A stretch of 64,000 nt of DNA from Bacillota bacterium (GCA_022360955.1 JAKSBV010000396.1:1-64000), one strand, 5' to 3'. Positions 1 to 64,000 are shown, counted from the stretch's first letter. The notes: generated from the letters alone by a model not told the origin. A program made the numbers and translations.

Positions 1-90
1 AGGCCCATTCAGGAAAGTGACATGGGTACAGACCCCCAGACACACTAAAACCATGTGTGTCAGATGGTTCAGTCCCCAAGTCACTTTCCC
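1..90. repeat. 90-bp imperfect palindromic repeat, copy 1
   Basis: The first 90 bases recur at 57889-57978 in the same orientation with about two substitutions. The two halves are imperfect reverse complements, from GGAAAGTGAC on the left to GTCACTTTCC on the right, so the element can fold into one long hairpin. It has no coding potential and resembles REP-like intergenic palindromes. The left boundary is uncertain because the window starts here. Confidence 0.85.
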
Positions 91-135
91 ACCTCCGTTT
101 TTCGGATCATGGACTTTGTTTTCAATACTATACTA

Positions 136-164
136 CTGACAAATTATTATATATAAGGTATAAT
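136..164 (+). promoter_or_regulatory. Sigma-A-type promoter of the lipoprotein gene
   Basis: CTGACA (136-141) and TATAAT (159-164) are separated by 17 bases, close to the vegetative consensus. The predicted start is near 171, which leaves a short leader before the AAAGGGGA ribosome binding site and the ATG at 198. Confidence 0.65.
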
Positions 165-197
165 GTTCTTATGGAGTTTTGAAAGGGGATTCCATAT

Positions 198-776
198 ATG
201 CGTTTCAAAAAAATAATAATAGGCACAATAGTGGTTATGCAACTATTTACAATCGTTAGTTGTACTCATAAACCTAATGACCTTATGCTTGAAATAACTC
301 ATTTAAAAACTAATATTGAGGAACAATCTGCCCTTATAGATGAACATAAAATGGAAATTGCTTCTTTAAACAATAAGCTTGATTCTTTAAATGCTGAAAC
401 GGAAGAGCTGTATCATAACCTTAAAACCCTGTCTCTAACGGAGAAAACATTAATGCAGACCATTGATATTGCAGCCAAATTCACTGTGGCTTTTATTAAA
501 AAGGATGTTGATACACTAACGATTTATGCAGCAGACAATCTTGTTATAAATCATAAAGAAATATCTAATGCTGAAACAAATACCGCAGTACCTTATCTTA
601 AGAATAATAACTTGGATTATAGGCTAAATAGTTATGGTTTGGAAAATAAACAGATGTTTTATTAGTTTATGATACTTGATACAACTACCGATAATGTTTC
701 CGGTTTTTTTGTCAATCTTTTTCTTAAACGTACTGACGGCGCTTGGAGAGTAAGTAATATTGAGCTTGATATTTGA
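198..776 (+). pseudogene. Putative coiled-coil lipoprotein with an in-frame TAG (possible pseudogene)
   Basis: The reading frame opens at the ATG at 198 behind AAAGGGGA. It encodes a lipoprotein signal peptide with lipobox TIVSC (Cys22), then a coiled-coil-like segment at about residues 30-80, then a small alpha/beta region. A TAG at 663-665 ends the frame after 155 residues. The same frame then stays open for 36 more codons to a TGA at 774-776. That extension ends in [13 protein letters not shown], which looks like the last strand of NTF2-like domains of secreted lipoproteins. A different frame just before the TAG (VLLVYDT) is also protein-like, so a compensating frameshift pair is an alternative. 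The family is not recognised. An esterase gene follows 53 bases later. The gene may be degraded, truncated but functional, or affected by a sequencing error. Confidence 0.6.
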
Positions 777-829
777 TCATAAAGAATGTACCGCAAAGCG
801 AAAAAAGCAGGCCGGGAGGAGAACGTAAG

Positions 830-1621
830 ATGGCATTTATAACGTGCAATTTTTTTTCCGAAGTGTTAGGTATTTCAACCGCAATGAATGTAATATTACC
901 TGAAAGTACAAAAGGGCAGATTGGGATGACAGCAGAATCTTTCGGTTTAAAGCATCCCACCCTTTACCTGCTGCATGGGTTATCCGACGACCATACGATA
1001 TGGATGAGGCGGACATCTATAGAAAGATATGCTGCCCCCCTTGGATTGGCAGTGGTTATGCCGGCAGCCAACAGAAGTTATTATACGGACATGGCGTGCG
1101 GACATAAGTATTGGGCCTTCATCAGTGAGGAACTGCCTCACATTGCAAGAGGCTTCTTTCATCTTTCCGATGCACGGGAGGATAATTTTGTGGCAGGGCT
1201 TTCGATGGGAGGATATGGTGCATTCAAGCTGGTACTTAGACATCCGGACAAATTTGCTGCGGCTGCAAGTCTTTCGGGAGCGCTGGATATAAGCGCAAGA
1301 GTCAAAAGGAATGATGATGACCTATGGCAGTATGGTGAACTTAAAAATATATTTGGGGATTTGGACAATATCAAAGGAACCGAGAATGAATTATTCTATC
1401 TTGCAGAACAGGTTATGGGTGCAGCGAGCCCAAGGCCTTTACTATACCAATGCTGCGGTATACAGGACCTTTGCTATGAAGACAACCTCCGTTTCAAGAA
1501 ACATTGTGAAAAAATAGGACTGGAGGTTACCTATAAAGAGGGTGAGGGGACTCACGAGTGGGGGTTCTGGGATCAAGCCATTCAAGAGGTGCTCAAATGG
1601 CTGCCGATACAATCAAATTGA
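830..1621 (+). CDS. Alpha/beta-hydrolase esterase (esterase D / tributyrin esterase type)
   Basis: This 263-residue cytoplasmic protein belongs to the putative esterase family (PF00756) that includes S-formylglutathione hydrolases and small-ester esterases. The nucleophile elbow GLSMGG places the serine at residue 125. Asp213 (GIQDLCYED) and His242 (GTHEWGFWD) are the likely triad partners. The oxyanion-side motif LLHGLSDD is at about 47-54. The start is the ATG at 830, seven bases after GGGAGGAGA; an upstream in-frame start at 773 lacks a comparable site. There is no signal peptide. The substrate is unknown; simple acyl esters or acetylated sugars are typical of the family. It may be co-transcribed with the lipoprotein gene just upstream. 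Confidence 0.85.
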
Positions 1622-1650
1622 AGGCAGATCAATAGCACAGCCTTTAGCAC

Positions 1651-2364
1651 CTACTCGAATCGGAACACTCCCAGGGCCTTAAGTGTCTGTCTGTCGATTT
1701 CATTATGGGGAGGGATGCCGTTTTGTTCTTGAATTGCAAAGATGGCAGCTTTCATCCTATCCCCGTATATGCCGTCAATCTCCCATTTATACAGCCCTTT
1801 TTTTCTTAATATCATCTGTACATGCATGACATCGGTGCCTCTATCACCGGGAACGATGGTCCGTGGATTCAGGCCAAAGGGGCTGTAAGTTCCTTTGGTG
1901 ATGATCACAGGTGTCCCCGGGGGTACGATTTTCCATAATGCTTCGGCGTGGTGATTATACATGCGTATACACCCATGGGAAGAACTGCGCCCGATGGATG
2001 ACGGACGAGAGGTGCCGTGTATGCCGTATTTTCCCCAAGGTACGTTCAATCCCATCCAGTATCCCCCAAAACCGTTTCCCCATTTACCCTTATGGATTAT
2101 TTTCCAAGTGCCGAAAGGTGAGGGGGTCTTTTCTTTTCCACCGGCCACAGGGTATTTCTTGATGATTTCTCTGTCTTTGAAAAGATATAATCGATATTCG
2201 GATAAATCAATATATATTTCATAAGGATTTTTTTGAGAGAAGGTGAGCTGCTGCGCGTTTTCCCAAGATATATAGTCATGTTTGGAATGATGGGCAGGGT
2301 TTATAATAAAGTGCAGCAATGCAGCAGAGATAAGCAGGAAGATGGCGGATCGAACTTTTTTCAA
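1651..2364 (-). CDS. L,D-transpeptidase (YkuD domain) with C-terminal peptidoglycan-binding domain
   Basis: This 237-residue exported protein probably makes 3-3 peptidoglycan cross-links or attaches groups to the wall. Residues 1-22 form a signal peptide or membrane anchor. The YkuD domain (about 48-157) carries HG (116-117) and SHGCIRM (129-135), with Cys132 as catalytic nucleophile. Residues 165-235 look like a PG_binding_1 domain (GDRGTDVMHVQ, GIYGD). The start is a TTG at 2362-2364 behind GAGGTGAT. The gene converges with the esterase gene, 29 bases apart. Linkage of the YkuD domain with a peptidoglycan-binding repeat is common in Firmicutes. Confidence 0.9.
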   Translation of the reverse strand: MKKVRSAIFLLISAALLHFIINPAHHSKHDYISWENAQQLTFSQKNPYEIYIDLSEYRLYLFKDREIIKKYPVAGGKEKTPSPFGTWKIIHKGKWGNGFGGYWMGLNVPWGKYGIHGTSRPSSIGRSSSHGCIRMYNHHAEALWKIVPPGTPVIITKGTYSPFGLNPRTIVPGDRGTDVMHVQMILRKKGLYKWEIDGIYGDRMKAAIFAIQEQNGIPPHNEIDRQTLKALGVFRFE

Positions 2365-2414
2365 ATTGTATCACCTCGAATAAGAATACATTCAATTATA
2401 TTTATATTGAGATA

Positions 2415-2479
2415 TGGAAAAAAATAGAATACAAATCATTAGAGCCATCGCAAATTTGCGATGGCTCTAATGATTTGTA
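2415..2479 (-). terminator. 50-bp perfect palindrome followed by T-run
   Basis: Bases 2430-2479 are a perfect palindrome with 25-bp arms and no loop bases (core CGCAAATTTGCG). On the minus strand the hairpin is followed by ATTCTATTTTTTTCC, the layout of a rho-independent terminator. It lies 4 bases after the stop of the 34-codon reading frame at 2484-2588 and separates it from the L,D-transpeptidase gene. Confidence 0.7.
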
Positions 2480-2483
2480 CAGA

Positions 2484-2588
2484 TTACCGTTCCCGGATAA
2501 TGGTCTCATGAACCAATTCTTCGATCTTTTCCCCCTTTTCATCGAAAATTTTTGTAGACACAAACACTTTTTCCTCTTCCTGGGTCAT
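2484..2588 (-). CDS. Small acidic protein, 34 residues, unknown function
   Basis: A short minus-strand frame encodes a charged protein that begins MTQEEEKVFVSTKIFDEKGE and ends ETIIRER. It has a well-placed GGGAGGG site 6 bases before the ATG at 2588, and a terminator-like palindrome follows its stop directly. The hydrophobic/charged alternation suggests two beta strands and a helix. No family is recognised. The RBS-frame-terminator layout is the argument that it is real; a chance frame of this length cannot be excluded. Confidence 0.5.
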   Translation of the reverse strand: MTQEEEKVFVSTKIFDEKGEKIEELVHETIIRER

Positions 2589-2726
2589 TCGCATCCCTCC
2601 CATCACTAATATATTATTAAACGGAATACTTGTTTCATGACAAAATATATTAAAGGGGAAAAAGAATTTATACGATCTCTAGAGGCAAGCCAAATCTCCC
2701 CTTAGCGGATAGCTTTTCTAAATTAA

Positions 2727-2823
2727 AGATACCCAATTACAACCTAAAGATACTATTTACACAAATAATAATGGTTTTACGTTTTTTGCGTAAATATAAA
2801 TTCACTTTTAAAGCTGGGTATCT
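2727..2823. repeat. MITE-like 98-bp family, copy A
   Basis: Ends AGATACCC...GGGTATCT form a terminal inverted repeat. An inner pair, ATTTACACAAA and TTTTTTGCGTAAATAT, lets the whole element fold on itself. It ends 5 bases from the glgC stop codon, so it forms the 3' untranslated region of glgC. Confidence 0.8.
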
Positions 2824-2828
2824 ATATA

Positions 2829-4076
2829 TTATGATACATTGGAAACCGTCAAAGGTGCATTCTCAAAATTTTCAATACTTATAATAGAATTCTTTCTAAT
2901 TTTCGTGTTCTTGCGGAGTATAAGGCTTTCACCGATAATTGCAAGCTGAGGCTGTTTATCGTTTGAAAAGCTTGAAGCTTTTTCCGATTCGTCATAGCCA
3001 ATATGACAGCCGTCACTGATAATGGTTTTTTCGGAGACAATCGCATTTTCAATGATTACATTGGAGCCTATTTTTACATTCGGCATAATCACAGAGTTTC
3101 GTATGATTGTATTTTTTCCCACATAAACACCGGGGAAAAGCACGGATCTTTCCATTTGCCCGAATATCAGACACCCTTCATTAATTAACGAATGATTGAC
3201 TTTGGCGGAGCTGGCAATATAATTCGGAGGCTGCGCAGGATTGACGGAATAAATAGGCCATTGAGGGTCAAAAAGGTCCAGTTGGGGCTGATCCGATAAT
3301 AGATCCATATTGGCTTCCCAATAACTTTGAATGGTGCCGACATCCTTCCAGTAACCGTTAAATCGGTAGGCAAGCATGTTGAGGCGATCATTCAGCATCT
3401 TTGGGATGATGTTTTTTCCAAAGTCGTTGCTGGAAAGCGAGTCCTGGTTGTCTTTGGTCAGATAATTTTTTAATACTTTCCAATTAAATATATATACACC
3501 CATGGAAGCCAGATTGCTGCTAGTCTTCTTAGGCTTTTCCTGGAATTCTTTTATCCTGTTTTGTTCATCGGTGCGCATGATGCCAAATCGACTTGTTTCC
3601 TCCCACGGCACTTCAATAACCGAAATCGTAACATCAGCATTTTTTTGTTTATGGGCCTTGAGCATAAGGGAGTAGTCCATTTTATAGATATGATCGCCGG
3701 ATAAAATAATGACATATTCCGGAGCATACTGGTCCACAAAATTTTTATTTTGGTAGATGGCGTTGGCAGTCCCTTTATACCATTCGCCGCCCCGCTGCTT
3801 GACATAGGGAGGAAGCATGGTGATCCCTCCGTGTTTCCTGTCCAAGTCCCACGGACTGCCGTTGCCTATATGTGAATGTAATACTAGATGCCGATATTGT
3901 GTGAGGACCCCGATGGTGTCCAATCCGGAGTTCGAACAATTGCTCAATGTAAAATCGATGATGCGATATTTAGCACCAAAAGGAACGGCAGGTTTAGCCA
4001 TTTTTCGCGTAAGAATTCCTAACCGGCTGCCCTGGCCTCCTGCCAAAATCATAGCAATGCATTCTTTTTTTTGCAT
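2829..4076 (-). CDS. glgC: Glucose-1-phosphate adenylyltransferase (ADP-glucose pyrophosphorylase)
   Basis: GlgC makes ADP-glucose from ATP and glucose-1-phosphate, the committed step of bacterial glycogen synthesis. The 415-residue protein has the nucleotidyltransferase signature GGQGSRL (13-19), the regulatory-site KPAVPFG (28-34), [12 protein letters not shown], and the sugar-phosphate region [12 protein letters not shown]-terminal left-handed beta-helix with hexapeptide repeats begins at about residue 290. The start is the ATG at 4076, with GGAGG at 4084-4088; an upstream in-frame start at 4181 has no such site. No glgD, glgA or glgB lies beside it, so it stands alone here, unlike the usual clostridial glg operons. 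The last 40 residues are less typical of the family. Confidence 0.93.
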
Positions 4077-4209
4077 ATGGTTGCCTCCTAAAATTTTTAT
4101 TCGATGTAGCTTATAATATTTACATAAACGGTTGTCTTTATGCGTATTCCATCCATTGTTTATTCTTGACGGATATCGCACTTTAAAATGTTCTTGTTCA
4201 CATTTATAT

Positions 4210-4427
4210 ATAGATAATAAACAGTAAAGTTGGAAATATAATCGTACTCCAGCAACAGGTATTCCGAATCTAAGAGCTTGTATTGCTTACTTCGGGCGGG
4301 CTTCAAAACTCGCTGGCGCTCAGACAGTTGAAGCCGCTTTTCCTACGCTACGCAAACAATCTCTAAGATTCTCCATAAGGTCACTTCCATACGATTATAT
4401 TTCTAGTTCTAGCATTTATTATCTTTA
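4210..4427. repeat. Long-TIR intergenic repeat family, copy 1
   Basis: A 218-bp element with inverted ends of about 36 bp (GATAATAAA...GAAATATAATCGTA). It is homologous in inverse orientation to 36721-36981 and shares its ends with 57628-57845. The interior holds an inverted pair around GGCTTCAA/TTGAAGCC. There is no coding capacity. Confidence 0.75.
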
Positions 4428-4515
4428 ATAAAATCACCTCCCCTCTTTAAAATATGATAGAATAAAAAAAATAGAACACGAAATGGTTTTGAGAAACATA
4501 ATTGGATATAAATGT

Positions 4516-4544
4516 AAAAAAACCGCACGGCCTGTCGCCGGGCG
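4516..4544 (-). terminator. Terminator-like hairpin on the minus strand, upstream of glgC
   Basis: Read on the minus strand, CGCCCGGC-GACA-GGCCGTGCGG is a GC-rich stem with one mismatch followed directly by seven Ts. It points toward glgC but lies about 450 bases before its start, so it would either stop antisense transcription from the rhomboid-like gene or attenuate a long glgC leader. Confidence 0.5.
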
Positions 4545-4587
4545 TTAAAGAAAAATTTTATTATATCCGTATAAGGTATAAAAAGTG

Positions 4588-4615
4588 TTTACTATCGTAA
4601 ATATTATGCTATAAT
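4588..4615 (+). promoter_or_regulatory. Promoter of the rhomboid-like gene
   Basis: TTTACT (4588-4593) and TATAAT (4610-4615) are separated by 16 bases. The expected transcript would start near 4622 and carry the hairpin at 4661-4684 in its leader. Confidence 0.6.
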
Positions 4616-4660
4616 AGAACTAAATTCGAAACTCAATATCTATTCATAAGAAAAGGCAAT

Positions 4661-4684
4661 GGCTAGGTTGAGGCTAACCTAGCC
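4661..4684 (+). other. Perfect leader hairpin
   Basis: GGCTAGGTT and AACCTAGCC pair perfectly around the 6-base loop GAGGCT. The stem is followed by GTTTATATAT rather than a run of Ts, so it is a weak terminator at best and may be a 5'-UTR structure of the gene that follows. Confidence 0.5.
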
Positions 4685-4758
4685 GTTTATATATGTATAA
4701 GCATCAAATATACGCTGCTTTTCGAATGTGTGATTGTTTACGGGAAAGGTGTGTTGAA

Positions 4759-5583
4759 ATGAACTGGTTAGATAAACTGGAAAAAAAATTCGGCCATTTG
4801 GCCATTAAAGGAATCATTACTTACATTATAGGATTAAATGCATTTATCTATTTATTACAATGGATGGACCCCGGGATTATTGGTAAACTGACGCTTGTTC
4901 CGTCACGGGTTATAGCCGGGGAGGTATGGCGGTTGATTACCTATATTTTTATTCCGCCTCAGGTATCACCTTTGTGGATATTCTTTGCCCTTTATGTTGC
5001 TTATATGATCGGCAATAGTCTGGAACATGAATGGGGCAGCTTTAAATTTAATGTATACTATTTTTTTGGCATGATTGGTACAACGATAGCCGTGTTTATC
5101 ATCGGCGGCGGTGCAACGGCCACATACTTGAATTTATCTTTGTTTCTAGCCTTTGCCCATATTTTTCCCAATCATCAATTTCTATTGTTTTTCGTATTGC
5201 CGGTGAAAGTGAAGTATTTGGGATGGCTTAATTGGATCTATATAGGCTTTAATATATTGGTTTTACCTTTAGAATATAAGCTTATTCCCCTTATAACCGT
5301 CATTAACTTTTTTATTTTCTTTGGAAAAGACCTTTTTAGAAGAGCAAAGATCAATAGAGCCGTTCACTATAATCGCAGAAGATTTCAAGCCCATGTACCA
5401 AAAGATTTCACACTGCACAAATGTACCGTATGCGGTATTACGGAAAAGGACGACCCGAAAATGGATTTTAGATACTGCATGGATTGTGAAGGGGAGCATG
5501 AATACTGTATGGAACATTTGAAGACCCATGAGCATATTCGAAAAGGCGTAAATGAAAATGGTCAAGAGAAGGCGAGTGACTGA
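4759..5583 (+). CDS. Rhomboid-like membrane protein with C-terminal Cys/His zinc-binding tail; no Ser-protease motif
   Basis: The 274-residue protein has about six membrane segments between residues 15 and 195 in a rhomboid-like arrangement (EVWRLITYIFIP, the family's WR motif, followed by several hydrophobic helices). The GxSG catalytic motif expected in active rhomboids is absent; the corresponding stretch reads GGGATATYLNLSLFLAFAHI. The C-terminal soluble tail has CTVCG, CMDC and EYCMEHLKTHEH, probably a zinc-binding module. The start is the ATG at 4759 after AAAGGTG; the in-frame ATG at 4693 has no ribosome binding site. This suggests a pseudoprotease or scaffold rather than an enzyme, by analogy with iRhoms and derlins; that analogy is inference. 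Confidence 0.75.
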   Translation: MNWLDKLEKKFGHLAIKGIITYIIGLNAFIYLLQWMDPGIIGKLTLVPSRVIAGEVWRLITYIFIPPQVSPLWIFFALYVAYMIGNSLEHEWGSFKFNVYYFFGMIGTTIAVFIIGGGATATYLNLSLFLAFAHIFPNHQFLLFFVLPVKVKYLGWLNWIYIGFNILVLPLEYKLIPLITVINFFIFFGKDLFRRAKINRAVHYNRRRFQAHVPKDFTLHKCTVCGITEKDDPKMDFRYCMDCEGEHEYCMEHLKTHEHIRKGVNENGQEKASD

Positions 5584-5693
5584 TATCCATATAATGATTT
5601 TTTAACATAAAATTAATATTCTTTTAATGCAAAACTAACTCTATTCACATATATTATATATTCAGAGGATTATGTGTAGTGGAGGAAAAAGTG

Positions 5694-7529
5694 ATGGACG
5701 CGATAGCAATTGACTTCTTTAATAGCTACATATCGGAAGAATATAATCGTGATAATGTAAGAAAAGTAGAAGAAAGTAAAGCTTTTCTGGAAAAATGTTT
5801 TGAAGATATATTGAAAAAAGGTGATATAAGAACCTTTTTTCAACCCATTGTTTCTTTTGAAAATGCAGATATTTTAGGTTATGAAGCACTTTCCCGAGGT
5901 CCTGTGGGTTCTCCGCCGGAATTTCCGGATATACTTTTCGGGACGGCTAGATCTTTAGGCAGAACCTGGGACTTGGAATCCTTGTGCAGAACCAAGGCCC
6001 TTACATGTGCAAAAGGCATATTCCCGGAGTATATGCTTTTTTTAAACGTAGACCCTAATGTAATATATGATGAGAAGTTTATACGGGGCTTTACCAAAAA
6101 ATATTTAAACAAATACAATATTGATCCGGAAAATATTATTTTTGAAATCACCGAAAAATCATCGGTAAACGATTTTAAAACCTTTAAAAACGTGATTGAT
6201 AATTATAAAGAGCAGGGGTATAAAATCGCCATTGATGATGTTGGGGCAGGTTATTCCGGACTTTCTCTGCTGGCAGAAATCAGACCGCAGTATTTAAAGA
6301 TAGATATGAGTCTGATAAGAGATGTGGATAAAGACGGTTTAAAACAAGCCTTGCTCAAAACATTGTATGATTTTTGCCTGGTTACCAATATTAAAATGAT
6401 TGCCGAAGGCATCGAAACGGTTAATGAGCTTAATACACTGATAGATATTGGGGTTCATTATGGACAAGGCTACTTTATACAGCGTCCTTCTGCGGAATTT
6501 AAGGAATTGTCTGCTCCTGTCAAAAAGTTGATTACCGATCGAAACAAGTTGAAAAAAGTGGCCTATTATCATAACTCTTCTACCATTGCAATCGGAGATA
6601 TAGCAAAAATTAAGGAGGCCGTATCCCCGGAGACGTCAGGCATGGAATTATTCGAAAAGTTTAACAAAAACCCCAATGTGCGAGGGATCCCGGTAGTAGA
6701 TCATAATAAGCTCAAGGGACTTGTTATGAAAGACAAGTTTTTTGCAAAGTTAGGCACAAAATACGGTGTTGCAATTTTTATGAACAGGCCCATTGCGTTG
6801 CTCATGAATCGCAATCCCCTTGTTGTAGATTATTATACCCCTCTTGATCAAGTCTCCAAGCTGGCAATGGCGAGAAAAGAAGAAGAGCTTTATGATTATG
6901 TAGTCATCATTAAGAAAAACGATTACTACGGTATCATTACTGTTAAAGATTTACTGGAGAAGTCAATGCAACTCAAGATCAATTACGCCAAACACCTTAA
7001 TGCGTTAACAGGCTTACCGGGTAACAACCTGATTGAGAAGAAGATCTTGAATTTGATCGACAGCAATCAGCCCTATACCATTTTGTATATAGATGCGGAT
7101 AATTTTAAATCCTATAATGATGTTTACGGCTTTGAAAATGGGGACAAGCTCATACAATTGATTGCACAAATTTTATGTGAAGAGACCGAAAAGCATCCTG
7201 CAGCCGACAAATTTGTCGGGCATATCGGCGGGGATGATTTTATTGTCATGTTAAACGAATATAGCGTACAAACCTTATGTGACAACATCATACGACAATT
7301 CGATACAAAGGTTAGAGACTTATATAAAACGGAGGATGTGGCAAGAGAGTATATTATTGCGAAAAACAGGCACGGAGAAATAGAAAAATTTCCCTTGGTG
7401 ACCATTTCCCTTGCAGGCATCACCAACCGATACAAAAAGTATGCAGAACCGTCCGAACTTGCAGAAGCTGCGAGTAAAATGAAAAAGACCTGCAAATTGT
7501 TGTGGTGCAGCTGCAGCAATATTGAATAG
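5694..7529 (+). CDS. Cyclic di-GMP signalling protein: EAL - CBS pair - GGDEF
   Basis: The 611-residue cytoplasmic protein has three parts. An EAL phosphodiesterase domain (about 40-270) has intact motifs: YEALSR with EAL at 64-66, NVDPNV, EITEKS, DDVGAGYSGL, KIDMSLI and AEGIE. A CBS-domain pair spans about 285-420. A GGDEF domain (about 430-600) has GLPGN and the active-site variant GGDDF at about 512-516. EAL residues look catalytic; the GGDDF loop may be active or a GTP-binding regulator. The start is the ATG at 5694, 8 bases after GGAGG (5681-5685). No transmembrane segment or sensor domain is present, so the CBS pair, which usually binds adenine nucleotides, is the likely input. It converges with the pseudouridine synthase gene. 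Confidence 0.9.
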   Translation: MDAIAIDFFNSYISEEYNRDNVRKVEESKAFLEKCFEDILKKGDIRTFFQPIVSFENADILGYEALSRGPVGSPPEFPDILFGTARSLGRTWDLESLCRTKALTCAKGIFPEYMLFLNVDPNVIYDEKFIRGFTKKYLNKYNIDPENIIFEITEKSSVNDFKTFKNVIDNYKEQGYKIAIDDVGAGYSGLSLLAEIRPQYLKIDMSLIRDVDKDGLKQALLKTLYDFCLVTNIKMIAEGIETVNELNTLIDIGVHYGQGYFIQRPSAEFKELSAPVKKLITDRNKLKKVAYYHNSSTIAIGDIAKIKEAVSPETSGMELFEKFNKNPNVRGIPVVDHNKLKGLVMKDKFFAKLGTKYGVAIFMNRPIALLMNRNPLVVDYYTPLDQVSKLAMARKEEELYDYVVIIKKNDYYGIITVKDLLEKSMQLKINYAKHLNALTGLPGNNLIEKKILNLIDSNQPYTILYIDADNFKSYNDVYGFENGDKLIQLIAQILCEETEKHPAADKFVGHIGGDDFIVMLNEYSVQTLCDNIIRQFDTKVRDLYKTEDVAREYIIAKNRHGEIEKFPLVTISLAGITNRYKKYAEPSELAEAASKMKKTCKLLWCSCSNIE

Positions 7530-7564
7530 CATGTCAAGGGGCCGGTCCTTCTGACACGTTTTCA

Positions 7565-8539
7565 TCAAAGCATATCATAAGCTTGTCCCGTTGATGCAAA
7601 GTCCACTTCTTTTACCTCAAAACTTTTTCCTTTTAAACCATTCAGGATTCCGGCATCGGTTTTAAAATCAAATGTCAATTTATAGGCGTACAAAGCCTGA
7701 TAATGCACGCCCGGAAGATTTTTGCCGCCATATTTTCTATCTCCTGCCAGCGGGTGACCGATGGAAGAAAAATGTGCCCGGATTTGATGGGTTCTGCCTG
7801 TAATCAATTCCACTTCAACCAAACTCATATTGTTCTTTTCTTTTAAAACGTTATATTTTGTTACGATACTTTTGGCCTTACCTTGATGGGCATTGTATAT
7901 AGAGACCTTGTTTGTCGAGTGATCTTTGATAAGATAGCCCTCCAATTTCCCGTGCTTATGCTCAAGCAGGCCGTGGACAAGGCAAAGGTAGAACTTCCGG
8001 ATTTCCTTGTGCTTGATTTTTTCATTGACAATGCGCAAAGCCTCCGCATTCTTGGCCGCAATGACAATTCCTCCCGTATTTCGGTCAATTCTATTGCACA
8101 GTGCAGGCGCAAAAGTGTGTTCCGATTCGGGGTCAAATTCTTTCTTATGGTAAAGGTAGCTTTGGATATGGGTAATTAACGTATTTGTTTGCTCTTGCCC
8201 GGTGGGGTGCACCACCATACCCGGTTGTTTGTCTGTCAATAAAATGTTCTCATCTTCATAGATGATATGTATGTTCGGGTTAACGCCTTTAAAGGCTTCC
8301 GGCGCAATTTTTGTTTTGAACGCCTTTGTCTCTTCAAAAAAACTATCATTAATATATAAATCAATCACGTCGTTTTCTATCAATCTATAATTTTTTTCAA
8401 CCCTTTTGCCGTTTATTTTCACTCTTTTTTTCCTGATGGATTTATAGATCATGCCCAACGACATGGTTTTAAAATATTTTTGAAGAAACTTGTCAATACG
8501 TTGATTGGCGTCATTCGGTCCGACAATTATTGTTTTCAA
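7565..8539 (-). CDS. RluA-family RNA pseudouridine synthase with S4 domain
   Basis: This is a stand-alone pseudouridine synthase of the RluC/RluD/YlyB type, modifying uridines in rRNA or tRNA. An N-terminal S4 RNA-binding domain (about 12-75) precedes the catalytic domain. The motif NRIDRNTGG contains the catalytic aspartate; GRTHQIRAHF and HPLAGDRKYGG are the other family signatures. I place the start at the TTG at 8537-8539 because AGGGGTGAT lies at the right distance; a GTG at 8546-8548 would overlap that site. The protein is about 324 residues, the normal length. The exact rRNA target cannot be told from the sequence. Confidence 0.9.
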   Translation of the reverse strand: MKTIIVGPNDANQRIDKFLQKYFKTMSLGMIYKSIRKKRVKINGKRVEKNYRLIENDVIDLYINDSFFEETKAFKTKIAPEAFKGVNPNIHIIYEDENILLTDKQPGMVVHPTGQEQTNTLITHIQSYLYHKKEFDPESEHTFAPALCNRIDRNTGGIVIAAKNAEALRIVNEKIKHKEIRKFYLCLVHGLLEHKHGKLEGYLIKDHSTNKVSIYNAHQGKAKSIVTKYNVLKEKNNMSLVEVELITGRTHQIRAHFSSIGHPLAGDRKYGGKNLPGVHYQALYAYKLTFDFKTDAGILNGLKGKSFEVKEVDFASTGQAYDML

Positions 8540-8559
8540 CGGTATCACCCCTTTTGTTA

Positions 8560-8592
8560 GTGGACAGTGGACAGTGGACAGTTGACAGTTAA
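8560..8592. repeat. Degenerate GTGGACA heptamer tract
   Basis: Four near-perfect units of GTGGACA/GTTGACA in tandem directly upstream of the pseudouridine synthase gene. The same unit occurs at 22784-22830 and, as its complement (TGTCAAC), at 23128-23155. Confidence 0.75.
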
Positions 8593-8694
8593 GACCAGGT
8601 TTTTTCTATACGCTATTTATTCATTATGTATTATGCCTTTGATATTGTCAATTTATTTAGGGCTTTGAGTGTATTTCATTGAGTTGAAGAAACT

Positions 8695-8832
8695 TATGTA
8701 CCGGAGACCGGAGGTCAGAGGGCGGAAGTCGGAATATAACCGAACAGGAACACAAAGGAATCAGCGACAAGGTGTCTCAAATGTTATCCGGTTCATTCTC
8801 AACCCTCATCTCTCAGCCCTCAACTATTTTTT
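8695..8832. repeat. Dispersed intergenic segment shared with 57.7 kb
   Basis: This stretch (GGAGACCGGAGGTCAGAGG, ATCAGCGACAAGGTGTC, CCCTCAACTATTTTTTCC) is matched in reverse complement by 57685-57812. Its last part, CTCAACCCTCATCTCTCAG, also recurs at 49260-49300 and in shorter form near 37088. The frame across it has no protein-like features. Confidence 0.7.
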
Positions 8833-8928
8833 CCTTGGCATATCACTTGGTGAAATAATTTTCTTCCATTAAAGTTTATATACCTGTGACATATCGATAA
8901 AAAAAATAATATTTTTTTAATAAAGTAC

Positions 8929-8957
8929 TTGAAAAAAAATGTGGAGTCGTGTAATAT
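8929..8957 (+). promoter_or_regulatory. Main promoter of the S10-spc-alpha ribosomal operon
   Basis: TTGAAA (8929-8934) and TAATAT (8952-8957) are spaced by exactly 17 bases, next to A/T-rich upstream sequence that could serve as an UP element. It is the best promoter match ahead of rpsJ and implies a leader of about 370 bases. Confidence 0.75.
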
Positions 8958-8963
8958 ATAATA

Positions 8964-9332
8964 GTTGTGACATGACATACGATGATGCAGAAGGTTGCCA
9001 GCCTGCGCGTTGGGTAATTTCTGTGGAGAATGTCCGATTCATGAAACCGGGCGGCAGAGTCACTGTACACTTAATAGAGAGACAGAAATGCATTATTTTC
9101 TGTGTCTAAATCGCTAGCCGGGAGCGGTCGCTGAGATTGCCCGTCGGCTATGGCAGATTGTTGTGTGTTTAATTCAGTTGAGATTTTTTGCCCAGGTTAT
9201 GTTATATGACACTAATCTGGGTTTATTTATAACAAACTATGAAACACCCGGCACAGTGTACAGTATTTTACCACTGTCGTGCATGGAGAAAGATAGAAAA
9301 TAACCTAATGTACGATTGAAGGAGGGAGACGT
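8964..9332 (+). promoter_or_regulatory. Structured 5' leader of the ribosomal protein operon
   Basis: About 370 bases lie between the predicted start of transcription and rpsJ. Several hairpins can be drawn by eye: GACAGAAA/TTTCTGTGTC near 9082-9107, TAGCCGGG/CCCGTCGGCTA at about 9114-9151, CCAGGTTA/TAATCTGG at about 9191-9220, and GCACAGTG/CACTGTCGTGC near 9250-9284. None is followed by a clear run of Ts. Such leaders often bind a ribosomal protein for feedback control; which protein would bind here is unknown. A 45-codon frame (8972-9109) without a ribosome binding site starts about 8 bases after the predicted start of transcription. Confidence 0.55.
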
Positions 9333-9644
9333 ATGGCAGCAAAACAAAAAATCAGAATCAGGTTGAAGGGTTATGACCACACTTTGGTGGATCAATCGGC
9401 CGAGAAGATTGTAGACACTGCTAAAAGGACAGGTGCAAGGGTGTCGGGACCTATTCCGTTACCAACAAAAAAAGAGATTATTACCATACTAAGGGCAGTT
9501 CATAAGTACAAGGATTCTCGTGAACAGTTCGAAATGAGAACGCATAAGAGGTTGATAGACATTTTGGTTCCAACACCGAAAACTGTTGACGCTTTAATGA
9601 GACTTGATCTGCCGGCAGGCGTAGATATTGAGATCAAACTGTAG
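9333..9644 (+). CDS. rpsJ: 30S ribosomal protein S10
   Basis: The 103-residue protein has the full S10/NusE signature ([28 protein letters not shown]). Besides its place in the 30S head, S10 acts as NusE in antitermination. It is the first gene of the operon, behind GAAGGAGGGAG. The tuf gene, often found just upstream in related genomes, is absent here. A 216-base gap with AT-rich repeats separates it from rplC. Confidence 0.98.
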
Positions 9645-9647
9645 AAA

Positions 9648-9803
9648 AACAATTAATAATGAATAATTAATAATGAAGAATGAATGTGAAATTATCTAGC
9701 GATAATTTGTATGATTGAGAAATACTTGTTGATAGGGAATACCGATAATGAAGTATGGGTTGGATGTTATCATTATTAATTATTAATTCTTAATTATTAA
9801 TTG
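9648..9803. repeat. ATTAATAATGAAT tracts flanking the rpsJ-rplC gap
   Basis: Degenerate tandem units of AATTAATAATGA occur at 9648-9682 and, in the opposite orientation, at about 9769-9803. The pair forms a long AT-rich inverted repeat around a 90-base spacer. Similar tracts occur after secY, copA and the SLH gene. Confidence 0.7.
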
Positions 9804-9860
9804 AAGAAACCCGGTCATGTTCGCGGAGAGCGAACCAATAACCATTTAGGAGGTGCAAGA

Positions 9861-10490
9861 ATGAATAAGGCAATATTAGGTAAAAAAATTGGAATGACGC
9901 AGCTTTTTACTGAAGAAGGCTTAGTGATTCCGGTAACTGTTATAGAAGCTGGACCGTGTTCGGTTGTTCAAAAGAAGACCGATGAGAATGACGGCTATAG
10001 TGCGATACAGCTTGGATTTGTTGACAAAAAGGAAAAGAGGGTAACTAAACCTTTAAAAGGGCATTTTGATAAGGCGAAAGTTGCTTATAAAAGATTCTTG
10101 AAAGAATTCAGATTGGACAATGCGGATGCGTTGAATGTGGGAGATGAAGTCAAGGCGGACACCTTTGCGGAAGGGGATAAAATAGATGTAACCGGTACTT
10201 CCAAAGGTAAAGGCTTCCAAGGTGTTATCAAGAGATGGGGCGCACATAGAGGCCCTATGACTCACGGTTCCAAGTATCACAGAAGAGTGGGTTCCATGGG
10301 TGGAAGTTCCAATCCTTCAAAAGTTTTTAAGGGTAAGAAGCTGCCCGGACATATGGGTGTACAAAAAGTCACGATTCAAAATCTTGATGTGGTACGTGTT
10401 GATGCAGAAAAAAATCTTCTTTTGGTGAGAGGTGCGGTACCCGGACCTAAAGGCGGATTACTGGTTATTAAAGATACTGTGAAAGCATAA
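9861..10490 (+). CDS. rplC: 50S ribosomal protein L3
   Basis: The 209-residue protein matches L3 throughout ([26 protein letters not shown]-type [19 protein letters not shown]). L3 binds 23S rRNA early in assembly near the peptidyl-transferase centre. The ATG at 9861 has AGGAGG 7 bases upstream; an in-frame start at 9801 has no such site and would add residues foreign to L3. Confidence 0.98.
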
Positions 10491-10522
10491 CAGCGAGTAT
10501 TTTTCGGAAAGGAGGATGTACG

Positions 10523-11146
10523 ATGCCTAAAACGGCTTTATATGATATGAATGGAAAACAAGTTGGGGATATCGAATTAAATGACGGCGTATTTGGTGCA
10601 GAGGTCAATAAATCGGTTCTTCATCAAGTCATTGTAAACTATTTGGCGAATCAAAGACAGGGCACACAAAGCACCAAGACCCGGGCGGAAGTCCGCGGCG
10701 GCGGCGCAAAGCCTTGGAGACAAAAGGGAACAGGCAGAGCAAGACAAGGAAGCATTAGAGCGCCTCAGTGGATAAAAGGTGGGGTAGCTTTAGGACCTAA
10801 GCCGAGAAGTTACAGATACAATGTGAATAAGAAAGTAAAGAGAGTGGCAATGAAATCGGCTCTCAGTTCTAAGGTGGCGGAAAACGATATCTTTGTGTTG
10901 GATCAATTGCAGTTTGAAAATATTAAAACAAAAGAAATGGTAAAGGTGTTGGGTAATCTTAACGTGGACACCAAAGCACTTGTTGTACTGCCTGAAAAAG
11001 ATGAGAACGTGATCAGATCGGCCAGAAATATACCCGGTGTAACTACAACGTTGGTAAGCACATTGAATGTATATGAGATCTTGAATCATGATAAGTTTAT
11101 TGTGACAAAAGATGCGGTTGCCAAGCTTGAGGAGGTGTATGCGTAA
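10523..11146 (+). CDS. rplD: 50S ribosomal protein L4
   Basis: The 207-residue protein carries the L4 loop that lines the exit tunnel ([20 protein letters not shown]) and the C-terminal globular domain. Its stop codon overlaps the rplW start (TAATG), implying translational coupling. In gammaproteobacteria L4 represses its own operon; no equivalent site is evident in this leader. Confidence 0.98.
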
Positions 11147-11439
11147 TGAGAACACCCCATGATATTGTGATAAGACCTGTTGTTTCAGAGCATAGCATGG
11201 AACAGTTTGCAGACAGAAAATATACCTTCGCAGTGGCATTGGATGCCAATAAGATAGAGATCAAAAAGGCAATTGAAGAAATTTTCGGTGTGAAAGTAGA
11301 AAAAGTCACTACGATGAGAGTGTTGGGGAAAGTTAAAAGAATGGGAATGCATTCCGGTAAGAGACCGGATTGGAAGAAAGCTATTGTGAAGTTGACGCCA
11401 GATAGCAAGACAATAGAGTTCTTTGAAGGAATGGTGTAA
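11146..11439 (+). CDS. rplW: 50S ribosomal protein L23
   Basis: The 97-residue protein has L23 features (DIVIRPVVSEHS, KKAIEEIFGVKVEKV). L23 sits at the tunnel exit and docks trigger factor and SRP. The ATG overlaps the rplD stop by one base. A short GGAGTG-type repeat tract follows before rplB. Confidence 0.98.
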   Translation: MRTPHDIVIRPVVSEHSMEQFADRKYTFAVALDANKIEIKKAIEEIFGVKVEKVTTMRVLGKVKRMGMHSGKRPDWKKAIVKLTPDSKTIEFFEGMV

Positions 11440-11558
11440 TAAAAGTGAGGAGCGGGGAGTGAGGCGTGGGGAGTGAAACCTCATGGATCCAAACTCGGCG
11501 GACTCCGAAAAAGATACAAGAGTGTGCATGTAATTTAGAAACGATTGGAGTGAGAGGG

Positions 11559-12392
11559 ATGCCAGTTAAAAAATATAATCCTACTTCTCCGGCAAGAAGA
11601 TTTATGTCTGTTTCTACATTTGAAGAATTGTCAAAGGTGGAACCGGAAAAATCTTTGCTTGAACCTCTAAAAAAGAATGCCGGAAGAAACTCGTACGGTA
11701 GGATCACTGTGCGGCACAGAGGCGGCGGAGCCAAAAGAAAATATAGAATCATTGATTTTAAGCGGAATAAAGACGATATGGCGGCGAACGTACTTACAAT
11801 CGAGTACGATCCGAACAGATCGGCGAATATAGCCCTTGTTCAATATGAGGACGGCGAAAAGAAATACATTATTGCTCCTTTAGGATTAAAAGTAGGAGAT
11901 ACTATCATTTCCGGGAAAGATGCGGATATTAAACCGGGAAATGCGAAAGCACTGAAGGATATACCGGTAGGTACGTTAATTCATAATATAGAGTTAAAGC
12001 CCGGCAAGGGTGCTCAAATGGTCAGAGCGGCCGGCAATTCGGCCCAGCTGATGGCAAAAGAAGAAAAGTACGCGCAGGTTAGATTGCCCTCGGGGGAAGT
12101 TAGAATGGTGTCGGTGAATTGTAAAGCGACCATTGGGCAAGTAGGGAACCTTGAACACGAAAACGTTACGATCGGGAAAGCGGGAAGAAAAAGACATATG
12201 GGTTGGAGACCGACTGTTCGTGGTGTTGTCATGAATCCTGTTGACCATCCGCACGGCGGTGGAGAAGGAAAATCGCCTATCGGAAGACCGAGTCCCGTTA
12301 CGCCATGGGGGAAACCTGCCCTTGGACTTAAAACAAGAAAGAAAAACAAAAAATCCGATAAGTTTATCGTTAAGAAAAGAAACGTTAAATAA
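11559..12392 (+). CDS. rplB: 50S ribosomal protein L2
   Basis: The 277-residue protein is full-length L2 ([42 protein letters not shown]). L2 is needed for subunit association and peptidyl transfer. The ATG at 11559 is 8 bases after GGAG. The longer frame opening at 11466 runs through a GGGGAGTGAGG repeat tract and is not part of the protein. Confidence 0.98.
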
Positions 12393-12482
12393 TGCGGTGG
12401 GGAGTGAGGTTTGGAGGGGGAGGCGTGTTTGACGCTTACCGCCATTGATCATTCGCCATAGTTGATGGAAGGAGGCATAACG

Positions 12483-12761
12483 TTGGGTAGATCATTAAAA
12501 AAAGGGCCTTTTGTTCAAGAAAAATTGCTGGAAAGAATACAGGAAATGAATAAGAGCGGAGAAAAGAAGGTTTTAAAGACATGGTCCAGAAGCTCTACAA
12601 TATTTCCTGATATGGTCGGTCATACAATTGCAGTACATGATGGTAGAAAACATGTGCCGGTATATATTACCGAGGATATGGTAGGGCATAAGTTGGGAGA
12701 ATTCGCGCCGACCAGGACTTATCGAGGCCATGCCGGAGAAAAATCTTCATCGGTAAGGTAA
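12483..12761 (+). CDS. rpsS: 30S ribosomal protein S19
   Basis: The 92-residue protein starts at a TTG (12483) 8 bases after GGAGG, giving the standard [10 protein letters not shown] start. The motifs [20 protein letters not shown] and [14 protein letters not shown] are diagnostic. S19 forms the 30S head complex with S13. Confidence 0.97.
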
Positions 12762-12897
12762 TAAAACCAGTTAGCGGTTTGTCGTTGATTGTTAAAATTA
12801 TAAAATCTGTGCAGAATATGGGGTATGAACGTATTCATCAAGCATGATACGAGCGAAATGGATAGACCGTGAACCGTATACGGAAGGAGGAAGCACA

Positions 12898-13233
12898 ATG
12901 GAGGCTAGGGCATCACTAAGTTATGCGCGCATAGCACCTAGGAAAGTCAAGATTGTAATAGATTTAATCAGAAATAAGCCTGTAGGAGAAGCACTGGCGA
13001 TTTTAAAATATACTCCGAAAGCAGCAGCGGAAATTGTAGAGAAATTGTTAAATTCTGCTATTGCAAATGCTGAAAATAATCATGATATGGACCTGGAAAG
13101 CTTATACGTTTCCGAAATTTATGCCAATCAGGGTCCTACGCTCAAGAGGATTAGACCGAGGGCACAGGGAAGAGCGTTTAGAATCAGGAAAAGAACAAGC
13201 CATATTACCTTAGTATTAAAGGAAAAAGAATAG
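12898..13233 (+). CDS. rplV: 50S ribosomal protein L22
   Basis: The 111-residue protein contains the L22 core ([17 protein letters not shown]) and the tunnel beta-hairpin ([20 protein letters not shown]), the site of macrolide contacts. The ATG at 12898 follows AAGGAGGAAGC; the earlier ATG at 12847 is not needed. It is followed by rpsC after 18 bases. Confidence 0.98.
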
Positions 13234-13251
13234 TTAGAAGGAGGTTAGAGA

Positions 13252-13917
13252 ATGGGGCAAAAAGTAAATCCACACGGTTTGCGAGTCGGTATTATTAAAG
13301 ACTGGGATTCGAAATGGTATGCCAATGATAACGACTATGCTGATAATTTGATAGAAGATTATAAACTTAGAAAATACATTAAAAAGGCACTTTTTATAGC
13401 AGGTATTTCCAAAGTTGAAATTGAAAGAGCGGCCAATAGGGTTAAAATCAATATTCATGCAGCTAAGCCGGGTATTGTTATCGGTAAGGGCGGTTCCGAG
13501 ATTGAAAAATTGAAGAAGCAATTGGAAAAAATCACCGGTAAGAATATAGCCATTAACATTATTGAAGTGAAGATACCGGACATAGACGCACAATTGGTTG
13601 CTGAAAATATTGCCGCACAGCTGGAAAGAAGAATTTCGTTCAGAAGAGCCATGAAACAATCAATGGGTCGGGCAATGAAAATGGGCGCAAAAGGTATTAA
13701 GACTTCTGTTTCGGGTCGTCTGGGCGGTGCCGAAATTGCAAGAACCGAACATTACCATGAAGGTACTATTCCTTTGCAGACTTTAAGGGCAGATATAGAT
13801 TATGGCTTCTGGGAAGCAAATACCACCTACGGAAAACTGGGGGTAAAGGTCTGGATCTATAAAGGGGAGGTCCTTCCTGAAAATAAGAAAGTCAAAAAAG
13901 GGGAAGGAGGAAAATAA
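13252..13917 (+). CDS. rpsC: 30S ribosomal protein S3
   Basis: The 221-residue protein begins [12 protein letters not shown] and has a type II KH domain with the loop [16 protein letters not shown]. The C-terminal domain ([17 protein letters not shown]) lines the mRNA entry channel. A GGAAGGAGG for rplP overlaps its last codons. Confidence 0.98.
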
Positions 13918-13919
13918 TC

Positions 13920-14360
13920 ATGTTAATGCCTAAAAGGACAAAATACCGCAGAGTCATGCGAGGCCGTATGAAAGGCAAAGCGACCAGAGGGAACAAGGTT
14001 ACTTACGGTGATTACGGTTTGCAGGCATTGGAACCAGCATGGATTACAAGTAACCAAATAGAGGCTGCGAGGGTAGCGATGACCCGTTATATCAAAAGGG
14101 GCGGTAAAGTTTGGATTAAAATATTTCCTGACAAACCGGTAACCGAAAAGCCTGCCGAGACACGAATGGGTAGCGGTAAAGGTTCGCCGGAGTACTGGGT
14201 AGCGGTTGTAAAGCCGGGCAGAATGATGTTTGAAATCGCAGGAGTGCCTGAAGAGACTGCGAGGGAGGCCATGAGGCTGGCCATGCATAAACTGCCTATC
14301 AAATGTAAATTTGTGGTTCGTGAAAAGGAAGAAACGGGTGGTGAAGACAATGAAGCCTAA
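13920..14360 (+). CDS. rplP: 50S ribosomal protein L16
   Basis: The 146-residue protein starts [11 protein letters not shown], typical of L16, and includes [25 protein letters not shown]16 organizes the tRNA A-site region of 23S rRNA. The ATG at 13920 is 9 bases after GGAAGGAGG. The 3' end overlaps rpmC by 11 bases. Confidence 0.98.
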
Positions 14361-14550
14361 TAAAGTACGTGAACTGACGTCGGTTGAGCTGGAACAAAAA
14401 TTGACGGAATTAAAAGCAGAATTGTTCAACTTAAGGTTTCAGCATGCAACAAACCAATTGGAAAACCCTATGAGAATTAAAGAAGTTAAAAAGACGATTG
14501 CCAGAGTCAAAACCACGCTTCGTGAAAGAGAATTAAAGCAATCGGTTTGA
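14350..14550 (+). CDS. rpmC: 50S ribosomal protein L29
   Basis: The 66-residue helical protein ([36 protein letters not shown]) is L29. Its ATG lies inside the end of rplP, so the two are translationally coupled. Confidence 0.97.
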
Positions 14551-14687
14551 CAATTTAGTGTCATTGCATAAGATGAAATGACACTTATCCCATGAAAAAA
14601 TATTTTTTATAGTTACGGAATAAAAAATCGAGTCATAGACTGTGTTTAAGATGCTGGGAGGAACGACCTGAAAGGAGGTTAGTTGCT

Positions 14688-14945
14688 GTGAGTGAAAGAG
14701 GTAACCGAAAAGTAAGAGTAGGTAAAGTAGTTAGCGATAAAATGGATAAAACGATTGTAGTTGCGATCGAAGGTAGTGTAAAACATCCGTTGTACGGTAA
14801 AATTGTTAAAAGAACGTATAAGCTGAAAGCCCATGATGAAAATAATGAATGCGGCATAGGTGATAGAGTGAGAGTAATGGAAACAAGACCATTGAGCAAG
14901 GATAAAAGATGGCGATTGGTTCAAGTTGTCGAGAAGGCTAAATAA
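14688..14945 (+). CDS. rpsQ: 30S ribosomal protein S17
   Basis: The 85-residue OB-fold protein starts at a GTG (14688) nine bases after AAAGGAGG and contains [17 protein letters not shown] and [20 protein letters not shown]. It is a primary 16S rRNA binder. Confidence 0.97.
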
Positions 14946-15026
14946 TGGGGAAATATTTAAATATTAAATAGCCTTTTCACAATGATCGATTTCGGTTTAT
15001 AATTATTCGGAAGGGAGGCTGTACAA

Positions 15027-15395
15027 ATGATTCAACAGCAAACCATGTTGAAAGTAGCGGATAACACCGGGGCGAAAGAAATTATGTGTATTAGGGTTCT
15101 AGGCGGCTCAAAGAGAAGATACGCTAATGTGGGTGATGTCATTGTTGCTACGGTTAAGAAAGCAACACCCGGAGGAGTTGTTAAAAAAGGGGATGTTATT
15201 AAAGCAGTTGTTGTTAGGTCGGTCAAAGGGGTGAGAAGACCGGACGGTTCATATATAAAATTTGACGAAAATGCGGCGGTCATTATAAAAGAAGATAAAA
15301 ATCCTAGAGGCACACGTATTTTCGGACCTGTTGCAAGAGAACTGAGAGACAAAGAATATATGAAAATATTGTCATTGGCCCCCGAGGCACTTTAA
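15027..15395 (+). CDS. rplN: 50S ribosomal protein L14
   Basis: The 122-residue protein is canonical L14 ([54 protein letters not shown]). It contacts 16S rRNA across the subunit interface and is the docking site for silencing factor RsfS. Confidence 0.98.
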
Positions 15396-15487
15396 GGAAA
15401 GAATCAGAAAGTCAACGGTAAAGTTTGATGAATGTGTAATATAAGAATTCTACGTACACGAAAATAACCCAACGGGAGGTGTTACGA

Positions 15488-15820
15488 TTGGCTATAAAAA
15501 AGAAAGTACATGTGAAAAAAGGCGATACGGTGCTGGTGCTTTCAGGTAAAGATAAGGGCAAAAAAGGAAAGGTATTAACTGTTTTGCCTAAAGAAGGAAA
15601 AGTGATTGTTGAAGGCGTGAACATGGTTACCAAACATACCAAACCCCGCGCACAGGGACAGACCGGCGGGATTATTCATCAGGAAGCCGCTATATATGCT
15701 GCAAAAGTAATGTATGTTTGTAACAAATGCGGCAAACCTTCCCGACATGCCAAAAAGATATTGGACAACGGTGACAGGGCAAGGGCTTGCAAACGCTGCG
15801 GAGAAATTGTGAACGACTGA
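15488..15820 (+). CDS. rplX: 50S ribosomal protein L24
   Basis: The 110-residue protein has the KOW motif ([20 protein letters not shown]). Four cysteines at the C-terminus ([14 protein letters not shown]...[10 protein letters not shown]) are positioned to bind zinc, as in many Firmicutes L24 proteins. The TTG at 15488 is 8 bases after GGGAGG; the earlier GTG overlaps that site. L24 starts 50S assembly. Confidence 0.97.
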
Positions 15821-15847
15821 GTTTTCTTGAAAGGAGGTTCATTATAG

Positions 15848-16387
15848 ATGGCTAAAATGAAAGATAAATATTTAAACGAAGTGGCCCCTGCACTTATGAA
15901 GAAATTCAACTATAAAAGCCCTATGCAAATTCCGAAACTGGAAAAAGTAATAATAAACATGGGCGTGGGTGAAGCAAAAGATAATCCGAAAGCATTAGAT
16001 GGGGCATTGAACGATATGGCGACCATAGCAGGACAAAAACCTATTATTACAAAGGCTAAAAAATCAGTTGCGGCTTTTAAGGTGAGAGAAGGCATGAGCA
16101 TAGGTTGTAAAGTGACTTTAAGAAGCAGCAAAATGCTTGATTTTGTAGATAGATTATTCAATGTAGCTTTGCCAAGGGTTAGAGACTTTAGAGGTATTTC
16201 TCCCAATGCTTTTGACGGAAGGGGAAATTATTCCTTGGGTATTAAAGAACAGCTGATTTTTCCTGAAATTGACTATGATAAGGTTGATAAAGTAAGAGGA
16301 ATGGATATTATCTTTGTAACCACAGCTAAAACCGATGAAGAAGCTAGAGAATTGCTTGCCCTGATGGGTGCGCCATTCCAAAGCTGA
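15848..16387 (+). CDS. rplE: 50S ribosomal protein L5
   Basis: The 179-residue protein is a full-length L5 ([38 protein letters not shown]). It binds 5S rRNA and forms an intersubunit bridge. The ribosome binding site is AAAGGAGG. Confidence 0.98.
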
Positions 16388-16401
16388 GAGGAGGGAAATG
16401 T

Positions 16402-16587
16402 GTGGCAAAAAAGGCAATGGTCATAAAACAGCAGCGAGAACCTAAATTCAAAACAAGGGCCTATAACAGGTGCAGAATTTGCGGAAGACCTCATGCTTAC
16501 CTTAGAAAGTTTGGTATATGCCGTATTTGCTTTAGGGAATTAGCGTATAAAGGACAAATCCCGGGAGTTAAAAAGGCTAGTTGGTAA
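16402..16587 (+). CDS. rpsZ: 30S ribosomal protein S14, zinc type
   Basis: This is the short, zinc-binding S14 of 61 residues, with CRICG and CRICF as the two metal-binding pairs. A GTG start follows GAGGAGGG. Firmicutes often encode a second, zinc-free S14 elsewhere; that cannot be judged here. Confidence 0.97.
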
Positions 16588-16664
16588 TTTGCTTTTAACG
16601 AAAGTTAGCAGTTTGCAATATATGCAGACTGATACGGAGTTTATGGAAGAAGGAGGTATGACAA

Positions 16665-17063
16665 ATGCATGTAACCGATCCGATTGCAGATATGCTTACG
16701 CGTATTCGAAATGCAAACTCTGCCAGACATGAATCTGTGGATGTTCCAGCTTCTAATCTAAAGAAAGCTGTTGCAGATATACTAGTTGAAGAAGGGTATG
16801 TTAAGAAGTATGAGTCTATAGATGATGGCAAACAAGGGATTATTAGAATAAAATTAAAATATGGTATCAATAAAGAAAAGGTTATAAGCGGGCTTAAGAG
16901 GATTAGTAAACCCGGATTAAGAGTTTATGCGGCAAATGATGAGCTGCCTAAAGTGCTTGGTGGGTTAGGTATAGCGGTTATCTCTACATCTAAAGGTGTA
17001 ATGACCGATAAAAAAGCCAGAAAAGCGGGAATCGGCGGCGAAGTACTGGCATTTATCTGGTAA
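16665..17063 (+). CDS. rpsH: 30S ribosomal protein S8
   Basis: The 132-residue protein begins [17 protein letters not shown] and ends with the S8 C-terminal core ([27 protein letters not shown]). S8 binds helix 21 of 16S rRNA and in E. coli represses the spc operon. A MITE-like element starts at the last bases of its stop codon. Confidence 0.98.
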
Positions 17064-17161
17064 AGGTAACCAACTGCAGCCTAAAAATATTATTTACACA
17101 AACAACGGCGATTCTACGTTTTTTTATGTAAATATAAAGGCCATTTTAAAGGTGGGTATCT
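17064..17161. repeat. MITE-like 98-bp family, copy B
   Basis: AGGTAACC...GGGTATCT ends, with the inner pair TTTACACAAACAACG and CGTTTTTTTATGTAAATA. It begins directly after the rpsH stop (TAA at 17061-17063) and occupies most of the rpsH-rplF gap, so it is transcribed as part of the operon mRNA. Confidence 0.85.
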
Positions 17162-17224
17162 ATAAAGATAATGTACGGCAGCCTAAAATTGATTTGAACA
17201 AACAACCGTAAGGAGGTGTGAGAA

Positions 17225-17761
17225 GTGTCAAGAATTGGGAGATCACCTATTGAGATACCTCAAGGTGTAGATATTAAAATTGAAAATAATCATGTGACTG
17301 TTAAGGGACCGAACGGGACACTGGACAAACAGCTTCACAGAGATATGATCATCAAATTGGAAGACGGAAAGGTCATAGTAACAAGACCGTCGGAAATAAA
17401 AATGCATAAATCACTGCATGGATTAACAAGGACACTTGTTGCAAATATGGTGGAAGGTGTTACAAAAGGCTTCCAGAAAAGCCTTGATGTTAACGGCGTC
17501 GGCTATAGGGCACAGAAGCAAGGCAAAAAACTGGTGCTGAATCTGGGATATTCTCATCCGGTTGAAATGGAAGAGCCAGAAGGGATTTCCGTCGAAGTGC
17601 CTTCGAATAATAAGATTATTGTCAAAGGCATTGATAAGCAAGCCGTAGGGGAATTTGCGGCGAAGATTAGAACAAAGAGACCGCCTGAGCCATATAAAGG
17701 CAAAGGGATTAAATATGAAAACGAAGTGATTAGACGTAAAGAAGGTAAGACCGGAAAATAA
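17225..17761 (+). CDS. rplF: 50S ribosomal protein L6
   Basis: The 178-residue protein has the two-domain L6 fold ([38 protein letters not shown]). L6 lies near the factor-binding centre. Its GTG start follows TAAGGAGGTG. Confidence 0.98.
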
Positions 17762-17791
17762 TGATGGTGCATAGGAAAGGAGTGAGTCTTT

Positions 17792-18151
17792 GTGATTAAT
17801 AAACCCAATAGTAATAAGGCGAGACTTAGACGTCATGTAAGAGTTCGCAAAAAGGTTTTTGGAACAGCCGAACGTCCAAGATTAAATGTTTATAGAAGCC
17901 TTAAAAATATATATGCACAAGTCATCGATGATACTGCAGGTGTAACACTGCTTTCTGCTTCTACATTGGACTTGAAAGATGTGGAATACGGTGGAAATAA
18001 AGAAGCTGCACGCGAGGTTGGAAAATTAGTTGCTAAAAAGGCTTTGGACAAAGGACTCAAGAAAGTCATTTTTGATAGAGGCGGATATTTGTATCATGGA
18101 AGAGTGCAGGAGTTAGCAGAAGGAGCCAGAGAAGGCGGCCTGGAATTCTAA
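17792..18151 (+). CDS. rplR: 50S ribosomal protein L18
   Basis: The 119-residue protein carries [20 protein letters not shown] and [26 protein letters not shown], typical of L18, a 5S rRNA binder. The start is a GTG after AAAGGAG. Confidence 0.97.
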
Positions 18152-18167
18152 GCGAAGGAGGGAGAAT

Positions 18168-18671
18168 ATGGCACAACGCATAGACGCAAGTACATTGGAT
18201 ATTAAAGAAAAAGTTGTTAATATTAGCCGTGTCGCGAAGGTTGTTAAAGGTGGAAGAACTTTTCGATTTAGTGCGCTGGTAATAGTTGGAGATGAAAATG
18301 GTCATGTAGGATGCGGTACGGGTAAAGCGGCAGAAATTCCGGACGCGATTCGAAAAGGAATTGAAGATGCCAAGAAAAATATGATTTACGTACCGATGGT
18401 AGATGCGACAATTCCTCATGAAATGATCGGCCGTTATGGTGCGGGAAGTGTTTTATTAAAGCCTGCCGGACCCGGTACCGGAGTTATTGCCGGAGGACCC
18501 GTCAGAGCGGTACTGGAACTTGCAGGAATTAGAGATATCAGAACAAAATCCTTAGGTTCCAATAACCCACGAAATATGGTAAACGCGACAATCAACGGAT
18601 TATCCGAACTGAAAACGGCTGAATCAGTAGCCAAACTTAGAGGGATCACCGTTGAGGAAGTGTTAGGTTAG
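18168..18671 (+). CDS. rpsE: 30S ribosomal protein S5
   Basis: The 167-residue protein has the dsRNA-binding N-domain ([20 protein letters not shown]) and the C-domain ([20 protein letters not shown]). S5 influences decoding fidelity and mRNA unwinding. It lies 16 bases after rplR. Confidence 0.98.
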
Positions 18672-18683
18672 GAGGGAACTTAA

Positions 18684-18863
18684 TTGGCTAAGCTCAAAGT
18701 GACATTGTTAAGAAGCTTGATTGGTTGTAAGGAGAACCAGATTGCTACGGTAAAAGCATTAGGGCTTAAAAAAATCAGAGATGTTGTAGAACATAATGAT
18801 ACGCCTCAAATTAGAGGTATGGTAAATAAAGTTTCACATTTGATAGAAGTCGAGGAAATATAA
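18684..18863 (+). CDS. rpmD: 50S ribosomal protein L30
   Basis: A short frame from a TTG at 18684, with GGAGGG 7 bases upstream, encodes 59 residues beginning [20 protein letters not shown] and ending [10 protein letters not shown]. Length, GLKKIRDVV and position between rpsE and rplO identify L30. Because of the TTG start it is easily missed. Confidence 0.95.
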
Positions 18864-18894
18864 AGGAATACAAGATTAGAAGGAGGTGTAGCAA

Positions 18895-19335
18895 GTGAAG
18901 TTATATGAATTACAGCCTGCACCAGGTTCGAAAACGGAGCGCAAGAGAAAAGGAAGAGGCCACGGTTCGGGAAACGGCAAGACCGCGGGCAGAGGACATA
19001 AGGGGCAGAATTCTCGCGCCGGTGGTGGTGTGCGTCCAGGTTTTGAAGGGGGACAAATGCCGTTGCATAGACGTCTTCCCAAGAGAGGATTTACAAATAT
19101 ATTTGCAAAGAAGTTTGTTGAAGTTAACGTTTCACAACTTGATAAATTTGAAGAGGGCGCCGTTATTACGCCGGAACTATTGAAAGAAAGCGGCGTAATT
19201 AGTAAAATAAGAGATGGTGTAGTGATTTTAGGCAGAGGAGAAGTCTCCAAACAACTTACTGTTAAGGCAACCCGATTCAGCAAATCAGCTGTTGAAAAAA
19301 TAGAAGCAGCAGGAGGAAAGGCAGAGGTGATATAA
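18895..19335 (+). CDS. rplO: 50S ribosomal protein L15
   Basis: The 146-residue protein has the Gly/Arg-rich N-terminal extension ([20 protein letters not shown]) and the C-terminal globular core. It starts at a GTG after AGGAGGTG. One base separates its stop from the secY start. Confidence 0.98.
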
Positions 19336-19336
19336 A

Positions 19337-20605
19337 GTGTTCCAAATTTTGAAAAATGCCTGGAAGATACCCGATTTGAGAAAGAGAATATTGTATACCG
19401 TTTTGTTGCTGCTTGTCTTCCGATTGGGTTCATTTATTCCTGTACCGGGATTGAACAGAGAGGCATTACAGCAATTGGCAAGTGGCGGGAATTCCATATT
19501 CGGATTTCTGGATACGCTTACAGGGGGCGCGTTTGCACAAGCATCCATATTTGCAATGAGCATATCACCTTATATCACAGCATCTATTATTATCAATTTA
19601 TTAACAGTTGCAATACCAAGCTTGGAACGGTTAGCTAAAGAGGGAGAAGAAGGGCGAAAAATCATCGCTCAATATACGAGATACGCTACGGTTGTGCTTG
19701 GTTTTATCCAAGCCACAGGGCTGTACTTCGGTTTGCGGAATGCGGTAAATGAAAGAGGATTTCTTTCCTATATCACGATTACCCTTACATTTACGGCAGG
19801 AACCGCATTTTTGATGTGGTTAGGAGAACAGATTACGGAAAAAGGAGTAGGGAACGGTATATCCTTGCTGATTTTTGCAGGGATTGTTTCGAGAATTCCT
19901 TTCGGAATCAATGTTTTATACCAAAATTATCTCAATCAAAATTTAAATATATTTACGCTATTGCTATTTGTTGTATTTGCTTTAGCCGTTATCGCAGCTA
20001 TTGTTGTTATGACGCAGGGAGAACGAAGAGTTCCCGTTCAGTATGCAAAAAGGGTTGTAGGCAGGAAAATGTATGGCGGACAGAGTACACATATTCCTAT
20101 TAAAGTCAACACCGCAGGGGTTATTCCTATTATCTTTGCGATGTCTATCATGGCTTTTCCGTCAACGATTGCCAGCTTCTTCTCAGAACCTGCACCAGGG
20201 ACATTCTGGTATGGATTCCTGAATTTTATTGCACCGGATTCCTGGTTTTACGGAGTATTTTACTTTGTATTGATTATTTTCTTCACGTTTTTCTATACTG
20301 CAATTACATTTAATCCTATTGAAATTGCAAACAATATGAAGAAAAATGGTGGCTTTATACCGGGTATAAGACCGGGAAAACCGACTTCCGATTATATTAA
20401 CAAAGTGCTTTCGAGGGTTATTATCGTCGGGGCGATGTTTATAGGAGCAATTGCAGTATTACCGATTTTCTTAAATTATGGTGTAGGGCTCAATGTATAT
20501 CTTGGGGGTACTAGCTTGCTGATTGTAGTAAGTGTGGCTTTGGAAACCGTAAAACAGCTAGAGTCCCAGATGTTAATGAGACATTATAAAGGATTCCTTG
20601 AATAA
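19337..20605 (+). CDS. secY: Preprotein translocase subunit SecY
   Basis: The 422-residue protein is the ten-helix channel of the Sec translocon. The plug region and second-helix features (LDTLTGGAFAQASIFAMSI), the cytosolic loop (RRVPVQYAKRV) and the C-terminal signature are intact. The GTG start is coupled to rplO. An AT-rich tandem repeat tract follows before adk. Confidence 0.98.
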   Translation: MFQILKNAWKIPDLRKRILYTVLLLLVFRLGSFIPVPGLNREALQQLASGGNSIFGFLDTLTGGAFAQASIFAMSISPYITASIIINLLTVAIPSLERLAKEGEEGRKIIAQYTRYATVVLGFIQATGLYFGLRNAVNERGFLSYITITLTFTAGTAFLMWLGEQITEKGVGNGISLLIFAGIVSRIPFGINVLYQNYLNQNLNIFTLLLFVVFALAVIAAIVVMTQGERRVPVQYAKRVVGRKMYGGQSTHIPIKVNTAGVIPIIFAMSIMAFPSTIASFFSEPAPGTFWYGFLNFIAPDSWFYGVFYFVLIIFFTFFYTAITFNPIEIANNMKKNGGFIPGIRPGKPTSDYINKVLSRVIIVGAMFIGAIAVLPIFLNYGVGLNVYLGGTSLLIVVSVALETVKQLESQMLMRHYKGFLE

Positions 20606-20700
20606 TTAATAATAAATCATTAATACGTAACGATGACGAGTGATGGTTCATACGTTATTAATAACGTTATTATTAATCGAATGGAGGTAGTCAGAACGGT

Positions 20701-21336
20701 ATGAAGTTAATATTATTAGGTGCGCCCGGAGCAGGGAAGGGAACGCAGGCGGAAGTTCTTTCCGAAAAGTTCGACATACCCGTTATTTCCACCGGGGAGA
20801 TCATCAGAAATGCTTTAAGGCAGGAGACAACGTTAGGAAAGCAAGCGAAGGAATACATTGATAAAGGTTTGCTGGTGCCTGACAATGTAGTGATAGGGAT
20901 TATACAGGAAAGATTGAATCAGGATGACTGTCGGAACGGTTTTATTTTGGACGGATTTCCCAGGACGGTTCCTCAAGCCGATGCGCTGGCTGAAATGAAT
21001 ATCACGCTTGATAAGGTTTTAGCCATAGAGGTAGCGGACGAGAAAATAGTCCAAAGAATGTCGGGCAGAAGACAGTGTGCAAAATGCGGAGCAACCTATC
21101 ATCTTCAGTATAAGCCCCCTGTAAAGGAAAGCATATGTAATGTATGTGACGGAGAGCTTATTGTGCGGAAAGACGACGAACCTGAAACGGTCCAAAAAAG
21201 ACTGGAAGTATACCATGAACAGACGGAACCTCTCAAAGAATACTATAAGGACAAAGGGTTATTGGTTGTAGCCTATGGGCAGGAAGAAATCAAAGATACG
21301 ATTAGCGAAGTGTTTAAAGCACTTGGAGTTGGATGA
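20701..21336 (+). CDS. adk: Adenylate kinase
   Basis: The 211-residue enzyme interconverts ATP+AMP and 2 ADP. Visible motifs are the P-loop [10 protein letters not shown] (8-17), [13 protein letters not shown] and a LID domain with four cysteines (CAKC...CNVC), the zinc-binding form usual in Gram-positive bacteria. It overlaps the spacing of the next gene: map starts one base after its stop. Confidence 0.98.
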
Positions 21337-21337
21337 A

Positions 21338-22099
21338 ATGATTACGATTAAATCGACTCAGGAACTTGAATATATGCGGCAAGCGGGGCGGATTGTATTT
21401 GAAAGCCATGAACTTTTAAAAAAGACGATCCGGCCGGGCATCACAACAAAAGAGCTGGACAGCATTATAGAACAATATATACTAAGCCAGGGTGCCACAC
21501 CATCCTTTAAAGGCTACAACGGGTTTCCTGCGAGCATATGTGCTTCCGTAAACAACGAAGTGGTTCATGGTATTCCGAGTTTAAATAAGTTAAAAGATGG
21601 CGATATTATTAGTATAGATATCGGTGCTATATATAAAGGATATCACGGAGATGCCGCACGTACCCACCCCGTAGGAAAGATCTCTGAGGATGCGGCGAGG
21701 TTGATAAGCGTGACAGAGGAAAGTTTTTTCGAAGGCATGAAATATGCCGTAGAAGGCAACCGCTTATCCGATATTTCGGCAGCAATTCAGACCTATGTAG
21801 AAAATCACGGATACTCTGTGGTGAGGGATCTTGTCGGGCATGGTATTGGTCGGAATATGCATGAAGAGCCGCAAATTCCGAACTACGGGAAACCCCATAG
21901 AGGCCCCAGATTACGTGCAGGTATGACATTAGCCATTGAACCTATGATCAATGCAGGAAAATATCATGTAGAAATCTTACCCGACCAATGGACGGTTGTA
22001 ACCGCTGACGGGAGTCTGTCGGCCCATTATGAACATACCATTGCAATTACCCAGGGAGAGCCTGAGTTATTGACCGGGGGTTTGAATTTACAGGGGTGA
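21338..22099 (+). CDS. map: Methionine aminopeptidase, type I
   Basis: The 253-residue enzyme removes the initiator methionine. Metal ligands are visible: Asp94 and Asp105 in [16 protein letters not shown], His in [12 protein letters not shown], Glu in LAIEPMIN and Glu in HYEHTIAI; His77 is in the conserved HGIP. The ATG at 21338 is one base after the adk stop, so the two are coupled; an earlier in-frame start lies inside adk. Confidence 0.97.
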
Positions 22100-22103
22100 T
22101 ATC

Positions 22104-22397
22104 ATGATGCTTATTCCTGGACAAATTGTTTATTCAAAAGCAGGAAGAGATAAGGGGAAATATTTTGTCATCATAGAGGTTATCGATGAAAATTATGTTT
22201 GTATTAGTGATGGTGACATGAGACGGGTGGATAACCCGAAGAAAAAGAAGATCAAACACCTATTGATTACGAAGAAACAGGCTAAAAATGTTATGGATAA
22301 GATGAGGGATTCGAAAAGAATCACCAATTCCGATATAAGAAGATGCCTTATGGTTTTTAAGGATGATTTAGAGCAAACAAATCAAGAAAACTTGTAG
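22104..22397 (+). CDS. KOW-domain RNA-binding protein (L14e-like)
   Basis: The 97-residue basic protein starts with a KOW-type beta-barrel (PGQIVYSKAGRDKGKYFVI), followed by a lysine-rich segment (NPKKKKIKHLL). It resembles the archaeal/eukaryotic L14e/L27e group (COG2163) known in many Clostridia between map and infA. It probably binds rRNA or the ribosome; its role in bacteria is not settled. The start is an ATG pair at 22104/22107 after GGGGTGAT, 4 bases from the map stop. Confidence 0.8.
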   Translation: MMLIPGQIVYSKAGRDKGKYFVIIEVIDENYVCISDGDMRRVDNPKKKKIKHLLITKKQAKNVMDKMRDSKRITNSDIRRCLMVFKDDLEQTNQENL

Positions 22398-22425
22398 TCT
22401 GGCTAAATAAAGGAGGGTGCATTCC

Positions 22426-22644
22426 TTGGCGAAAGAAGACGTTATAGAAGTTGAGGGTACGGTTGTTGAAGCGTTGCCGAACGCAATGTTTCAAGTTGAG
22501 TTAGAAAATGGGCACAAAGTGCTTGCGCATATTTCAGGAAAGTTAAGAATGCATTTTATTAGGATTCTTCCGGGCGATAAAGTTACGATGGAGCTTTCGC
22601 CTTATGATTTAACACGGGGAAGGATTACCTGGAGAGCTAAGTAG
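22426..22644 (+). CDS. infA: Translation initiation factor IF-1
   Basis: Starting from the TTG at 22426 (AGGAGGG upstream) gives exactly 72 residues, the standard IF-1 length, with the S1/OB fold ([34 protein letters not shown]). IF-1 blocks the A site during initiation. Confidence 0.97.
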
Positions 22645-22664
22645 GTCGTGAAGGAGGGATTACA

Positions 22665-22778
22665 GTGAAAGTAAGACCATCTGTTAAGCCGATTTGTGAA
22701 AAATGTAAACTGATTAAAAGAAAAGGCAGAATCAGAATTATCTGCCAAAATCCGAGGCACAAGCAGAAACAAGGATAA
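22665..22778 (+). CDS. rpmJ: 50S ribosomal protein L36
   Basis: A 37-residue frame from a GTG (22665), with AAGGAGGG upstream, reads [20 protein letters not shown] and ends NPRHKQKQG. The CxxC...C...H zinc ribbon and the length identify L36 of the zinc-binding type. Confidence 0.97.
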
Positions 22779-22783
22779 GTGTG

Positions 22784-22830
22784 AGTTGACAGTGGACGGT
22801 GGACAGTTTAGAGTTCACGGTTGACTGTTG
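22784..22830. repeat. Degenerate TTGACAGTGGACGG tract
   Basis: Tandem 7-8-mers (GTTGACA, GTGGACG, GTGGACA) fill the start of the 400-base rpmJ-rpsM gap. They match the tract at 8560-8592. The rest of the gap holds MITE copy C and the complementary tract at 23128-23155. Confidence 0.7.
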
Positions 22831-22849
22831 GCGGATAGGGTCTTGATAT

Positions 22850-22947
22850 AGATACCCAACTTCAAAATTGAATTTATATTTACACAAAAAACGCAGAAGC
22901 ATCGTTGTTTGCGTAAATAGTATTTTTAGGTTTAAAGTTGGTTATCT
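22850..22947. repeat. MITE-like 98-bp family, copy C (inverted)
   Basis: AGATACCC...GGTTATCT ends and the inner pair TTTACACAAAAAACGC / GCGTAAATAG. It lies in the opposite orientation to copies B and D. Confidence 0.85.
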
Positions 22948-23109
22948 TTAATTGAAGCAGAAACTTCTTTTATAATGATTGAAATATTAATATACAATTA
23001 ACCTGTTAAGTAGCGGCTGAATAATCAAATTGATGATTATGGCTTGACAGTTAATATATAATCAAAGAGTAATGATTTACACATAAACTTGACAATTGAT
23101 GTGATTGTC

Positions 23110-23155
23110 TTTGACGGTTTATTGACCGTCAATTGTCAACTGTCAACTGTCAACT
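23110..23155. repeat. Hairpin TTGACGGT/ACCGTCAA and TGTCAAC tract
   Basis: TTGACGGT and ACCGTCAA (23111-23132) form a perfect 8-bp stem around TTATTG. It is followed by TGTCAAC units in tandem up to 23155, just before the rpsM ribosome binding site. Confidence 0.6.
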
Positions 23156-23179
23156 AAAGCTTGGGAGGTGTAAAGTAGA

Positions 23180-23548
23180 ATGGCAAGAATCGCTGGTGTT
23201 GACTTACCGAGAGAAAAACGTGTAGAAATTGGTTTAACTTATATATACGGTATTGGAAGGCCAAGGGCTTGGGAGATTCTCCAAGAGACAGGGATTAGTC
23301 CCGACACAAGGGTCAGAGACCTTACGGACGATGAAGTTTCAAAGCTTAGAGAAGTGATTGATAAAAGCTATAAAGTTGAAGGGGATCTGCGAAGACAGAT
23401 TGCACTTGATATTAAGAGACTGATGGAGATCGGTTCTTATAGGGGTTATAGACATCGAAGAGGCCTTCCGGTAAGAGGACAAAAGACGAAAACAAATGCG
23501 AGAACCAGAAAAGGTCCTAAGAGAACAATGGCAGGCAAGAAGAAATAA
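23180..23548 (+). CDS. rpsM: 30S ribosomal protein S13
   Basis: The 122-residue protein ([40 protein letters not shown]) is S13 of the 30S head. It restarts the alpha part of the operon after a 400-base gap; no convincing internal promoter is evident there, although TTGACA occurs at 23044 and 23089. Confidence 0.98.
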
Positions 23549-23570
23549 GAAGGGGAGGGAGTAGAAAAGA

Positions 23571-23966
23571 ATGGCTAAAGCGAGAAAAAGAACCACGCGT
23601 AAAAGACGTGAGCGTAAAAATATAGAACGTGGTGCGGCACATATTCGTTCAACATTTAACAATACCATTGTTACAATTACCGATGTTGTCGGAAATGCAC
23701 TTTCATGGGCAAGTGCCGGCGGTTTAGGCTTTAGAGGCTCAAGGAAAAGTACGCCGTTTGCAGCCCAAATGGCAGCTGAAACCGCAGCCAAAGCGGCAAT
23801 GGAGCATGGACTCAAAAGTGTTGAAGTTTATGTAAAAGGCCCCGGTTCGGGCAGAGAAGCTGCGATAAGAGCCTTACAGGCCGCAGGTTTAGAAGTTAGT
23901 TTGATTAAAGACGTGACTCCTATTCCTCATAATGGATGCAGACCGCCGAAAAGAAGAAGAGTGTGA
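23571..23966 (+). CDS. rpsK: 30S ribosomal protein S11
   Basis: The 131-residue protein has [19 protein letters not shown] and [20 protein letters not shown], with the invariant C-terminus [14 protein letters not shown]11 shapes the platform near the E site. Confidence 0.98.
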
Positions 23967-24094
23967 GAGCGGTGGGTAGCGGGTGGTGGGTTGCCGGTTG
24001 TCAATGTACCGGGGACATTGTCCGCACTCATTGGAATGGCAGGAAATTATGTTGGTTATATAGCGTATAGAATTTACAGGAGGTGTAAACACAC

Positions 24095-24721
24095 ATGGCA
24101 CGATATACTGGTGCGGTATGCAGGCTTTGTCGTAGAGAAGGGCAGAAGTTATTTCTCAAAGGTGAGCGATGCTATACTGATAAATGTGCGATTGCCAGAA
24201 GGGCTTATGCTCCGGGGCAGCATGGCCAAAGCAGGAAGAAGCCGTCAGAGTATGGTATCCAGTTAAGAGAAAAACAAAAGGCCAGAAGATATTATGGGGT
24301 ATTGGAAAGCCAGTTCGAAAAATACTTTGAAATGGCGAGTAAACAAAAAGGTATTACCGGTGAGAACCTATTGAGAATTCTTGAGAGCCGGTTAGACAAT
24401 GTTGTTTATAGAGCAGGATTTGCAACGTCCAGACCGGAAGCGAGACAGCTTGTAAGACACGGACATTTTACAGTCAATGGGCGTAAGGTAAACATTCCTT
24501 CTTTTCTTGTGAAAGAAGACGATGTTGTTACGATCAAAGAAAAAAGTCGAAGTTCTTCAAAGATCAAGGATGTACTCGAATCTACCGAGGGGAAAATTAG
24601 TTCCAAATGGTTAGATGTTAATAGAGATACGTTAGAAGCAAAAGTGTTGAGTCTGGCAACAAGAGAAGATATTGATCTGCCGCTGGAAGAACACTTAATT
24701 GTAGAGTTGTATTCTAAGTAA
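24095..24721 (+). CDS. rpsD: 30S ribosomal protein S4
   Basis: The 208-residue protein has the N-terminal four-cysteine region ([18 protein letters not shown]...C), the S4 domain ([20 protein letters not shown]) and the standard C-terminus. S4 nucleates 30S assembly. AGGAGG is present 12 bases upstream. MITE copy D starts at the last base of its stop codon. Confidence 0.98.
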
Positions 24722-24820
24722 GGATAACCAACTGCAACCTAAAAACGCTATTTGCACAACCAACGATGATTTTATGCGTTTTTTGTGTAAATATAAATTC
24801 GTTTTTAAAGTTTGGTATCT
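24721..24820. repeat. MITE-like 98-bp family, copy D
   Basis: AGGATAACC...TTTGGTATCT with inner pair TTTGCACAACCAACG / CGTTTTTTGTGTAAATA. It overlaps the final A of the rpsD TAA and lies in the rpsD-rpoA gap. Confidence 0.85.
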
Positions 24821-24981
24821 GCAATGAATGAGTGAATGGTCGGCAGCGGGTGGATACTCCTGTGCGAACCATTCGGAATATTTAATGAGCCATAGAGAGA
24901 AAAGTACAAATGATTTAGTTAATATGGATCAGTTGCCCTCGTAAAAACAAGAATAAAACAGCAGTCAGGGGAGGGTTAAGA

Positions 24982-25929
24982 GTGATAGAAATAGAGAAAC
25001 CAAAAATTGAGTGTGTTGAAATTAGTGACGATGCCGTTTATGGTAAATATGTAGTAGAGCCGCTGGAAAGAGGATATGGTACAACGCTTGGGAATTCTTT
25101 AAGAAGGATTCTCTTATCCTCGTTGCCGGGGGTAGCGGCGACTTCTGTAAAGATTGACGGCGTGCTGCATGAGTTTTCTACCATTCCGGGAGTCAAAGAA
25201 GATGTGACGGAGATCATCTTGAACATCAAAAATATTGCGGCCCAACTTCATTCTGAGGGACCTAAGGTAGTCTATATTGAGGCCGAAGGCGAAGGAGATA
25301 TTAAGGCAAAGGATATCAAAGCCGATGCGGATATAGACATATTAAATCCTGACCTTCACATTGCCACCTTAAATCCGGAGGCTAAGCTCTATATAGAAAT
25401 TACCCTAAACAAAGGCAGAGGGTATGTTGCAGCGGAAAAAAACAAATTATCGGGACAGCCGATAGGGATTATACCGGTGGATTCGATCTACACTCCTGTG
25501 CATAAGGTGAATTATACCGTAGAAAATACCCGTGTAGGACAGGTGACAGACTACGATAAACTAACGCTGGAAATTTGGACAAATGGTACGATTAAGCCGG
25601 ACGAAGCGATAAGTTTAGGAGCGAAGATATTAAGCGAGCACCTTAACTTATTTATTGACCTTTCGGACCAAGCCAAAAATACCGAAATTATGGTAGAGAA
25701 AGAAGAAACGAAGAAAGAAAAAGTGCTTGAGATGACCATTGAAGAACTAGACCTATCCGTAAGATCGTACAATTGTTTAAAACGAGCAGGCATCAATACG
25801 GTAGAGGATCTTATCAACAGAAGTGAAGAAGACATGATGAAGGTAAGAAATCTGGGCAGAAAATCTCTGGAAGAAGTAATACAGAAATTAGAAGCACTGG
25901 GATTATCTCTTGCACCGAATGAAGAATAA
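24982..25929 (+). CDS. rpoA: RNA polymerase subunit alpha
   Basis: The 315-residue protein has the N-terminal assembly domain ([34 protein letters not shown]) and the C-terminal helix-hairpin domain ([35 protein letters not shown]) used for UP elements and activators. A GTG start follows GGGGAGGG. Confidence 0.98.
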
Positions 25930-26121
25930 TTTTAGTGGGTAGTTGGTGGTGGGGAGTTAGGCGTTAAAAACCCCCAGTATGAACTACAAACGATATACAT
26001 TTATAATATGCAGTGTGATGAGAGTATAATAAAAGTTGGGGGTTTATAACGGAGCCGAATGTTTAATTTGCGGAATAAAATACTCCCAACTCCGAACTAA
26101 ATGGCAAAGGAGGTAATGGTG

Positions 26122-26466
26122 ATGCCTGGTACAAGGAAATTAGGACGTCCGACAGATCAAAGAAGAGCAATGCTAAGAAACCTTGTTACTTCTTTTTTGG
26201 AAAAGGGTAAAATTGAGACGACAATAACCAGAGCCAAAGAAACGAGAAGCATAGCGGAAAAGATGATCACGCTAGGTAAGCAGAATACGCTTCATTCAAG
26301 GCGACAAGCGCTTGCATATATTACAAAAGAAGATGTAGTTAAAAAGCTATTTGACGAAATTGCACCGCAGTATGCCGAACGACAAGGCGGTTATACAAGA
26401 ATTATGAAAATAGGTCCCAGAAGAGGGGACGCGGCAGAAATGGCAATATTGGAATTAGTGCAGTAA
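26122..26466 (+). CDS. rplQ: 50S ribosomal protein L17
   Basis: The 114-residue protein reads [20 protein letters not shown] and has the L17 core ([17 protein letters not shown]). The ATG at 26122 is 8 bases after AAAGGAGG (26106-26113); starts at 26101 and 26116 include or touch that site. It is the last ribosomal gene of the operon. Confidence 0.97.
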
Positions 26467-26473
26467 AAATTCA

Positions 26474-26515
26474 GGCAGGATTTTAAACATATGATGTTTG
26501 GATCCTGCTTTTTTG
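26474..26515 (+). terminator. Terminator of the ribosomal operon
   Basis: GCAGGAT and ATCCTGC pair around an inner AAACAT/ATGTTT stem and are followed by six Ts. It lies 8 bases after the rplQ stop and closes the S10-spc-alpha cluster. Confidence 0.85.
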
Positions 26516-26585
26516 TTGTTTAAAAACTTATACTTTCTATATTGTTTTAAATAGAGTATAATATATTCGTAAATCCTGTTTGCAG

Positions 26586-26640
26586 TTCCGAATACGGAGT
26601 TAAATATTCTCCGAACTCCGAACTCCAAACTCCGAACTAA
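26586..26640. repeat. Degenerate CTCCGAA heptamer tract
   Basis: Units such as CTCCGAA and CTCCAAA are repeated in tandem just ahead of ecfA1. Related units appear upstream of rplQ (about 26085) and of ilvD (about 39580). Confidence 0.7.
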
Positions 26641-26659
26641 CTACAAGCGAGGTTATACG

Positions 26660-27514
26660 ATGGAAGCGATGATTCATTCGGTGAATGTAGACTATTCATA
26701 TCACCACGAGGAAAAAGAAAAAATAGAGCTGGTATTGAACCATATTAATTTAAATATAAATAAGGGCGAGTTTGTGACAATTCTCGGACACAATGGATCG
26801 GGCAAATCAACACTTGCCAAGCATTTTAATGCACTATTGCTTCCGATTGGAGGAACAATTTTTGTCAAGCATATGGATACATCCGAACAGAAGCACCGAT
26901 GGGATATCAGACAAAACGTGGGCATGGTGTTCCAAAATCCCGACAACCAGATTGTTGCCACCATCGTAGAAGAGGATGTTGCCTTCGGTCCCGAGAATCT
27001 AGGCATTGCGCCGGATGAGATTCGAGAAAGAGTCAACTATGCGTTAAAAGCGGTAGATATGTTTGAGTATAGAGAACATGCGCCGCATTTGCTTTCCGGC
27101 GGACAGAAACAGCGCGTGGCGATTGCCGGTGTTATTGCCATGAAACCGGAATGTATTGTTTTGGACGAGCCGACAGCTATGCTGGACCCTATCGGGAGAA
27201 AAGAAGTTCTTAATGCGGTGAAGAAGCTGAATCAAGAAGAGGGGATAACGGTGGTGCTTATCACCCATTATATGGACGAGGCGGTGCAGTCCGACCGGGT
27301 AATCGTGATGGAAAAAGGTGAAGTAACCATGGACGACAAGCCCCAGGCAATTTTTAGTCAAGTAGAAAGACTGAAAGCCGCAGGATTGGATGTCCCCCAA
27401 GTAACGGAATTGGCATATGAATTGAAAAAGGCAGGTTTTGATATTAAGCGGGATATATTGACGGTAGATGAATGTACGAAAGAACTGGTTCGTTTAATTG
27501 AACGCGGCGTGTGA
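26660..27514 (+). CDS. ecfA1: ECF transporter ATPase EcfA1
   Basis: The 284-residue ABC ATPase powers uptake of vitamins or metals with exchangeable S components. Walker [11 protein letters not shown]-loop [10 protein letters not shown], signature [11 protein letters not shown], Walker [13 protein letters not shown] and the switch histidine (LITHYMD) are all present. It forms a heterodimer with the next gene product. Its position after rplQ is classical for Firmicutes. The C-terminal extension (about 220-284) is typical of EcfA proteins. Confidence 0.96.
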
Positions 27515-27570
27515 AACCTGAATAATAAACTAAGATTGTAATTTATACAGTAAGTATTTTTGGAGGCAGT

Positions 27571-28428
27571 ATGATGTCAGTAAAGGTTGAAAATTTAAGT
27601 TACACTTACATGATTGGCACCCCTTTTGAGAAGCAGGCCTTACAGGGTGTAAATTTGGAAATTAAAAAAGGTGAATTTATCGGACTTATCGGACATACGG
27701 GTTCGGGTAAATCCACGCTTATACAGCATTTCAACGGATTACTCAAACCTATAAAGGGGAAAATATATATTAATGATATAGATATCACCGAAAAGAAGGT
27801 AAAGCTCAAAGAGATAAGAAATGCTGTGGGCCTTGTATTCCAATATCCTGAGCATCAATTATTTGAAGAAACCGTCTACAAGGATATCGCTTTTGGGCCC
27901 GGGAATATGGGACTTGCCGAGGAACAGATACGGAAAAGAGTACATGAGGCTTTAAAGCTTGTGGGTTTAAACGCCGGTATATTGGAAAAGTCTCCTTTTG
28001 AATTGTCCGGAGGACAAAAACGAAGGGTGGCCATTGCCGGTGTGATGGCAATGAAGCCGGAAATTCTTGTATTGGATGAACCAACGGCAGGATTGGACCC
28101 AGCAGGCAGAGACGACATATTGTTTCAGATTAAGGCCTTGCATACTAAACTTGGGATGACTGTGATACTGGTTTCTCACAGTATGGAAGATATTGCACGT
28201 TTGGTTGACAGAATCATTGTCATGCATGAGGGCACGGTTGCAATGGATAATACACCGGGACAGGTATTTACCGAAGTAGAGACATTGGAAGAAATGGGGC
28301 TTTCGGCGCCCCAAATCACATACGTGGTGCGTCAATTAAGACAGAGAGGGCTGAATATCAGAGAAGATATCTTCACTATTCATCAAGCCAAAAAAGAATT
28401 GCTGGCACTATTGGAGGGGATGAAATGA
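27571..28428 (+). CDS. ecfA2: ECF transporter ATPase EcfA2
   Basis: The 285-residue second ATPase has [30 protein letters not shown] and [12 protein letters not shown]. The YPEHQLF variant of the Q-loop region distinguishes EcfA2 from EcfA1. It overlaps ecfT by four bases (ATGA), a sign of tight coupling. The S components are encoded elsewhere, so the imported substrates are not determined here. Confidence 0.96.
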
Positions 28429-29216
28429 TAAAAGATATCACGTTAGGACAATATTTTCCCGGTACATCGCCGGTACATAGGCTGGACCCCAGAATCAAAA
28501 TTATTTTAACATTACTATATATTTTTGCGTTATTTACAATTAAAAATTTCACGGGATATATTCTTTTTGCAGCGTTTACGACTACAATCATCTATATTTC
28601 AACCATTCCGGTTAAATATGTATTTAAAGGACTGAAGCCGCTGTTATTTATCATTATCCTAACAGCCTTTGTAAATATGTTCATGACCGGAGGAGTCACA
28701 CTATTTACGATTGGTCCCCTGGTGGCAACTTATGAAGGGGTGGAAATAGCAGTAATGATGGTATTGAGGTTGTTATTTTTAATTATCGGTACATCCCTTT
28801 TAACCTTTACAACTTCACCTATACTGCTTACGGACGGTATAGAAAAGCTGCTGAACCCGTTTAAACGCATAGGTGTGCCCGCCCATGAGCTGGCCATGAT
28901 GATGACCATTGCACTGCGTTTTATCCCTACACTTTTGGAAGAAACGAGTAAGATCATGAAAGCGCAGATGGCAAGAGGGGCTGACTTTGAAAGCGGCAAC
29001 TTAATCAAAAGGGCACAGGGACTGGTGCCTTTGCTGGTGCCGTTGTTCATCAGTGCATTCCGGAGGGCCGACGAACTGGCCATTGCTATGGAGTCTCGCT
29101 GTTACCGAGGCGGAGACCAAAGGACCAGAATGAAACAGCTACAATTAAGTAAAGTTGATTACAAGGCTGTCGCGCTGTTTATTATATTAATTGCTGTGTT
29201 ATTGTCGGTAAGATAG
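28425..29216 (+). CDS. ecfT: ECF transporter transmembrane protein EcfT
   Basis: The 263-residue membrane protein couples the two ATPases to S components. It has five or so membrane segments. Two Ala-Arg-Gly-type coupling motifs are seen: MARGAD and SRCYRGG near the C-terminal cytoplasmic helices. The stop codon sits inside the left arm of a 30-bp inverted repeat. Confidence 0.96.
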
Positions 29217-29280
29217 AACAGGGGACGGTTCTCTGTTTTATCAGAGCAAAATAAAACAGAGAACCGTCCCCTGTTCTATC
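29212..29280. repeat. REP-like palindrome with perfect 30-bp arms
   Basis: Arms 29212-29241 and 29251-29280 are exact reverse complements around a 9-base loop. The arms contain GGGGACGGTTCTCTG. The left arm includes the ecfT stop codon. In RNA the hairpin would be very stable. It belongs to the GGGGACGGTTC type of clostridial palindromes often associated with IS200-like (Y1) transposases. Confidence 0.9.
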
Positions 29281-29309
29281 CAAACTCCAAACCATAAGTG
29301 GTGATTCAT

Positions 29310-30044
29310 ATGCGAAACTTAATGTTAAAAGTTGAATACGACGGTACCAACTATCATGGGTGGCAGCGTCAGGACAATGCTGTCACGGTACAGGAAGTGC
29401 TGGAAACGTCACTCAAGAAAATAACAAAAGAGAAAATAACGGTTACAGGCTGCAGCCGTACTGACGCAGGCGTACACGCGCTGGGCTTTGTATGTAATTT
29501 TTATACCGGGAGCAGGATTCCCGTCGATAGAGTGCCTTATGCGCTAAACAGTGTATTGCCTTATGATATTGTGGTTTTGGAATGTCGGGAGGCTTTGCAG
29601 GCGTTTCATGCCCGCTATGGGGCAAAAGGGAAAAAGTACAGATACAGGGTGATACACAGGACGTTTCCTTCAGCTTTTGATAAAAATTATGCCTATCACT
29701 GGCCCTACGTGCTGGACGTTGAGAAAATGAAAGCAGCGGCGCAGTATTTTATCGGAGAACATGATTTCAAAGCTTTTATGGCGACGGGAAGCAGTGTTAA
29801 AAGTACCGTAAGACAGATATTCAGTCTAACGATCGAACAAAAAAACAGTGAAATTATCATTGATGTAGCAGGCAACGGTTTTTTATATAATATGGTGAGA
29901 ATTATCGCAGGTACGCTTTTATATGCAGGCAACGGAAAGATAGCTGTCGACGAAGTGCCGGTCATTATAAGCGCGGGAAACAGGAAAAAAGCCGGCATCA
30001 CGGCACCGCCTCAGGGATTGTACTTGGTGGAGGTGTATTATTAA
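29310..30044 (+). CDS. truA: tRNA pseudouridine(38-40) synthase TruA
   Basis: The 244-residue enzyme modifies uridines 38-40 in the tRNA anticodon arm. Visible motifs are YDGTNYHGWQRQ and CSRTDAGVHALG, with catalytic Asp52. The ATG at 29310 is 5 bases after GGTGAT; the GTG at 29298 is less likely. rplM and rpsI, which often follow truA in Firmicutes, are not found here. Confidence 0.96.
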   Translation: MRNLMLKVEYDGTNYHGWQRQDNAVTVQEVLETSLKKITKEKITVTGCSRTDAGVHALGFVCNFYTGSRIPVDRVPYALNSVLPYDIVVLECREALQAFHARYGAKGKKYRYRVIHRTFPSAFDKNYAYHWPYVLDVEKMKAAAQYFIGEHDFKAFMATGSSVKSTVRQIFSLTIEQKNSEIIIDVAGNGFLYNMVRIIAGTLLYAGNGKIAVDEVPVIISAGNRKKAGITAPPQGLYLVEVYY

Positions 30045-30187
30045 ATTAAAGATTTGGGTTTGGATATATTGACAAATCTAAGTCTTTTGTTTCGTTGCTT
30101 TTCAAAAAAGTTTATTTATGATACTATATATGTAATTTATGATAGGATATTATAGTCAATTGGTTTATAGAGGGGAACGAACAATGA

Positions 30188-30331
30188 TTATAAGTAGTAT
30201 TTGAGGTAATTCATTGTTTTCTCTATTAAATTGTCAGGTTTATTCCCCCATTCTTCATTAACGCTGTTTTGCATTGCATCACATAACAAAAAAAGATTAA
30301 CTGGGCGTAAAACAGTGATTTTATATATACT
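30188..30331 (-). pseudogene. Possible C-terminal fragment of a decayed gene
   Basis: On the minus strand an open stretch of 47 codons, without a start codon or ribosome binding site, ends in a TAA and encodes a protein-like tail (DAMQNSVNEEWGNKPDNLIE, then KTMNYLKYYL). Together with 30450-30563 and the intervening half repeat it may be the remnant of a minus-strand gene. The family is not recognised, and an open stretch of this length in AT-rich DNA may be chance. Confidence 0.3.
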
Positions 30332-30399
30332 TTAAAGAACACAAAATAATGTTGAAATTGAAAATATTATAAATTTACTATTAAAAGTTTCACATCTTA

Positions 30400-30462
30400 T
30401 GGATATCCAACTTTAAAATTGAATTTATATTTACACAAAAAACGCAGAATCACCGTTGTTTT
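30400..30462. repeat. MITE-like 98-bp family, half copy E
   Basis: GGATATCCAACTTTAAAATT and TTTACACAAAAAACGCAG match the first 60 bases of copy C. The second half is missing; the sequence switches to unrelated DNA after CCGTTGTTTT. Confidence 0.75.
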
Positions 30463-30563
30463 GGAGATTCTTTAATCCATAACCGATCAAAAGGCGTTTC
30501 AAAAAAGTAGAATTTATGGAGGTCATCTACTTCTATTTGTATAATCATCATATTACCTTTCAT
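30450..30563 (-). pseudogene. Short frame of 37 codons adjoining the half repeat
   Basis: A minus-strand frame from an ATG at 30563 reads IIQIEVDDLHKFYFFETPFD and ends where the half MITE-like element begins. It may be the N-terminal part of a gene truncated by the repeat. A weak AAAGG site lies ahead of the internal ATG pair. No family is recognised. Confidence 0.35.
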
Positions 30564-30607
30564 TCATCGGAAACACGAAGAAATGGAATTGGATTTTGGT
30601 CTTCTGT

Positions 30608-30635
30608 TTGTATAAATCATGATGTGGAGTATAAT
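30608..30635 (+). promoter_or_regulatory. Candidate promoter of the sensor kinase gene
   Basis: TTGTAT (30608-30613), 16 bases, then TATAAT (30630-30635). The palindrome GTTTTATAAAAC (30639-30650) lies at the predicted start of transcription and may be an operator. The match at -35 is weak. Confidence 0.4.
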
Positions 30636-30670
30636 AGTGTTTTATAAAACTATGAAATGAGGTAATACAT

Positions 30671-32452
30671 TTGTTTAACTTGTATAGTATTAAGAATAAG
30701 CTAATTATCTTTTTTCTTATCGTTATTATCATTCCATCATCTTTCATTACTTCTGTTATGTATGATCGTGCCAAAAAAATTTTGATAGAAAAGAAGGGCG
30801 ACTCTGTTATCAGCAATTTATTTCAGACCAGCCGAGTAATGGACAATATACTATCTAATGCGGAAGAACGGCTAACATCTTTAACTGCAAGTCCCGAGTT
30901 TTATGATCAACTCAAAAATTTTTCTCGTAAAAATAATCATTTTCAGGACCAGGAAATTGAATCAATTTGGAACAGAATTTTCACACTTCAATACCATGAC
31001 ACATATATTCAAGGGATACATGTTTATCTCTACGATCAGAAAGTGATGTTTACACCCTATACCAATCGAAAAATTTTAGAAATCACTAATCCAAACTATT
31101 ATCACTGGTTGAATGTTCCTATAAATGCTAATACTAATAGCTCAGGATGGGTAATTTCCCATGGCATTACTCCGAATGTTTCCGACACAGTTGGACATGT
31201 CTTTGTATTAAAAAAACAAATAAAGAATGTCCATGAAAAACGGACAATCGGAGAGGCCTGTATTATGATTAATTTAAACAGTGTCAAATATAGTTTATTA
31301 GATAGTGTGAGAGAAGGAGACCAAGCAGCCGCACTAATTCTTAACGGTAATAAAATTATGCTGTATTCAGGGGATAACAAGGATGTGGATAGGGAAGTAA
31401 CCGATTTGTACAACATATTAAATTCAAATCAAGGATATTTTATGAAAACGCTATATGAAAAGAAAAGGTTGATTGGATATACTACTTCTGACTACACAGG
31501 GTGGAAATACGTTTCCCTCATACCCTATAGTGATATGATATTAAATGTAGCTAAGATAAGAAATCTAGCTATAGGGGTAAACATATTATCGGCTGGGTTG
31601 GCATTTTTTCTGGCATATATCTTTTCACATAGTATTTATAAGCCCATCAAAACAATAGAAAGTTCTATGAAGTCTGTCCAGTCCGGGAATTTCAAAGTTC
31701 AAATCCTAAAGGAAAGAAAAGATGAGTTTAGTATTCTGAACAGAGGATTCAACCAGATGGTTAGTCAAATTCAAAAATTAATTGATGAACTTTATCATCA
31801 AAGGCTGCTGTATAAAGAAGCAGAAATAAAAAATCTGCAAGCACAAATTAATCCCCATTTTTTATACAATACGTTAGACACTATTCATTGGATGGCTAAA
31901 TTAAATAAAATGAAGCAGGTCAGTGACTTGACTTTTTCTTTAGCTCATTTTTACCGGATTAACTTAGAGGGCGGTAAAAAAATTGTTACGGTGAGAAGTA
32001 CAATAGAACTGATTAAGGAGTATTTGAATATCCAAAAGGTACGCTATGGTAATAAATTTAATGTATATATGGAGTTAGATGAAACGCTCTTTGAGTTCAA
32101 AATTTTACATTTGATTATGCAGCCATTAATAGAGAATGCCATATATCATGGCATTGAAAAGAAAAAAGAGCAGGGCAATATATGGATAAGATTATTTTCC
32201 GCGGACGGAAATATGATATTTGTAATTCAAGACGATGGTGTAGGGATATCCCGTGAAAAATTAGAAAAAATCACTTTGCAGCTCAAGGGGCAGAAATCAG
32301 ATGACGGAAGCAGCTTTGCGCTTGTAAATATCCACAAGAGAATACAAGTGTACTATGGAGAAGAATATGGTCTGGATATTCAAAGCCAGATAAATCAAGG
32401 TACAATTGTGAAGGTATTCATTCCTGTACAGGGAATAGTTGAGGAGGCATAA
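30671..32452 (+). CDS. YesM-type sensor histidine kinase
   Basis: The 593-residue membrane kinase has an N-terminal membrane helix (about 12-32), an extracellular region of about 250 residues (dCache-like by length), a second helix (about 295-320), a HAMP domain (about 320-372), the His_kinase domain (PF06580) with INPHFLYNTLDTIHW, where the histidine is near residue 396, and a HATPase domain with MQPLIENAIYHG and QDDGVGIS. The start is a TTG nine bases after GAGG. It is followed 5 bases later by its response regulator, with a sugar importer downstream; such triads sense and import oligosaccharides. Confidence 0.92.
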   Translation: MFNLYSIKNKLIIFFLIVIIIPSSFITSVMYDRAKKILIEKKGDSVISNLFQTSRVMDNILSNAEERLTSLTASPEFYDQLKNFSRKNNHFQDQEIESIWNRIFTLQYHDTYIQGIHVYLYDQKVMFTPYTNRKILEITNPNYYHWLNVPINANTNSSGWVISHGITPNVSDTVGHVFVLKKQIKNVHEKRTIGEACIMINLNSVKYSLLDSVREGDQAAALILNGNKIMLYSGDNKDVDREVTDLYNILNSNQGYFMKTLYEKKRLIGYTTSDYTGWKYVSLIPYSDMILNVAKIRNLAIGVNILSAGLAFFLAYIFSHSIYKPIKTIESSMKSVQSGNFKVQILKERKDEFSILNRGFNQMVSQIQKLIDELYHQRLLYKEAEIKNLQAQINPHFLYNTLDTIHWMAKLNKMKQVSDLTFSLAHFYRINLEGGKKIVTVRSTIELIKEYLNIQKVRYGNKFNVYMELDETLFEFKILHLIMQPLIENAIYHGIEKKKEQGNIWIRLFSADGNMIFVIQDDGVGISREKLEKITLQLKGQKSDDGSSFALVNIHKRIQVYYGEEYGLDIQSQINQGTIVKVFIPVQGIVEEA

Positions 32453-32457
32453 TATTC

Positions 32458-33234
32458 ATGTATAAGCTTTTGATAGCCGATGATGAACAATGGATTAGAC
32501 AAGGATTATGTGAAGTGATTGATTGGAAAGCGTATAGTATATCACAAGTTTGGGAGGCTGAAGACGGAGGGAATGCTCTTGACATAGTGCGAAAAATCCT
32601 GCCGGATATTATTATCACAGATATAAGGATGCCAGATATTAGCGGCTTGGAGTTTAGTAATATTGTAAAGCAGGAGTATCCTCAAATAAAGATCATTTTA
32701 ATCAGCGGGTATCAGGATTTTAATTATGCAAAAGAAGCAATAACCCTAGGTGTCTATAATTACATTTTAAAGCCTTTAAATGAAAATGAAATTATTAAGA
32801 CTATACAAAAATGTATAAGTGATCTAGAAAATGAAAGAGCGCAGTTGAGGGAAAAAAATCTCAAACAAAACCGTTCAGTTAAAACGATAAATCCGATGGA
32901 AAATTGGGAAGAGAACGGTATGAGAAAAATTGTTAAGCAGGTAGTTGATTATATAAATGCATACTATAATAAAAAAATAAGCCTGACCTCAGCCGCAGAT
33001 TTTGTACACTTGAATTCATCCTATCTGAGTAAACTATTTTGCGATGAAACGGGAGAAACGTTTACACGTTATTTAATGAAAGTACGTATACAAAAGGCAA
33101 AAGCATTATTAAAGGACTCAACTTATAAAGTATATGAAGTGGGTTATAAGGTGGGATATGGTGATATTAAATATTTTGTTAAGATATTTAAAGATATGGA
33201 AGGGATAACACCGAGTGAATACAGAGAAAAGTAG
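32458..33234 (+). CDS. YesN-type response regulator with AraC DNA-binding domain
   Basis: The 258-residue protein has a receiver domain (1-125) with the phospho-acceptor Asp55 in PDIIITDIRMPD and the conserved Lys in LKPLNENE. The C-terminal AraC-type domain (about 155-258) has two helix-turn-helix motifs (SLTSAADFVHLNSSYLSKLF and VYEVGYKVGYGDIKYFVKIF). It probably activates the sugar ABC operon that begins 140 bases downstream. The linker is shorter than in many YesN proteins. Confidence 0.93.
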   Translation: MYKLLIADDEQWIRQGLCEVIDWKAYSISQVWEAEDGGNALDIVRKILPDIIITDIRMPDISGLEFSNIVKQEYPQIKIILISGYQDFNYAKEAITLGVYNYILKPLNENEIIKTIQKCISDLENERAQLREKNLKQNRSVKTINPMENWEENGMRKIVKQVVDYINAYYNKKISLTSAADFVHLNSSYLSKLFCDETGETFTRYLMKVRIQKAKALLKDSTYKVYEVGYKVGYGDIKYFVKIFKDMEGITPSEYREK

Positions 33235-33285
33235 TGTTTATCCTAAAAAACAAAAATAATGGAGTAAATACAATAAGAGTCCCCT

Positions 33286-33313
33286 TTTACATAAAAAAGA
33301 ATTTTTATATAAT
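33286..33313 (+). promoter_or_regulatory. Promoter of the sugar ABC operon
   Basis: TTTACA (33286-33291), 16-base spacer, TATAAT (33308-33313), 60 bases upstream of the substrate-binding protein gene. Its position suits activation by the preceding AraC-type regulator. Confidence 0.55.
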
Positions 33314-33373
33314 AAAAATCAAGTAAAACTCGGTAGAAAAGAAACTACAATATCATATTAAGGGGGAAATAAT

Positions 33374-34717
33374 ATGTTGAAAAAGAATACCTTAAGGGTG
33401 ATAGTATTAGTAATGACTATTTTGTTAATGGTTTCGGTGGCTTTGGTAGGTTGTACCGGTTCATCAAAGGAACAGAGCAATAATCAATCAAACGGCAGTA
33501 AGACAGAGAATATTGCAGAGCAGAAAAAGCCTGTTGAGCTAGCTTACTGGTTTCCTCATGGGAATGCTACCGACAAGACTGCACTTGAAAAAGCGGTAGA
33601 TGTATTCAGTAAAGCAAACCCGGACATTAAGGTTATTGCTGAATTCGTTGGAGGCAGCGGAAGCGGACAAGGAATAACAGATAAATTGGTTACAGCGATA
33701 AATGGGGGCAATCCGCCGGATGTCGTTCTTTTTGATAGATTCATGGTAAGTCAATGGGCTTCAACCGGACTTTTTGAAGATTTAACAGACCTTGCACAAG
33801 CAAGCGGCATCAAAAAAGATATGTTCTATGAATTTGCTATTAATGAAGCAACCTATAAGGATAGATTATATGCTATGCCTTTTGATACGGATTGTCGTGT
33901 ACTTTATTACAATAAAAAAATGTTTGCAGAGGCAGGCTTGGATCCGGAAAAGCCTCCGTTAACAATTGCAGAGCTGGACGAATATGCAGAAAAACTTACG
34001 AAAAAGGAAGGAAACCGATACAAAGTACTTGGATTTATTCCTTGGTTAAGTCAGGGATGGCTATATACTTGGGGATGGAGTTTCGGCGGACAATTCCAGG
34101 ATCAATCAGGAAAAGTAACGGCAAATCATCCTGATATTGTTAAGGCGCTGGAATGGGAAACTACATATGCAGAAAAATATGGTATTGAGGCAATTACTAA
34201 CTTTTCCAGTGCTTCTGGGGGTGACATTAACCCATTCAGAGCCGGGATGGTTGCTATGATGATTAGCGGCCCATGGGAAATAGCGGGGCTTAAAGAAGTT
34301 AAAGATTTTGATTACGGTGTATCTTATATTCCTACGCCTACCGGGGATAATTTTAATTCATGGGCAGGCGGATGGTCCTATGTCATTCCAAAAGGGACAA
34401 AATATAAGGAAGAAGCATTCCAATTTGCAAAATTCATGACCGTAGAAGAGGGTGCAGCAATCTATGGCAACGACACTGCACATTTTATGAGTTGTAAGGA
34501 CTTGAATGATACGTTTGACTGGGTTAAGAATGAACCTAAAGCTAAAATATTCATCGAGTTATTTCCTAGCTCATACTGCCGTCCGCCTATTCCTAAAGGA
34601 CAGCTGTTATGGGATGAATTAGCTACAGCTACTGATAAAGCACTGCATGGAAAAGGCACTCCCAAAGAATTACTAGATAAAGTAAATGAAAAAGTTAACA
34701 AAGAACTGGGATTTTAA
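33374..34717 (+). CDS. Sugar ABC transporter substrate-binding lipoprotein
   Basis: The 447-residue protein has a signal peptide ending in lipobox VALVGC (Cys at about 27), then a Ser/Asn-rich linker and an extracellular solute-binding family 1 fold (PVELAYWFPHGNATDKTALE, NGGNPPDVVLFDRFMVSQWA, MISGPWEIAGLK). It captures a mono- or oligosaccharide and hands it to the two permeases. The sugar cannot be told from sequence. A hairpin after the gene may lower permease expression. Confidence 0.93.
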   Translation: MLKKNTLRVIVLVMTILLMVSVALVGCTGSSKEQSNNQSNGSKTENIAEQKKPVELAYWFPHGNATDKTALEKAVDVFSKANPDIKVIAEFVGGSGSGQGITDKLVTAINGGNPPDVVLFDRFMVSQWASTGLFEDLTDLAQASGIKKDMFYEFAINEATYKDRLYAMPFDTDCRVLYYNKKMFAEAGLDPEKPPLTIAELDEYAEKLTKKEGNRYKVLGFIPWLSQGWLYTWGWSFGGQFQDQSGKVTANHPDIVKALEWETTYAEKYGIEAITNFSSASGGDINPFRAGMVAMMISGPWEIAGLKEVKDFDYGVSYIPTPTGDNFNSWAGGWSYVIPKGTKYKEEAFQFAKFMTVEEGAAIYGNDTAHFMSCKDLNDTFDWVKNEPKAKIFIELFPSSYCRPPIPKGQLLWDELATATDKALHGKGTPKELLDKVNEKVNKELGF

Positions 34718-34744
34718 TAAAGAAGCAAAATCATAATGATCAAT

Positions 34745-34772
34745 AAGCGGGGAATATCGTTCTTTCCCGCTT
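34745..34772 (+). terminator. Intercistronic hairpin between binding protein and permease
   Basis: AAGCGGGGAA and TTCCCGCTT pair with one bulged G, followed by GATATTTTAT. As in many ABC operons this partial terminator or stability element could make the binding protein more abundant than the permeases. Confidence 0.6.
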
Positions 34773-34799
34773 GATATTTTATCGGGAGGTATATCAAAT

Positions 34800-35705
34800 A
34801 TGTTGGGGGTAAAAAACATTTTTCCAAACAAAAACAAGAAAGAGGTTGTGGGTTGGCTGTTTGCTTCTCCCTGGTTAATTGGACTTATGGCATTTTATAT
34901 TTATCCGCTTCTTTCATCTATCTTCTATAGCTTTACAACTTTTAATGGGATTACTGTGGAGAAATTCAACGGCATTCAAAATTATATTGATCTTATTCAT
35001 AACGATGTCTTTTGGCTTTCAATGAAAAATACTTTTATATATACCATTATAGTAGTACCTGCCAGTTTGTTTTTGGGAATATTATTAGCAATTATTCTAA
35101 ATGTAAAAACTGAAGGTCGGGGAATATATCGTATCATTGCTTTTATACCTACACTCGCACCTGTAGTAGCAGTATCGATTGTATGGCAGTGGCTTCTCAA
35201 CAGTCAATTCGGATTGGTCAACTATATTCTATATAAAGTTGGTTTGCCCGGCCCTCCATGGTTCGGAAGTGAATTATGGTCAAAGCCTTCTGTGGCCCTT
35301 ATATCTCTTTGGACAATCGGAACTACAGTTCTTATTTATTTAGCCGGACTAAATGATATACCAAAAAATTATTATGAGGCAGCTACAATTGATGGAGCCG
35401 GCGTTATTAGAAAGGTTTTACATATTACATTACCTTTGTTAACGCCAGTTATTTTCTTCAATATAATTATGGGAATTATTAGAGCCGTACAGGAATTTAC
35501 CCTTCCGTTTGTTATCACCAACGGTATGGGAACACCTGCAAACTCGATGTTGTTTTATTCGATGCTGTTATATAAAAATGCGTTTCAGTATTTTAAAATG
35601 GGTGAGGCAAATGCAATGGCATGGATTATGTTTGTCATTATTATGGCTTTGACACTGATTGTTCAATATACATCGAAAAAATGGGTTCATTACATGGGCG
35701 AATAG
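34800..35705 (+). CDS. Sugar ABC transporter permease (UgpA/MalF type)
   Basis: The 301-residue inner-membrane protein has six membrane segments and the EAA loop YYEAATIDGAGVIRKVLHIT that contacts the ATPase. The first segment (WLFASPWLIGLMAFYIYPLL) is typical of the family. It is followed 12 bases later by its partner. No ATPase gene is present in the operon; such importers normally share an MsmX-type ATPase encoded elsewhere. Confidence 0.94.
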   Translation: MLGVKNIFPNKNKKEVVGWLFASPWLIGLMAFYIYPLLSSIFYSFTTFNGITVEKFNGIQNYIDLIHNDVFWLSMKNTFIYTIIVVPASLFLGILLAIILNVKTEGRGIYRIIAFIPTLAPVVAVSIVWQWLLNSQFGLVNYILYKVGLPGPPWFGSELWSKPSVALISLWTIGTTVLIYLAGLNDIPKNYYEAATIDGAGVIRKVLHITLPLLTPVIFFNIIMGIIRAVQEFTLPFVITNGMGTPANSMLFYSMLLYKNAFQYFKMGEANAMAWIMFVIIMALTLIVQYTSKKWVHYMGE

Positions 35706-35717
35706 GAGGAGTCAATA

Positions 35718-36554
35718 TTGAAAAAAAAAATAAACGAGCAAGCGAATAACATCTTACGTCATACAGTTCTTCTTATCATAAGTATGTTTTTCATGTTGCC
35801 ATTTTATATAATGGTAAGTACTTCTTTCAAAACGCAAGCCGAATGCTTTGTTTATCCTATTAAATGGCTGCCGGAAAATTTGAATTTTGCAGCTTATCAA
35901 GATGTATTTAAGATTATTCCTTTTGGAAGATACTTTATTAATACTGTTTATATTACTGCTGCAAATGTATTGGGGGTAGTATTAACTTGTCCTTTGGCCG
36001 CATATAGTCTGGCAAGACTTCGGTGGAAAGGACGTGAATTTTTATTTTTCCTTACTATTGCAGTCATGATGATACCATATCAGGTCATTATGATCCCTAT
36101 CTTCATTTTGTTTTCCAGAATGGGAGTAATTGGAACCTATTGGCCTCTCATTATTCCACAATACTTTGGAATTCCTTTCTTTATTTTTTTACTCCGGCAG
36201 TTTTTCAAAGGATTGCCTAAAGAACTTGAAGATGCGGCTAGAATAGATGGGTGCTCTGAGTTTAGTATATTTTCAAAGATTTTTTTGCCGCTATGTAAAC
36301 CGGCGATTTTAACTATTGCAATTTTTCAATTGTTAAATACCTGGAATGATTTTACGGGACCTTTGATTTATTTGACAAAATCTAAAATGTATACGCTTCA
36401 AATAGGCTTACAACAATTTAAAAGCGTACATGTTACTAATTGGCCGCCGATGATGGCAGCGTCGGTTTTGATATCATTACCTATTATTATACTATTTTTT
36501 ATCGCACAGAAACAGTTTATTGAAGGGGTTACCTTCACCGGTGTTAAAGGTTAA
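35718..36554 (+). CDS. Sugar ABC transporter permease (UgpE/MalG type)
   Basis: The 278-residue permease has six membrane segments and the EAA motif ELEDAARIDGCSEFSIFSKI. The start is a TTG 8 bases after AGGAGGA. The C-terminus (QKQFIEGVTFTGVKG) is the standard end of this family. It closes the operon. Confidence 0.94.
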   Translation: MKKKINEQANNILRHTVLLIISMFFMLPFYIMVSTSFKTQAECFVYPIKWLPENLNFAAYQDVFKIIPFGRYFINTVYITAANVLGVVLTCPLAAYSLARLRWKGREFLFFLTIAVMMIPYQVIMIPIFILFSRMGVIGTYWPLIIPQYFGIPFFIFLLRQFFKGLPKELEDAARIDGCSEFSIFSKIFLPLCKPAILTIAIFQLLNTWNDFTGPLIYLTKSKMYTLQIGLQQFKSVHVTNWPPMMAASVLISLPIIILFFIAQKQFIEGVTFTGVKG

Positions 36555-36720
36555 CATTTTGCGTCCTCAGCGATTCCTATGAAAAGTGGGTGTCAATAAG
36601 TTTCTTATATGTACAGCCACGAAGAGCAAGTTTTTTTATACGACCGCTCAAAACCAAAAAAATTCAATTTAAATTTCTATGTTCTGTGATATATTAAATT
36701 TATACTATTCTCTCTTTTGC

Positions 36721-36981
36721 TATAGATAATAAATACTAGAACTAGAAATATAATGGTATGGAAGTAACCTTATGAAGAATCTTAGAGATTGTTTGCGCAG
36801 CGTAGGAAAAGCGGCTTCAACTGTTTGAGCGCAGCGAGTTTTGGAGCATTCGTTGGGGACATTCCCCGACGAAGGAGGGGTGTGTCCCCTTACCTTAAAC
36901 CAAGCAATACAAGCTCTTAGATTCGGCATACCCGTTGCTGGAGTACGATTATATTTCACACTTTACTGTTTATTATCTATA
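36721..36981. repeat. Long-TIR intergenic repeat family, copy 2
   Basis: This 261-bp copy is inverted relative to 4210-4427 and has the best preserved ends (ATAGATAATAAA...TTTATTATCTAT type). It has an extra inner segment of about 50 bases rich in GGGGACATTCCCC and GGGGTGTGTCCCC that copy 1 lacks. There is no coding capacity. Confidence 0.8.
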
Positions 36982-37022
36982 GTAAAACTAAAGTGATACT
37001 TTTAAAGCTGCAAGCAACTCTT

Positions 37023-37056
37023 ATAAAATACACCCCTTTCCTGGGGTGTATTTTAT
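37023..37056. terminator. Strong hairpin terminator
   Basis: AAAATACACCCC and GGGGTGTATTTT pair perfectly around TTTCCT, with A-rich and T-rich flanks, so it could act on both strands. It lies 470 bases after the sugar importer operon, in a gap that otherwise holds the repeat at 36721-36981 and a short CTCAACCCTCAACTATTTTT segment. Confidence 0.75.
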
Positions 37057-37276
37057 TCAGTTGAAGGATATGATGGGGATAACCTTCTCAACCCTCAACT
37101 ATTTTTCAACCTTAATTTTCTTCAACTAAACGTTATGCACCTCCTGTGAACGCAGTGCCTTTTCAAGCATTGTTATTTATGCTACAATAAAATCATATTA
37201 ATGAGGATTTAACAAATGATGGATTTAATCATTTTTTATACTTAATTGAATGCTAATGGCCCGGGAGGAAAAAAAG

Positions 37277-38467
37277 ATGAGTACACGAAAAATACAGAAG
37301 ATAGAAGACTATACGAATCGTGCAAGCGAAAATAAAAATATAAAAATAAACGCTACTGCAAAAACGGTTATTGCAGTACTTATGATTATTCTAAGCATTG
37401 CAGGGGGGTATTACGTATATTTTAATATAGACAATATATTAGGCAGCCCATTTACCAATCATTCTATTGGGCAAAACGCCTCTGTCATAACGATTGACTC
37501 GGGTATCCGATATCAGTTTAAAACCTATAAAAACAATATTATATTTTGCAATCAAGATGGTATCAAAGCCGTTAGTAAAAAAGGGTCCGATGAATGGAGC
37601 ATACCGATGACGCTGCTTGACCCCTTTATTTACATAAATAATAAGTATATCCTGATAGCAGGCAGAGAAGGAAGAGAGGCAAATATTATTACAAGTTATT
37701 CCGATATTGCTTCCATTACAACAGAAGATCCTATTATAACGGCAAAAATAAATGCACGCGGTTATCTCGCGGTGGTTACCGAAGAAAAAGGCTATCAAGG
37801 AAAAGTAACCGTATACAATCCGGAAGGAAAAGAACTTTATAAATGGCATTCCGTTAAGAACAGAATTCTTGATGTGGATATTTCGGAGGATGGCAAAAGA
37901 ATGGCGGTCTGTGTGATGGATACCTCTAAAGGAAAAGTTTCCGGAGGGTTGATGTTTTTCTATCTCAATGAGGAAGCGCCTTATGCTGCAACGGTGATAC
38001 CAGATACCTTGATTGCCGATATAAAGTTTTATAAAGACAACAGTCTTGTGGCCATAGGCGATAATCAGACAATGTTTTTCTCACCCGAGGGCATACAAAA
38101 GTGGAGTATGGATTATATCGAGAGGGAATTACAAGCCTTTAATACGGATTCGAATGAAATCATTGTTTTAGCACAAAGTGAGAGAAGCGGAGGGGGGATC
38201 TTAAACAACAGAACGATCGTAGAAGTGCTGAATCGTAAAGGAGAAAAAGTTGGTACTTATAAGCTGGATGGAGAAATAGGGCATTTGGATGTGCAAAAGG
38301 ATGTAATCGTATTTAATCATAAAAGAAATATTCATGCAATTACGGCAAAAGGTGTTGAAATTAAGAAAGTTAGCTCCGGTAAAGATATTAAGGACCTAAT
38401 ATTATTTGATAACAAAAGGCAGGTATTGGTTGTTTCGACAAATCAGCTGAGGGTTATGGATTTATAG
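37277..38467 (+). CDS. DUF5711-like membrane-anchored beta-propeller protein
   Basis: The 396-residue protein has a short cytoplasmic N-terminus, one membrane helix (about 30-52) and an extracellular domain of about 340 residues made of repeated four-stranded blades (for example GYLAVVTEEKGYQGKVTVYN and DVDISEDGKRMAVCVMD). This matches proteins annotated DUF5711 in Clostridia, of unknown function. The ATG at 37277 follows GGGAGG. The neighbouring downstream gene encodes a CvpA-like membrane protein, 52 bases away, which suggests one envelope module. It has no enzymatic motif. Confidence 0.75.
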   Translation: MSTRKIQKIEDYTNRASENKNIKINATAKTVIAVLMIILSIAGGYYVYFNIDNILGSPFTNHSIGQNASVITIDSGIRYQFKTYKNNIIFCNQDGIKAVSKKGSDEWSIPMTLLDPFIYINNKYILIAGREGREANIITSYSDIASITTEDPIITAKINARGYLAVVTEEKGYQGKVTVYNPEGKELYKWHSVKNRILDVDISEDGKRMAVCVMDTSKGKVSGGLMFFYLNEEAPYAATVIPDTLIADIKFYKDNSLVAIGDNQTMFFSPEGIQKWSMDYIERELQAFNTDSNEIIVLAQSERSGGGILNNRTIVEVLNRKGEKVGTYKLDGEIGHLDVQKDVIVFNHKRNIHAITAKGVEIKKVSSGKDIKDLILFDNKRQVLVVSTNQLRVMDL

Positions 38468-38519
38468 CATAGCCGGGTATCTATATAAATGCAACGCGTA
38501 AATTTAGGGGGGAGACGAT

Positions 38520-39266
38520 GTGAATCTATTGGATTTTGCAGTTTTGGGTGTTATGATTTTATACTGCATAAGAGGAATGTCAAAAGGACTGGTCCTTTCG
38601 GTTTTTGATATTGCATCTTTTTTTGTTGCGGCCTTTGGAGCAGGAAAGTTTTATCCCGTTGTTTCCGATATGATAATGAAGACTTCCATATATGAGTCTC
38701 TGAAAGAAGGAATTGGAGAGAGCCTGTTTAAAAATGCGCAGCCTATTGTTCAAACGACAGCACCGGGCATAGCGGAGACAACCACGGCAGTATCGGAAAC
38801 AAATGTAGGGGTGATGCAGGATACCGTACAATCCGTTATTGATTCCTTATTACTTCCGCAATCAATTAAAACAGCGCTCATAGATATGAAAAATTTTGAT
38901 ATAAACAGTTTGTTGGATGTACAAGGCATGATTGAACAGTTGAGCGGAAATATATCGGTAATCATCGTCAATATCATTAGTGTGATCCTCATTTTTATGG
39001 CGATCAAGCTGATATTGTTTATTGTGGGTTCTACCCTCGATCAGTTTATGAAGTTACCGGTGTTGAACGAAATGAATAAACTCGGAGGGGGAATCTTTGG
39101 GGTTGTTAACGGGCTCATTATCATATATATAGTCTTTGCCATATTGACATTATTTGCCCCTATACAGGCATCCGCACCTTTAATAGAGATGATCAACGAA
39201 TCTTCAATAGCAAAAATATTTTATAATCACAACATCTTGCTGAATTGGATATTGCAAATAAATTAA
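38520..39266 (+). CDS. CvpA-family membrane protein
   Basis: The 248-residue protein begins with the CvpA signature (LLDFAVLGVMILYCIRGMSK, GLVLSVFDIASFFVAAFGAG) and has four membrane segments: two at the start and two after residue 150. The insert of about 80 residues between them is longer than in typical 160-180-residue CvpA proteins. CvpA proteins affect envelope integrity and colicin V export in Enterobacteria; the role here is unknown. The GTG start follows GGGGGGAG. Confidence 0.8.
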   Translation: MNLLDFAVLGVMILYCIRGMSKGLVLSVFDIASFFVAAFGAGKFYPVVSDMIMKTSIYESLKEGIGESLFKNAQPIVQTTAPGIAETTTAVSETNVGVMQDTVQSVIDSLLLPQSIKTALIDMKNFDINSLLDVQGMIEQLSGNISVIIVNIISVILIFMAIKLILFIVGSTLDQFMKLPVLNEMNKLGGGIFGVVNGLIIIYIVFAILTLFAPIQASAPLIEMINESSIAKIFYNHNILLNWILQIN

Positions 39267-39379
39267 TGTTTTTTGCTTTTTATGAATAGGTGAAAAATGC
39301 TTTTTTGCAGTATCTTTTCGAATAAACTGGACATATTAAAAGAAAATGGGTAAAATAATATTTAATAATCCTTCGTTAA

Positions 39380-39478
39380 AGATAACCAACCTTAAACCTA
39401 AAAAATGCTATTTACACAAACAACGATGATTCGGCATTTTTTGTGTAAATATAAATGCCATTTTAAAGTTGGGTATCT
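39380..39478. repeat. MITE-like 98-bp family, copy F
   Basis: AGATAACC...GGGTATCT, with inner TTTACACAAACAACG and TTTTTTGTGTAAATATAAA. It lies between cvpA and ilvD. The hairpin ATAGCCGGACC/GGTTCGGCTAT at 39505-39530 follows it. Confidence 0.85.
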
Positions 39479-39633
39479 ATAAGATGTGAATCGGACTTTT
39501 GAATATAGCCGGACCAACAGGTTCGGCTATCATATTAAATATAAACAGTTCGAAGTCCGGCGTTAGGGAAAAATGCACAACTCCGAACGCCTAGCTCCGA
39601 ATTCCGAGCGAAACAGAAAAGGGGTTGAATACT

Positions 39634-41295
39634 ATGAGAAGTGATAATGTAAAAAAAGGATTGGAAAAAGCGCCGCATCGATCGCTTTTTAAAGCAATGG
39701 GCTTAACCGATGAAGAACTCAATCGTCCGTTAATAGGTGTTGTCAATGCAAAAAGTGAAGTAGTGCCGGGACATGTTCATCTTGATAAAATAGCGGAGGC
39801 TGTCAAAGCAGGAATCAGAACAGCAGGGGGAACCCCTCTGGAATTTCCGTCTATCGGTGTATGTGACGGTATTGCGATGGGTCATATCGGCATGAAATAT
39901 TCCTTGCCTTCCAGAGAACTTATCGCCGATTCGATAGAATCAATGACCCTTGCCCATGGACTGGACGCACTAGTGCTTGTACCCAATTGTGATAAGATTG
40001 TACCGGGTATGTTGATGGCAGCGGCGAGGCTGGATATTCCGGCCATCATTATGAGCGGCGGTCCAATGCTGTCCATAAAGAAAAGCGGACGAGATTTGGA
40101 TTTAAATAGTGTTTTTGAAGCAGTTGGCGCAATCCAGGCAGGGAAAATGGAGGCAGAACAAATTAGAGAGATAGAAGATCATGCATGTCCGGGATGCGGC
40201 TCATGTTCCGGCATGTTTACCGCCAATTCGATGAATTGCTTAAGTGAAGTGCTTGGAATGGCATTACCGGGTAACGGAACCGTTCCGGCCGTATATGCCG
40301 AAAGAATTCGACTGGCCAAAATGGCCGGGATGCAGATTATGGATTTGCTTGAAAAGAACATGAAGCCAAGTGATATCTTAAATGAAAAGACTTTTGAGAA
40401 TGCCCTTACGGTAGATATGGCCCTCGGCTGTTCCACCAATTCTGTGCTGCATTTACCGGCAATCGCCCATGAGGCGGGGATAGCAATTGAGCTTGATAAT
40501 ATCAATGAGATCAGTGGCAGAACACCAAATTTGTGTAAGCTGGCGCCGGCCGGTCCCCATCATATTCAGGAGTTGTATCATGCCGGTGGGGTTCAGGCAG
40601 TAATGAATGAATTAAGTAAAAAAGGTTTGCTGCATCTTGAATTGGATACGGTGACAGGCAGAACAATAGGAGAAAACATATCTCATACCGCAGTCAAGGA
40701 TTATAATATTATTAGGCCCATTGACAAGCCATATAGTGTTACCGGCGGCATTGCCGTCCTTAAAGGTAATATCGCCCCTGACGGCGGGGTAGTCAAACGT
40801 TCGGCGGTTGCAGAAGATATGTTGGTGCATAAAGGGCCGGCAAGGATATTCGAATCGGAAGAGTCGGCGATTCAAGCAATCTTTGGAGGGCAAATCAACA
40901 AAGGAGATGTGGTGGTTATTCGGTATGAGGGACCTAAAGGCGGTCCCGGCATGAGAGAAATGCTGTCTCCTACATCCGCAATCTGCGGAATGGGGCTGGA
41001 TAAAGATGTAGCTCTTATCACCGACGGACGTTTTTCAGGAGCTACAAGGGGTGCGGCAATAGGCCACGTATCTCCGGAAGCTATGGAAGGCGGTCCTATT
41101 GCTATTCTGCAGGAAGGGGATATGATCAGCATCAATATTACCGAAGGCACATTGAATGCAGAGCTTTCCCAGGAAGAAATTGATAAAAGACTTGCGGCGT
41201 GGAAAGCACCGGAGCCTAAAATCAAAAAAGGATATTTGAGCAGATATGCAAAAATTGTAACCTCTGCTTCTACAGGGGCAGTACTTTCTAATTAA
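39634..41295 (+). CDS. ilvD: Dihydroxy-acid dehydratase
   Basis: The 553-residue enzyme dehydrates dihydroxy acids in valine, isoleucine and leucine synthesis. Cluster-binding cysteines are in [10 protein letters not shown] and [16 protein letters not shown]; other signatures are SFGLSDG-type [15 protein letters not shown] and [20 protein letters not shown]. The ATG at 39634 is nine bases after AGGGG. ilvB follows 78 bases downstream, so they are probably co-transcribed. Confidence 0.97.
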
Positions 41296-41373
41296 GAGTG
41301 AAAAATTAAGGATGAAGAATGGAAAGAAGGCCATGCTTGATCCTTAATTAAAAAGTTGGGGGTGTAGATAGTT

Positions 41374-43038
41374 TTGAAGTTAACGGGATCAGAAATATTT
41401 GTACAATGTTTAAAAGAACAGAATGTAGATATTGTTTTCGGCTATCCGGGAGGAGCGGTATTAAATATATATGACGTTTTGGGGAAGCATCAGGATGAAA
41501 TCAAGCATATTTTGACTTCTCATGAACAAGGGGCCTCTCACGCAGCAGACGGATATGCACGGGTTACCGGAAAAGTAGGCGTGTGCATATCTACCTCGGG
41601 GCCGGGTGCCACAAATCTTGTAACAGGGATTGCAACAGCATATATGGATTCTGTTCCGATGGTGGCCTTTACCGGCCAGGTTCCCACTTCACTGCTGGGA
41701 AAAGATTCTTTTCAGGAAGTAGATATAACGGGGATTACGATGCCGATCACAAAGCATAATTATATCGTAAAAGACGTTAATCAATTGGCACCGGTTATAA
41801 GAGAAGCTTTTAAAATTGCAAAAGAGGGAAGGCCGGGGCCCGTATTGATTGATATTTGTAAAGATGTTACGGCAGCGTTGGCCGAATATGAATATACACC
41901 GGCGGCTCAGCCGAAAGCAATCCCGATTGGCGTAACGGATAAAGAGCTTCGGCAGGCGGCTGAGGCTATTAACCGTGCAGCCCATCCCATTATCCTTGCC
42001 GGAGGCGGCATCGGCATTGCGGATGCTTGTGAAGAGCTGATGCAGCTTGTACAGAAGGCCAATATACCGGTTACGACCACGCTGATGGGCTTGGGAGGAT
42101 TTCCGGGGACACATGCATTATATACCGGTTTGGTTGGTATGCATGGTGCTAAAACCTCTAACCTTGCGGTTTCCCACAGTGATTTATTTATTGCGATTGG
42201 TGCACGATTCAGTGACAGGGTCATGAGTAATGTGAAAAAATTTGCACCCAATGCGCAAATCATGCATATTGATATAGATCCTGCGGAAATAGGAAAGAAC
42301 ATTAATGTACACTACCCGTTGGTAGGAAATGTGAAGCTGATACTGCAAAAGTTGTATGAAAAGGTTGAGCAGCAAGACCGCGGTGCGTGGATTGGGCAAA
42401 TACAGGAATGGAAAAAGGGGCATCCTTTAAAATATGCACAAGATGATGTTTTGAGACCCCAATTCATCCTGGAGAAGATAGACGAACTGACAAAAGGTGA
42501 GGCAATTATAACGACAGAGGTTGGGCAGAATCAATTGTGGGCGGCGCAGTATTATAAATATACTTCTCCCAGAACCTATATTTCGTCCGGCGGACTTGGA
42601 ACGATGGGCTATGGACTGGGTGCGTGCATAGGTGCTCAACTGGGAAATCCGGATAAGAAAGTATTTAACATTGCAGGCGACGGCAGTTTCAGAATGAATT
42701 GCAATGAATTGGCGACGGCTGTAGAATACAAATTACCGATTATTATTGTGATATTAAATAATCATGTATTGGGGATGGTACGCCAGTGGCAGGATTTGTT
42801 CTACGACAGCCGGTTTTCCGCTACGACATTAGACCGTGGAACGGATTTTGTAAAATTAGCAGAAGCTTATGGCGCAAAAGGCATCAATGTTACCGAAAAA
42901 CACCAAGTTGAAGACGCGGTTAAAGAAGCATTGGCATCGGATATGCCCGTTGTGCTCAATTGTGAAATTGACCGGGACGAAAAAGTATTTCCCATTGTAC
43001 CGCCGGGAGCACCTATTAATGAACTTATAGAAGAATAA
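41374..43038 (+). CDS. ilvB: Acetolactate synthase, catalytic subunit
   Basis: The 554-residue thiamine-diphosphate enzyme condenses pyruvate with pyruvate or 2-oxobutyrate. The N-terminal domain has GYPGGAVLNIYD and the catalytic Glu in SHEQGASHAADGYAR; the C-terminal domain has the cofactor motif GDGSFRMNCNELATAVEY. The start is a TTG after GGGGGTG. No ilvN regulatory subunit gene follows; instead comes an aldolase gene. The sequence is closer to anabolic IlvB than to catabolic AlsS, judged by the N-terminal signature. Confidence 0.95.
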   Translation: MKLTGSEIFVQCLKEQNVDIVFGYPGGAVLNIYDVLGKHQDEIKHILTSHEQGASHAADGYARVTGKVGVCISTSGPGATNLVTGIATAYMDSVPMVAFTGQVPTSLLGKDSFQEVDITGITMPITKHNYIVKDVNQLAPVIREAFKIAKEGRPGPVLIDICKDVTAALAEYEYTPAAQPKAIPIGVTDKELRQAAEAINRAAHPIILAGGGIGIADACEELMQLVQKANIPVTTTLMGLGGFPGTHALYTGLVGMHGAKTSNLAVSHSDLFIAIGARFSDRVMSNVKKFAPNAQIMHIDIDPAEIGKNINVHYPLVGNVKLILQKLYEKVEQQDRGAWIGQIQEWKKGHPLKYAQDDVLRPQFILEKIDELTKGEAIITTEVGQNQLWAAQYYKYTSPRTYISSGGLGTMGYGLGACIGAQLGNPDKKVFNIAGDGSFRMNCNELATAVEYKLPIIIVILNNHVLGMVRQWQDLFYDSRFSATTLDRGTDFVKLAEAYGAKGINVTEKHQVEDAVKEALASDMPVVLNCEIDRDEKVFPIVPPGAPINELIEE

Positions 43039-43049
43039 TCGATACCAAT

Positions 43050-43082
43050 GGGGACGGTTCCGGGCAGCTAGGGGCCGTCCCC
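43050..43082. repeat. Degenerate GGGGACGG palindrome after ilvB
   Basis: GGGGACGGTTCC pairs with GGGGCCGTCCCC across a short loop (CGGGCAGCTA). It resembles a decayed member of the REP-like GGGGACGGTTC class at 29212-29280 and may act as a weak terminator. Confidence 0.55.
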
Positions 43083-43114
43083 GTAGCATGCGGCGAAACA
43101 GGAGGTTAGAGGAT

Positions 43115-43786
43115 ATGACAGATCTGGAGATCAGGCAGCAAATATGTGAGATAGGCCGAAGAATGTACCAAAACGGTTTTATAGCGGCTAATGACGGCAA
43201 TATTACCGTCAAAGTAAGTGAGGATGCGTTTTGGGCCACGCCTACCGGTGTGAGCAAAGGGTTTATGACAACGGATATGCTCATTAAAGTGGATGGTGCA
43301 GGGCAAGTATTGGAAGGAAGGCGGAGTCCGTCCAGTGAATTGAAAATGCATCTCAGGGTTTACAGGGAAAGACCGGATGCGGGAGCGGTCGTCCACGCCC
43401 ATCCTCCTAAAGCGACGGGATTTGCAGTTGCCGGGATTCCACTGGACCAGTATATAACATCGGAGGCCATCGTATTGTTAGGCAGTGTGCCGATTGCCGA
43501 GTATGGTACCCCCTCCACCGAAGAAGTACCCGATGCGATCAGCAAACACCTCCGGCATCATGATGCAATGTTGTTGGAGAATCATGGTGCACTGACGATA
43601 GGACACGATTTAATCAATGCCTATTATAAAATGGAGACACTTGAGCATTTTGCTAAGATTTGTATGAATGCCAGGCAATTAGGCGGTGCAAAAGAGCTTT
43701 CAATGGAAAGAATTGAGCAGTTAATGGAAGTGAGGAAAAAGCTTAAAATACCGGGCAGACATCCGGGATACAGGAAATACTCGTAG
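43115..43786 (+). CDS. Class II aldolase/adducin family protein (L-fuculose-phosphate aldolase-like)
   Basis: The 223-residue protein is a zinc aldolase or epimerase of the FucA/AraD fold. Likely metal ligands are His94 and His96 (VHAHPP) and His157 (LENHGAL); Glu75 in SSELKMHL is the equivalent of the FucA catalytic Glu. The substrate is probably a sugar phosphate such as fuculose-1-phosphate, but the gene stands next to ilvDB rather than in a sugar operon. The ATG at 43115 follows AGGAGG. Confidence 0.88.
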   Translation: MTDLEIRQQICEIGRRMYQNGFIAANDGNITVKVSEDAFWATPTGVSKGFMTTDMLIKVDGAGQVLEGRRSPSSELKMHLRVYRERPDAGAVVHAHPPKATGFAVAGIPLDQYITSEAIVLLGSVPIAEYGTPSTEEVPDAISKHLRHHDAMLLENHGALTIGHDLINAYYKMETLEHFAKICMNARQLGGAKELSMERIEQLMEVRKKLKIPGRHPGYRKYS

Positions 43787-44065
43787 AATAATTAAGAATG
43801 AAGAATTAGGTTTGCGGGGCGTGATTGATTATGAAGCAAACTGTATGTTTTTTCAATAATGGAATTTAGAGGATAGAGGGTCAAAATATTTTTAATGGTT
43901 GCATGGCAGAAATAATACTAGGAACATCTATATTTCGGGACATCAAATTTTGGTGTTCCGTATTTAATTTTACTGAGTATGATTTAGTTCTCTTAAAAAT
44001 GCATGTAATTTTTGTTTTGTCCAATATATAGGAATATTTAAAAGATTTTGTTCGAATGCTACTAA

Positions 44066-44161
44066 AGATAACCAACTTTAAATCTAAAAATACATTTGCA
44101 CAAACAGCGATGATTCTACGTTGTTTGTGTAAATATAAATTAAATTTTAAAGTTGGGTATT
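44066..44161. repeat. MITE-like 98-bp family, copy G
   Basis: AGATAACC...GGGTATTA with inner TTTGCACAAACAGCG and TTGTTTGTGTAAATATAAA. It ends about 20 bases upstream of the copA promoter. The rest of the 470-base gap after the aldolase gene has only AT-rich sequence and a hairpin near 43937-43960. Confidence 0.85.
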
Positions 44162-44182
44162 ATAGAGAGAACAAAAACATAG

Positions 44183-44210
44183 TTGACAGCTAAGAATAGT
44201 ATGATATAAT
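44183..44210 (+). promoter_or_regulatory. Promoter of copA
   Basis: TTGACA (44183-44188) and TATAAT (44205-44210) are perfect consensus hexamers with a 16-base spacer. The expected start of transcription is near 44217. Confidence 0.85.
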
Positions 44211-44221
44211 ATATTCAAAAG

Positions 44222-44244
44222 ACACCCCCTGAGGGAGGGGGTGG
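44222..44244 (+). promoter_or_regulatory. Candidate CsoR operator in the copA leader
   Basis: CACCCCCT (44223-44230) and AGGGGGTG (44236-44243) form a perfect 8-bp inverted repeat around GAGGG. CsoR-family operators are G/C-tract inverted repeats of this kind. It sits 6-27 bases downstream of the predicted start, where a bound repressor would block transcription. A csoR gene follows copA. The same sequence could also fold as an mRNA hairpin next to the ribosome binding site. Confidence 0.6.
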
Positions 44245-44258
44245 TGGAAGGTGGTGTA

Positions 44259-46724
44259 ATGATGAAGAAAGAATCATTAAAGGTTACAGGGATGACTTGT
44301 GCCGCTTGTGCGAAAGCGGTAGAGAAGGGTATTAGTAAAATGGACGGTGTGAATGCTGCAGGTGTGAATTTTGCAACTGAAAAGTTGACGGTAGAATTTG
44401 ATGAAAACAAGGTAGGCATCGTAGAGGTGAAAACAGCGGTCATAAAAGCAGGGTTCGGGGTAGAAGAGAAGCAGAATGAGACAATAAGAGAGATCATGAT
44501 TCCGATATCGGGTATGACTTGTGCCGCTTGTGCCCAAGCAAGTGAAAAACATATCCGTAAATTGCCCGGTGTCCATGAAGCCAGTGTCAATTTTGCAGCG
44601 GAAAAGGCAAAGGTTGTTTATGACCCTTCAAAAACAAGAATTTCTGCGATTAAGGAGGCGATTGTCAACGCGGGATATCAACCTTTGGAAATCGAAGCCG
44701 GTGCTGGGACAGATGAGGAAAAAGTGCGGAGACAAAGGCAGGTTAAAACGCTGTGGACAAAATTTGGGGTGTCGGCCATATTTACCGTGCCGCTTTTTTA
44801 TATTGCAATGGGACATATGATAGGATTGCCCGTTCCGGCGGCCGTCACACCTCATATGTATCCCCTAAGATTTGCAATCTTACAAATGTTGTTGACGATT
44901 CCCGTCATAGCAGCCGGATATAAATTTTACACGGTAGGATTCACCCGATTAATCCGCCGGGAACCCAATATGGATTCACTGATAGCCATTGGAACCGGTG
45001 CTGCGTTTTTATATGGTCTTTATGCCGTTGTGCAGATTGCAGCAGGACATGTCAGCTATGTAGAAAAGCTGTATTTTGAATCCGCAGGGGTTATCATTAC
45101 ATTGATCCTGCTGGGCAAATACTTAGAGTCGGTCGCCAGGGGGAAGACTTCGGAAGCAATTAAGAAATTAATGGGTCTTGCACCTAAGACGGCAGTGGTT
45201 GTGCATGACGGCAAAGAAATAAGCATTCCCATTGACGAGGTAGAGGTAGAAGATACTGTTTTGGTAAAGCCGGGAGAGAAAATTCCCGTGGACGGTGAAG
45301 TGGTAGAGGGCAGGACCTCTATTGACGAATCTATGCTCACCGGTGAGAGCCTTCCGGTGGAGAAGAGTGCGGGCAATAACGTGATTGGCGGAAGTATCAA
45401 TAAAAACGGCATCATCAAGTTTAAGGCTACAAAGGTAGGAAAAGATACGGCTTTGGCCCAAATCATCAAGCTGGTAGAAGAAGCCCAGGGTTCTAAAGCA
45501 CCTATTGCACAGATGGCAGATATTGTATCAGGCTATTTTGTCCCCATTGTCATAAGTATAGCCATCGTGGCGGGACTGGGCTGGTATGTGGCGGGTATGG
45601 GCAGTATTTTTGCCCTTACAATATTTATTTCGGTTTTGGTTATCGCTTGCCCCTGCGCATTAGGACTGGCGACACCGACAGCCATTATGGTGGGAACCGG
45701 CAAAGGCGCAGAATACGGTGTATTGATTAAAAGCGGCGGTGCACTGGAAACGGCTCACAAAATTCAAACCATTGTATTTGACAAGACGGGAACCATTACG
45801 GAAGGAACGCCAAGCGTAACGGATATTATGACAACCAATGGCTTTGACGAAAATGCATTGCTGCAATTATCCGCATCTGCAGAAAAAGGGTCCGAGCATC
45901 CGTTGGGAGAAGCGATTGTAAAGAAAGCAAAGGAAAAGCACGTGGAATTTTTGCAGGTTGAAAATTTCACAGCCATTCCCGGACACGGCATAGAAGGAAG
46001 AATTCAGGACAAAGTAATTCTGTTGGGGAATAAGAAGCTAATGGAGGATAGAAACATAGACCTTGTGCTGCAGCAAGAATCCGACCGATTGGCACAAGAG
46101 GGGAAAACCCCGATGTTTGTTGCAATGGATGATAAGCTGGCCGGTATTATAGCCGTAGCAGATGTAGTCAAGGAAAATAGTAAAAAGGCGATCGCAGTAC
46201 TGCACAGTATGGGGATAGAAGTAGCGATGATTACGGGAGACAATCAAAGGACCGCAGAGGCGATTGCAAAGCAGGTGGGCATTGATAGGGTTTTGGCAGA
46301 GGTGCTGCCGCAGGATAAGGCAAATGAAGTGAAAGTACTCCAACAAGAAGGAAAAAAGGTGGGCATGGTGGGTGACGGTATTAATGATGCACCGGCATTG
46401 GCCCAGGCCGATATCGGCATTGCCATCGGCTCGGGAACCGATGTAGCGATGGAATCCGCCGATATCGTATTGATGAAAAGTGATTTGATGGATGTAGCCA
46501 CCGCAATACGGCTCAGTAAAAAGACCCTCACGAATATCAAACAAAATCTGTTTTGGGCTTTTGCTTACAACACGGCGGGTATTCCGGTTGCAGCCGGATT
46601 GCTTTATCTTTTCGACGGTCCGCTGCTGAATCCTATGATTGCGGCCGCAGCCATGTCATTGAGCTCCGTATCCGTATTGACCAATGCGCTGAGGCTTAGA
46701 GGATTTAGGGCGGTTAAGAATTAA
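44259..46724 (+). CDS. copA: Copper-exporting P1B-type ATPase CopA
   Basis: The 821-residue membrane pump exports Cu(I). Two N-terminal heavy-metal domains each have MTCAAC (about residues 10-75 and 83-150). The membrane CPC motif is in [13 protein letters not shown]; the phosphorylation motif is DKTGT; the actuator loop is TGES; and [12 protein letters not shown] is the hinge region. The start is the ATG pair at 44259/44262 after GGAAGGTGG; the longer frame from 44241 begins inside the operator-like repeat. csoR lies 184 bases downstream, forming a copper-response unit. Confidence 0.96.
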
Positions 46725-46756
46725 TAATGAAGAATTAATAATTAATAATGAAAAAT
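46725..46756. repeat. AATTAATAATGAAGA tandem tract
   Basis: Degenerate units of TTAATAATGAAGAA in tandem directly after the copA stop, like the tracts at 9648-9803 and 57466-57500. Confidence 0.7.
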
Positions 46757-46908
46757 TGGGTTTTTGGAGTTGTTAGTGCAGCAGGGTGAGGGGGTAGTTA
46801 GAAAACTTTATCCGCCTTGTAATGAGGGGGCAATTAACAGCCGGTGAGAGGAAGCGAATTTAAATTGTGGCATGTATGCCTTATATTCTATTGTTAGGGG
46901 AAGAAGCT

Positions 46909-47172
46909 ATGGTGAATAAGGATCAGCAAATACTGAATTTGTTAAAGACATCCAAGGGACAGATCGAAGGGATTGTTAAAATGGTAGAAGATAAGAGATA
47001 TTGTGTGGATATTTCCAAGCAAATTCTGGCCGTCCAGGCGTTATTGAAAAAGGCAAACTTGACAATCCTTGACAGACATATAAAATCCTGTGTAAAGCAA
47101 GCTTTTGAAGAAGGGCACGGGGACGAAAAGGTTGACGAAGTGATAGAGATCTTGGATAAATATGCAAAATAA
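46909..47172 (+). CDS. csoR: Copper-sensing repressor CsoR
   Basis: The 87-residue all-helical protein belongs to the CsoR/RcnR family (LLKTSKGQIEGIVKMVEDKR). The copper-binding Cys-His-Cys triad is present: Cys in RYCVDISKQI, and His and Cys in DRHIKSC. Apo-CsoR binds DNA and releases it on Cu(I) binding. The ATG at 46909 follows GGGGAAGAAG; an upstream frame from 46867 adds unrelated residues. It probably represses copA through the repeat at 44222-44244. Confidence 0.92.
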   Translation: MVNKDQQILNLLKTSKGQIEGIVKMVEDKRYCVDISKQILAVQALLKKANLTILDRHIKSCVKQAFEEGHGDEKVDEVIEILDKYAK

Positions 47173-47184
47173 AGGCCGATAGGC

Positions 47185-47232
47185 AAGCCAATCGCTATGA
47201 TAATAAGATAAGGCATAACGATTGGCTTTTTT
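47185..47232 (+). terminator. Terminator after csoR
   Basis: AAGCCAATCG and CGATTGGCTT pair across a 24-base loop, followed by six Ts, 13 bases after the csoR stop. It closes the copA-csoR unit. Confidence 0.85.
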
Positions 47233-47437
47233 GTAATGTATTTTAAGGCTGCGGCGCGCTGTCTCCAAAGCTGTATGCAGTGCACATTAAAAATTGTACA
47301 TAGAAGCAAATATTAAACATTTACATATAAGTATTTTAATAATAAAATAAATGGGTATGGAGAATGATCCGGTTATCGTAGTTACAAAAATGTAAAGCGA
47401 TAGATGCTAAAATCTTGATAGGGGGGATATGCGATAG

Positions 47438-47557
47438 AATAATTTGGTATCAGATCCTGCGTATGAAGGGGTAAGAAAAGAACTCGCCGAAAGGTTAAAA
47501 ATGAGAATGGAACAGGCAGGAGAAGAAAGACCGGAGAGATTTCCGCTAAAAAGTTAA
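47438..47557 (+). pseudogene. C-terminal fossil of a sulfatase gene
   Basis: A 39-codon stretch without an upstream start reads NNLVSDPAYEGVRKELAERL, then KMRMEQAGEERPERF, and ends with TAA. This is the pattern of sulfatase C-termini (EKNNLvsDP-Y..v...L...L...M...G). A TAG stands just before it, and no catalytic domain is found in the 200 bases upstream. It is best read as the last remnant of a third sulfatase, 95 bases upstream of an intact one. Confidence 0.65.
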
Positions 47558-47652
47558 TATCGGTTTAAGGGTGCCGAAAATAGAAAAGAATAGGATTAGC
47601 ATCATCATGGAGTAGCATATCATTACATACTAGAAGGAGGCTTATATAAATT

Positions 47653-49200
47653 ATGAAACCAAATATTATATATATTTATGCCGATGACCTTGGCAGAGGG
47701 ATGCTCAGCTGCTACGGACAAAAACATTTTCAAACGCCGAATATTGACCGTTTGTCCGAGGAAGGGATGCGGTTCAACCAAGCGTACGGATGTGCTTTCT
47801 GTGCACCGGCAAGGGCCAGTGTGTTGTGCGGGCTGCATGATGCACACGCAGGCAGATGGACTTTTACAAAGGCCGGTATTTACAGGGAAATTGATAAAGG
47901 AACCCTGACGCTGGAAGAGGTATATGAATTAATTCATAATACGGGTATACAGGACGGAGCCGAGGATGTTTTTCTCCCTCATATTGCCCAAAAAGCCGGC
48001 TATGTAACCGGACAGATCGGCAAGCTGGAGTGGGGCTTTGCAACCACCGGAGACGAACTGGAGCGCCATGGCTGGGATTATCATTACGGTTATTATGATC
48101 ATTTGAGGTGTCACGGCTATTATCCTACCTTTTTATTTGAAAACGGAAAGAAATTTGACATTGACGGCAATACCTTTGTGAACTGCGGAGCCAAACGCAG
48201 TGCCTTTGAACAGGGCAAACAAATTGACATGACAGGCAGAAAAGTGTATTCGCAGGATTTGTTCGATGAAAAAATCATTGAATTTATAAGGGAACATAAG
48301 GACAAGCCCTTCTTCCTGTATCATCCCTCGCAGCTTCCCCACGGTGCCATATTTTTCCCTGAGATCCATCCGAGTGTTGCGGATAATCCGCACCTCAACG
48401 ATCTTGAAAAAGAATTTGCCTCTATGATATTGAGGCTGGACAAAACAGTGGGACTGATCCTGGATGAGCTTGACAGGCTCAACCTAAGTGAAAATACCCT
48501 GGTCATTTTCAGCTCCGACAACGGACACGCACTGCAATACCGTCTGAAAGGCAGGGTCACGCGTGAAATGACGAGCAACGGAGAGGAAATTGATAATATT
48601 AATACCAAATTTTATTCCGACACCTGCGGAGATGTATTTGACGGTAATGACGGGATGGCAGGGTTGAAATTCAGCAATTGGGAAGGCGGAGTGAGGATTC
48701 CGTATATCATGCGGTGGCCGGGGACAATAAAGCCGGGCAGCATAACCGACCACATGATGGCCAACTATGACTTGATGCCTACCGTAGCAGAACTGCTGGA
48801 GGTAGAAATGCCTGGGAACAAGGACGGTATTTCCTTTGCACCCCTTTTGAACGATGACCGGGACAACCTTCAAGCCCACGAATATGTCGTATATGCCAGC
48901 TACATGGGACCTGCACTTGTCACCAGGGACGGATGGAAGATACGGGCTATAATCGATGTGGACCAATACCGGTATGAGCGTCTTGGCGCATTCCTTGAAG
49001 AGATGGAGGAGATGGTGGAATACCAGCTTTTTAATATTCGGGAAGACTATCGTGAGGAAAAAAATGTGGCGCAGAAGTACCCGGAGAAGGTGGACGAACT
49101 GAGGCAGAAACTAATCAAGGAATGTGACGGGAATCTTATAAACGGCACACCGCAGATGCATTTTGCATTTTACGGACGTGAAGGAAGATTTGGACGGTAA
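47653..49200 (+). CDS. Sulfatase (formylglycine-dependent, Cys type)
   Basis: The 515-residue protein hydrolyses sulfate esters, probably on a polysaccharide. The activation motif is CAPAR with Cys50 as the residue converted to formylglycine. Metal and active-site residues are Asp11-Asp12 (YADDLG), GK at 123-124 (QIGKLEWG), and SSDNGH with Asp289 and Asn290. No signal peptide is seen, so it is probably cytoplasmic or exported atypically. The Cys-type site needs the anaerobic maturase AslB/anSME, encoded elsewhere. Its substrate is unknown. A terminator follows. Confidence 0.92.
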   Translation: MKPNIIYIYADDLGRGMLSCYGQKHFQTPNIDRLSEEGMRFNQAYGCAFCAPARASVLCGLHDAHAGRWTFTKAGIYREIDKGTLTLEEVYELIHNTGIQDGAEDVFLPHIAQKAGYVTGQIGKLEWGFATTGDELERHGWDYHYGYYDHLRCHGYYPTFLFENGKKFDIDGNTFVNCGAKRSAFEQGKQIDMTGRKVYSQDLFDEKIIEFIREHKDKPFFLYHPSQLPHGAIFFPEIHPSVADNPHLNDLEKEFASMILRLDKTVGLILDELDRLNLSENTLVIFSSDNGHALQYRLKGRVTREMTSNGEEIDNINTKFYSDTCGDVFDGNDGMAGLKFSNWEGGVRIPYIMRWPGTIKPGSITDHMMANYDLMPTVAELLEVEMPGNKDGISFAPLLNDDRDNLQAHEYVVYASYMGPALVTRDGWKIRAIIDVDQYRYERLGAFLEEMEEMVEYQLFNIREDYREEKNVAQKYPEKVDELRQKLIKECDGNLINGTPQMHFAFYGREGRFGR

Positions 49201-49213
49201 TAGGAAATAAAAA

Positions 49214-49252
49214 AGCAGCAGGGTTATCGCAGCAACGACCCCTGCTGTTTTT
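49214..49252. terminator. Terminator between the convergent sulfatase genes
   Basis: CAGCAGGG (49216-49223) and CCCTGCTG (49240-49247) form a perfect 8-bp stem with a T-run after it on the plus strand and an A-run before it, so it can serve both convergent genes. A repeat segment (CTCAACCCTC... class) follows at 49258-49300. Confidence 0.8.
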
Positions 49253-49342
49253 CATTGTGTATTTTCAACCCTCATCTCTCAGCCTTCAACTATTTTTCAA
49301 CCGGAATTTATACACCCTTGGGGGTAGAGGCCGATCTGCTGT

Positions 49343-50755
49343 TTATGTCGGCCGATACTCGGGGTTGGGCTCCGGTATTTTTGCCTCCGCTCTGATACGC
49401 CAATCGGCCAGCATCTGCTGCAGCTTTGCAGTCAATTCAGGCATGCTGTCGGCCAAGTTGTGTTTTTCTTCTATATCTTCCCTCAAATGATACAATTCCA
49501 CCCGTTCGTATTCAAAAAATTCGATCAGCTTATAATCACCCATCCTAACGGATGAACCCGGTGTTCCGCCTTGGTTGCCGTAATGGGGAAAGTGCCAGTA
49601 AATGGCGCCGCGGTCAAAGTCGTCTTCTCCTTTGAGCAACGGCATAAAGCTGACCCCGTCCTGATGCTGCTCAGGCAGCAACTCTAACCCGGCCGCTTCT
49701 AATAGAGTTGGATAAAAGTCAGGGCTGGTAACCGGATGATAACATGTACTGTTGGGTTTGATCACATTCGGCCATTTGATAATCAGAGGTTCCCGTACAC
49801 CGCCTTCATACATCCAGCCTTTGCCCTCGTTTAAAGGACTGTTGCAAGTGGGAGAACTTTCAGCAGTTGAGAGCCCGCCATTATCGGAAGTAAAGATGAT
49901 GAGGGTATTCTCATGCTTGCCCGATCTTTCCAACGCCTCCGTCAAGCGGCCGATATTCTCATCCAGACTGTGTATCATGGCTGCGTATACCGGATTGGCT
50001 TGTATAAGACGCCGTTTAATGCGCGCATGTTTTTTGTGTTCCACCGCGAAAAACTCACCTTCTTCAAATTCCTGGATTTGATCCAGTCCCATTTTTTTTC
50101 GCTTATCCTCATATTTTTTAATATGTTCCGGCTTAGCCTGGATGGGTGTGTGCACGGTATAATACCACAAATTTAAAAAGAAGGGTTGGTCTCCGCTGTT
50201 TTCGATCAGCTTAATGGCTTCGTCGGTGAGTCTATCGGTCAGATACTCTCCTTCCGGACCATTTTCCAGTGTCGGAATGGCCCACGGACTAAAGTATCCG
50301 GCTTTTCCTGGCGCACCTTTATGACAGCCGCCAATGTTAATATCAAACCCGTGTTTGTCCGGATAATAGGCTTCTGTTCCCAGGTGCCATTTGCCGATAT
50401 GCCAAGTCTGGTAGCCGCCGTCTTTTAGAGCGGCTGCAAGGCTTTTTTCTTTAAGGGGCAAGTGGTCGATATACGGTGCGTCTATCAGTTTGCCCCGGGG
50501 CGGGTGATGCACATGCTGCGCACTGATGAAGTTGGTAACACCTACATTTGCAGGATACTTCCCGCTTAAAATACTTGCCCGGGTCGGCGAACATACCGGA
50601 CAAGCGGCATAAGCGTCGGTAAAGCGCAGCCCTTCTTCGGCCAGCTTATCAATGTTAGGCGTTTCATAGAAGGTGCTTCCCTGGCACCCCAGATCTTTCC
50701 AGCCCATGTCGTCAATGAGCACAAAGATAATGTTAGGTTGTTTTACAATACCCAT
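49343..50755 (-). CDS. Sulfatase (arylsulfatase family, Cys type)
   Basis: The 470-residue protein is a second formylglycine sulfatase, closer to the arylsulfatase A group than the previous one. CSPTR gives Cys55 as the formylglycine precursor, followed by SGKYP. DDMGWKDLG binds the metal, IGKWHLG holds the conserved Lys/His, and TSDNGG completes the site. No signal peptide is seen. The ATG at 50755 follows AGGGGAG; a TTG precedes it. The two sulfatases are only distantly similar and may cut different linkages of one glycan. Confidence 0.93.
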   Translation of the reverse strand: MGIVKQPNIIFVLIDDMGWKDLGCQGSTFYETPNIDKLAEEGLRFTDAYAACPVCSPTRASILSGKYPANVGVTNFISAQHVHHPPRGKLIDAPYIDHLPLKEKSLAAALKDGGYQTWHIGKWHLGTEAYYPDKHGFDINIGGCHKGAPGKAGYFSPWAIPTLENGPEGEYLTDRLTDEAIKLIENSGDQPFFLNLWYYTVHTPIQAKPEHIKKYEDKRKKMGLDQIQEFEEGEFFAVEHKKHARIKRRLIQANPVYAAMIHSLDENIGRLTEALERSGKHENTLIIFTSDNGGLSTAESSPTCNSPLNEGKGWMYEGGVREPLIIKWPNVIKPNSTCYHPVTSPDFYPTLLEAAGLELLPEQHQDGVSFMPLLKGEDDFDRGAIYWHFPHYGNQGGTPGSSVRMGDYKLIEFFEYERVELYHLREDIEEKHNLADSMPELTAKLQQMLADWRIRAEAKIPEPNPEYRPT

Positions 50756-51425
50756 CAAAAATCTCCCCTTTCACAGATATATTATAAAAAATATCGATTC
50801 ATGATGACGGATCATTTGTCTTGATGATTTCTAATGTCAAAAAAGATGATTGAACGGTTACATGCTAATTTGGTCTGTAAAATTTCTAAGAATAAGGCAA
50901 AATACAAATGATAAGAAGATTATATAATAGGGTGAGGCGTCCTACAATGTCAAAAGGCACATACTGATGTCGAAAAGTAATAATCTATATATTTCGTATT
51001 TTACACCGTGAAATGAGCTATATAAAATCCGTGCAAAATCTTTATCATGCAATCAATGGTTTAAGTGAATAGGGAAACTTCTGGATATCACAAACAAAAT
51101 ATAACCATTACCGCATTGTGGAAATTATACAATGTTACTAAAATAATAACTATAATCATTGTATAAATTTAAATGGGGCATTTTTTTAAATAGGATTTTA
51201 AGATCACTATCACTTTTCAACGTATTCCCGATAGAGTCAACACCAATGAGAGAGATAACAAATAACGGCAGGGCCTGGTGTCTTTTCACCAAAACAAATT
51301 TCACCGTCACATGGAAGTATTCAAGATACTTATATAGAAAATGAAGAGGCATTTTATGACATGGGCTTCAAAAATCTGAAATCAAGGGTTACAATCCTTG
51401 AAATAAACTAAAAGATAAAGGAGAG
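50756..51425. other. 670-base gap between divergent sulfatase and glycosidase genes
   Basis: It must hold the promoters for both genes, but no strong -35/-10 pair stands out. A 61-codon frame at 51159-51344 has no ribosome binding site and low complexity. No repeat of the families seen elsewhere was recognised here. Confidence 0.5.
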
Positions 51426-54400
51426 ATGAACAGGATGTGTGGGAAAAAAACGATTACACTCATGCTGGTTGTTACATTAATGCTGGCATTGGTACAGGTG
51501 AATACCGTATGGGCATTACCGTCAAACGAACACCTGCTGGGCCATTGGATGTTTAATGATCCGGTGGACGACGGCAAGACGTCGGATGCCGGCGGAAACA
51601 ACATTGAGGGAACAATAGTCGGCAATGTCACACTCGTGGAGGATGAAGGCGCTTTTGACGATGGGAATAAGTGCTATTCCTTTGATGGCAACAGTTATGT
51701 CGAGTTGATGACAAGCGGTCCCATCTCAGACGACTTCACGGTTTCACTATGGGTTTATGCTACTGACCCGGGATTTAAAAATATTATGGGTGTCGGTAAT
51801 GTAGCCTGGTTGAAAAGAGAGAGCGGTGAAGGCAAATTAACATCACCGATGTTCAAAGACCTGACCATTGAATCCAAGGAGGGCCTGAAGTCCAACAAAT
51901 GGTATTTATTAGGCTTATCGCGCAGTGCCGGCGGTCAATATATGCTGTATAAGAAGGCGGCCGACGAAGATACGGCCGATGTGGCAACCGGTGATAATGC
52001 AGATACATTTAAATTAACCACCTTAGAGGGGCTTAACATAGCTTCGAAGGGAAGCACCTTTGGGAGCAAATGGCAAGGATATATTGACGATGTCAGGCTC
52101 TATAACGGAAGGGCGCTAACGGAAGGGGACATGGATGCCATTTTTGCTGCGACCTTACCGAATCAGCAATCTGCGGATATAACACCTGAAAGGGCAACAT
52201 TTGATAAAAATCCCAGTCATCAAGAGGATATAGAAGTCACCATGACCCTGAACGGCAAGACACTGGAAGGTCTCAAAAACGGTGACACCCCACTGGCAGA
52301 AGGCAATGATTATACGATAGCCGGTAATGTATGCACGATAAAGAAGGAATATCTTGAGACTTTAGAAGCACATACTACCGTGGATATTCAATTTGACTTC
52401 AGTGCGGGAGCCGATAGAATGCTTCGGATAGAGATTGTAAATAGTGCCGTCCTGAATGCGGAAATAAGCCCTGCAAAAGCAGAGTTTGATCGAAATACTC
52501 AACATCAACAGGACATAGAGCTCACCTTAACTCCGAACGGCAATACGCTTCAAAGGATTACAAACGGTTCGGAGGAACTCGTGCAGGGTACCGATTATGA
52601 GATATCCGGCAATAGTTGTACGATAAAAAAGGCATATCTTGCCGGTCTGTCCTTAGGCGTAAGCAATCTGATATTTGATTTCGATGCCGGAGCAGACCCG
52701 GAGTTGGAGGTTACTGTTATGGATACAACAGTATGGCAAGTCATTCAACATAATGGGGCCGGTTTGATCTTAGGCTATGACGGCAAGACCGGGTCGTTCA
52801 CGATGACCGGCGGCAATAGCACTGAGTACAACTCGCAATGGGTCTCCGGAGATGCCGGGGGCGGTTCCATCTATATTGAAAATAAAATGCTGGGCGAAAG
52901 GTTGAGCTATGATAAGGGGACAGGTACGCTGGCCATGGTATCGAGAACAGTTACAGGCCCTGCTGTTGAATGGCAATTTGCCGGGGTTGCGGATAACTGG
53001 TGTGCCTTGCTCAATCCCGATAGCAATAAAAGATTAAGGTATGATGTTGAGCATAAGAAGTTTGACATGGTTGATCCGAGTGACCCGAACGATCCTTACT
53101 ACGGTCTTAACGAACAAGACGCTTCTCTGTTATGGGAGATGAAGGATTATGAAGGTACGAATCTTTTAGGTAATTCCGGATTTGAACACGGCAATACGGA
53201 GGGGTGGGACGGAAACGGAGCAAAACTTGCCGTTGAGGCAGCAACCGTTCACACAGGGATGTACGCCGTAAGATCCTATGAACGAAAAGAAAAATGGCAT
53301 GGTGTAAAACAGGATGTTTTGGAAAAAATAAAGGCAGCCGGGGCGGGTACATACCGGTTTTCCGCGATGGTCAGACTTGCGGAAGGTACCGGAAAAGTCA
53401 TGGCGAGAACCAGTATAAATAATAAAAATAATGATGTGCAGTATGACGTCAATGCAACAGAATGGACGAAAGTAGAACAAGAGTTCACGGTGATTAATGC
53501 AGATACGGCAACAGGTGCGTATGTCCTTGTGAGGATGGGCGATGATACCCTTGCAGATATTTTGGTGGATGATTGTGTTTTAGCGAAACTTCCGCCGGCC
53601 GATCCAAGCAATGTGCTCATAGAGATTAACCCTTCTGCAGAAAAGTGGACTATTAGTAAAGATCTGCTGGGTCTTCATTTTGTATATCCATTGGAAAGGG
53701 ATTATATCTATAGTGACGGAAGCTTTGCGAAATGGGTAAAGAATAATAAAATATGGACGTCTCGTTTCCCCGGAGGGACTGTGGTGAAGTACTGGGATTG
53801 GCAGAATCCGACGGGTGTTTTTAAAGGTGACCATTGGGATCCCAATTGGGACCCGGCTAATCAGGAACCGGATTTTAAATGGATGAGCGTTGACGAATAC
53901 CTGGCATTTTGTGATGAATCCGGTATGGAGCCCATGATGGGGGTAAATCTAAATTCAGGGCACAGGTATAATAGGGTTGAAGATAGTGTCCAAAGGGCAA
54001 AGGAACTTTTACAATATTGCATCGATAAAGGATATAATATCAAATGGTGGTATCTGGGAAATGAAGAAGCCTATCCGATTGATACATATATTAACTATAT
54101 TAACCGGCATGCACAGGCTATGAAAGAGATTGACCCGGATATCAAATTCATCATCAATTCAAACCACCTCGGTGAGAAAAATCTAAGGACTTTTTTGAGA
54201 GGTGCGGGTGATAATATTGACGTGGCTGAGTATCACCATAAATGGTATTCTTTCAAAGTGAAGTCCACGCCTGAAATGTGGAAAGTGGAATTTCCGTTAT
54301 TTAACGGGAAGATTCAGCAGCGTATGGATACTTTGCGGCGCGTAGCAGAGGAAGAAGGCTATCCGAACCTATTGATTGCCAACAATGAGTGGGGCATTAC

Positions 54401-55766
54401 GGAAGACATGACAGGCTTCACGAAGTATGAATCGAGTCTGGTTGCCGTTGATTTCCTATTGGAGCTTTTCCGAACCGGGCATGACCAAGCGTGCCTGTGG
54501 AATACGCAATGGACTTGGGACCCTCCCAGGCCTATGCACGCAGATATGCATTTGCTGGATCACTCGGATCACTACAAATTAAATCCTATGGGGAGAGGAT
54601 TTGAGCTTTTAAGTACGGCTCTTGAAGATACTATGATTGAAATGACATCTAATCAAAAGCCCGTATACGGATTTGCAAGCAAGGACAGCACCGGCAGCAA
54701 ATATCAGCTTTATCTGATGAACAAATTCGGTGAAGACGCACAGATCAAAATAGATGTAGACGGAATATCCGGGTTTAAAAACGTAGCTGCAAGCATCATG
54801 AAGGACCCGGGCCTGCAAGTGGAAGATCAAGCGATATCTTATAATGGGGCGACGCAGCAGTATGAGACAACTTTACCGCCGTATTCCTTTGTCCGTATTG
54901 TATTTTCCGATCAAGCCATTGTACTGCCTGACGTAAAAGCGCCGGGTGAAGTGGAAAATGTGAAGGTTACGGCCGGTGACGGCAAGCTAACGGTGAACTG
55001 GACGGACCCGGCAGATCAGGACTTGTCAACCGTTGTCTTATATACGGATAGCGAAGTGCCGGGTGCGATGGATGAAGACCTGTATCCGGATATTAAGTTC
55101 CCGGTTACGGCGGCTAAAGGAATGAGTACTGCAATAAAAACAGGGCTTCTGAATGGGACTGAATATGAACTGACCATTAAGACGGTAGATGAATACGGAA
55201 ATATGTCTCAAGGTGTTATCGTAAAGGGAACGCCGGTTGCATCTCAGGGCGGCGGCGGTCTCAAAGAAAAGATTACGGAAGCGGAAGGGCTCAACGAGAA
55301 AGACTATACGGCAGAAACATGGTCCTCATTGCAGACAGCGTTGACGGCAGCTATAGCGGTCAGAGATAATACGGCGGCGACCCAAGAAGAGATTGACCGC
55401 GCATTGGCTGATCTGCAAGCAGCGATTGACGGACTTAAGCAGGAAAAATTATTTGCGATCACTTCTGCCAATAATGCACTGGACAGAGTAGGAGGCATTA
55501 GAGCAACCGTGAATGTCGAACCTGTAAACGGAGGTGTTGGTCGTGAAGGCGATGAAGTTGTGGTCTTCCAGCTTATGAAGGATACAACACCGATCAGCAT
55601 CGTTGCTGTAGAAAAAGACATCCTGTCGGCAGAGGAATTTACCGCATACTTTAATGTAGCGGACCCTGATAATACAAAATATACAGTCAAGGTATTCGTA
55701 TTCAACGAATTCAACAGCGATACCAATGCGCCTATAAGTTTGGCCGAACCGAAATTGATGCAGTAA
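51426..55766 (+). CDS. Secreted multidomain glycoside hydrolase (LamG - X2 - X2 - trefoil-like - CBM - GH - Fn3 - FIVAR)
   Basis: The 1446-residue protein has a signal peptide (about 1-31). Then come a LamG/concanavalin-type domain (about 40-245), two X2-like Ig modules (about 249-341 and 344-435; ITPERATFDKN and ISPAKAEFDRN), a trefoil-like region (about 437-575), a CBM4/9-like jelly roll (about 577-722, NLLGNSGFEHG), a TIM-barrel glycosidase of clan A type (about 725-1162), a fibronectin III domain (about 1168-1272), a FIVAR segment (about 1277-1340) and a C-terminal beta domain. In the barrel WWYLGNEE offers Glu880 as acid/base and IANNEWG offers Glu988 as nucleophile, as in arabinofuranosidase- and agarase-like families; I cannot assign the GH family. 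Starts at 51426 and 51435 are both possible. It acts outside the cell on a complex glycan, and sulfatase genes lie beside it. Confidence 0.88.
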   Translation: MNRMCGKKTITLMLVVTLMLALVQVNTVWALPSNEHLLGHWMFNDPVDDGKTSDAGGNNIEGTIVGNVTLVEDEGAFDDGNKCYSFDGNSYVELMTSGPISDDFTVSLWVYATDPGFKNIMGVGNVAWLKRESGEGKLTSPMFKDLTIESKEGLKSNKWYLLGLSRSAGGQYMLYKKAADEDTADVATGDNADTFKLTTLEGLNIASKGSTFGSKWQGYIDDVRLYNGRALTEGDMDAIFAATLPNQQSADITPERATFDKNPSHQEDIEVTMTLNGKTLEGLKNGDTPLAEGNDYTIAGNVCTIKKEYLETLEAHTTVDIQFDFSAGADRMLRIEIVNSAVLNAEISPAKAEFDRNTQHQQDIELTLTPNGNTLQRITNGSEELVQGTDYEISGNSCTIKKAYLAGLSLGVSNLIFDFDAGADPELEVTVMDTTVWQVIQHNGAGLILGYDGKTGSFTMTGGNSTEYNSQWVSGDAGGGSIYIENKMLGERLSYDKGTGTLAMVSRTVTGPAVEWQFAGVADNWCALLNPDSNKRLRYDVEHKKFDMVDPSDPNDPYYGLNEQDASLLWEMKDYEGTNLLGNSGFEHGNTEGWDGNGAKLAVEAATVHTGMYAVRSYERKEKWHGVKQDVLEKIKAAGAGTYRFSAMVRLAEGTGKVMARTSINNKNNDVQYDVNATEWTKVEQEFTVINADTATGAYVLVRMGDDTLADILVDDCVLAKLPPADPSNVLIEINPSAEKWTISKDLLGLHFVYPLERDYIYSDGSFAKWVKNNKIWTSRFPGGTVVKYWDWQNPTGVFKGDHWDPNWDPANQEPDFKWMSVDEYLAFCDESGMEPMMGVNLNSGHRYNRVEDSVQRAKELLQYCIDKGYNIKWWYLGNEEAYPIDTYINYINRHAQAMKEIDPDIKFIINSNHLGEKNLRTFLRGAGDNIDVAEYHHKWYSFKVKSTPEMWKVEFPLFNGKIQQRMDTLRRVAEEEGYPNLLIANNEWGITEDMTGFTKYESSLVAVDFLLELFRTGHDQACLWNTQWTWDPPRPMHADMHLLDHSDHYKLNPMGRGFELLSTALEDTMIEMTSNQKPVYGFASKDSTGSKYQLYLMNKFGEDAQIKIDVDGISGFKNVAASIMKDPGLQVEDQAISYNGATQQYETTLPPYSFVRIVFSDQAIVLPDVKAPGEVENVKVTAGDGKLTVNWTDPADQDLSTVVLYTDSEVPGAMDEDLYPDIKFPVTAAKGMSTAIKTGLLNGTEYELTIKTVDEYGNMSQGVIVKGTPVASQGGGGLKEKITEAEGLNEKDYTAETWSSLQTALTAAIAVRDNTAATQEEIDRALADLQAAIDGLKQEKLFAITSANNALDRVGGIRATVNVEPVNGGVGREGDEVVVFQLMKDTTPISIVAVEKDILSAEEFTAYFNVADPDNTKYTVKVFVFNEFNSDTNAPISLAEPKLMQ

Positions 55767-55780
55767 GCTGTTCATAAACA

Positions 55781-55815
55781 AGCCGTTGAACCCGGCAGCT
55801 TCGGGTTCAGCGGCT
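55781..55815 (+). other. 14-bp stem hairpin between glycosidase and SLH genes
   Basis: AGCCGTTGAACCCG and CGGGTTCAGCGGCT pair around GCAGCTT with one wobble. No T-run follows, so it is probably an mRNA stability element or weak attenuator inside an operon. Confidence 0.65.
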
Positions 55816-55839
55816 ACATCAAAGAAAGGGTGAATAAAA

Positions 55840-57468
55840 TTGAAAAGAAGACTGTTGAGTTTGGCGATAGCTGCTATGGTATTGCTGCTGAGTGCACAGA
55901 GTATTCTGGCATCGGAAACCGTTAGCTTGCACAACATATCGAGCAAACATCCGTCCGACGCCGTCACCATATCCGGCAGCAGCACATGGGACGAAGTGAC
56001 GGTAAAGGTGATGCGTCCCAACCAGTCCATTTTATATATCAACGTGCTGACCGGCGAAAACTTTTCCGACACTTTCACATTGCCTGCCGATACCCAATTA
56101 GGGACCTATACCGTTGTCGCAGGGCAAGGCAGTTCCACGGCGGTAACAACCTTTGAAGTGCGGCGAAAGAGTACCGGCGGCGGTACGTCTTCAAGAAGAA
56201 AGAAGAAACCGGCGGAGAAACCACCTAAAATTGAGGGGGAGCAGGCCGATATCAGTCAAAATGCGGAGGTTAAAAAGCAGCGGCAGGCAGACGGTACAGT
56301 CTCTGTCCGGGCGTCCGTCAGCATCGAAGCGGTAGAAAAGGCCCTGGCCCACCAACAGGTAGAAAGCATTGTCATAGACCTGCAGGAAGACGCGGAAGAT
56401 GTGGTGATCTCCTTGCCGGCAGAGGCCATGGAAGCCATGGGAGAAGAAGAGACAAAGCTGATCCTGAAAATAGACGATGTGACTCTTGAAATCCCGGCGG
56501 AAATCATCCATGGGGCAGAGTTGGCTTCTGCATTGGGTGTTGACGAAGAAGAGATGGATATTTTGATAAAAGTCAGCGAATTGGCCGAAAAGGAAGCCGA
56601 TAAGCTCAGAGCAAAAGCGACTCAAACGGCAAAAAGCCTGCGTCCCATCGGCAAAGTGCTGACATTTTCCATCGAAGCCGCTGGAAAAGGCAAAACCGTG
56701 AAAGTGGAGGATTTCGGAGAGCTGACCGTAAAAGGGGAGATTCCCTATAGGAGTCAGGATATCAAAGGGATAGAAGACTTGCAAAAGCTGAACGTATACA
56801 AATACAATGAAACAACGGAAAAATGGGAATACAGGAGGAGCAAGGGAGATACGGAAAACAAAAAGGTGATCTTTTATACCCAAGATTTCTCCAACTATAC
56901 CATTATGGAAAACAACAAGACCTTTGCAGATATCCGAAACCATTGGGCCAGAGAAAACATTGAGCTCATGGCGGCAAAGCATGTGGTAAACGGAATGAAC
57001 GAGGACACCTTTGCCCCGGAAGAAAAAGTAACCCGTGCCCAATTTGCCACCATGCTTGTCAATGCCTTGGGGATCACAAACAGAGAAGCCGGCACCTCCT
57101 TTAGCGATGTCAAAGCCGGGGGCTGGTATTATGAGAGTGTTATGGCAGCGGCAGAAGCCGGGCTGGTAACCGGTGTGGGCGGCGGCCGATTTGCCCCCGA
57201 TGCGAATATCACAAGGGAACAAATGGCGGTGATGATCATGAGAGCCTATGGTTACAGTACGGGAGAAGACTATGAAGAGATATCCGATCCGGCCGGAGGA
57301 TTTAAGGACCGGGATGAGATCAGCGGGTGGGCGGAGCAAGCCGTCAACGCAGCCAATCATCTGGGGATTGTAACCGGTGTAACGGCCGATAGGTTTGCGC
57401 CGGCGGACGAGGCTACCAGAGCCCAGGCGGCGGTGATGATCAACAGGCTTTTGGAGAGCAATGAATAA
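55840..57468 (+). CDS. S-layer-homology (SLH) domain surface protein
   Basis: The 542-residue exported protein has a signal peptide (1-24), an Ig-like beta domain (about 27-108), a basic linker (SSRRKKKPAEKPP), a central region of about 200 residues resembling uncharacterized domains of SLH proteins (residues about 145-350), and three SLH domains (about 362-420, 425-485 and 490-542: FADIRNHWARENIELM, FSDVKAGGWYYESV, FKDRDEISGWAEQA) that bind pyruvylated secondary wall polymer. The start is a TTG after AAAGGGTG. It follows the glycosidase gene by 73 bases and may help keep the enzyme or its substrate at the surface; that is inference. Confidence 0.9.
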   Translation: MKRRLLSLAIAAMVLLLSAQSILASETVSLHNISSKHPSDAVTISGSSTWDEVTVKVMRPNQSILYINVLTGENFSDTFTLPADTQLGTYTVVAGQGSSTAVTTFEVRRKSTGGGTSSRRKKKPAEKPPKIEGEQADISQNAEVKKQRQADGTVSVRASVSIEAVEKALAHQQVESIVIDLQEDAEDVVISLPAEAMEAMGEEETKLILKIDDVTLEIPAEIIHGAELASALGVDEEEMDILIKVSELAEKEADKLRAKATQTAKSLRPIGKVLTFSIEAAGKGKTVKVEDFGELTVKGEIPYRSQDIKGIEDLQKLNVYKYNETTEKWEYRRSKGDTENKKVIFYTQDFSNYTIMENNKTFADIRNHWARENIELMAAKHVVNGMNEDTFAPEEKVTRAQFATMLVNALGITNREAGTSFSDVKAGGWYYESVMAAAEAGLVTGVGGGRFAPDANITREQMAVMIMRAYGYSTGEDYEEISDPAGGFKDRDEISGWAEQAVNAANHLGIVTGVTADRFAPADEATRAQAAVMINRLLESNE

Positions 57469-57500
57469 TTAATAATGAATAATGAGTAATTAAGAATGAA
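57466..57500. repeat. AATTAATAATGAATAATGAG tract
   Basis: Tandem degenerate AATTAATAATGA units overlap the SLH gene stop codon (TAATTAATAATG). Confidence 0.7.
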
Positions 57501-57627
57501 GGATTAGACCTTTGTCGGGGGATTTGTGGATTGTTCCAAGGTGAAGAGTGAAGTATAGGTTTTTTTTAAGAGTCTGTCAGCGTTAGGGATACAGAACTTA
57601 ACGTTTGCAGGCTCTTTTGTTTGGAAT

Positions 57628-57845
57628 AAAGATAAGAAACGGTAAAGTTGGAAATATAATCGTACTCCAGCAACAGTTATTCAGAAGCTGAAAAATAGTT
57701 GAGGGCTGAGAATGAACCGTCCACCGTTTGCGACATCTTGTCGCTGATTACTTTGTGTGGTTATAATCCGACTTCCGACCTCTGACCTCTGACCTCCGAT
57801 CTCCGGCTCATAAGGTTACTTCCATACGATTATATTTCTATATAT
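57628..57845. repeat. Long-TIR intergenic repeat family, copy 3 with exchanged interior
   Basis: The ends (GTAAAGTTGGAAATATAATC... and ...GGTTACTTCCATACGATTAT) match copies 1 and 2. The interior, 57685-57812, is instead the reverse complement of the segment at 8695-8832. It is a mosaic of two repeat families. Confidence 0.75.
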
Positions 57846-57888
57846 AACACAATAAAAAATTTACATTAAAAGAGGATCAATAAATGAC

Positions 57889-57978
57889 AGGCCCATTCAG
57901 GAAAGTGACATGGGTACAGACCCCCAGACACACAAAAACCATGTGTGTCAGATGGTTCAGTCCCCAAGTCACATTCCC
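57889..57978. repeat. 90-bp imperfect palindromic repeat, copy 2
   Basis: Same length and orientation as bases 1-90, differing at about two positions. The two direct copies bracket nearly the whole window. Confidence 0.85.
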
Positions 57979-58100
57979 TCTTACTTTATATAGCATCATA
58001 ACATAAACTAGGTTTATTTTCTGGTGGTAATACCTAGGCTTGAAACTTACTTATTGATTTCTATATAGTTCTAGTGTGCGTTATCTATATATCAGTTGTT

Positions 58101-59981
58101 TTAAAATTGATGCACCCAATCGGTAGGTTGCTGAGGGTATTCTTTTTCAGGCATGATTTTCTGAAATTGGCTGGTGTACAAATCATAATAAAAGCCCTTT
58201 TTATCCAAAAGAGATGCATGGTGGCCTCTCTCTATGATTTTGCCGTCTTTGATAACCAGAATCCTGTCCGCATTTTGAATGGTTTTAAGGCGGTGTGCGA
58301 TGACAAAGCTTGTGCGGCCCTGCATAAGGCTCAGCATTGCTTTCTGAATATATATTTCCGTTTTCGTATCGACACTACTTGTAGCCTCATCCAGAATGAG
58401 GATGTCGGGATCAGACAGGATTGCCCGGGCGATGGCAAGAAGCTGCCGCTGTCCCTGGCTTAAATTATCGCCTTCCTCCGTTAACAGGGTATCATATCCC
58501 TGGGGGAGATAACGAATAAATGGGTCGGCATTTGCCAAACGGGCGGCTTTCTCAACTTCCCGATCCATCGCATCCAGTCGTCCGTAGCGTATATTGTCTT
58601 TCACTGTGCCCGCAAAAAGAAAAGTATCCTGCAGCACAATACCTAATCTTTGGCGCAGGCACTCCTTTCGTATATTACGGATATCCTGTCCGTCAATGCT
58701 GATCAACCCGCTGTCCACATCATAAAATCTGGTCAATAGATTAATGATTGTTGTTTTACCGGAACCGGTAGGTCCTACCAAAGCAATTGTTTGTCCCGGC
58801 TTTGCGTGTAGGCTTATATCTTTAAGGACAGGTACATCCTTTTGATAACCAAAATTGACATGGCGGAAAGCAACTTCGCCGCGTGTACGGTCTAATCGAA
58901 CGGCGCCCTGTACATTTCGTACTTCCGGTACTTCATCCATGATTTCAAACACTCTTTCGGCGCCTGCTAAGGCCGATTGAATGCTGTTGTAAAGACTGGC
59001 TATTTGATTCAAGGGACGTGAAAACTGCCTGATATAATTCACAAAGCTTGCAATTATACCGACGGTTGTGGCCCCGTTGACGACCATCCATCCGCCGGTA
59101 CCAACCATCACGGCTAAGCTCAAGTTTTTAATCATATTCATCATAGGACCCAGCAGGCCTGCAAAAATTTGAGCACGGATGGCGGTTTTTTTGAGTTTTA
59201 TATTGGCGTGATTAAATTTTTTGATGACTTCCTGTTCGCGCCCGTAAAGTTTAACAATCTTCTGTCCCGTTATGGTTTCTTCAATTAATCCGTTCATCGC
59301 GCCCAAATCCTTTTGCTGCGCCACAAAGCTTTTACGCGTATGCTTAGCGAGTATCTTGGTGATCAAAGCGACGCAAGGAATGGTAGATAAAGAAATCAGC
59401 GCTAACGGCCAATTTAAAGTGAACATCACAAACACTACGCCGGTCATTGTGAGTACACTTGAAATAAATTCGGTAACACTTTGCCTCAATGTATTGCTGA
59501 TATTTTCAATATCGTTTGTCAAACGGCTCATCAGTTCGCCATGGGGTGTCCGGTCAAAGAATCTCAGAGATAGTGTCTGTAATTTGGCGAATAGATCTCT
59601 TCGCAGTTCCTTGATAGTTCTCTGAGACACGTCCGCCATCACATAGTTTTGAAGCCAAGTGATTAAAGCCGTTATAATATAGATCGCCGATAACAGGAGA
59701 ACCATAAGGCCTAGACCCTCAATCTCCACCGGTCTGATATATCGGTCTATGGCGATGCCGATCAGATAAGGCCCTAATAGCCTCAACAGGGTTGTCAGGG
59801 CAACCAGGCATATGACCAGGATAAGGCCGATTTGCTGCTTTCTTAGATAGCGCCACACTCTTTTGAGTGTGCTTTTGCTATCCTTGGCCTTTTTCACAGG
59901 ACCGGTCATAGGGCCTCTGTGAGGACCGCCTGGACGTCCGAATCTTATCATATCTTGTTTCAGCGTGTTTTTGTCAGACAT
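58101..59981 (-). CDS. ABC exporter half-transporter, catalytic-site subunit
   Basis: The 626-residue protein has an N-terminal six-helix membrane domain (about 50-340) and a nucleotide-binding domain. Walker A is GPTGSGKTT, the signature is NLSQGQ (a Gly-to-Gln variant of LSGGQ), and Walker B is ILILDEATSSVD with the catalytic Glu. Its partner lacks that Glu, so the pair resembles heterodimeric exporters such as LmrCD, BmrCD and TM287/288. It overlaps the upstream partner gene by 8 bases. The likely role is drug or lipid efflux. Confidence 0.94.
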   Translation of the reverse strand: MSDKNTLKQDMIRFGRPGGPHRGPMTGPVKKAKDSKSTLKRVWRYLRKQQIGLILVICLVALTTLLRLLGPYLIGIAIDRYIRPVEIEGLGLMVLLLSAIYIITALITWLQNYVMADVSQRTIKELRRDLFAKLQTLSLRFFDRTPHGELMSRLTNDIENISNTLRQSVTEFISSVLTMTGVVFVMFTLNWPLALISLSTIPCVALITKILAKHTRKSFVAQQKDLGAMNGLIEETITGQKIVKLYGREQEVIKKFNHANIKLKKTAIRAQIFAGLLGPMMNMIKNLSLAVMVGTGGWMVVNGATTVGIIASFVNYIRQFSRPLNQIASLYNSIQSALAGAERVFEIMDEVPEVRNVQGAVRLDRTRGEVAFRHVNFGYQKDVPVLKDISLHAKPGQTIALVGPTGSGKTTIINLLTRFYDVDSGLISIDGQDIRNIRKECLRQRLGIVLQDTFLFAGTVKDNIRYGRLDAMDREVEKAARLANADPFIRYLPQGYDTLLTEEGDNLSQGQRQLLAIARAILSDPDILILDEATSSVDTKTEIYIQKAMLSLMQGRTSFVIAHRLKTIQNADRILVIKDGKIIERGHHASLLDKKGFYYDLYTSQFQKIMPEKEYPQQPTDWVHQF

Positions 59982-61719
59982 AGGCGATTTCCTCCTCTCC
60001 TAACTGTGAGTGATAAATATCTTGATAGACCTTGCTTGTTTTCAGCAGTGCCTGATGGGTGCCTATGGCTTCGATTTTACCGTTATCCAGAACCAATATC
60101 TTGTCGGCTTCCAATACGGACGTTATTTTTTGTGCGACGATCAGGCATGTAGCTTCTTGCATAGTTTCTTTCAGAGACTTTTGAATCAGTGCTTCCGATT
60201 TTACATCAACGGCACTGGTACTGTCGTCCAGAATCAATATGGACGGTTTCCTCACGAGAGCTCTTGCAATAGCGATACGCTGCTTTTGCCCGCCGGAAAG
60301 ATTTACGCCTCTCTGATGCAGCATGGTATGATAACCCTTTGAGAATTCCTCTATAAACTCATGGGCTTGTGCGGCTTCAGCAGCTTGTTGAACCTCTTTG
60401 GCCGATGCATAGGGGTTGCCGTAGCATATGTTGTCGTTAACGGTACCCGAAAATAAAATTGACTGCTGGGGCACCATTCCGATCTGATCTCGCAGGGTTT
60501 CTTTTTTTATATTGCGGATATCCGAGTCATCTATCAGAATTTGGCCTTTGGTGACTTCGTATAAACGGGGGATAAGCCGGACCAGGGTGGATTTTCCGGA
60601 GCCTACCGTACCGACAATAGCTACCGTTTCTCCCGGCGATATATCAAAGCTTATATTTTTTAGTACAGGGTCGCGGGTGGTTCCATCGTAGCTGAAAGTA
60701 ACATTTTTGAAGGCTATTTTTCCTGTTAATTTGAAATCGCTCACAGCATCCGGCTTATTTTTTATCTCCGGCCCATGACCGAGTGTTTCAACGATCCTGC
60801 CGGCAGAAGCTTCGGCGCGAGAAATGTGCATAAGCATCATTCCTACCGTCATTAGAGCTGTGAGCAGCTGCATAAGATAGTTAATAAAGGCCATGATTTG
60901 ACCGATTTTAATATGGCCTGCCCGTACTTGCAACCCACCGAACCATAGAACAGCCGCTACGCCCAGATTGATCGCCAGCATCATCAGCGGTGTCATCAAC
61001 GCAGTCATTCTGGCAGCCCGAATCGTACTACTCATTAACGGGTCATTGACTTTATCAAATCTTGCGATTTCATAATCAGACCGCACAAAAGCCTTGACAA
61101 CCCTGATGCCAGACAGATTTTCCTGTATAACGGTGTTGACTTTATCCAGGTATTGCTGTATGTTGTTAAACAGCGGAAAAGATTTTTTGATCACAAGTGT
61201 AAGAGCGATAACCAAAATCGGTATAATGGCTATTAAAATCGGCGCAAGCTGAGGACAGGTGATAATGGCCATTATTAAACTGCCGACAAGTAATAACGGT
61301 GCTCTAACCAATACACGCATCATCATGCGTATAATTGTCTGTGCTCGAGTCACGTCATTTGTTAATCTTGTAATCAGAGATCCGGTTTCCAGCCTATCAA
61401 GATTCCCGTAGGATAAAGATTGAATTTTGACAAAAAGATCCTTTCGCACATCGGTCCCAAAGCTTTGTGAGGCGATTGACGACAAAATCGTACAACCTAT
61501 GCCGCTCGCTATACCGAAAAAAGAAAATACAATCATCAATATGCTGGTTTTGGCAATATAATTTAAATCCTTTTGGGCAATGCCTATATCAATGATTTTT
61601 TGCATGAACCACGGCTGGCTTAAATCCATAATGACTTCTAATACCTTAAAAAGGGGAGCAAGCAATGCGATTTTCCAATAAGGTTTCAGGTAACAAAGCA
61701 GTTTTTGCATTGATTTCAT
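59974..61719 (-). CDS. ABC exporter half-transporter, degenerate-site subunit
   Basis: The 581-residue protein has six membrane helices (about 15-310) and an ATPase domain with Walker A GTVGSGKST and signature NLSGGQKQR. Walker B reads ILILDDSTSAVD, with Asp in place of the catalytic Glu, the mark of the degenerate site in heterodimeric exporters. It is the first of the two transporter genes on this strand, just downstream of marR. Confidence 0.94.
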   Translation of the reverse strand: MKSMQKLLCYLKPYWKIALLAPLFKVLEVIMDLSQPWFMQKIIDIGIAQKDLNYIAKTSILMIVFSFFGIASGIGCTILSSIASQSFGTDVRKDLFVKIQSLSYGNLDRLETGSLITRLTNDVTRAQTIIRMMMRVLVRAPLLLVGSLIMAIITCPQLAPILIAIIPILVIALTLVIKKSFPLFNNIQQYLDKVNTVIQENLSGIRVVKAFVRSDYEIARFDKVNDPLMSSTIRAARMTALMTPLMMLAINLGVAAVLWFGGLQVRAGHIKIGQIMAFINYLMQLLTALMTVGMMLMHISRAEASAGRIVETLGHGPEIKNKPDAVSDFKLTGKIAFKNVTFSYDGTTRDPVLKNISFDISPGETVAIVGTVGSGKSTLVRLIPRLYEVTKGQILIDDSDIRNIKKETLRDQIGMVPQQSILFSGTVNDNICYGNPYASAKEVQQAAEAAQAHEFIEEFSKGYHTMLHQRGVNLSGGQKQRIAIARALVRKPSILILDDSTSAVDVKSEALIQKSLKETMQEATCLIVAQKITSVLEADKILVLDNGKIEAIGTHQALLKTSKVYQDIYHSQLGEEEIAYV

Positions 61720-61766
61720 ATTGTCACATCTCCTAATAAAATATTTTGCCGGCTACATATTATGCT

Positions 61767-62228
61767 TTAATGTTTCGCATTTTGTTGCTTGCCCATCGCA
61801 CCCAGTAAATTTTCTTTAATCTGCATCAAAAACCGCCTTAGCAAAACTTTTTCTTCTACAGTAAAATCTTTAAGGGATTCTTCATATAGCGTTTGATGAA
61901 TGTTTTCAACCTCTTTTCTGATTTGCCGGCCCGAATCCGTTAAAAAAATCCTTGATACTCTCATGTCTTCCAGGTCGGACTTGCGGACTACAAATCCTGC
62001 ATTTTGCATCCGCCGGACCATTTTTGTGATGGTCGCGGGTTGGATATTCATTTCTTCTGCAAGCTCTTTTTGCGTCCGTCCGTCTTGCACCCATAGAAGT
62101 CTTAATAGCCGGGGCTGTCCTTTGTATAGACCGATTTTCTCCAGATACATATGTGTTCTCTTAAAATGAATATGGGCCACCTGCCTTAAAAGTCGCTCTA
62201 AGTGTTCGTTTTCAGAAAAATCAGACAT
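61767..62228 (-). CDS. MarR-family transcriptional regulator
   Basis: The 153-residue winged-helix protein has the MarR DNA-binding core (LLWVQDGRTQKELAEEMNIQ, TITKMVRRMQNAGFV, DMRVSRIFLTDSGRQIR). The ATG at 62228 is 8 bases after GGAGG. It is the first gene of the marR-ABC-ABC operon and most likely represses it until a ligand of the exporter appears. A palindrome overlaps its promoter. Confidence 0.92.
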   Translation of the reverse strand: MSDFSENEHLERLLRQVAHIHFKRTHMYLEKIGLYKGQPRLLRLLWVQDGRTQKELAEEMNIQPATITKMVRRMQNAGFVVRKSDLEDMRVSRIFLTDSGRQIRKEVENIHQTLYEESLKDFTVEEKVLLRRFLMQIKENLLGAMGKQQNAKH

Positions 62229-62257
62229 AAAAGATACCTCCTTTTTAGTTAGCCGGT

Positions 62258-62299
62258 TAAATATATATTTATCATACACCAATGAGGATGAAATGTAAA
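62258..62299 (-). promoter_or_regulatory. marR promoter and candidate operator
   Basis: On the minus strand, TTTACA (62294-62299) and TATGAT (62271-62276) have a 17-base spacer. The perfect palindrome TAAATATATATTTA (62258-62271) lies at the predicted start of transcription and is followed by TTAACCGGCTAA, a plausible site for autorepression by MarR. Confidence 0.6.
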
Positions 62300-62307
62300 G
62301 ACATAAG

Positions 62308-62370
62308 ATAGGGTCAGGCTTTTATAATTTTATTATTCTAAATAATAAAATTATAAAAGCCTGACCCCAT
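62308..62370. repeat. REP-like palindrome with 30-bp arms, second type
   Basis: Arms 62308-62337 and 62341-62370 match as reverse complements with one mismatch around CTA. The arms contain GGGTCAGGCTTTTATAATTT. The arm length equals that of 29212-29280, but the sequence differs. It separates the divergent marR and tetR genes. Confidence 0.85.
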
Positions 62371-62376
62371 CTAGTG

Positions 62377-62422
62377 TTGACAATATAATATAAATAGTAT
62401 AACATATGATATATATCAGATG
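62377..62422 (+). promoter_or_regulatory. tetR promoter and candidate operator
   Basis: TTGACA (62377-62382) precedes TATAAC (62398-62403) with a 15-base spacer. The palindrome CATATGATATATATCAGATG (62403-62422, one mismatched pair) overlaps the end of the -10 region, the usual place for a TetR-type autorepressor. Confidence 0.55.
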
Positions 62423-62451
62423 ATACGTATTGTGTGAAAGGAGAGAGAATC

Positions 62452-63027
62452 ATGGCACCTAATAAAAAATTTTCAAAAGAACAAATAGTTGATATAGCAT
62501 TTGAAATTGCAAGAGTCGAAGGAATTGACAGCATAAGTATAAGGAAGGTAGCAGAGAAGCTAGGAAGCTCTATTGCACCGATATATGTAAACTTCAAAAA
62601 TGTAGATGAATTAATAAACGCAGTAATAAAAAAGATAATTAACTTAAGCCAACAACTGATAGAAGAACAAAATACAGGAGATAGATTTTATGATATAGGA
62701 GTAGCGAGTATTAAGTTTGCTAAAAAGTATAATGTTTTATTTACAGACTTAGTATTAAAAAGGAATAGCTATATAAAAAGTTATGGGGGCGAAATAGATC
62801 CTATTTTTATTAACGAAATGAAAAAAGATTCAGAGTTTTATAACTTTACAGAAGAAGAATTGAAAGATATTTTATTAAAAATGAAAATTTTTCAAGCAGG
62901 ACTTTCAGTAATGGTTGCAAATAATTTACTTCCAGAAGAATTTGATCAAGTTAAAGCGCTAGAGTTATTGAAAAATAATGCTAAAGATATAATTACAGCT
63001 GCTCACACCTATAAAAAAGAACTTTAG
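62452..63027 (+). CDS. TetR-family transcriptional regulator
   Basis: The 191-residue protein has the TetR helix-turn-helix (FSKEQIVDIAFEIARVEGID, SIRKVAEKLGSSIAPIYVNF) and a divergent ligand-binding domain. The ATG at 62452 follows GGAGAG. It is followed 26 bases later by an ABC ATPase gene, so it probably controls an exporter. Codon use is visibly more A/T-rich than in the preceding genes. Confidence 0.9.
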   Translation: MAPNKKFSKEQIVDIAFEIARVEGIDSISIRKVAEKLGSSIAPIYVNFKNVDELINAVIKKIINLSQQLIEEQNTGDRFYDIGVASIKFAKKYNVLFTDLVLKRNSYIKSYGGEIDPIFINEMKKDSEFYNFTEEELKDILLKMKIFQAGLSVMVANNLLPEEFDQVKALELLKNNAKDIITAAHTYKKEL

Positions 63028-63053
63028 GGTAATATTATATTGGAGGTTAGAAA

Positions 63054-64000
63054 ATGATTCAAATTGAAAATCTAACAAAGATTTATCCTCAAAAGAAAGG
63101 AAAAGAAATAATAGCTAATAACAATATTACACTCTCTATAAAAGAAGGAGAAATTGTGGGATTGCTAGGGCATAATGGTGCAGGAAAGACCACTTTAGTA
63201 AATCAAATATTGGGATTAACAAAATCAACAAAAGGAGAAATAAGTGTATTAGGAAAGTCTATAACACAAAATCCAGAGCAAGGACGTTTCCTATGTTCAG
63301 TGCAACCACAAAGCCAATTACCTTTGAGAGATCTTACACCATTAAGAGCAGTGACAATTCTAGGCTGTTTAAGAGGGGGAAGAGAAAATGATGTGGAACA
63401 AGAAGCCATGAGATTATTTAAAAATTTAGATATTGATAGATGGTCTAAGGTGGGAGGACAACAGCTTTCAGGAGGAGTTCTTAGATTGACGGCATTTTGT
63501 ATGGCGGTGATTAACTCAAAGAAAGTAGTTATTCTTGATGAGCCAACAAATGATGTTGATCCAGTTAGGCGCAGATATCTTTGGAGGGAAATCCGAAAGA
63601 TTACACAAACAGGAAAAGGGGTTGTTTTAGTTACACATAATGTTCTTGAGGCAGAAAAAGCAGTAGATCGAGTTGCAATATTAAATGAAGGAAAAGTGAT
63701 TATTCAGGGAAGACCGGCGGAAATAAAATCTAAACACTCTAACGATTTACGTGTTAAAATTACTTCGTCAAATGAATTAAAGAGTATAGACATACCAAAA
63801 TGGTCGCTTTCCGCATATGATTTAGATGGAAGTAAGACTTTTTCTATAAAACAAGAGGACGTATCTAAAACAATTGAGTGGTTAAGAGAAGAAATCAGTT
63901 TAGGAAATATTTCCGACTATTTTTTATCAGAAACTACACTTGAAGATATTTATGTGAAATTGACTGAAAAAATGGGGGGGAGAAATCATGAGTCATGTAC
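63054..64000 (+). CDS. ABC transporter ATP-binding protein (incomplete at window end)
   Basis: The frame from the ATG at 63054 (GGAGG upstream) is open to the window edge. Walker A is GHNGAGKTT, the signature region reads QLSGGVLRLTA, and Walker B is VVILDEPTNDVDP with LVTHN as switch. The sequence resembles ATPases of ABC-2-type drug or lantibiotic exporters. At least 315 residues are present; the gene should end just beyond the edge because the next start overlaps it. Confidence 0.9.
   Translation, partial: MIQIENLTKIYPQKKGKEIIANNNITLSIKEGEIVGLLGHNGAGKTTLVNQILGLTKSTKGEISVLGKSITQNPEQGRFLCSVQPQSQLPLRDLTPLRAVTILGCLRGGRENDVEQEAMRLFKNLDIDRWSKVGGQQLSGGVLRLTAFCMAVINSKKVVILDEPTNDVDPVRRRYLWREIRKITQTGKGVVLVTHNVLEAEKAVDRVAILNEGKVIIQGRPAEIKSKHSNDLRVKITSSNELKSIDIPKWSLSAYDLDGSKTFSIKQEDVSKTIEWLREEISLGNISDYFLSETTLEDIYVKLTEKMGGRNHESC
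63988..64000 (+). CDS. Start of the next gene, probably the ABC-2 permease
   Basis: An ATG at 63988 lies 7 bases after GGGGGGAG and overlaps the ATPase frame. Only four codons are visible, so the product is inferred from position alone. Confidence 0.4.

Follow-up and report, generated by a model that had tools for sequence, protein, structure and literature searches.

In the cohesin-dockerin system, SLH proteins such as SdbA anchor cellulosomes (PMC5817068). The scaffold-like SLH protein S1 of Paenibacillus curdlanolyticus B-6 is reported to assemble with a xylanase outside that system; its SLH is described as N-terminal, most of its sequence as lacking a known homologue and its assembly as dependent on glycosylation (PMC6823336). 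A common design in clostridia and Paenibacillus places SLH on the same chain as the other domains of a multidomain protein, and sortase proteins carry an LPXTG signal instead. Here we compare with these systems two adjacent genes in a window of 64,000 nucleotides from a Bacillota bacterium (GCA_022360955.1 JAKSBV010000396.1:1-64000, the whole stretch analysed, positions counted from its first letter), and we put at roughly four in five the probability that they are one case of two-part surface display, in which a domain of a secreted cargo protein is the plug and a domain of a separate SLH adaptor is the socket. We call the proposed plug CTD (the last ~107 residues of the enzyme, ~1338-1446) and the proposed socket MG2L (the first, Ig/MG2-like domain of the adaptor); HMMs for both were built within this analysis.

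The ORF call placed the enzyme gene at 51426-55766 and the adaptor gene at 55840-57468, both on the + strand, where the first-pass annotation had put them. From Pfam and a PDB sequence search, the enzyme is a secreted, multidomain protein of 1446 aa with the order LamG, two CBM_X2, a trefoil-like region, CBM_4_9, a clan-A GH51/79-like catalytic domain, fn3/DUF4959, FIVAR and CTD. The domain list given earlier stood for the most part: LamG (residues 87-233), both X2 modules (261-343 and 347-429), CBM_4_9 (579-706) and FIVAR (1278-1337; 55257..55439, +, PF07554) exceeded the Pfam cut-offs, whereas fn3/DUF4959 (1169-1270) and the trefoil-like region, a RicinB match at 469-537 with an E of 0.05, fell below them, and the glycosidase is best called clan-A-like. 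The catalytic domain (residues ~735-1165; 53628..54920, +) matched GH51 arabinofuranosidases (3s2c, E 2.9e-10) and heparanase (E 5e-5) in a phmmer search of PDB sequences, the similarity being confined to its N-terminal half; no GH51 or GH79 family HMM rose above its Pfam cut-off, GH79n matching below threshold and GH51 only in part. GNEE at residue 878, which keeps the GH51 ‘GNE’ and aligns with the GH51 acid/base region, is the candidate acid/base, and NNEWG at residue 986, picked by eye outside the alignment, is a plausible candidate nucleophile. As was first claimed, Pfam and the sequence revealed neither SLH, dockerin nor LPXTG anchor in the enzyme; the CTD extends to the final residue, where a sortase substrate would have its LPXTG motif followed by a membrane segment and a basic tail.

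The enzyme appears to be polysaccharide-degrading cargo, with its substrate assignment uncertain. Upstream of it lie two convergent sulfatase genes with CxPxR motifs, at 47653..49200 (+, Pfam Sulfatase E 2.6e-46) and 49343..50758 (−, E 2.3e-60, motif CSPTR). Neither product has an obvious signal peptide, which, beside a secreted enzyme, hints that a sulfated oligosaccharide is taken up and desulfated inside the cell. Because of these two sulfatases, our guess for the substrate of the enzyme is a sulfated polysaccharide, which the sulfatases may share. Elsewhere in the same genome (L049, contig G000:C137) sulfatases also adjoin a 1739-aa LamG/fn3/cadherin-like protein (6664-11883) with SLH on its own chain, so that single-chain and split designs coexist in this genome. 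Beside it, a 422-aa protein (4927-6195) repeats an inner part of the 1739-aa protein, as if a unit had been duplicated.

The first-pass annotation had not singled out residues ~1338-1446 as a separate, unnamed domain family, and this is the key part of the enzyme. No Pfam family matched the CTD (55437..55763, +), and the sole NCBIfam match reaching into it was a long protease model matched via FIVAR. Homologues and an AF2 model delimit it as a beta-sandwich domain; modelled alone, it was predicted as a seven-strand sandwich with a pLDDT of 90 and a pTM of 0.84. A fold search with this model returned generic beta sandwiches only, none at E <= 1e-3, and among the better global matches was a porphyran-binding CBM (TMq 0.61). 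This last match would fit a CTD that itself binds the wall or a glycan, as a CBM or an anchor, while the MG2L-SLH protein acts elsewhere; we regard this as the least probable of the explanations weighed here, because the fold matches are non-significant, the CTD also occurs on nucleotidases and proteases, and the pairing with MG2L would be left unexplained.

The next gene is an SLH protein without a catalytic domain by Pfam, as had been read from the sequence at the outset. It starts at a TTG preceded by the ribosome-binding-like site AAAGGGTG and encodes 542 aa, with its own signal peptide, MG2L (residues 25-107), a pre-SLH region of ~230 residues and three SLH domains (~362-534; SLH E 3.5e-39 in Pfam, and HMMs). 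MG2L forms the mature N-terminus (55912..56160, +) and is Ig-like in the AF2 model, with a pLDDT mostly >90, followed by a low-confidence, probably flexible linker. The pre-SLH region (56230..56919, +) is predicted to be alpha/beta (pLDDT ~80), and the SLH domains (56923..57441, +; Pfam and HMMs) make up the wall-anchoring end. A distal MG2L on a flexible linker above a wall anchor is the position expected of a receptor. MG2L resembles MG2 (PF01835) of the alpha-2-macroglobulin family only weakly, scoring 22.7 bits against a gathering cut-off of 32.8, and Ig/MG chains dominated a fold search with the adaptor model, in which complement and alpha-2-macroglobulin chains came first with low TM over mixed regions; unlike members of that family, the adaptor has a single such domain, at its N-terminus, and no other macroglobulin domains. 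The enzyme and adaptor genes lie in different reading frames, have separate signal peptides and are 73 bp apart (55767..55839, +). Within this gap is an inverted repeat, GAACCCG/CGGGTTC (~55787-55808), with no T run, which might set how much cargo is made relative to adaptor.

When the last 107 residues of the enzyme were searched against 148 relatives, they were found in only two other places, both in genome G002 of the same family. One of these CTDs ends a protein of Big_2 repeats that shows no relationship to the enzyme, and the next gene encodes a close relative of the window SLH protein, which ties the neighbour to the CTD and not to the enzyme. A pairing specific to the window enzyme family was rejected, as its catalytic domain gave only weak, short matches in the 148 relatives. 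FIVAR, which the first-pass annotation had offered as a possible docking element beside the C-terminal domain, was absent from the other CTD cargo scanned and was likewise rejected in this role, while the proposed partnership of C-terminal domain and Ig-like domain received strong support from adjacency, co-occurrence and correlated divergence.

Using three CTDs as queries against a collection of genomes of 84,980 species, we obtained 12 loci, and where enough sequence was present the gene after the CTD was usually MG2L with SLH; in Aneurinibacillus two consecutive CTD genes precede the MG2L-SLH gene. A profile search of Paenibacillaceae detected the CTD in 91 of 300 genomes. Of 59 strong CTD genes of this family, 53 have as their immediate downstream neighbour a gene for MG2L plus two or more SLH domains, separated from the stop codon by -19 to +105 nt; this exceeds chance even at a generous 1/1000 per gene, loci within one family not being independent. 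Three of the other six have the MG2L-SLH gene directly upstream; of the rest, L169 is followed by an SLH protein whose Ig-like N-terminal domain the MG2L model missed, L181 has an ORF between the two genes, and the surroundings of L176 contain no MG2L gene. Conversely, each of the 28 strong MG2L genes detected across 20 CTD-positive Paenibacillaceae genomes carries SLH and adjoins a CTD gene. The pair is also present in the window, G002, L051, three G149 loci, Aneurinibacillus, Dethiobacter and about ten further Bacilli and Clostridia; it is thus commonest in Paenibacillaceae and recurs in Clostridia and other Bacilli. Many of these genomes are draft MAGs, and several CTD genes stop at contig edges (G149 C95, C16 and C96). 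Conserved adjacency across genomes holds for the domain pair and not for this enzyme, and the idea of an enzyme with a separate SLH anchor survives with the amendment that it is the domain types that pair, the cargo differing by locus. The supposed contrast with the usual clostridial design holds for the separate anchor; the split is, however, no clostridial oddity, given its frequency in Paenibacillaceae and the SLH-bearing protein in the same genome.

The presence of the two domains is also linked. MG2L occurred in all 20 Paenibacillaceae genomes examined that have the CTD and in none of 20 CTD-negative ones; 5 of the positives had fed the MG2L profile and 15 had not, and the CTD-negative genomes tend to be smaller. 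In a mixed set outside this family the counts were 17 of 18 against 2 of 18, the latter two being weaker matches. Weak MG2L-like matches were seen in G004 (E 2e-10) and G001 (E 4e-4), two CTD-negative genomes from the family to which the window belongs. Moreover, across 60 pairs the distance matrices of CTD and MG2L correlated more strongly (r 0.71) than those of CTD and SLH from the same protein (r 0.54), and the partial correlations were 0.58 and 0.24, respectively. The bootstrap interval of the difference was 0.09 to 0.24, and 0 of 2000 permutations attained the observed value; the excess may come partly from evolutionary rates. Operon spacing on its own would fit mere co-expressed neighbours that share a surface task within one operon, the adaptor not holding the cargo. 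We consider this unlikely, since the conserved part is one domain on each side, while the catalytic domains of the cargo and the anchors of the adaptors vary freely; it would hardly explain why nucleotidases, proteases and glycosidases have the same CTD and MG2L neighbour, or why CTD follows MG2L more closely than SLH.

The range of both partners is wide. CTD cargo includes GH97, esterase and PA14 proteins, Ig-repeat giants, GH101-like, GH39-like and WbsX-like proteins, subtilase, metallophosphoesterase, 5′-nucleotidase and, by inspection, GH10. The position of the domain varies between C- and N-terminus, and C-terminal CTDs stop 0-23 residues before the stop codon; at the Paenibacillaceae loci L136-L141 an N-terminal CTD is borne by multifunctional cyclic-nucleotide phosphodiesterase/5′-nucleotidases paired with MG2L-SLH genes. 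On the other side, MG2L is mostly attached to SLH, and in a few lineages the anchor is instead dockerin I (two Dethiobacter proteins), ChW repeats (another lineage) or CFI-box-CTERM (two proteins). The Dethiobacter proteins (L093 and L096, G150:C30) end in the type I dockerin and lie near leucine-rich-repeat proteins with a CTD-like end, and cohesin domains occur within some CTD cargo (L095, 2364-5693; L203). That cargo and anchor are exchanged while CTD and MG2L persist is the strongest argument for a contact between them. The socket can also sit on an enzyme: in G002:C4 a GH10 xylanase with no recognised anchor carries MG2L (6353-9973), and is preceded by a small, GH43_C2/DUF1349-like CTD protein (L041, 10103-11152), an arrangement suggesting a further use of the pair, the linking of an enzyme with a subunit made separately.

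We examined whether the two domains ever share a chain. None of the intact proteins examined had both a CTD and a full-strength MG2L, and none of the full-length CTD proteins examined carried SLH. Fission of an SLH enzyme gene was not favoured as the origin of the pair, as a fused CTD-MG2L-SLH protein was not found. Alternatively, the domains might build polymers or lattices: proteins starting with MG2L and ending with CTD would join end to end, and the MG2L-SLH protein would serve only as the cap that ties the chain to the wall. In line with this, some adaptors (L089 and L095) have two or three MG2L domains, and two contig-end proteins of G002, L043 (C41), which starts with MG2L and Big_2, and L042 (C6), which has Big_2 and ends in CTD, may be a single protein. 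Nevertheless, joining the two contigs is conjectural, and among intact proteins the two full-strength domains never turned up on one chain, so we hold polymers to be as improbable as uncoupled neighbours. Isopeptide bonds are present in many Ig-like surface domains, and the CTD often has a lysine in its strand VVVFQLMK; thus the link might be covalent, either as an intermolecular bond between CTD and MG2L or through enzymatic processing of the CTD as a sorting signal. We rate this slightly below the two preceding alternatives, because N, D or another residue often replaces the lysine in other lineages, the CTD occurs at either terminus, and we saw no conserved processing enzyme beside the pair.

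We therefore return to the plug-and-socket reading, and we infer that CTD and MG2L make contact through a specific, stable bond whose purpose is surface retention. The first gene would yield a secreted cargo with no anchor of its own and with the small beta-sandwich CTD at one end; the second would yield a secreted adaptor with MG2L exposed at the N-terminus as the socket and with C-terminal SLH that binds the cell wall. After secretion, the CTD would dock on MG2L and the cargo would be kept on the outside of the cell. Elsewhere, dockerin, ChW repeats or a CFI-box C-terminus would take the place of SLH in fixing this socket, and very different cargo bears the plug.

This arrangement resembles the cohesin-dockerin system in that an anchorless cargo with a small docking module and a separate secreted receptor with SLH serve many kinds of enzyme, and in that cargo and wall-anchored receptor are separate chains, with no fusion found. 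In contrast, the window enzyme and the other cargo scanned have no dockerin, and the adaptor has no cohesin, only SLH and the sub-threshold MG2 match; CTD-MG2L pairs are adjacent and mostly one to one, where one scaffold serves many enzymes, and the cargo extends beyond plant-wall enzymes. Judged by its sequences, the pair is outside the cohesin-dockerin family, because both defining domains are absent, though its working can be likened to it. Compared with single-chain SLH proteins, it has the same SLH anchor and similar multidomain proteins, and differs in that the anchor is a separate protein, SLH not having been seen on CTD proteins. S1 is likewise a Paenibacillus SLH protein and is set apart by its N-terminal SLH, its sequence mostly without known homologue and its reported dependence on glycosylation (PMC6823336). 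We found no description of the CTD-MG2L pair in the literature searched, most subscription papers lying outside that search. We think it likely, though with less assurance than for the window genes themselves, that CTD and MG2L amount to an apparently undescribed docking system in general use among Gram-positive bacteria, with cohesin-dockerin-like versatility and unrelated domains. In such a system any secreted protein could be displayed by giving it a plug and an adaptor gene of its own, and the wall, the membrane or a cellulosome-type scaffold could each hold the socket.

If CTD and MG2L do bind, the two ~100-residue domains would offer protein engineering a new docking pair beside cohesin-dockerin. 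Many proteins now classed as secreted and anchorless would then be surface proteins, a role could be assigned to many of the anonymous ‘SLH domain-containing proteins’, and about a third of the Paenibacillaceae genomes sampled would display enzymes, proteases and nucleotidases by an unrecognised route.
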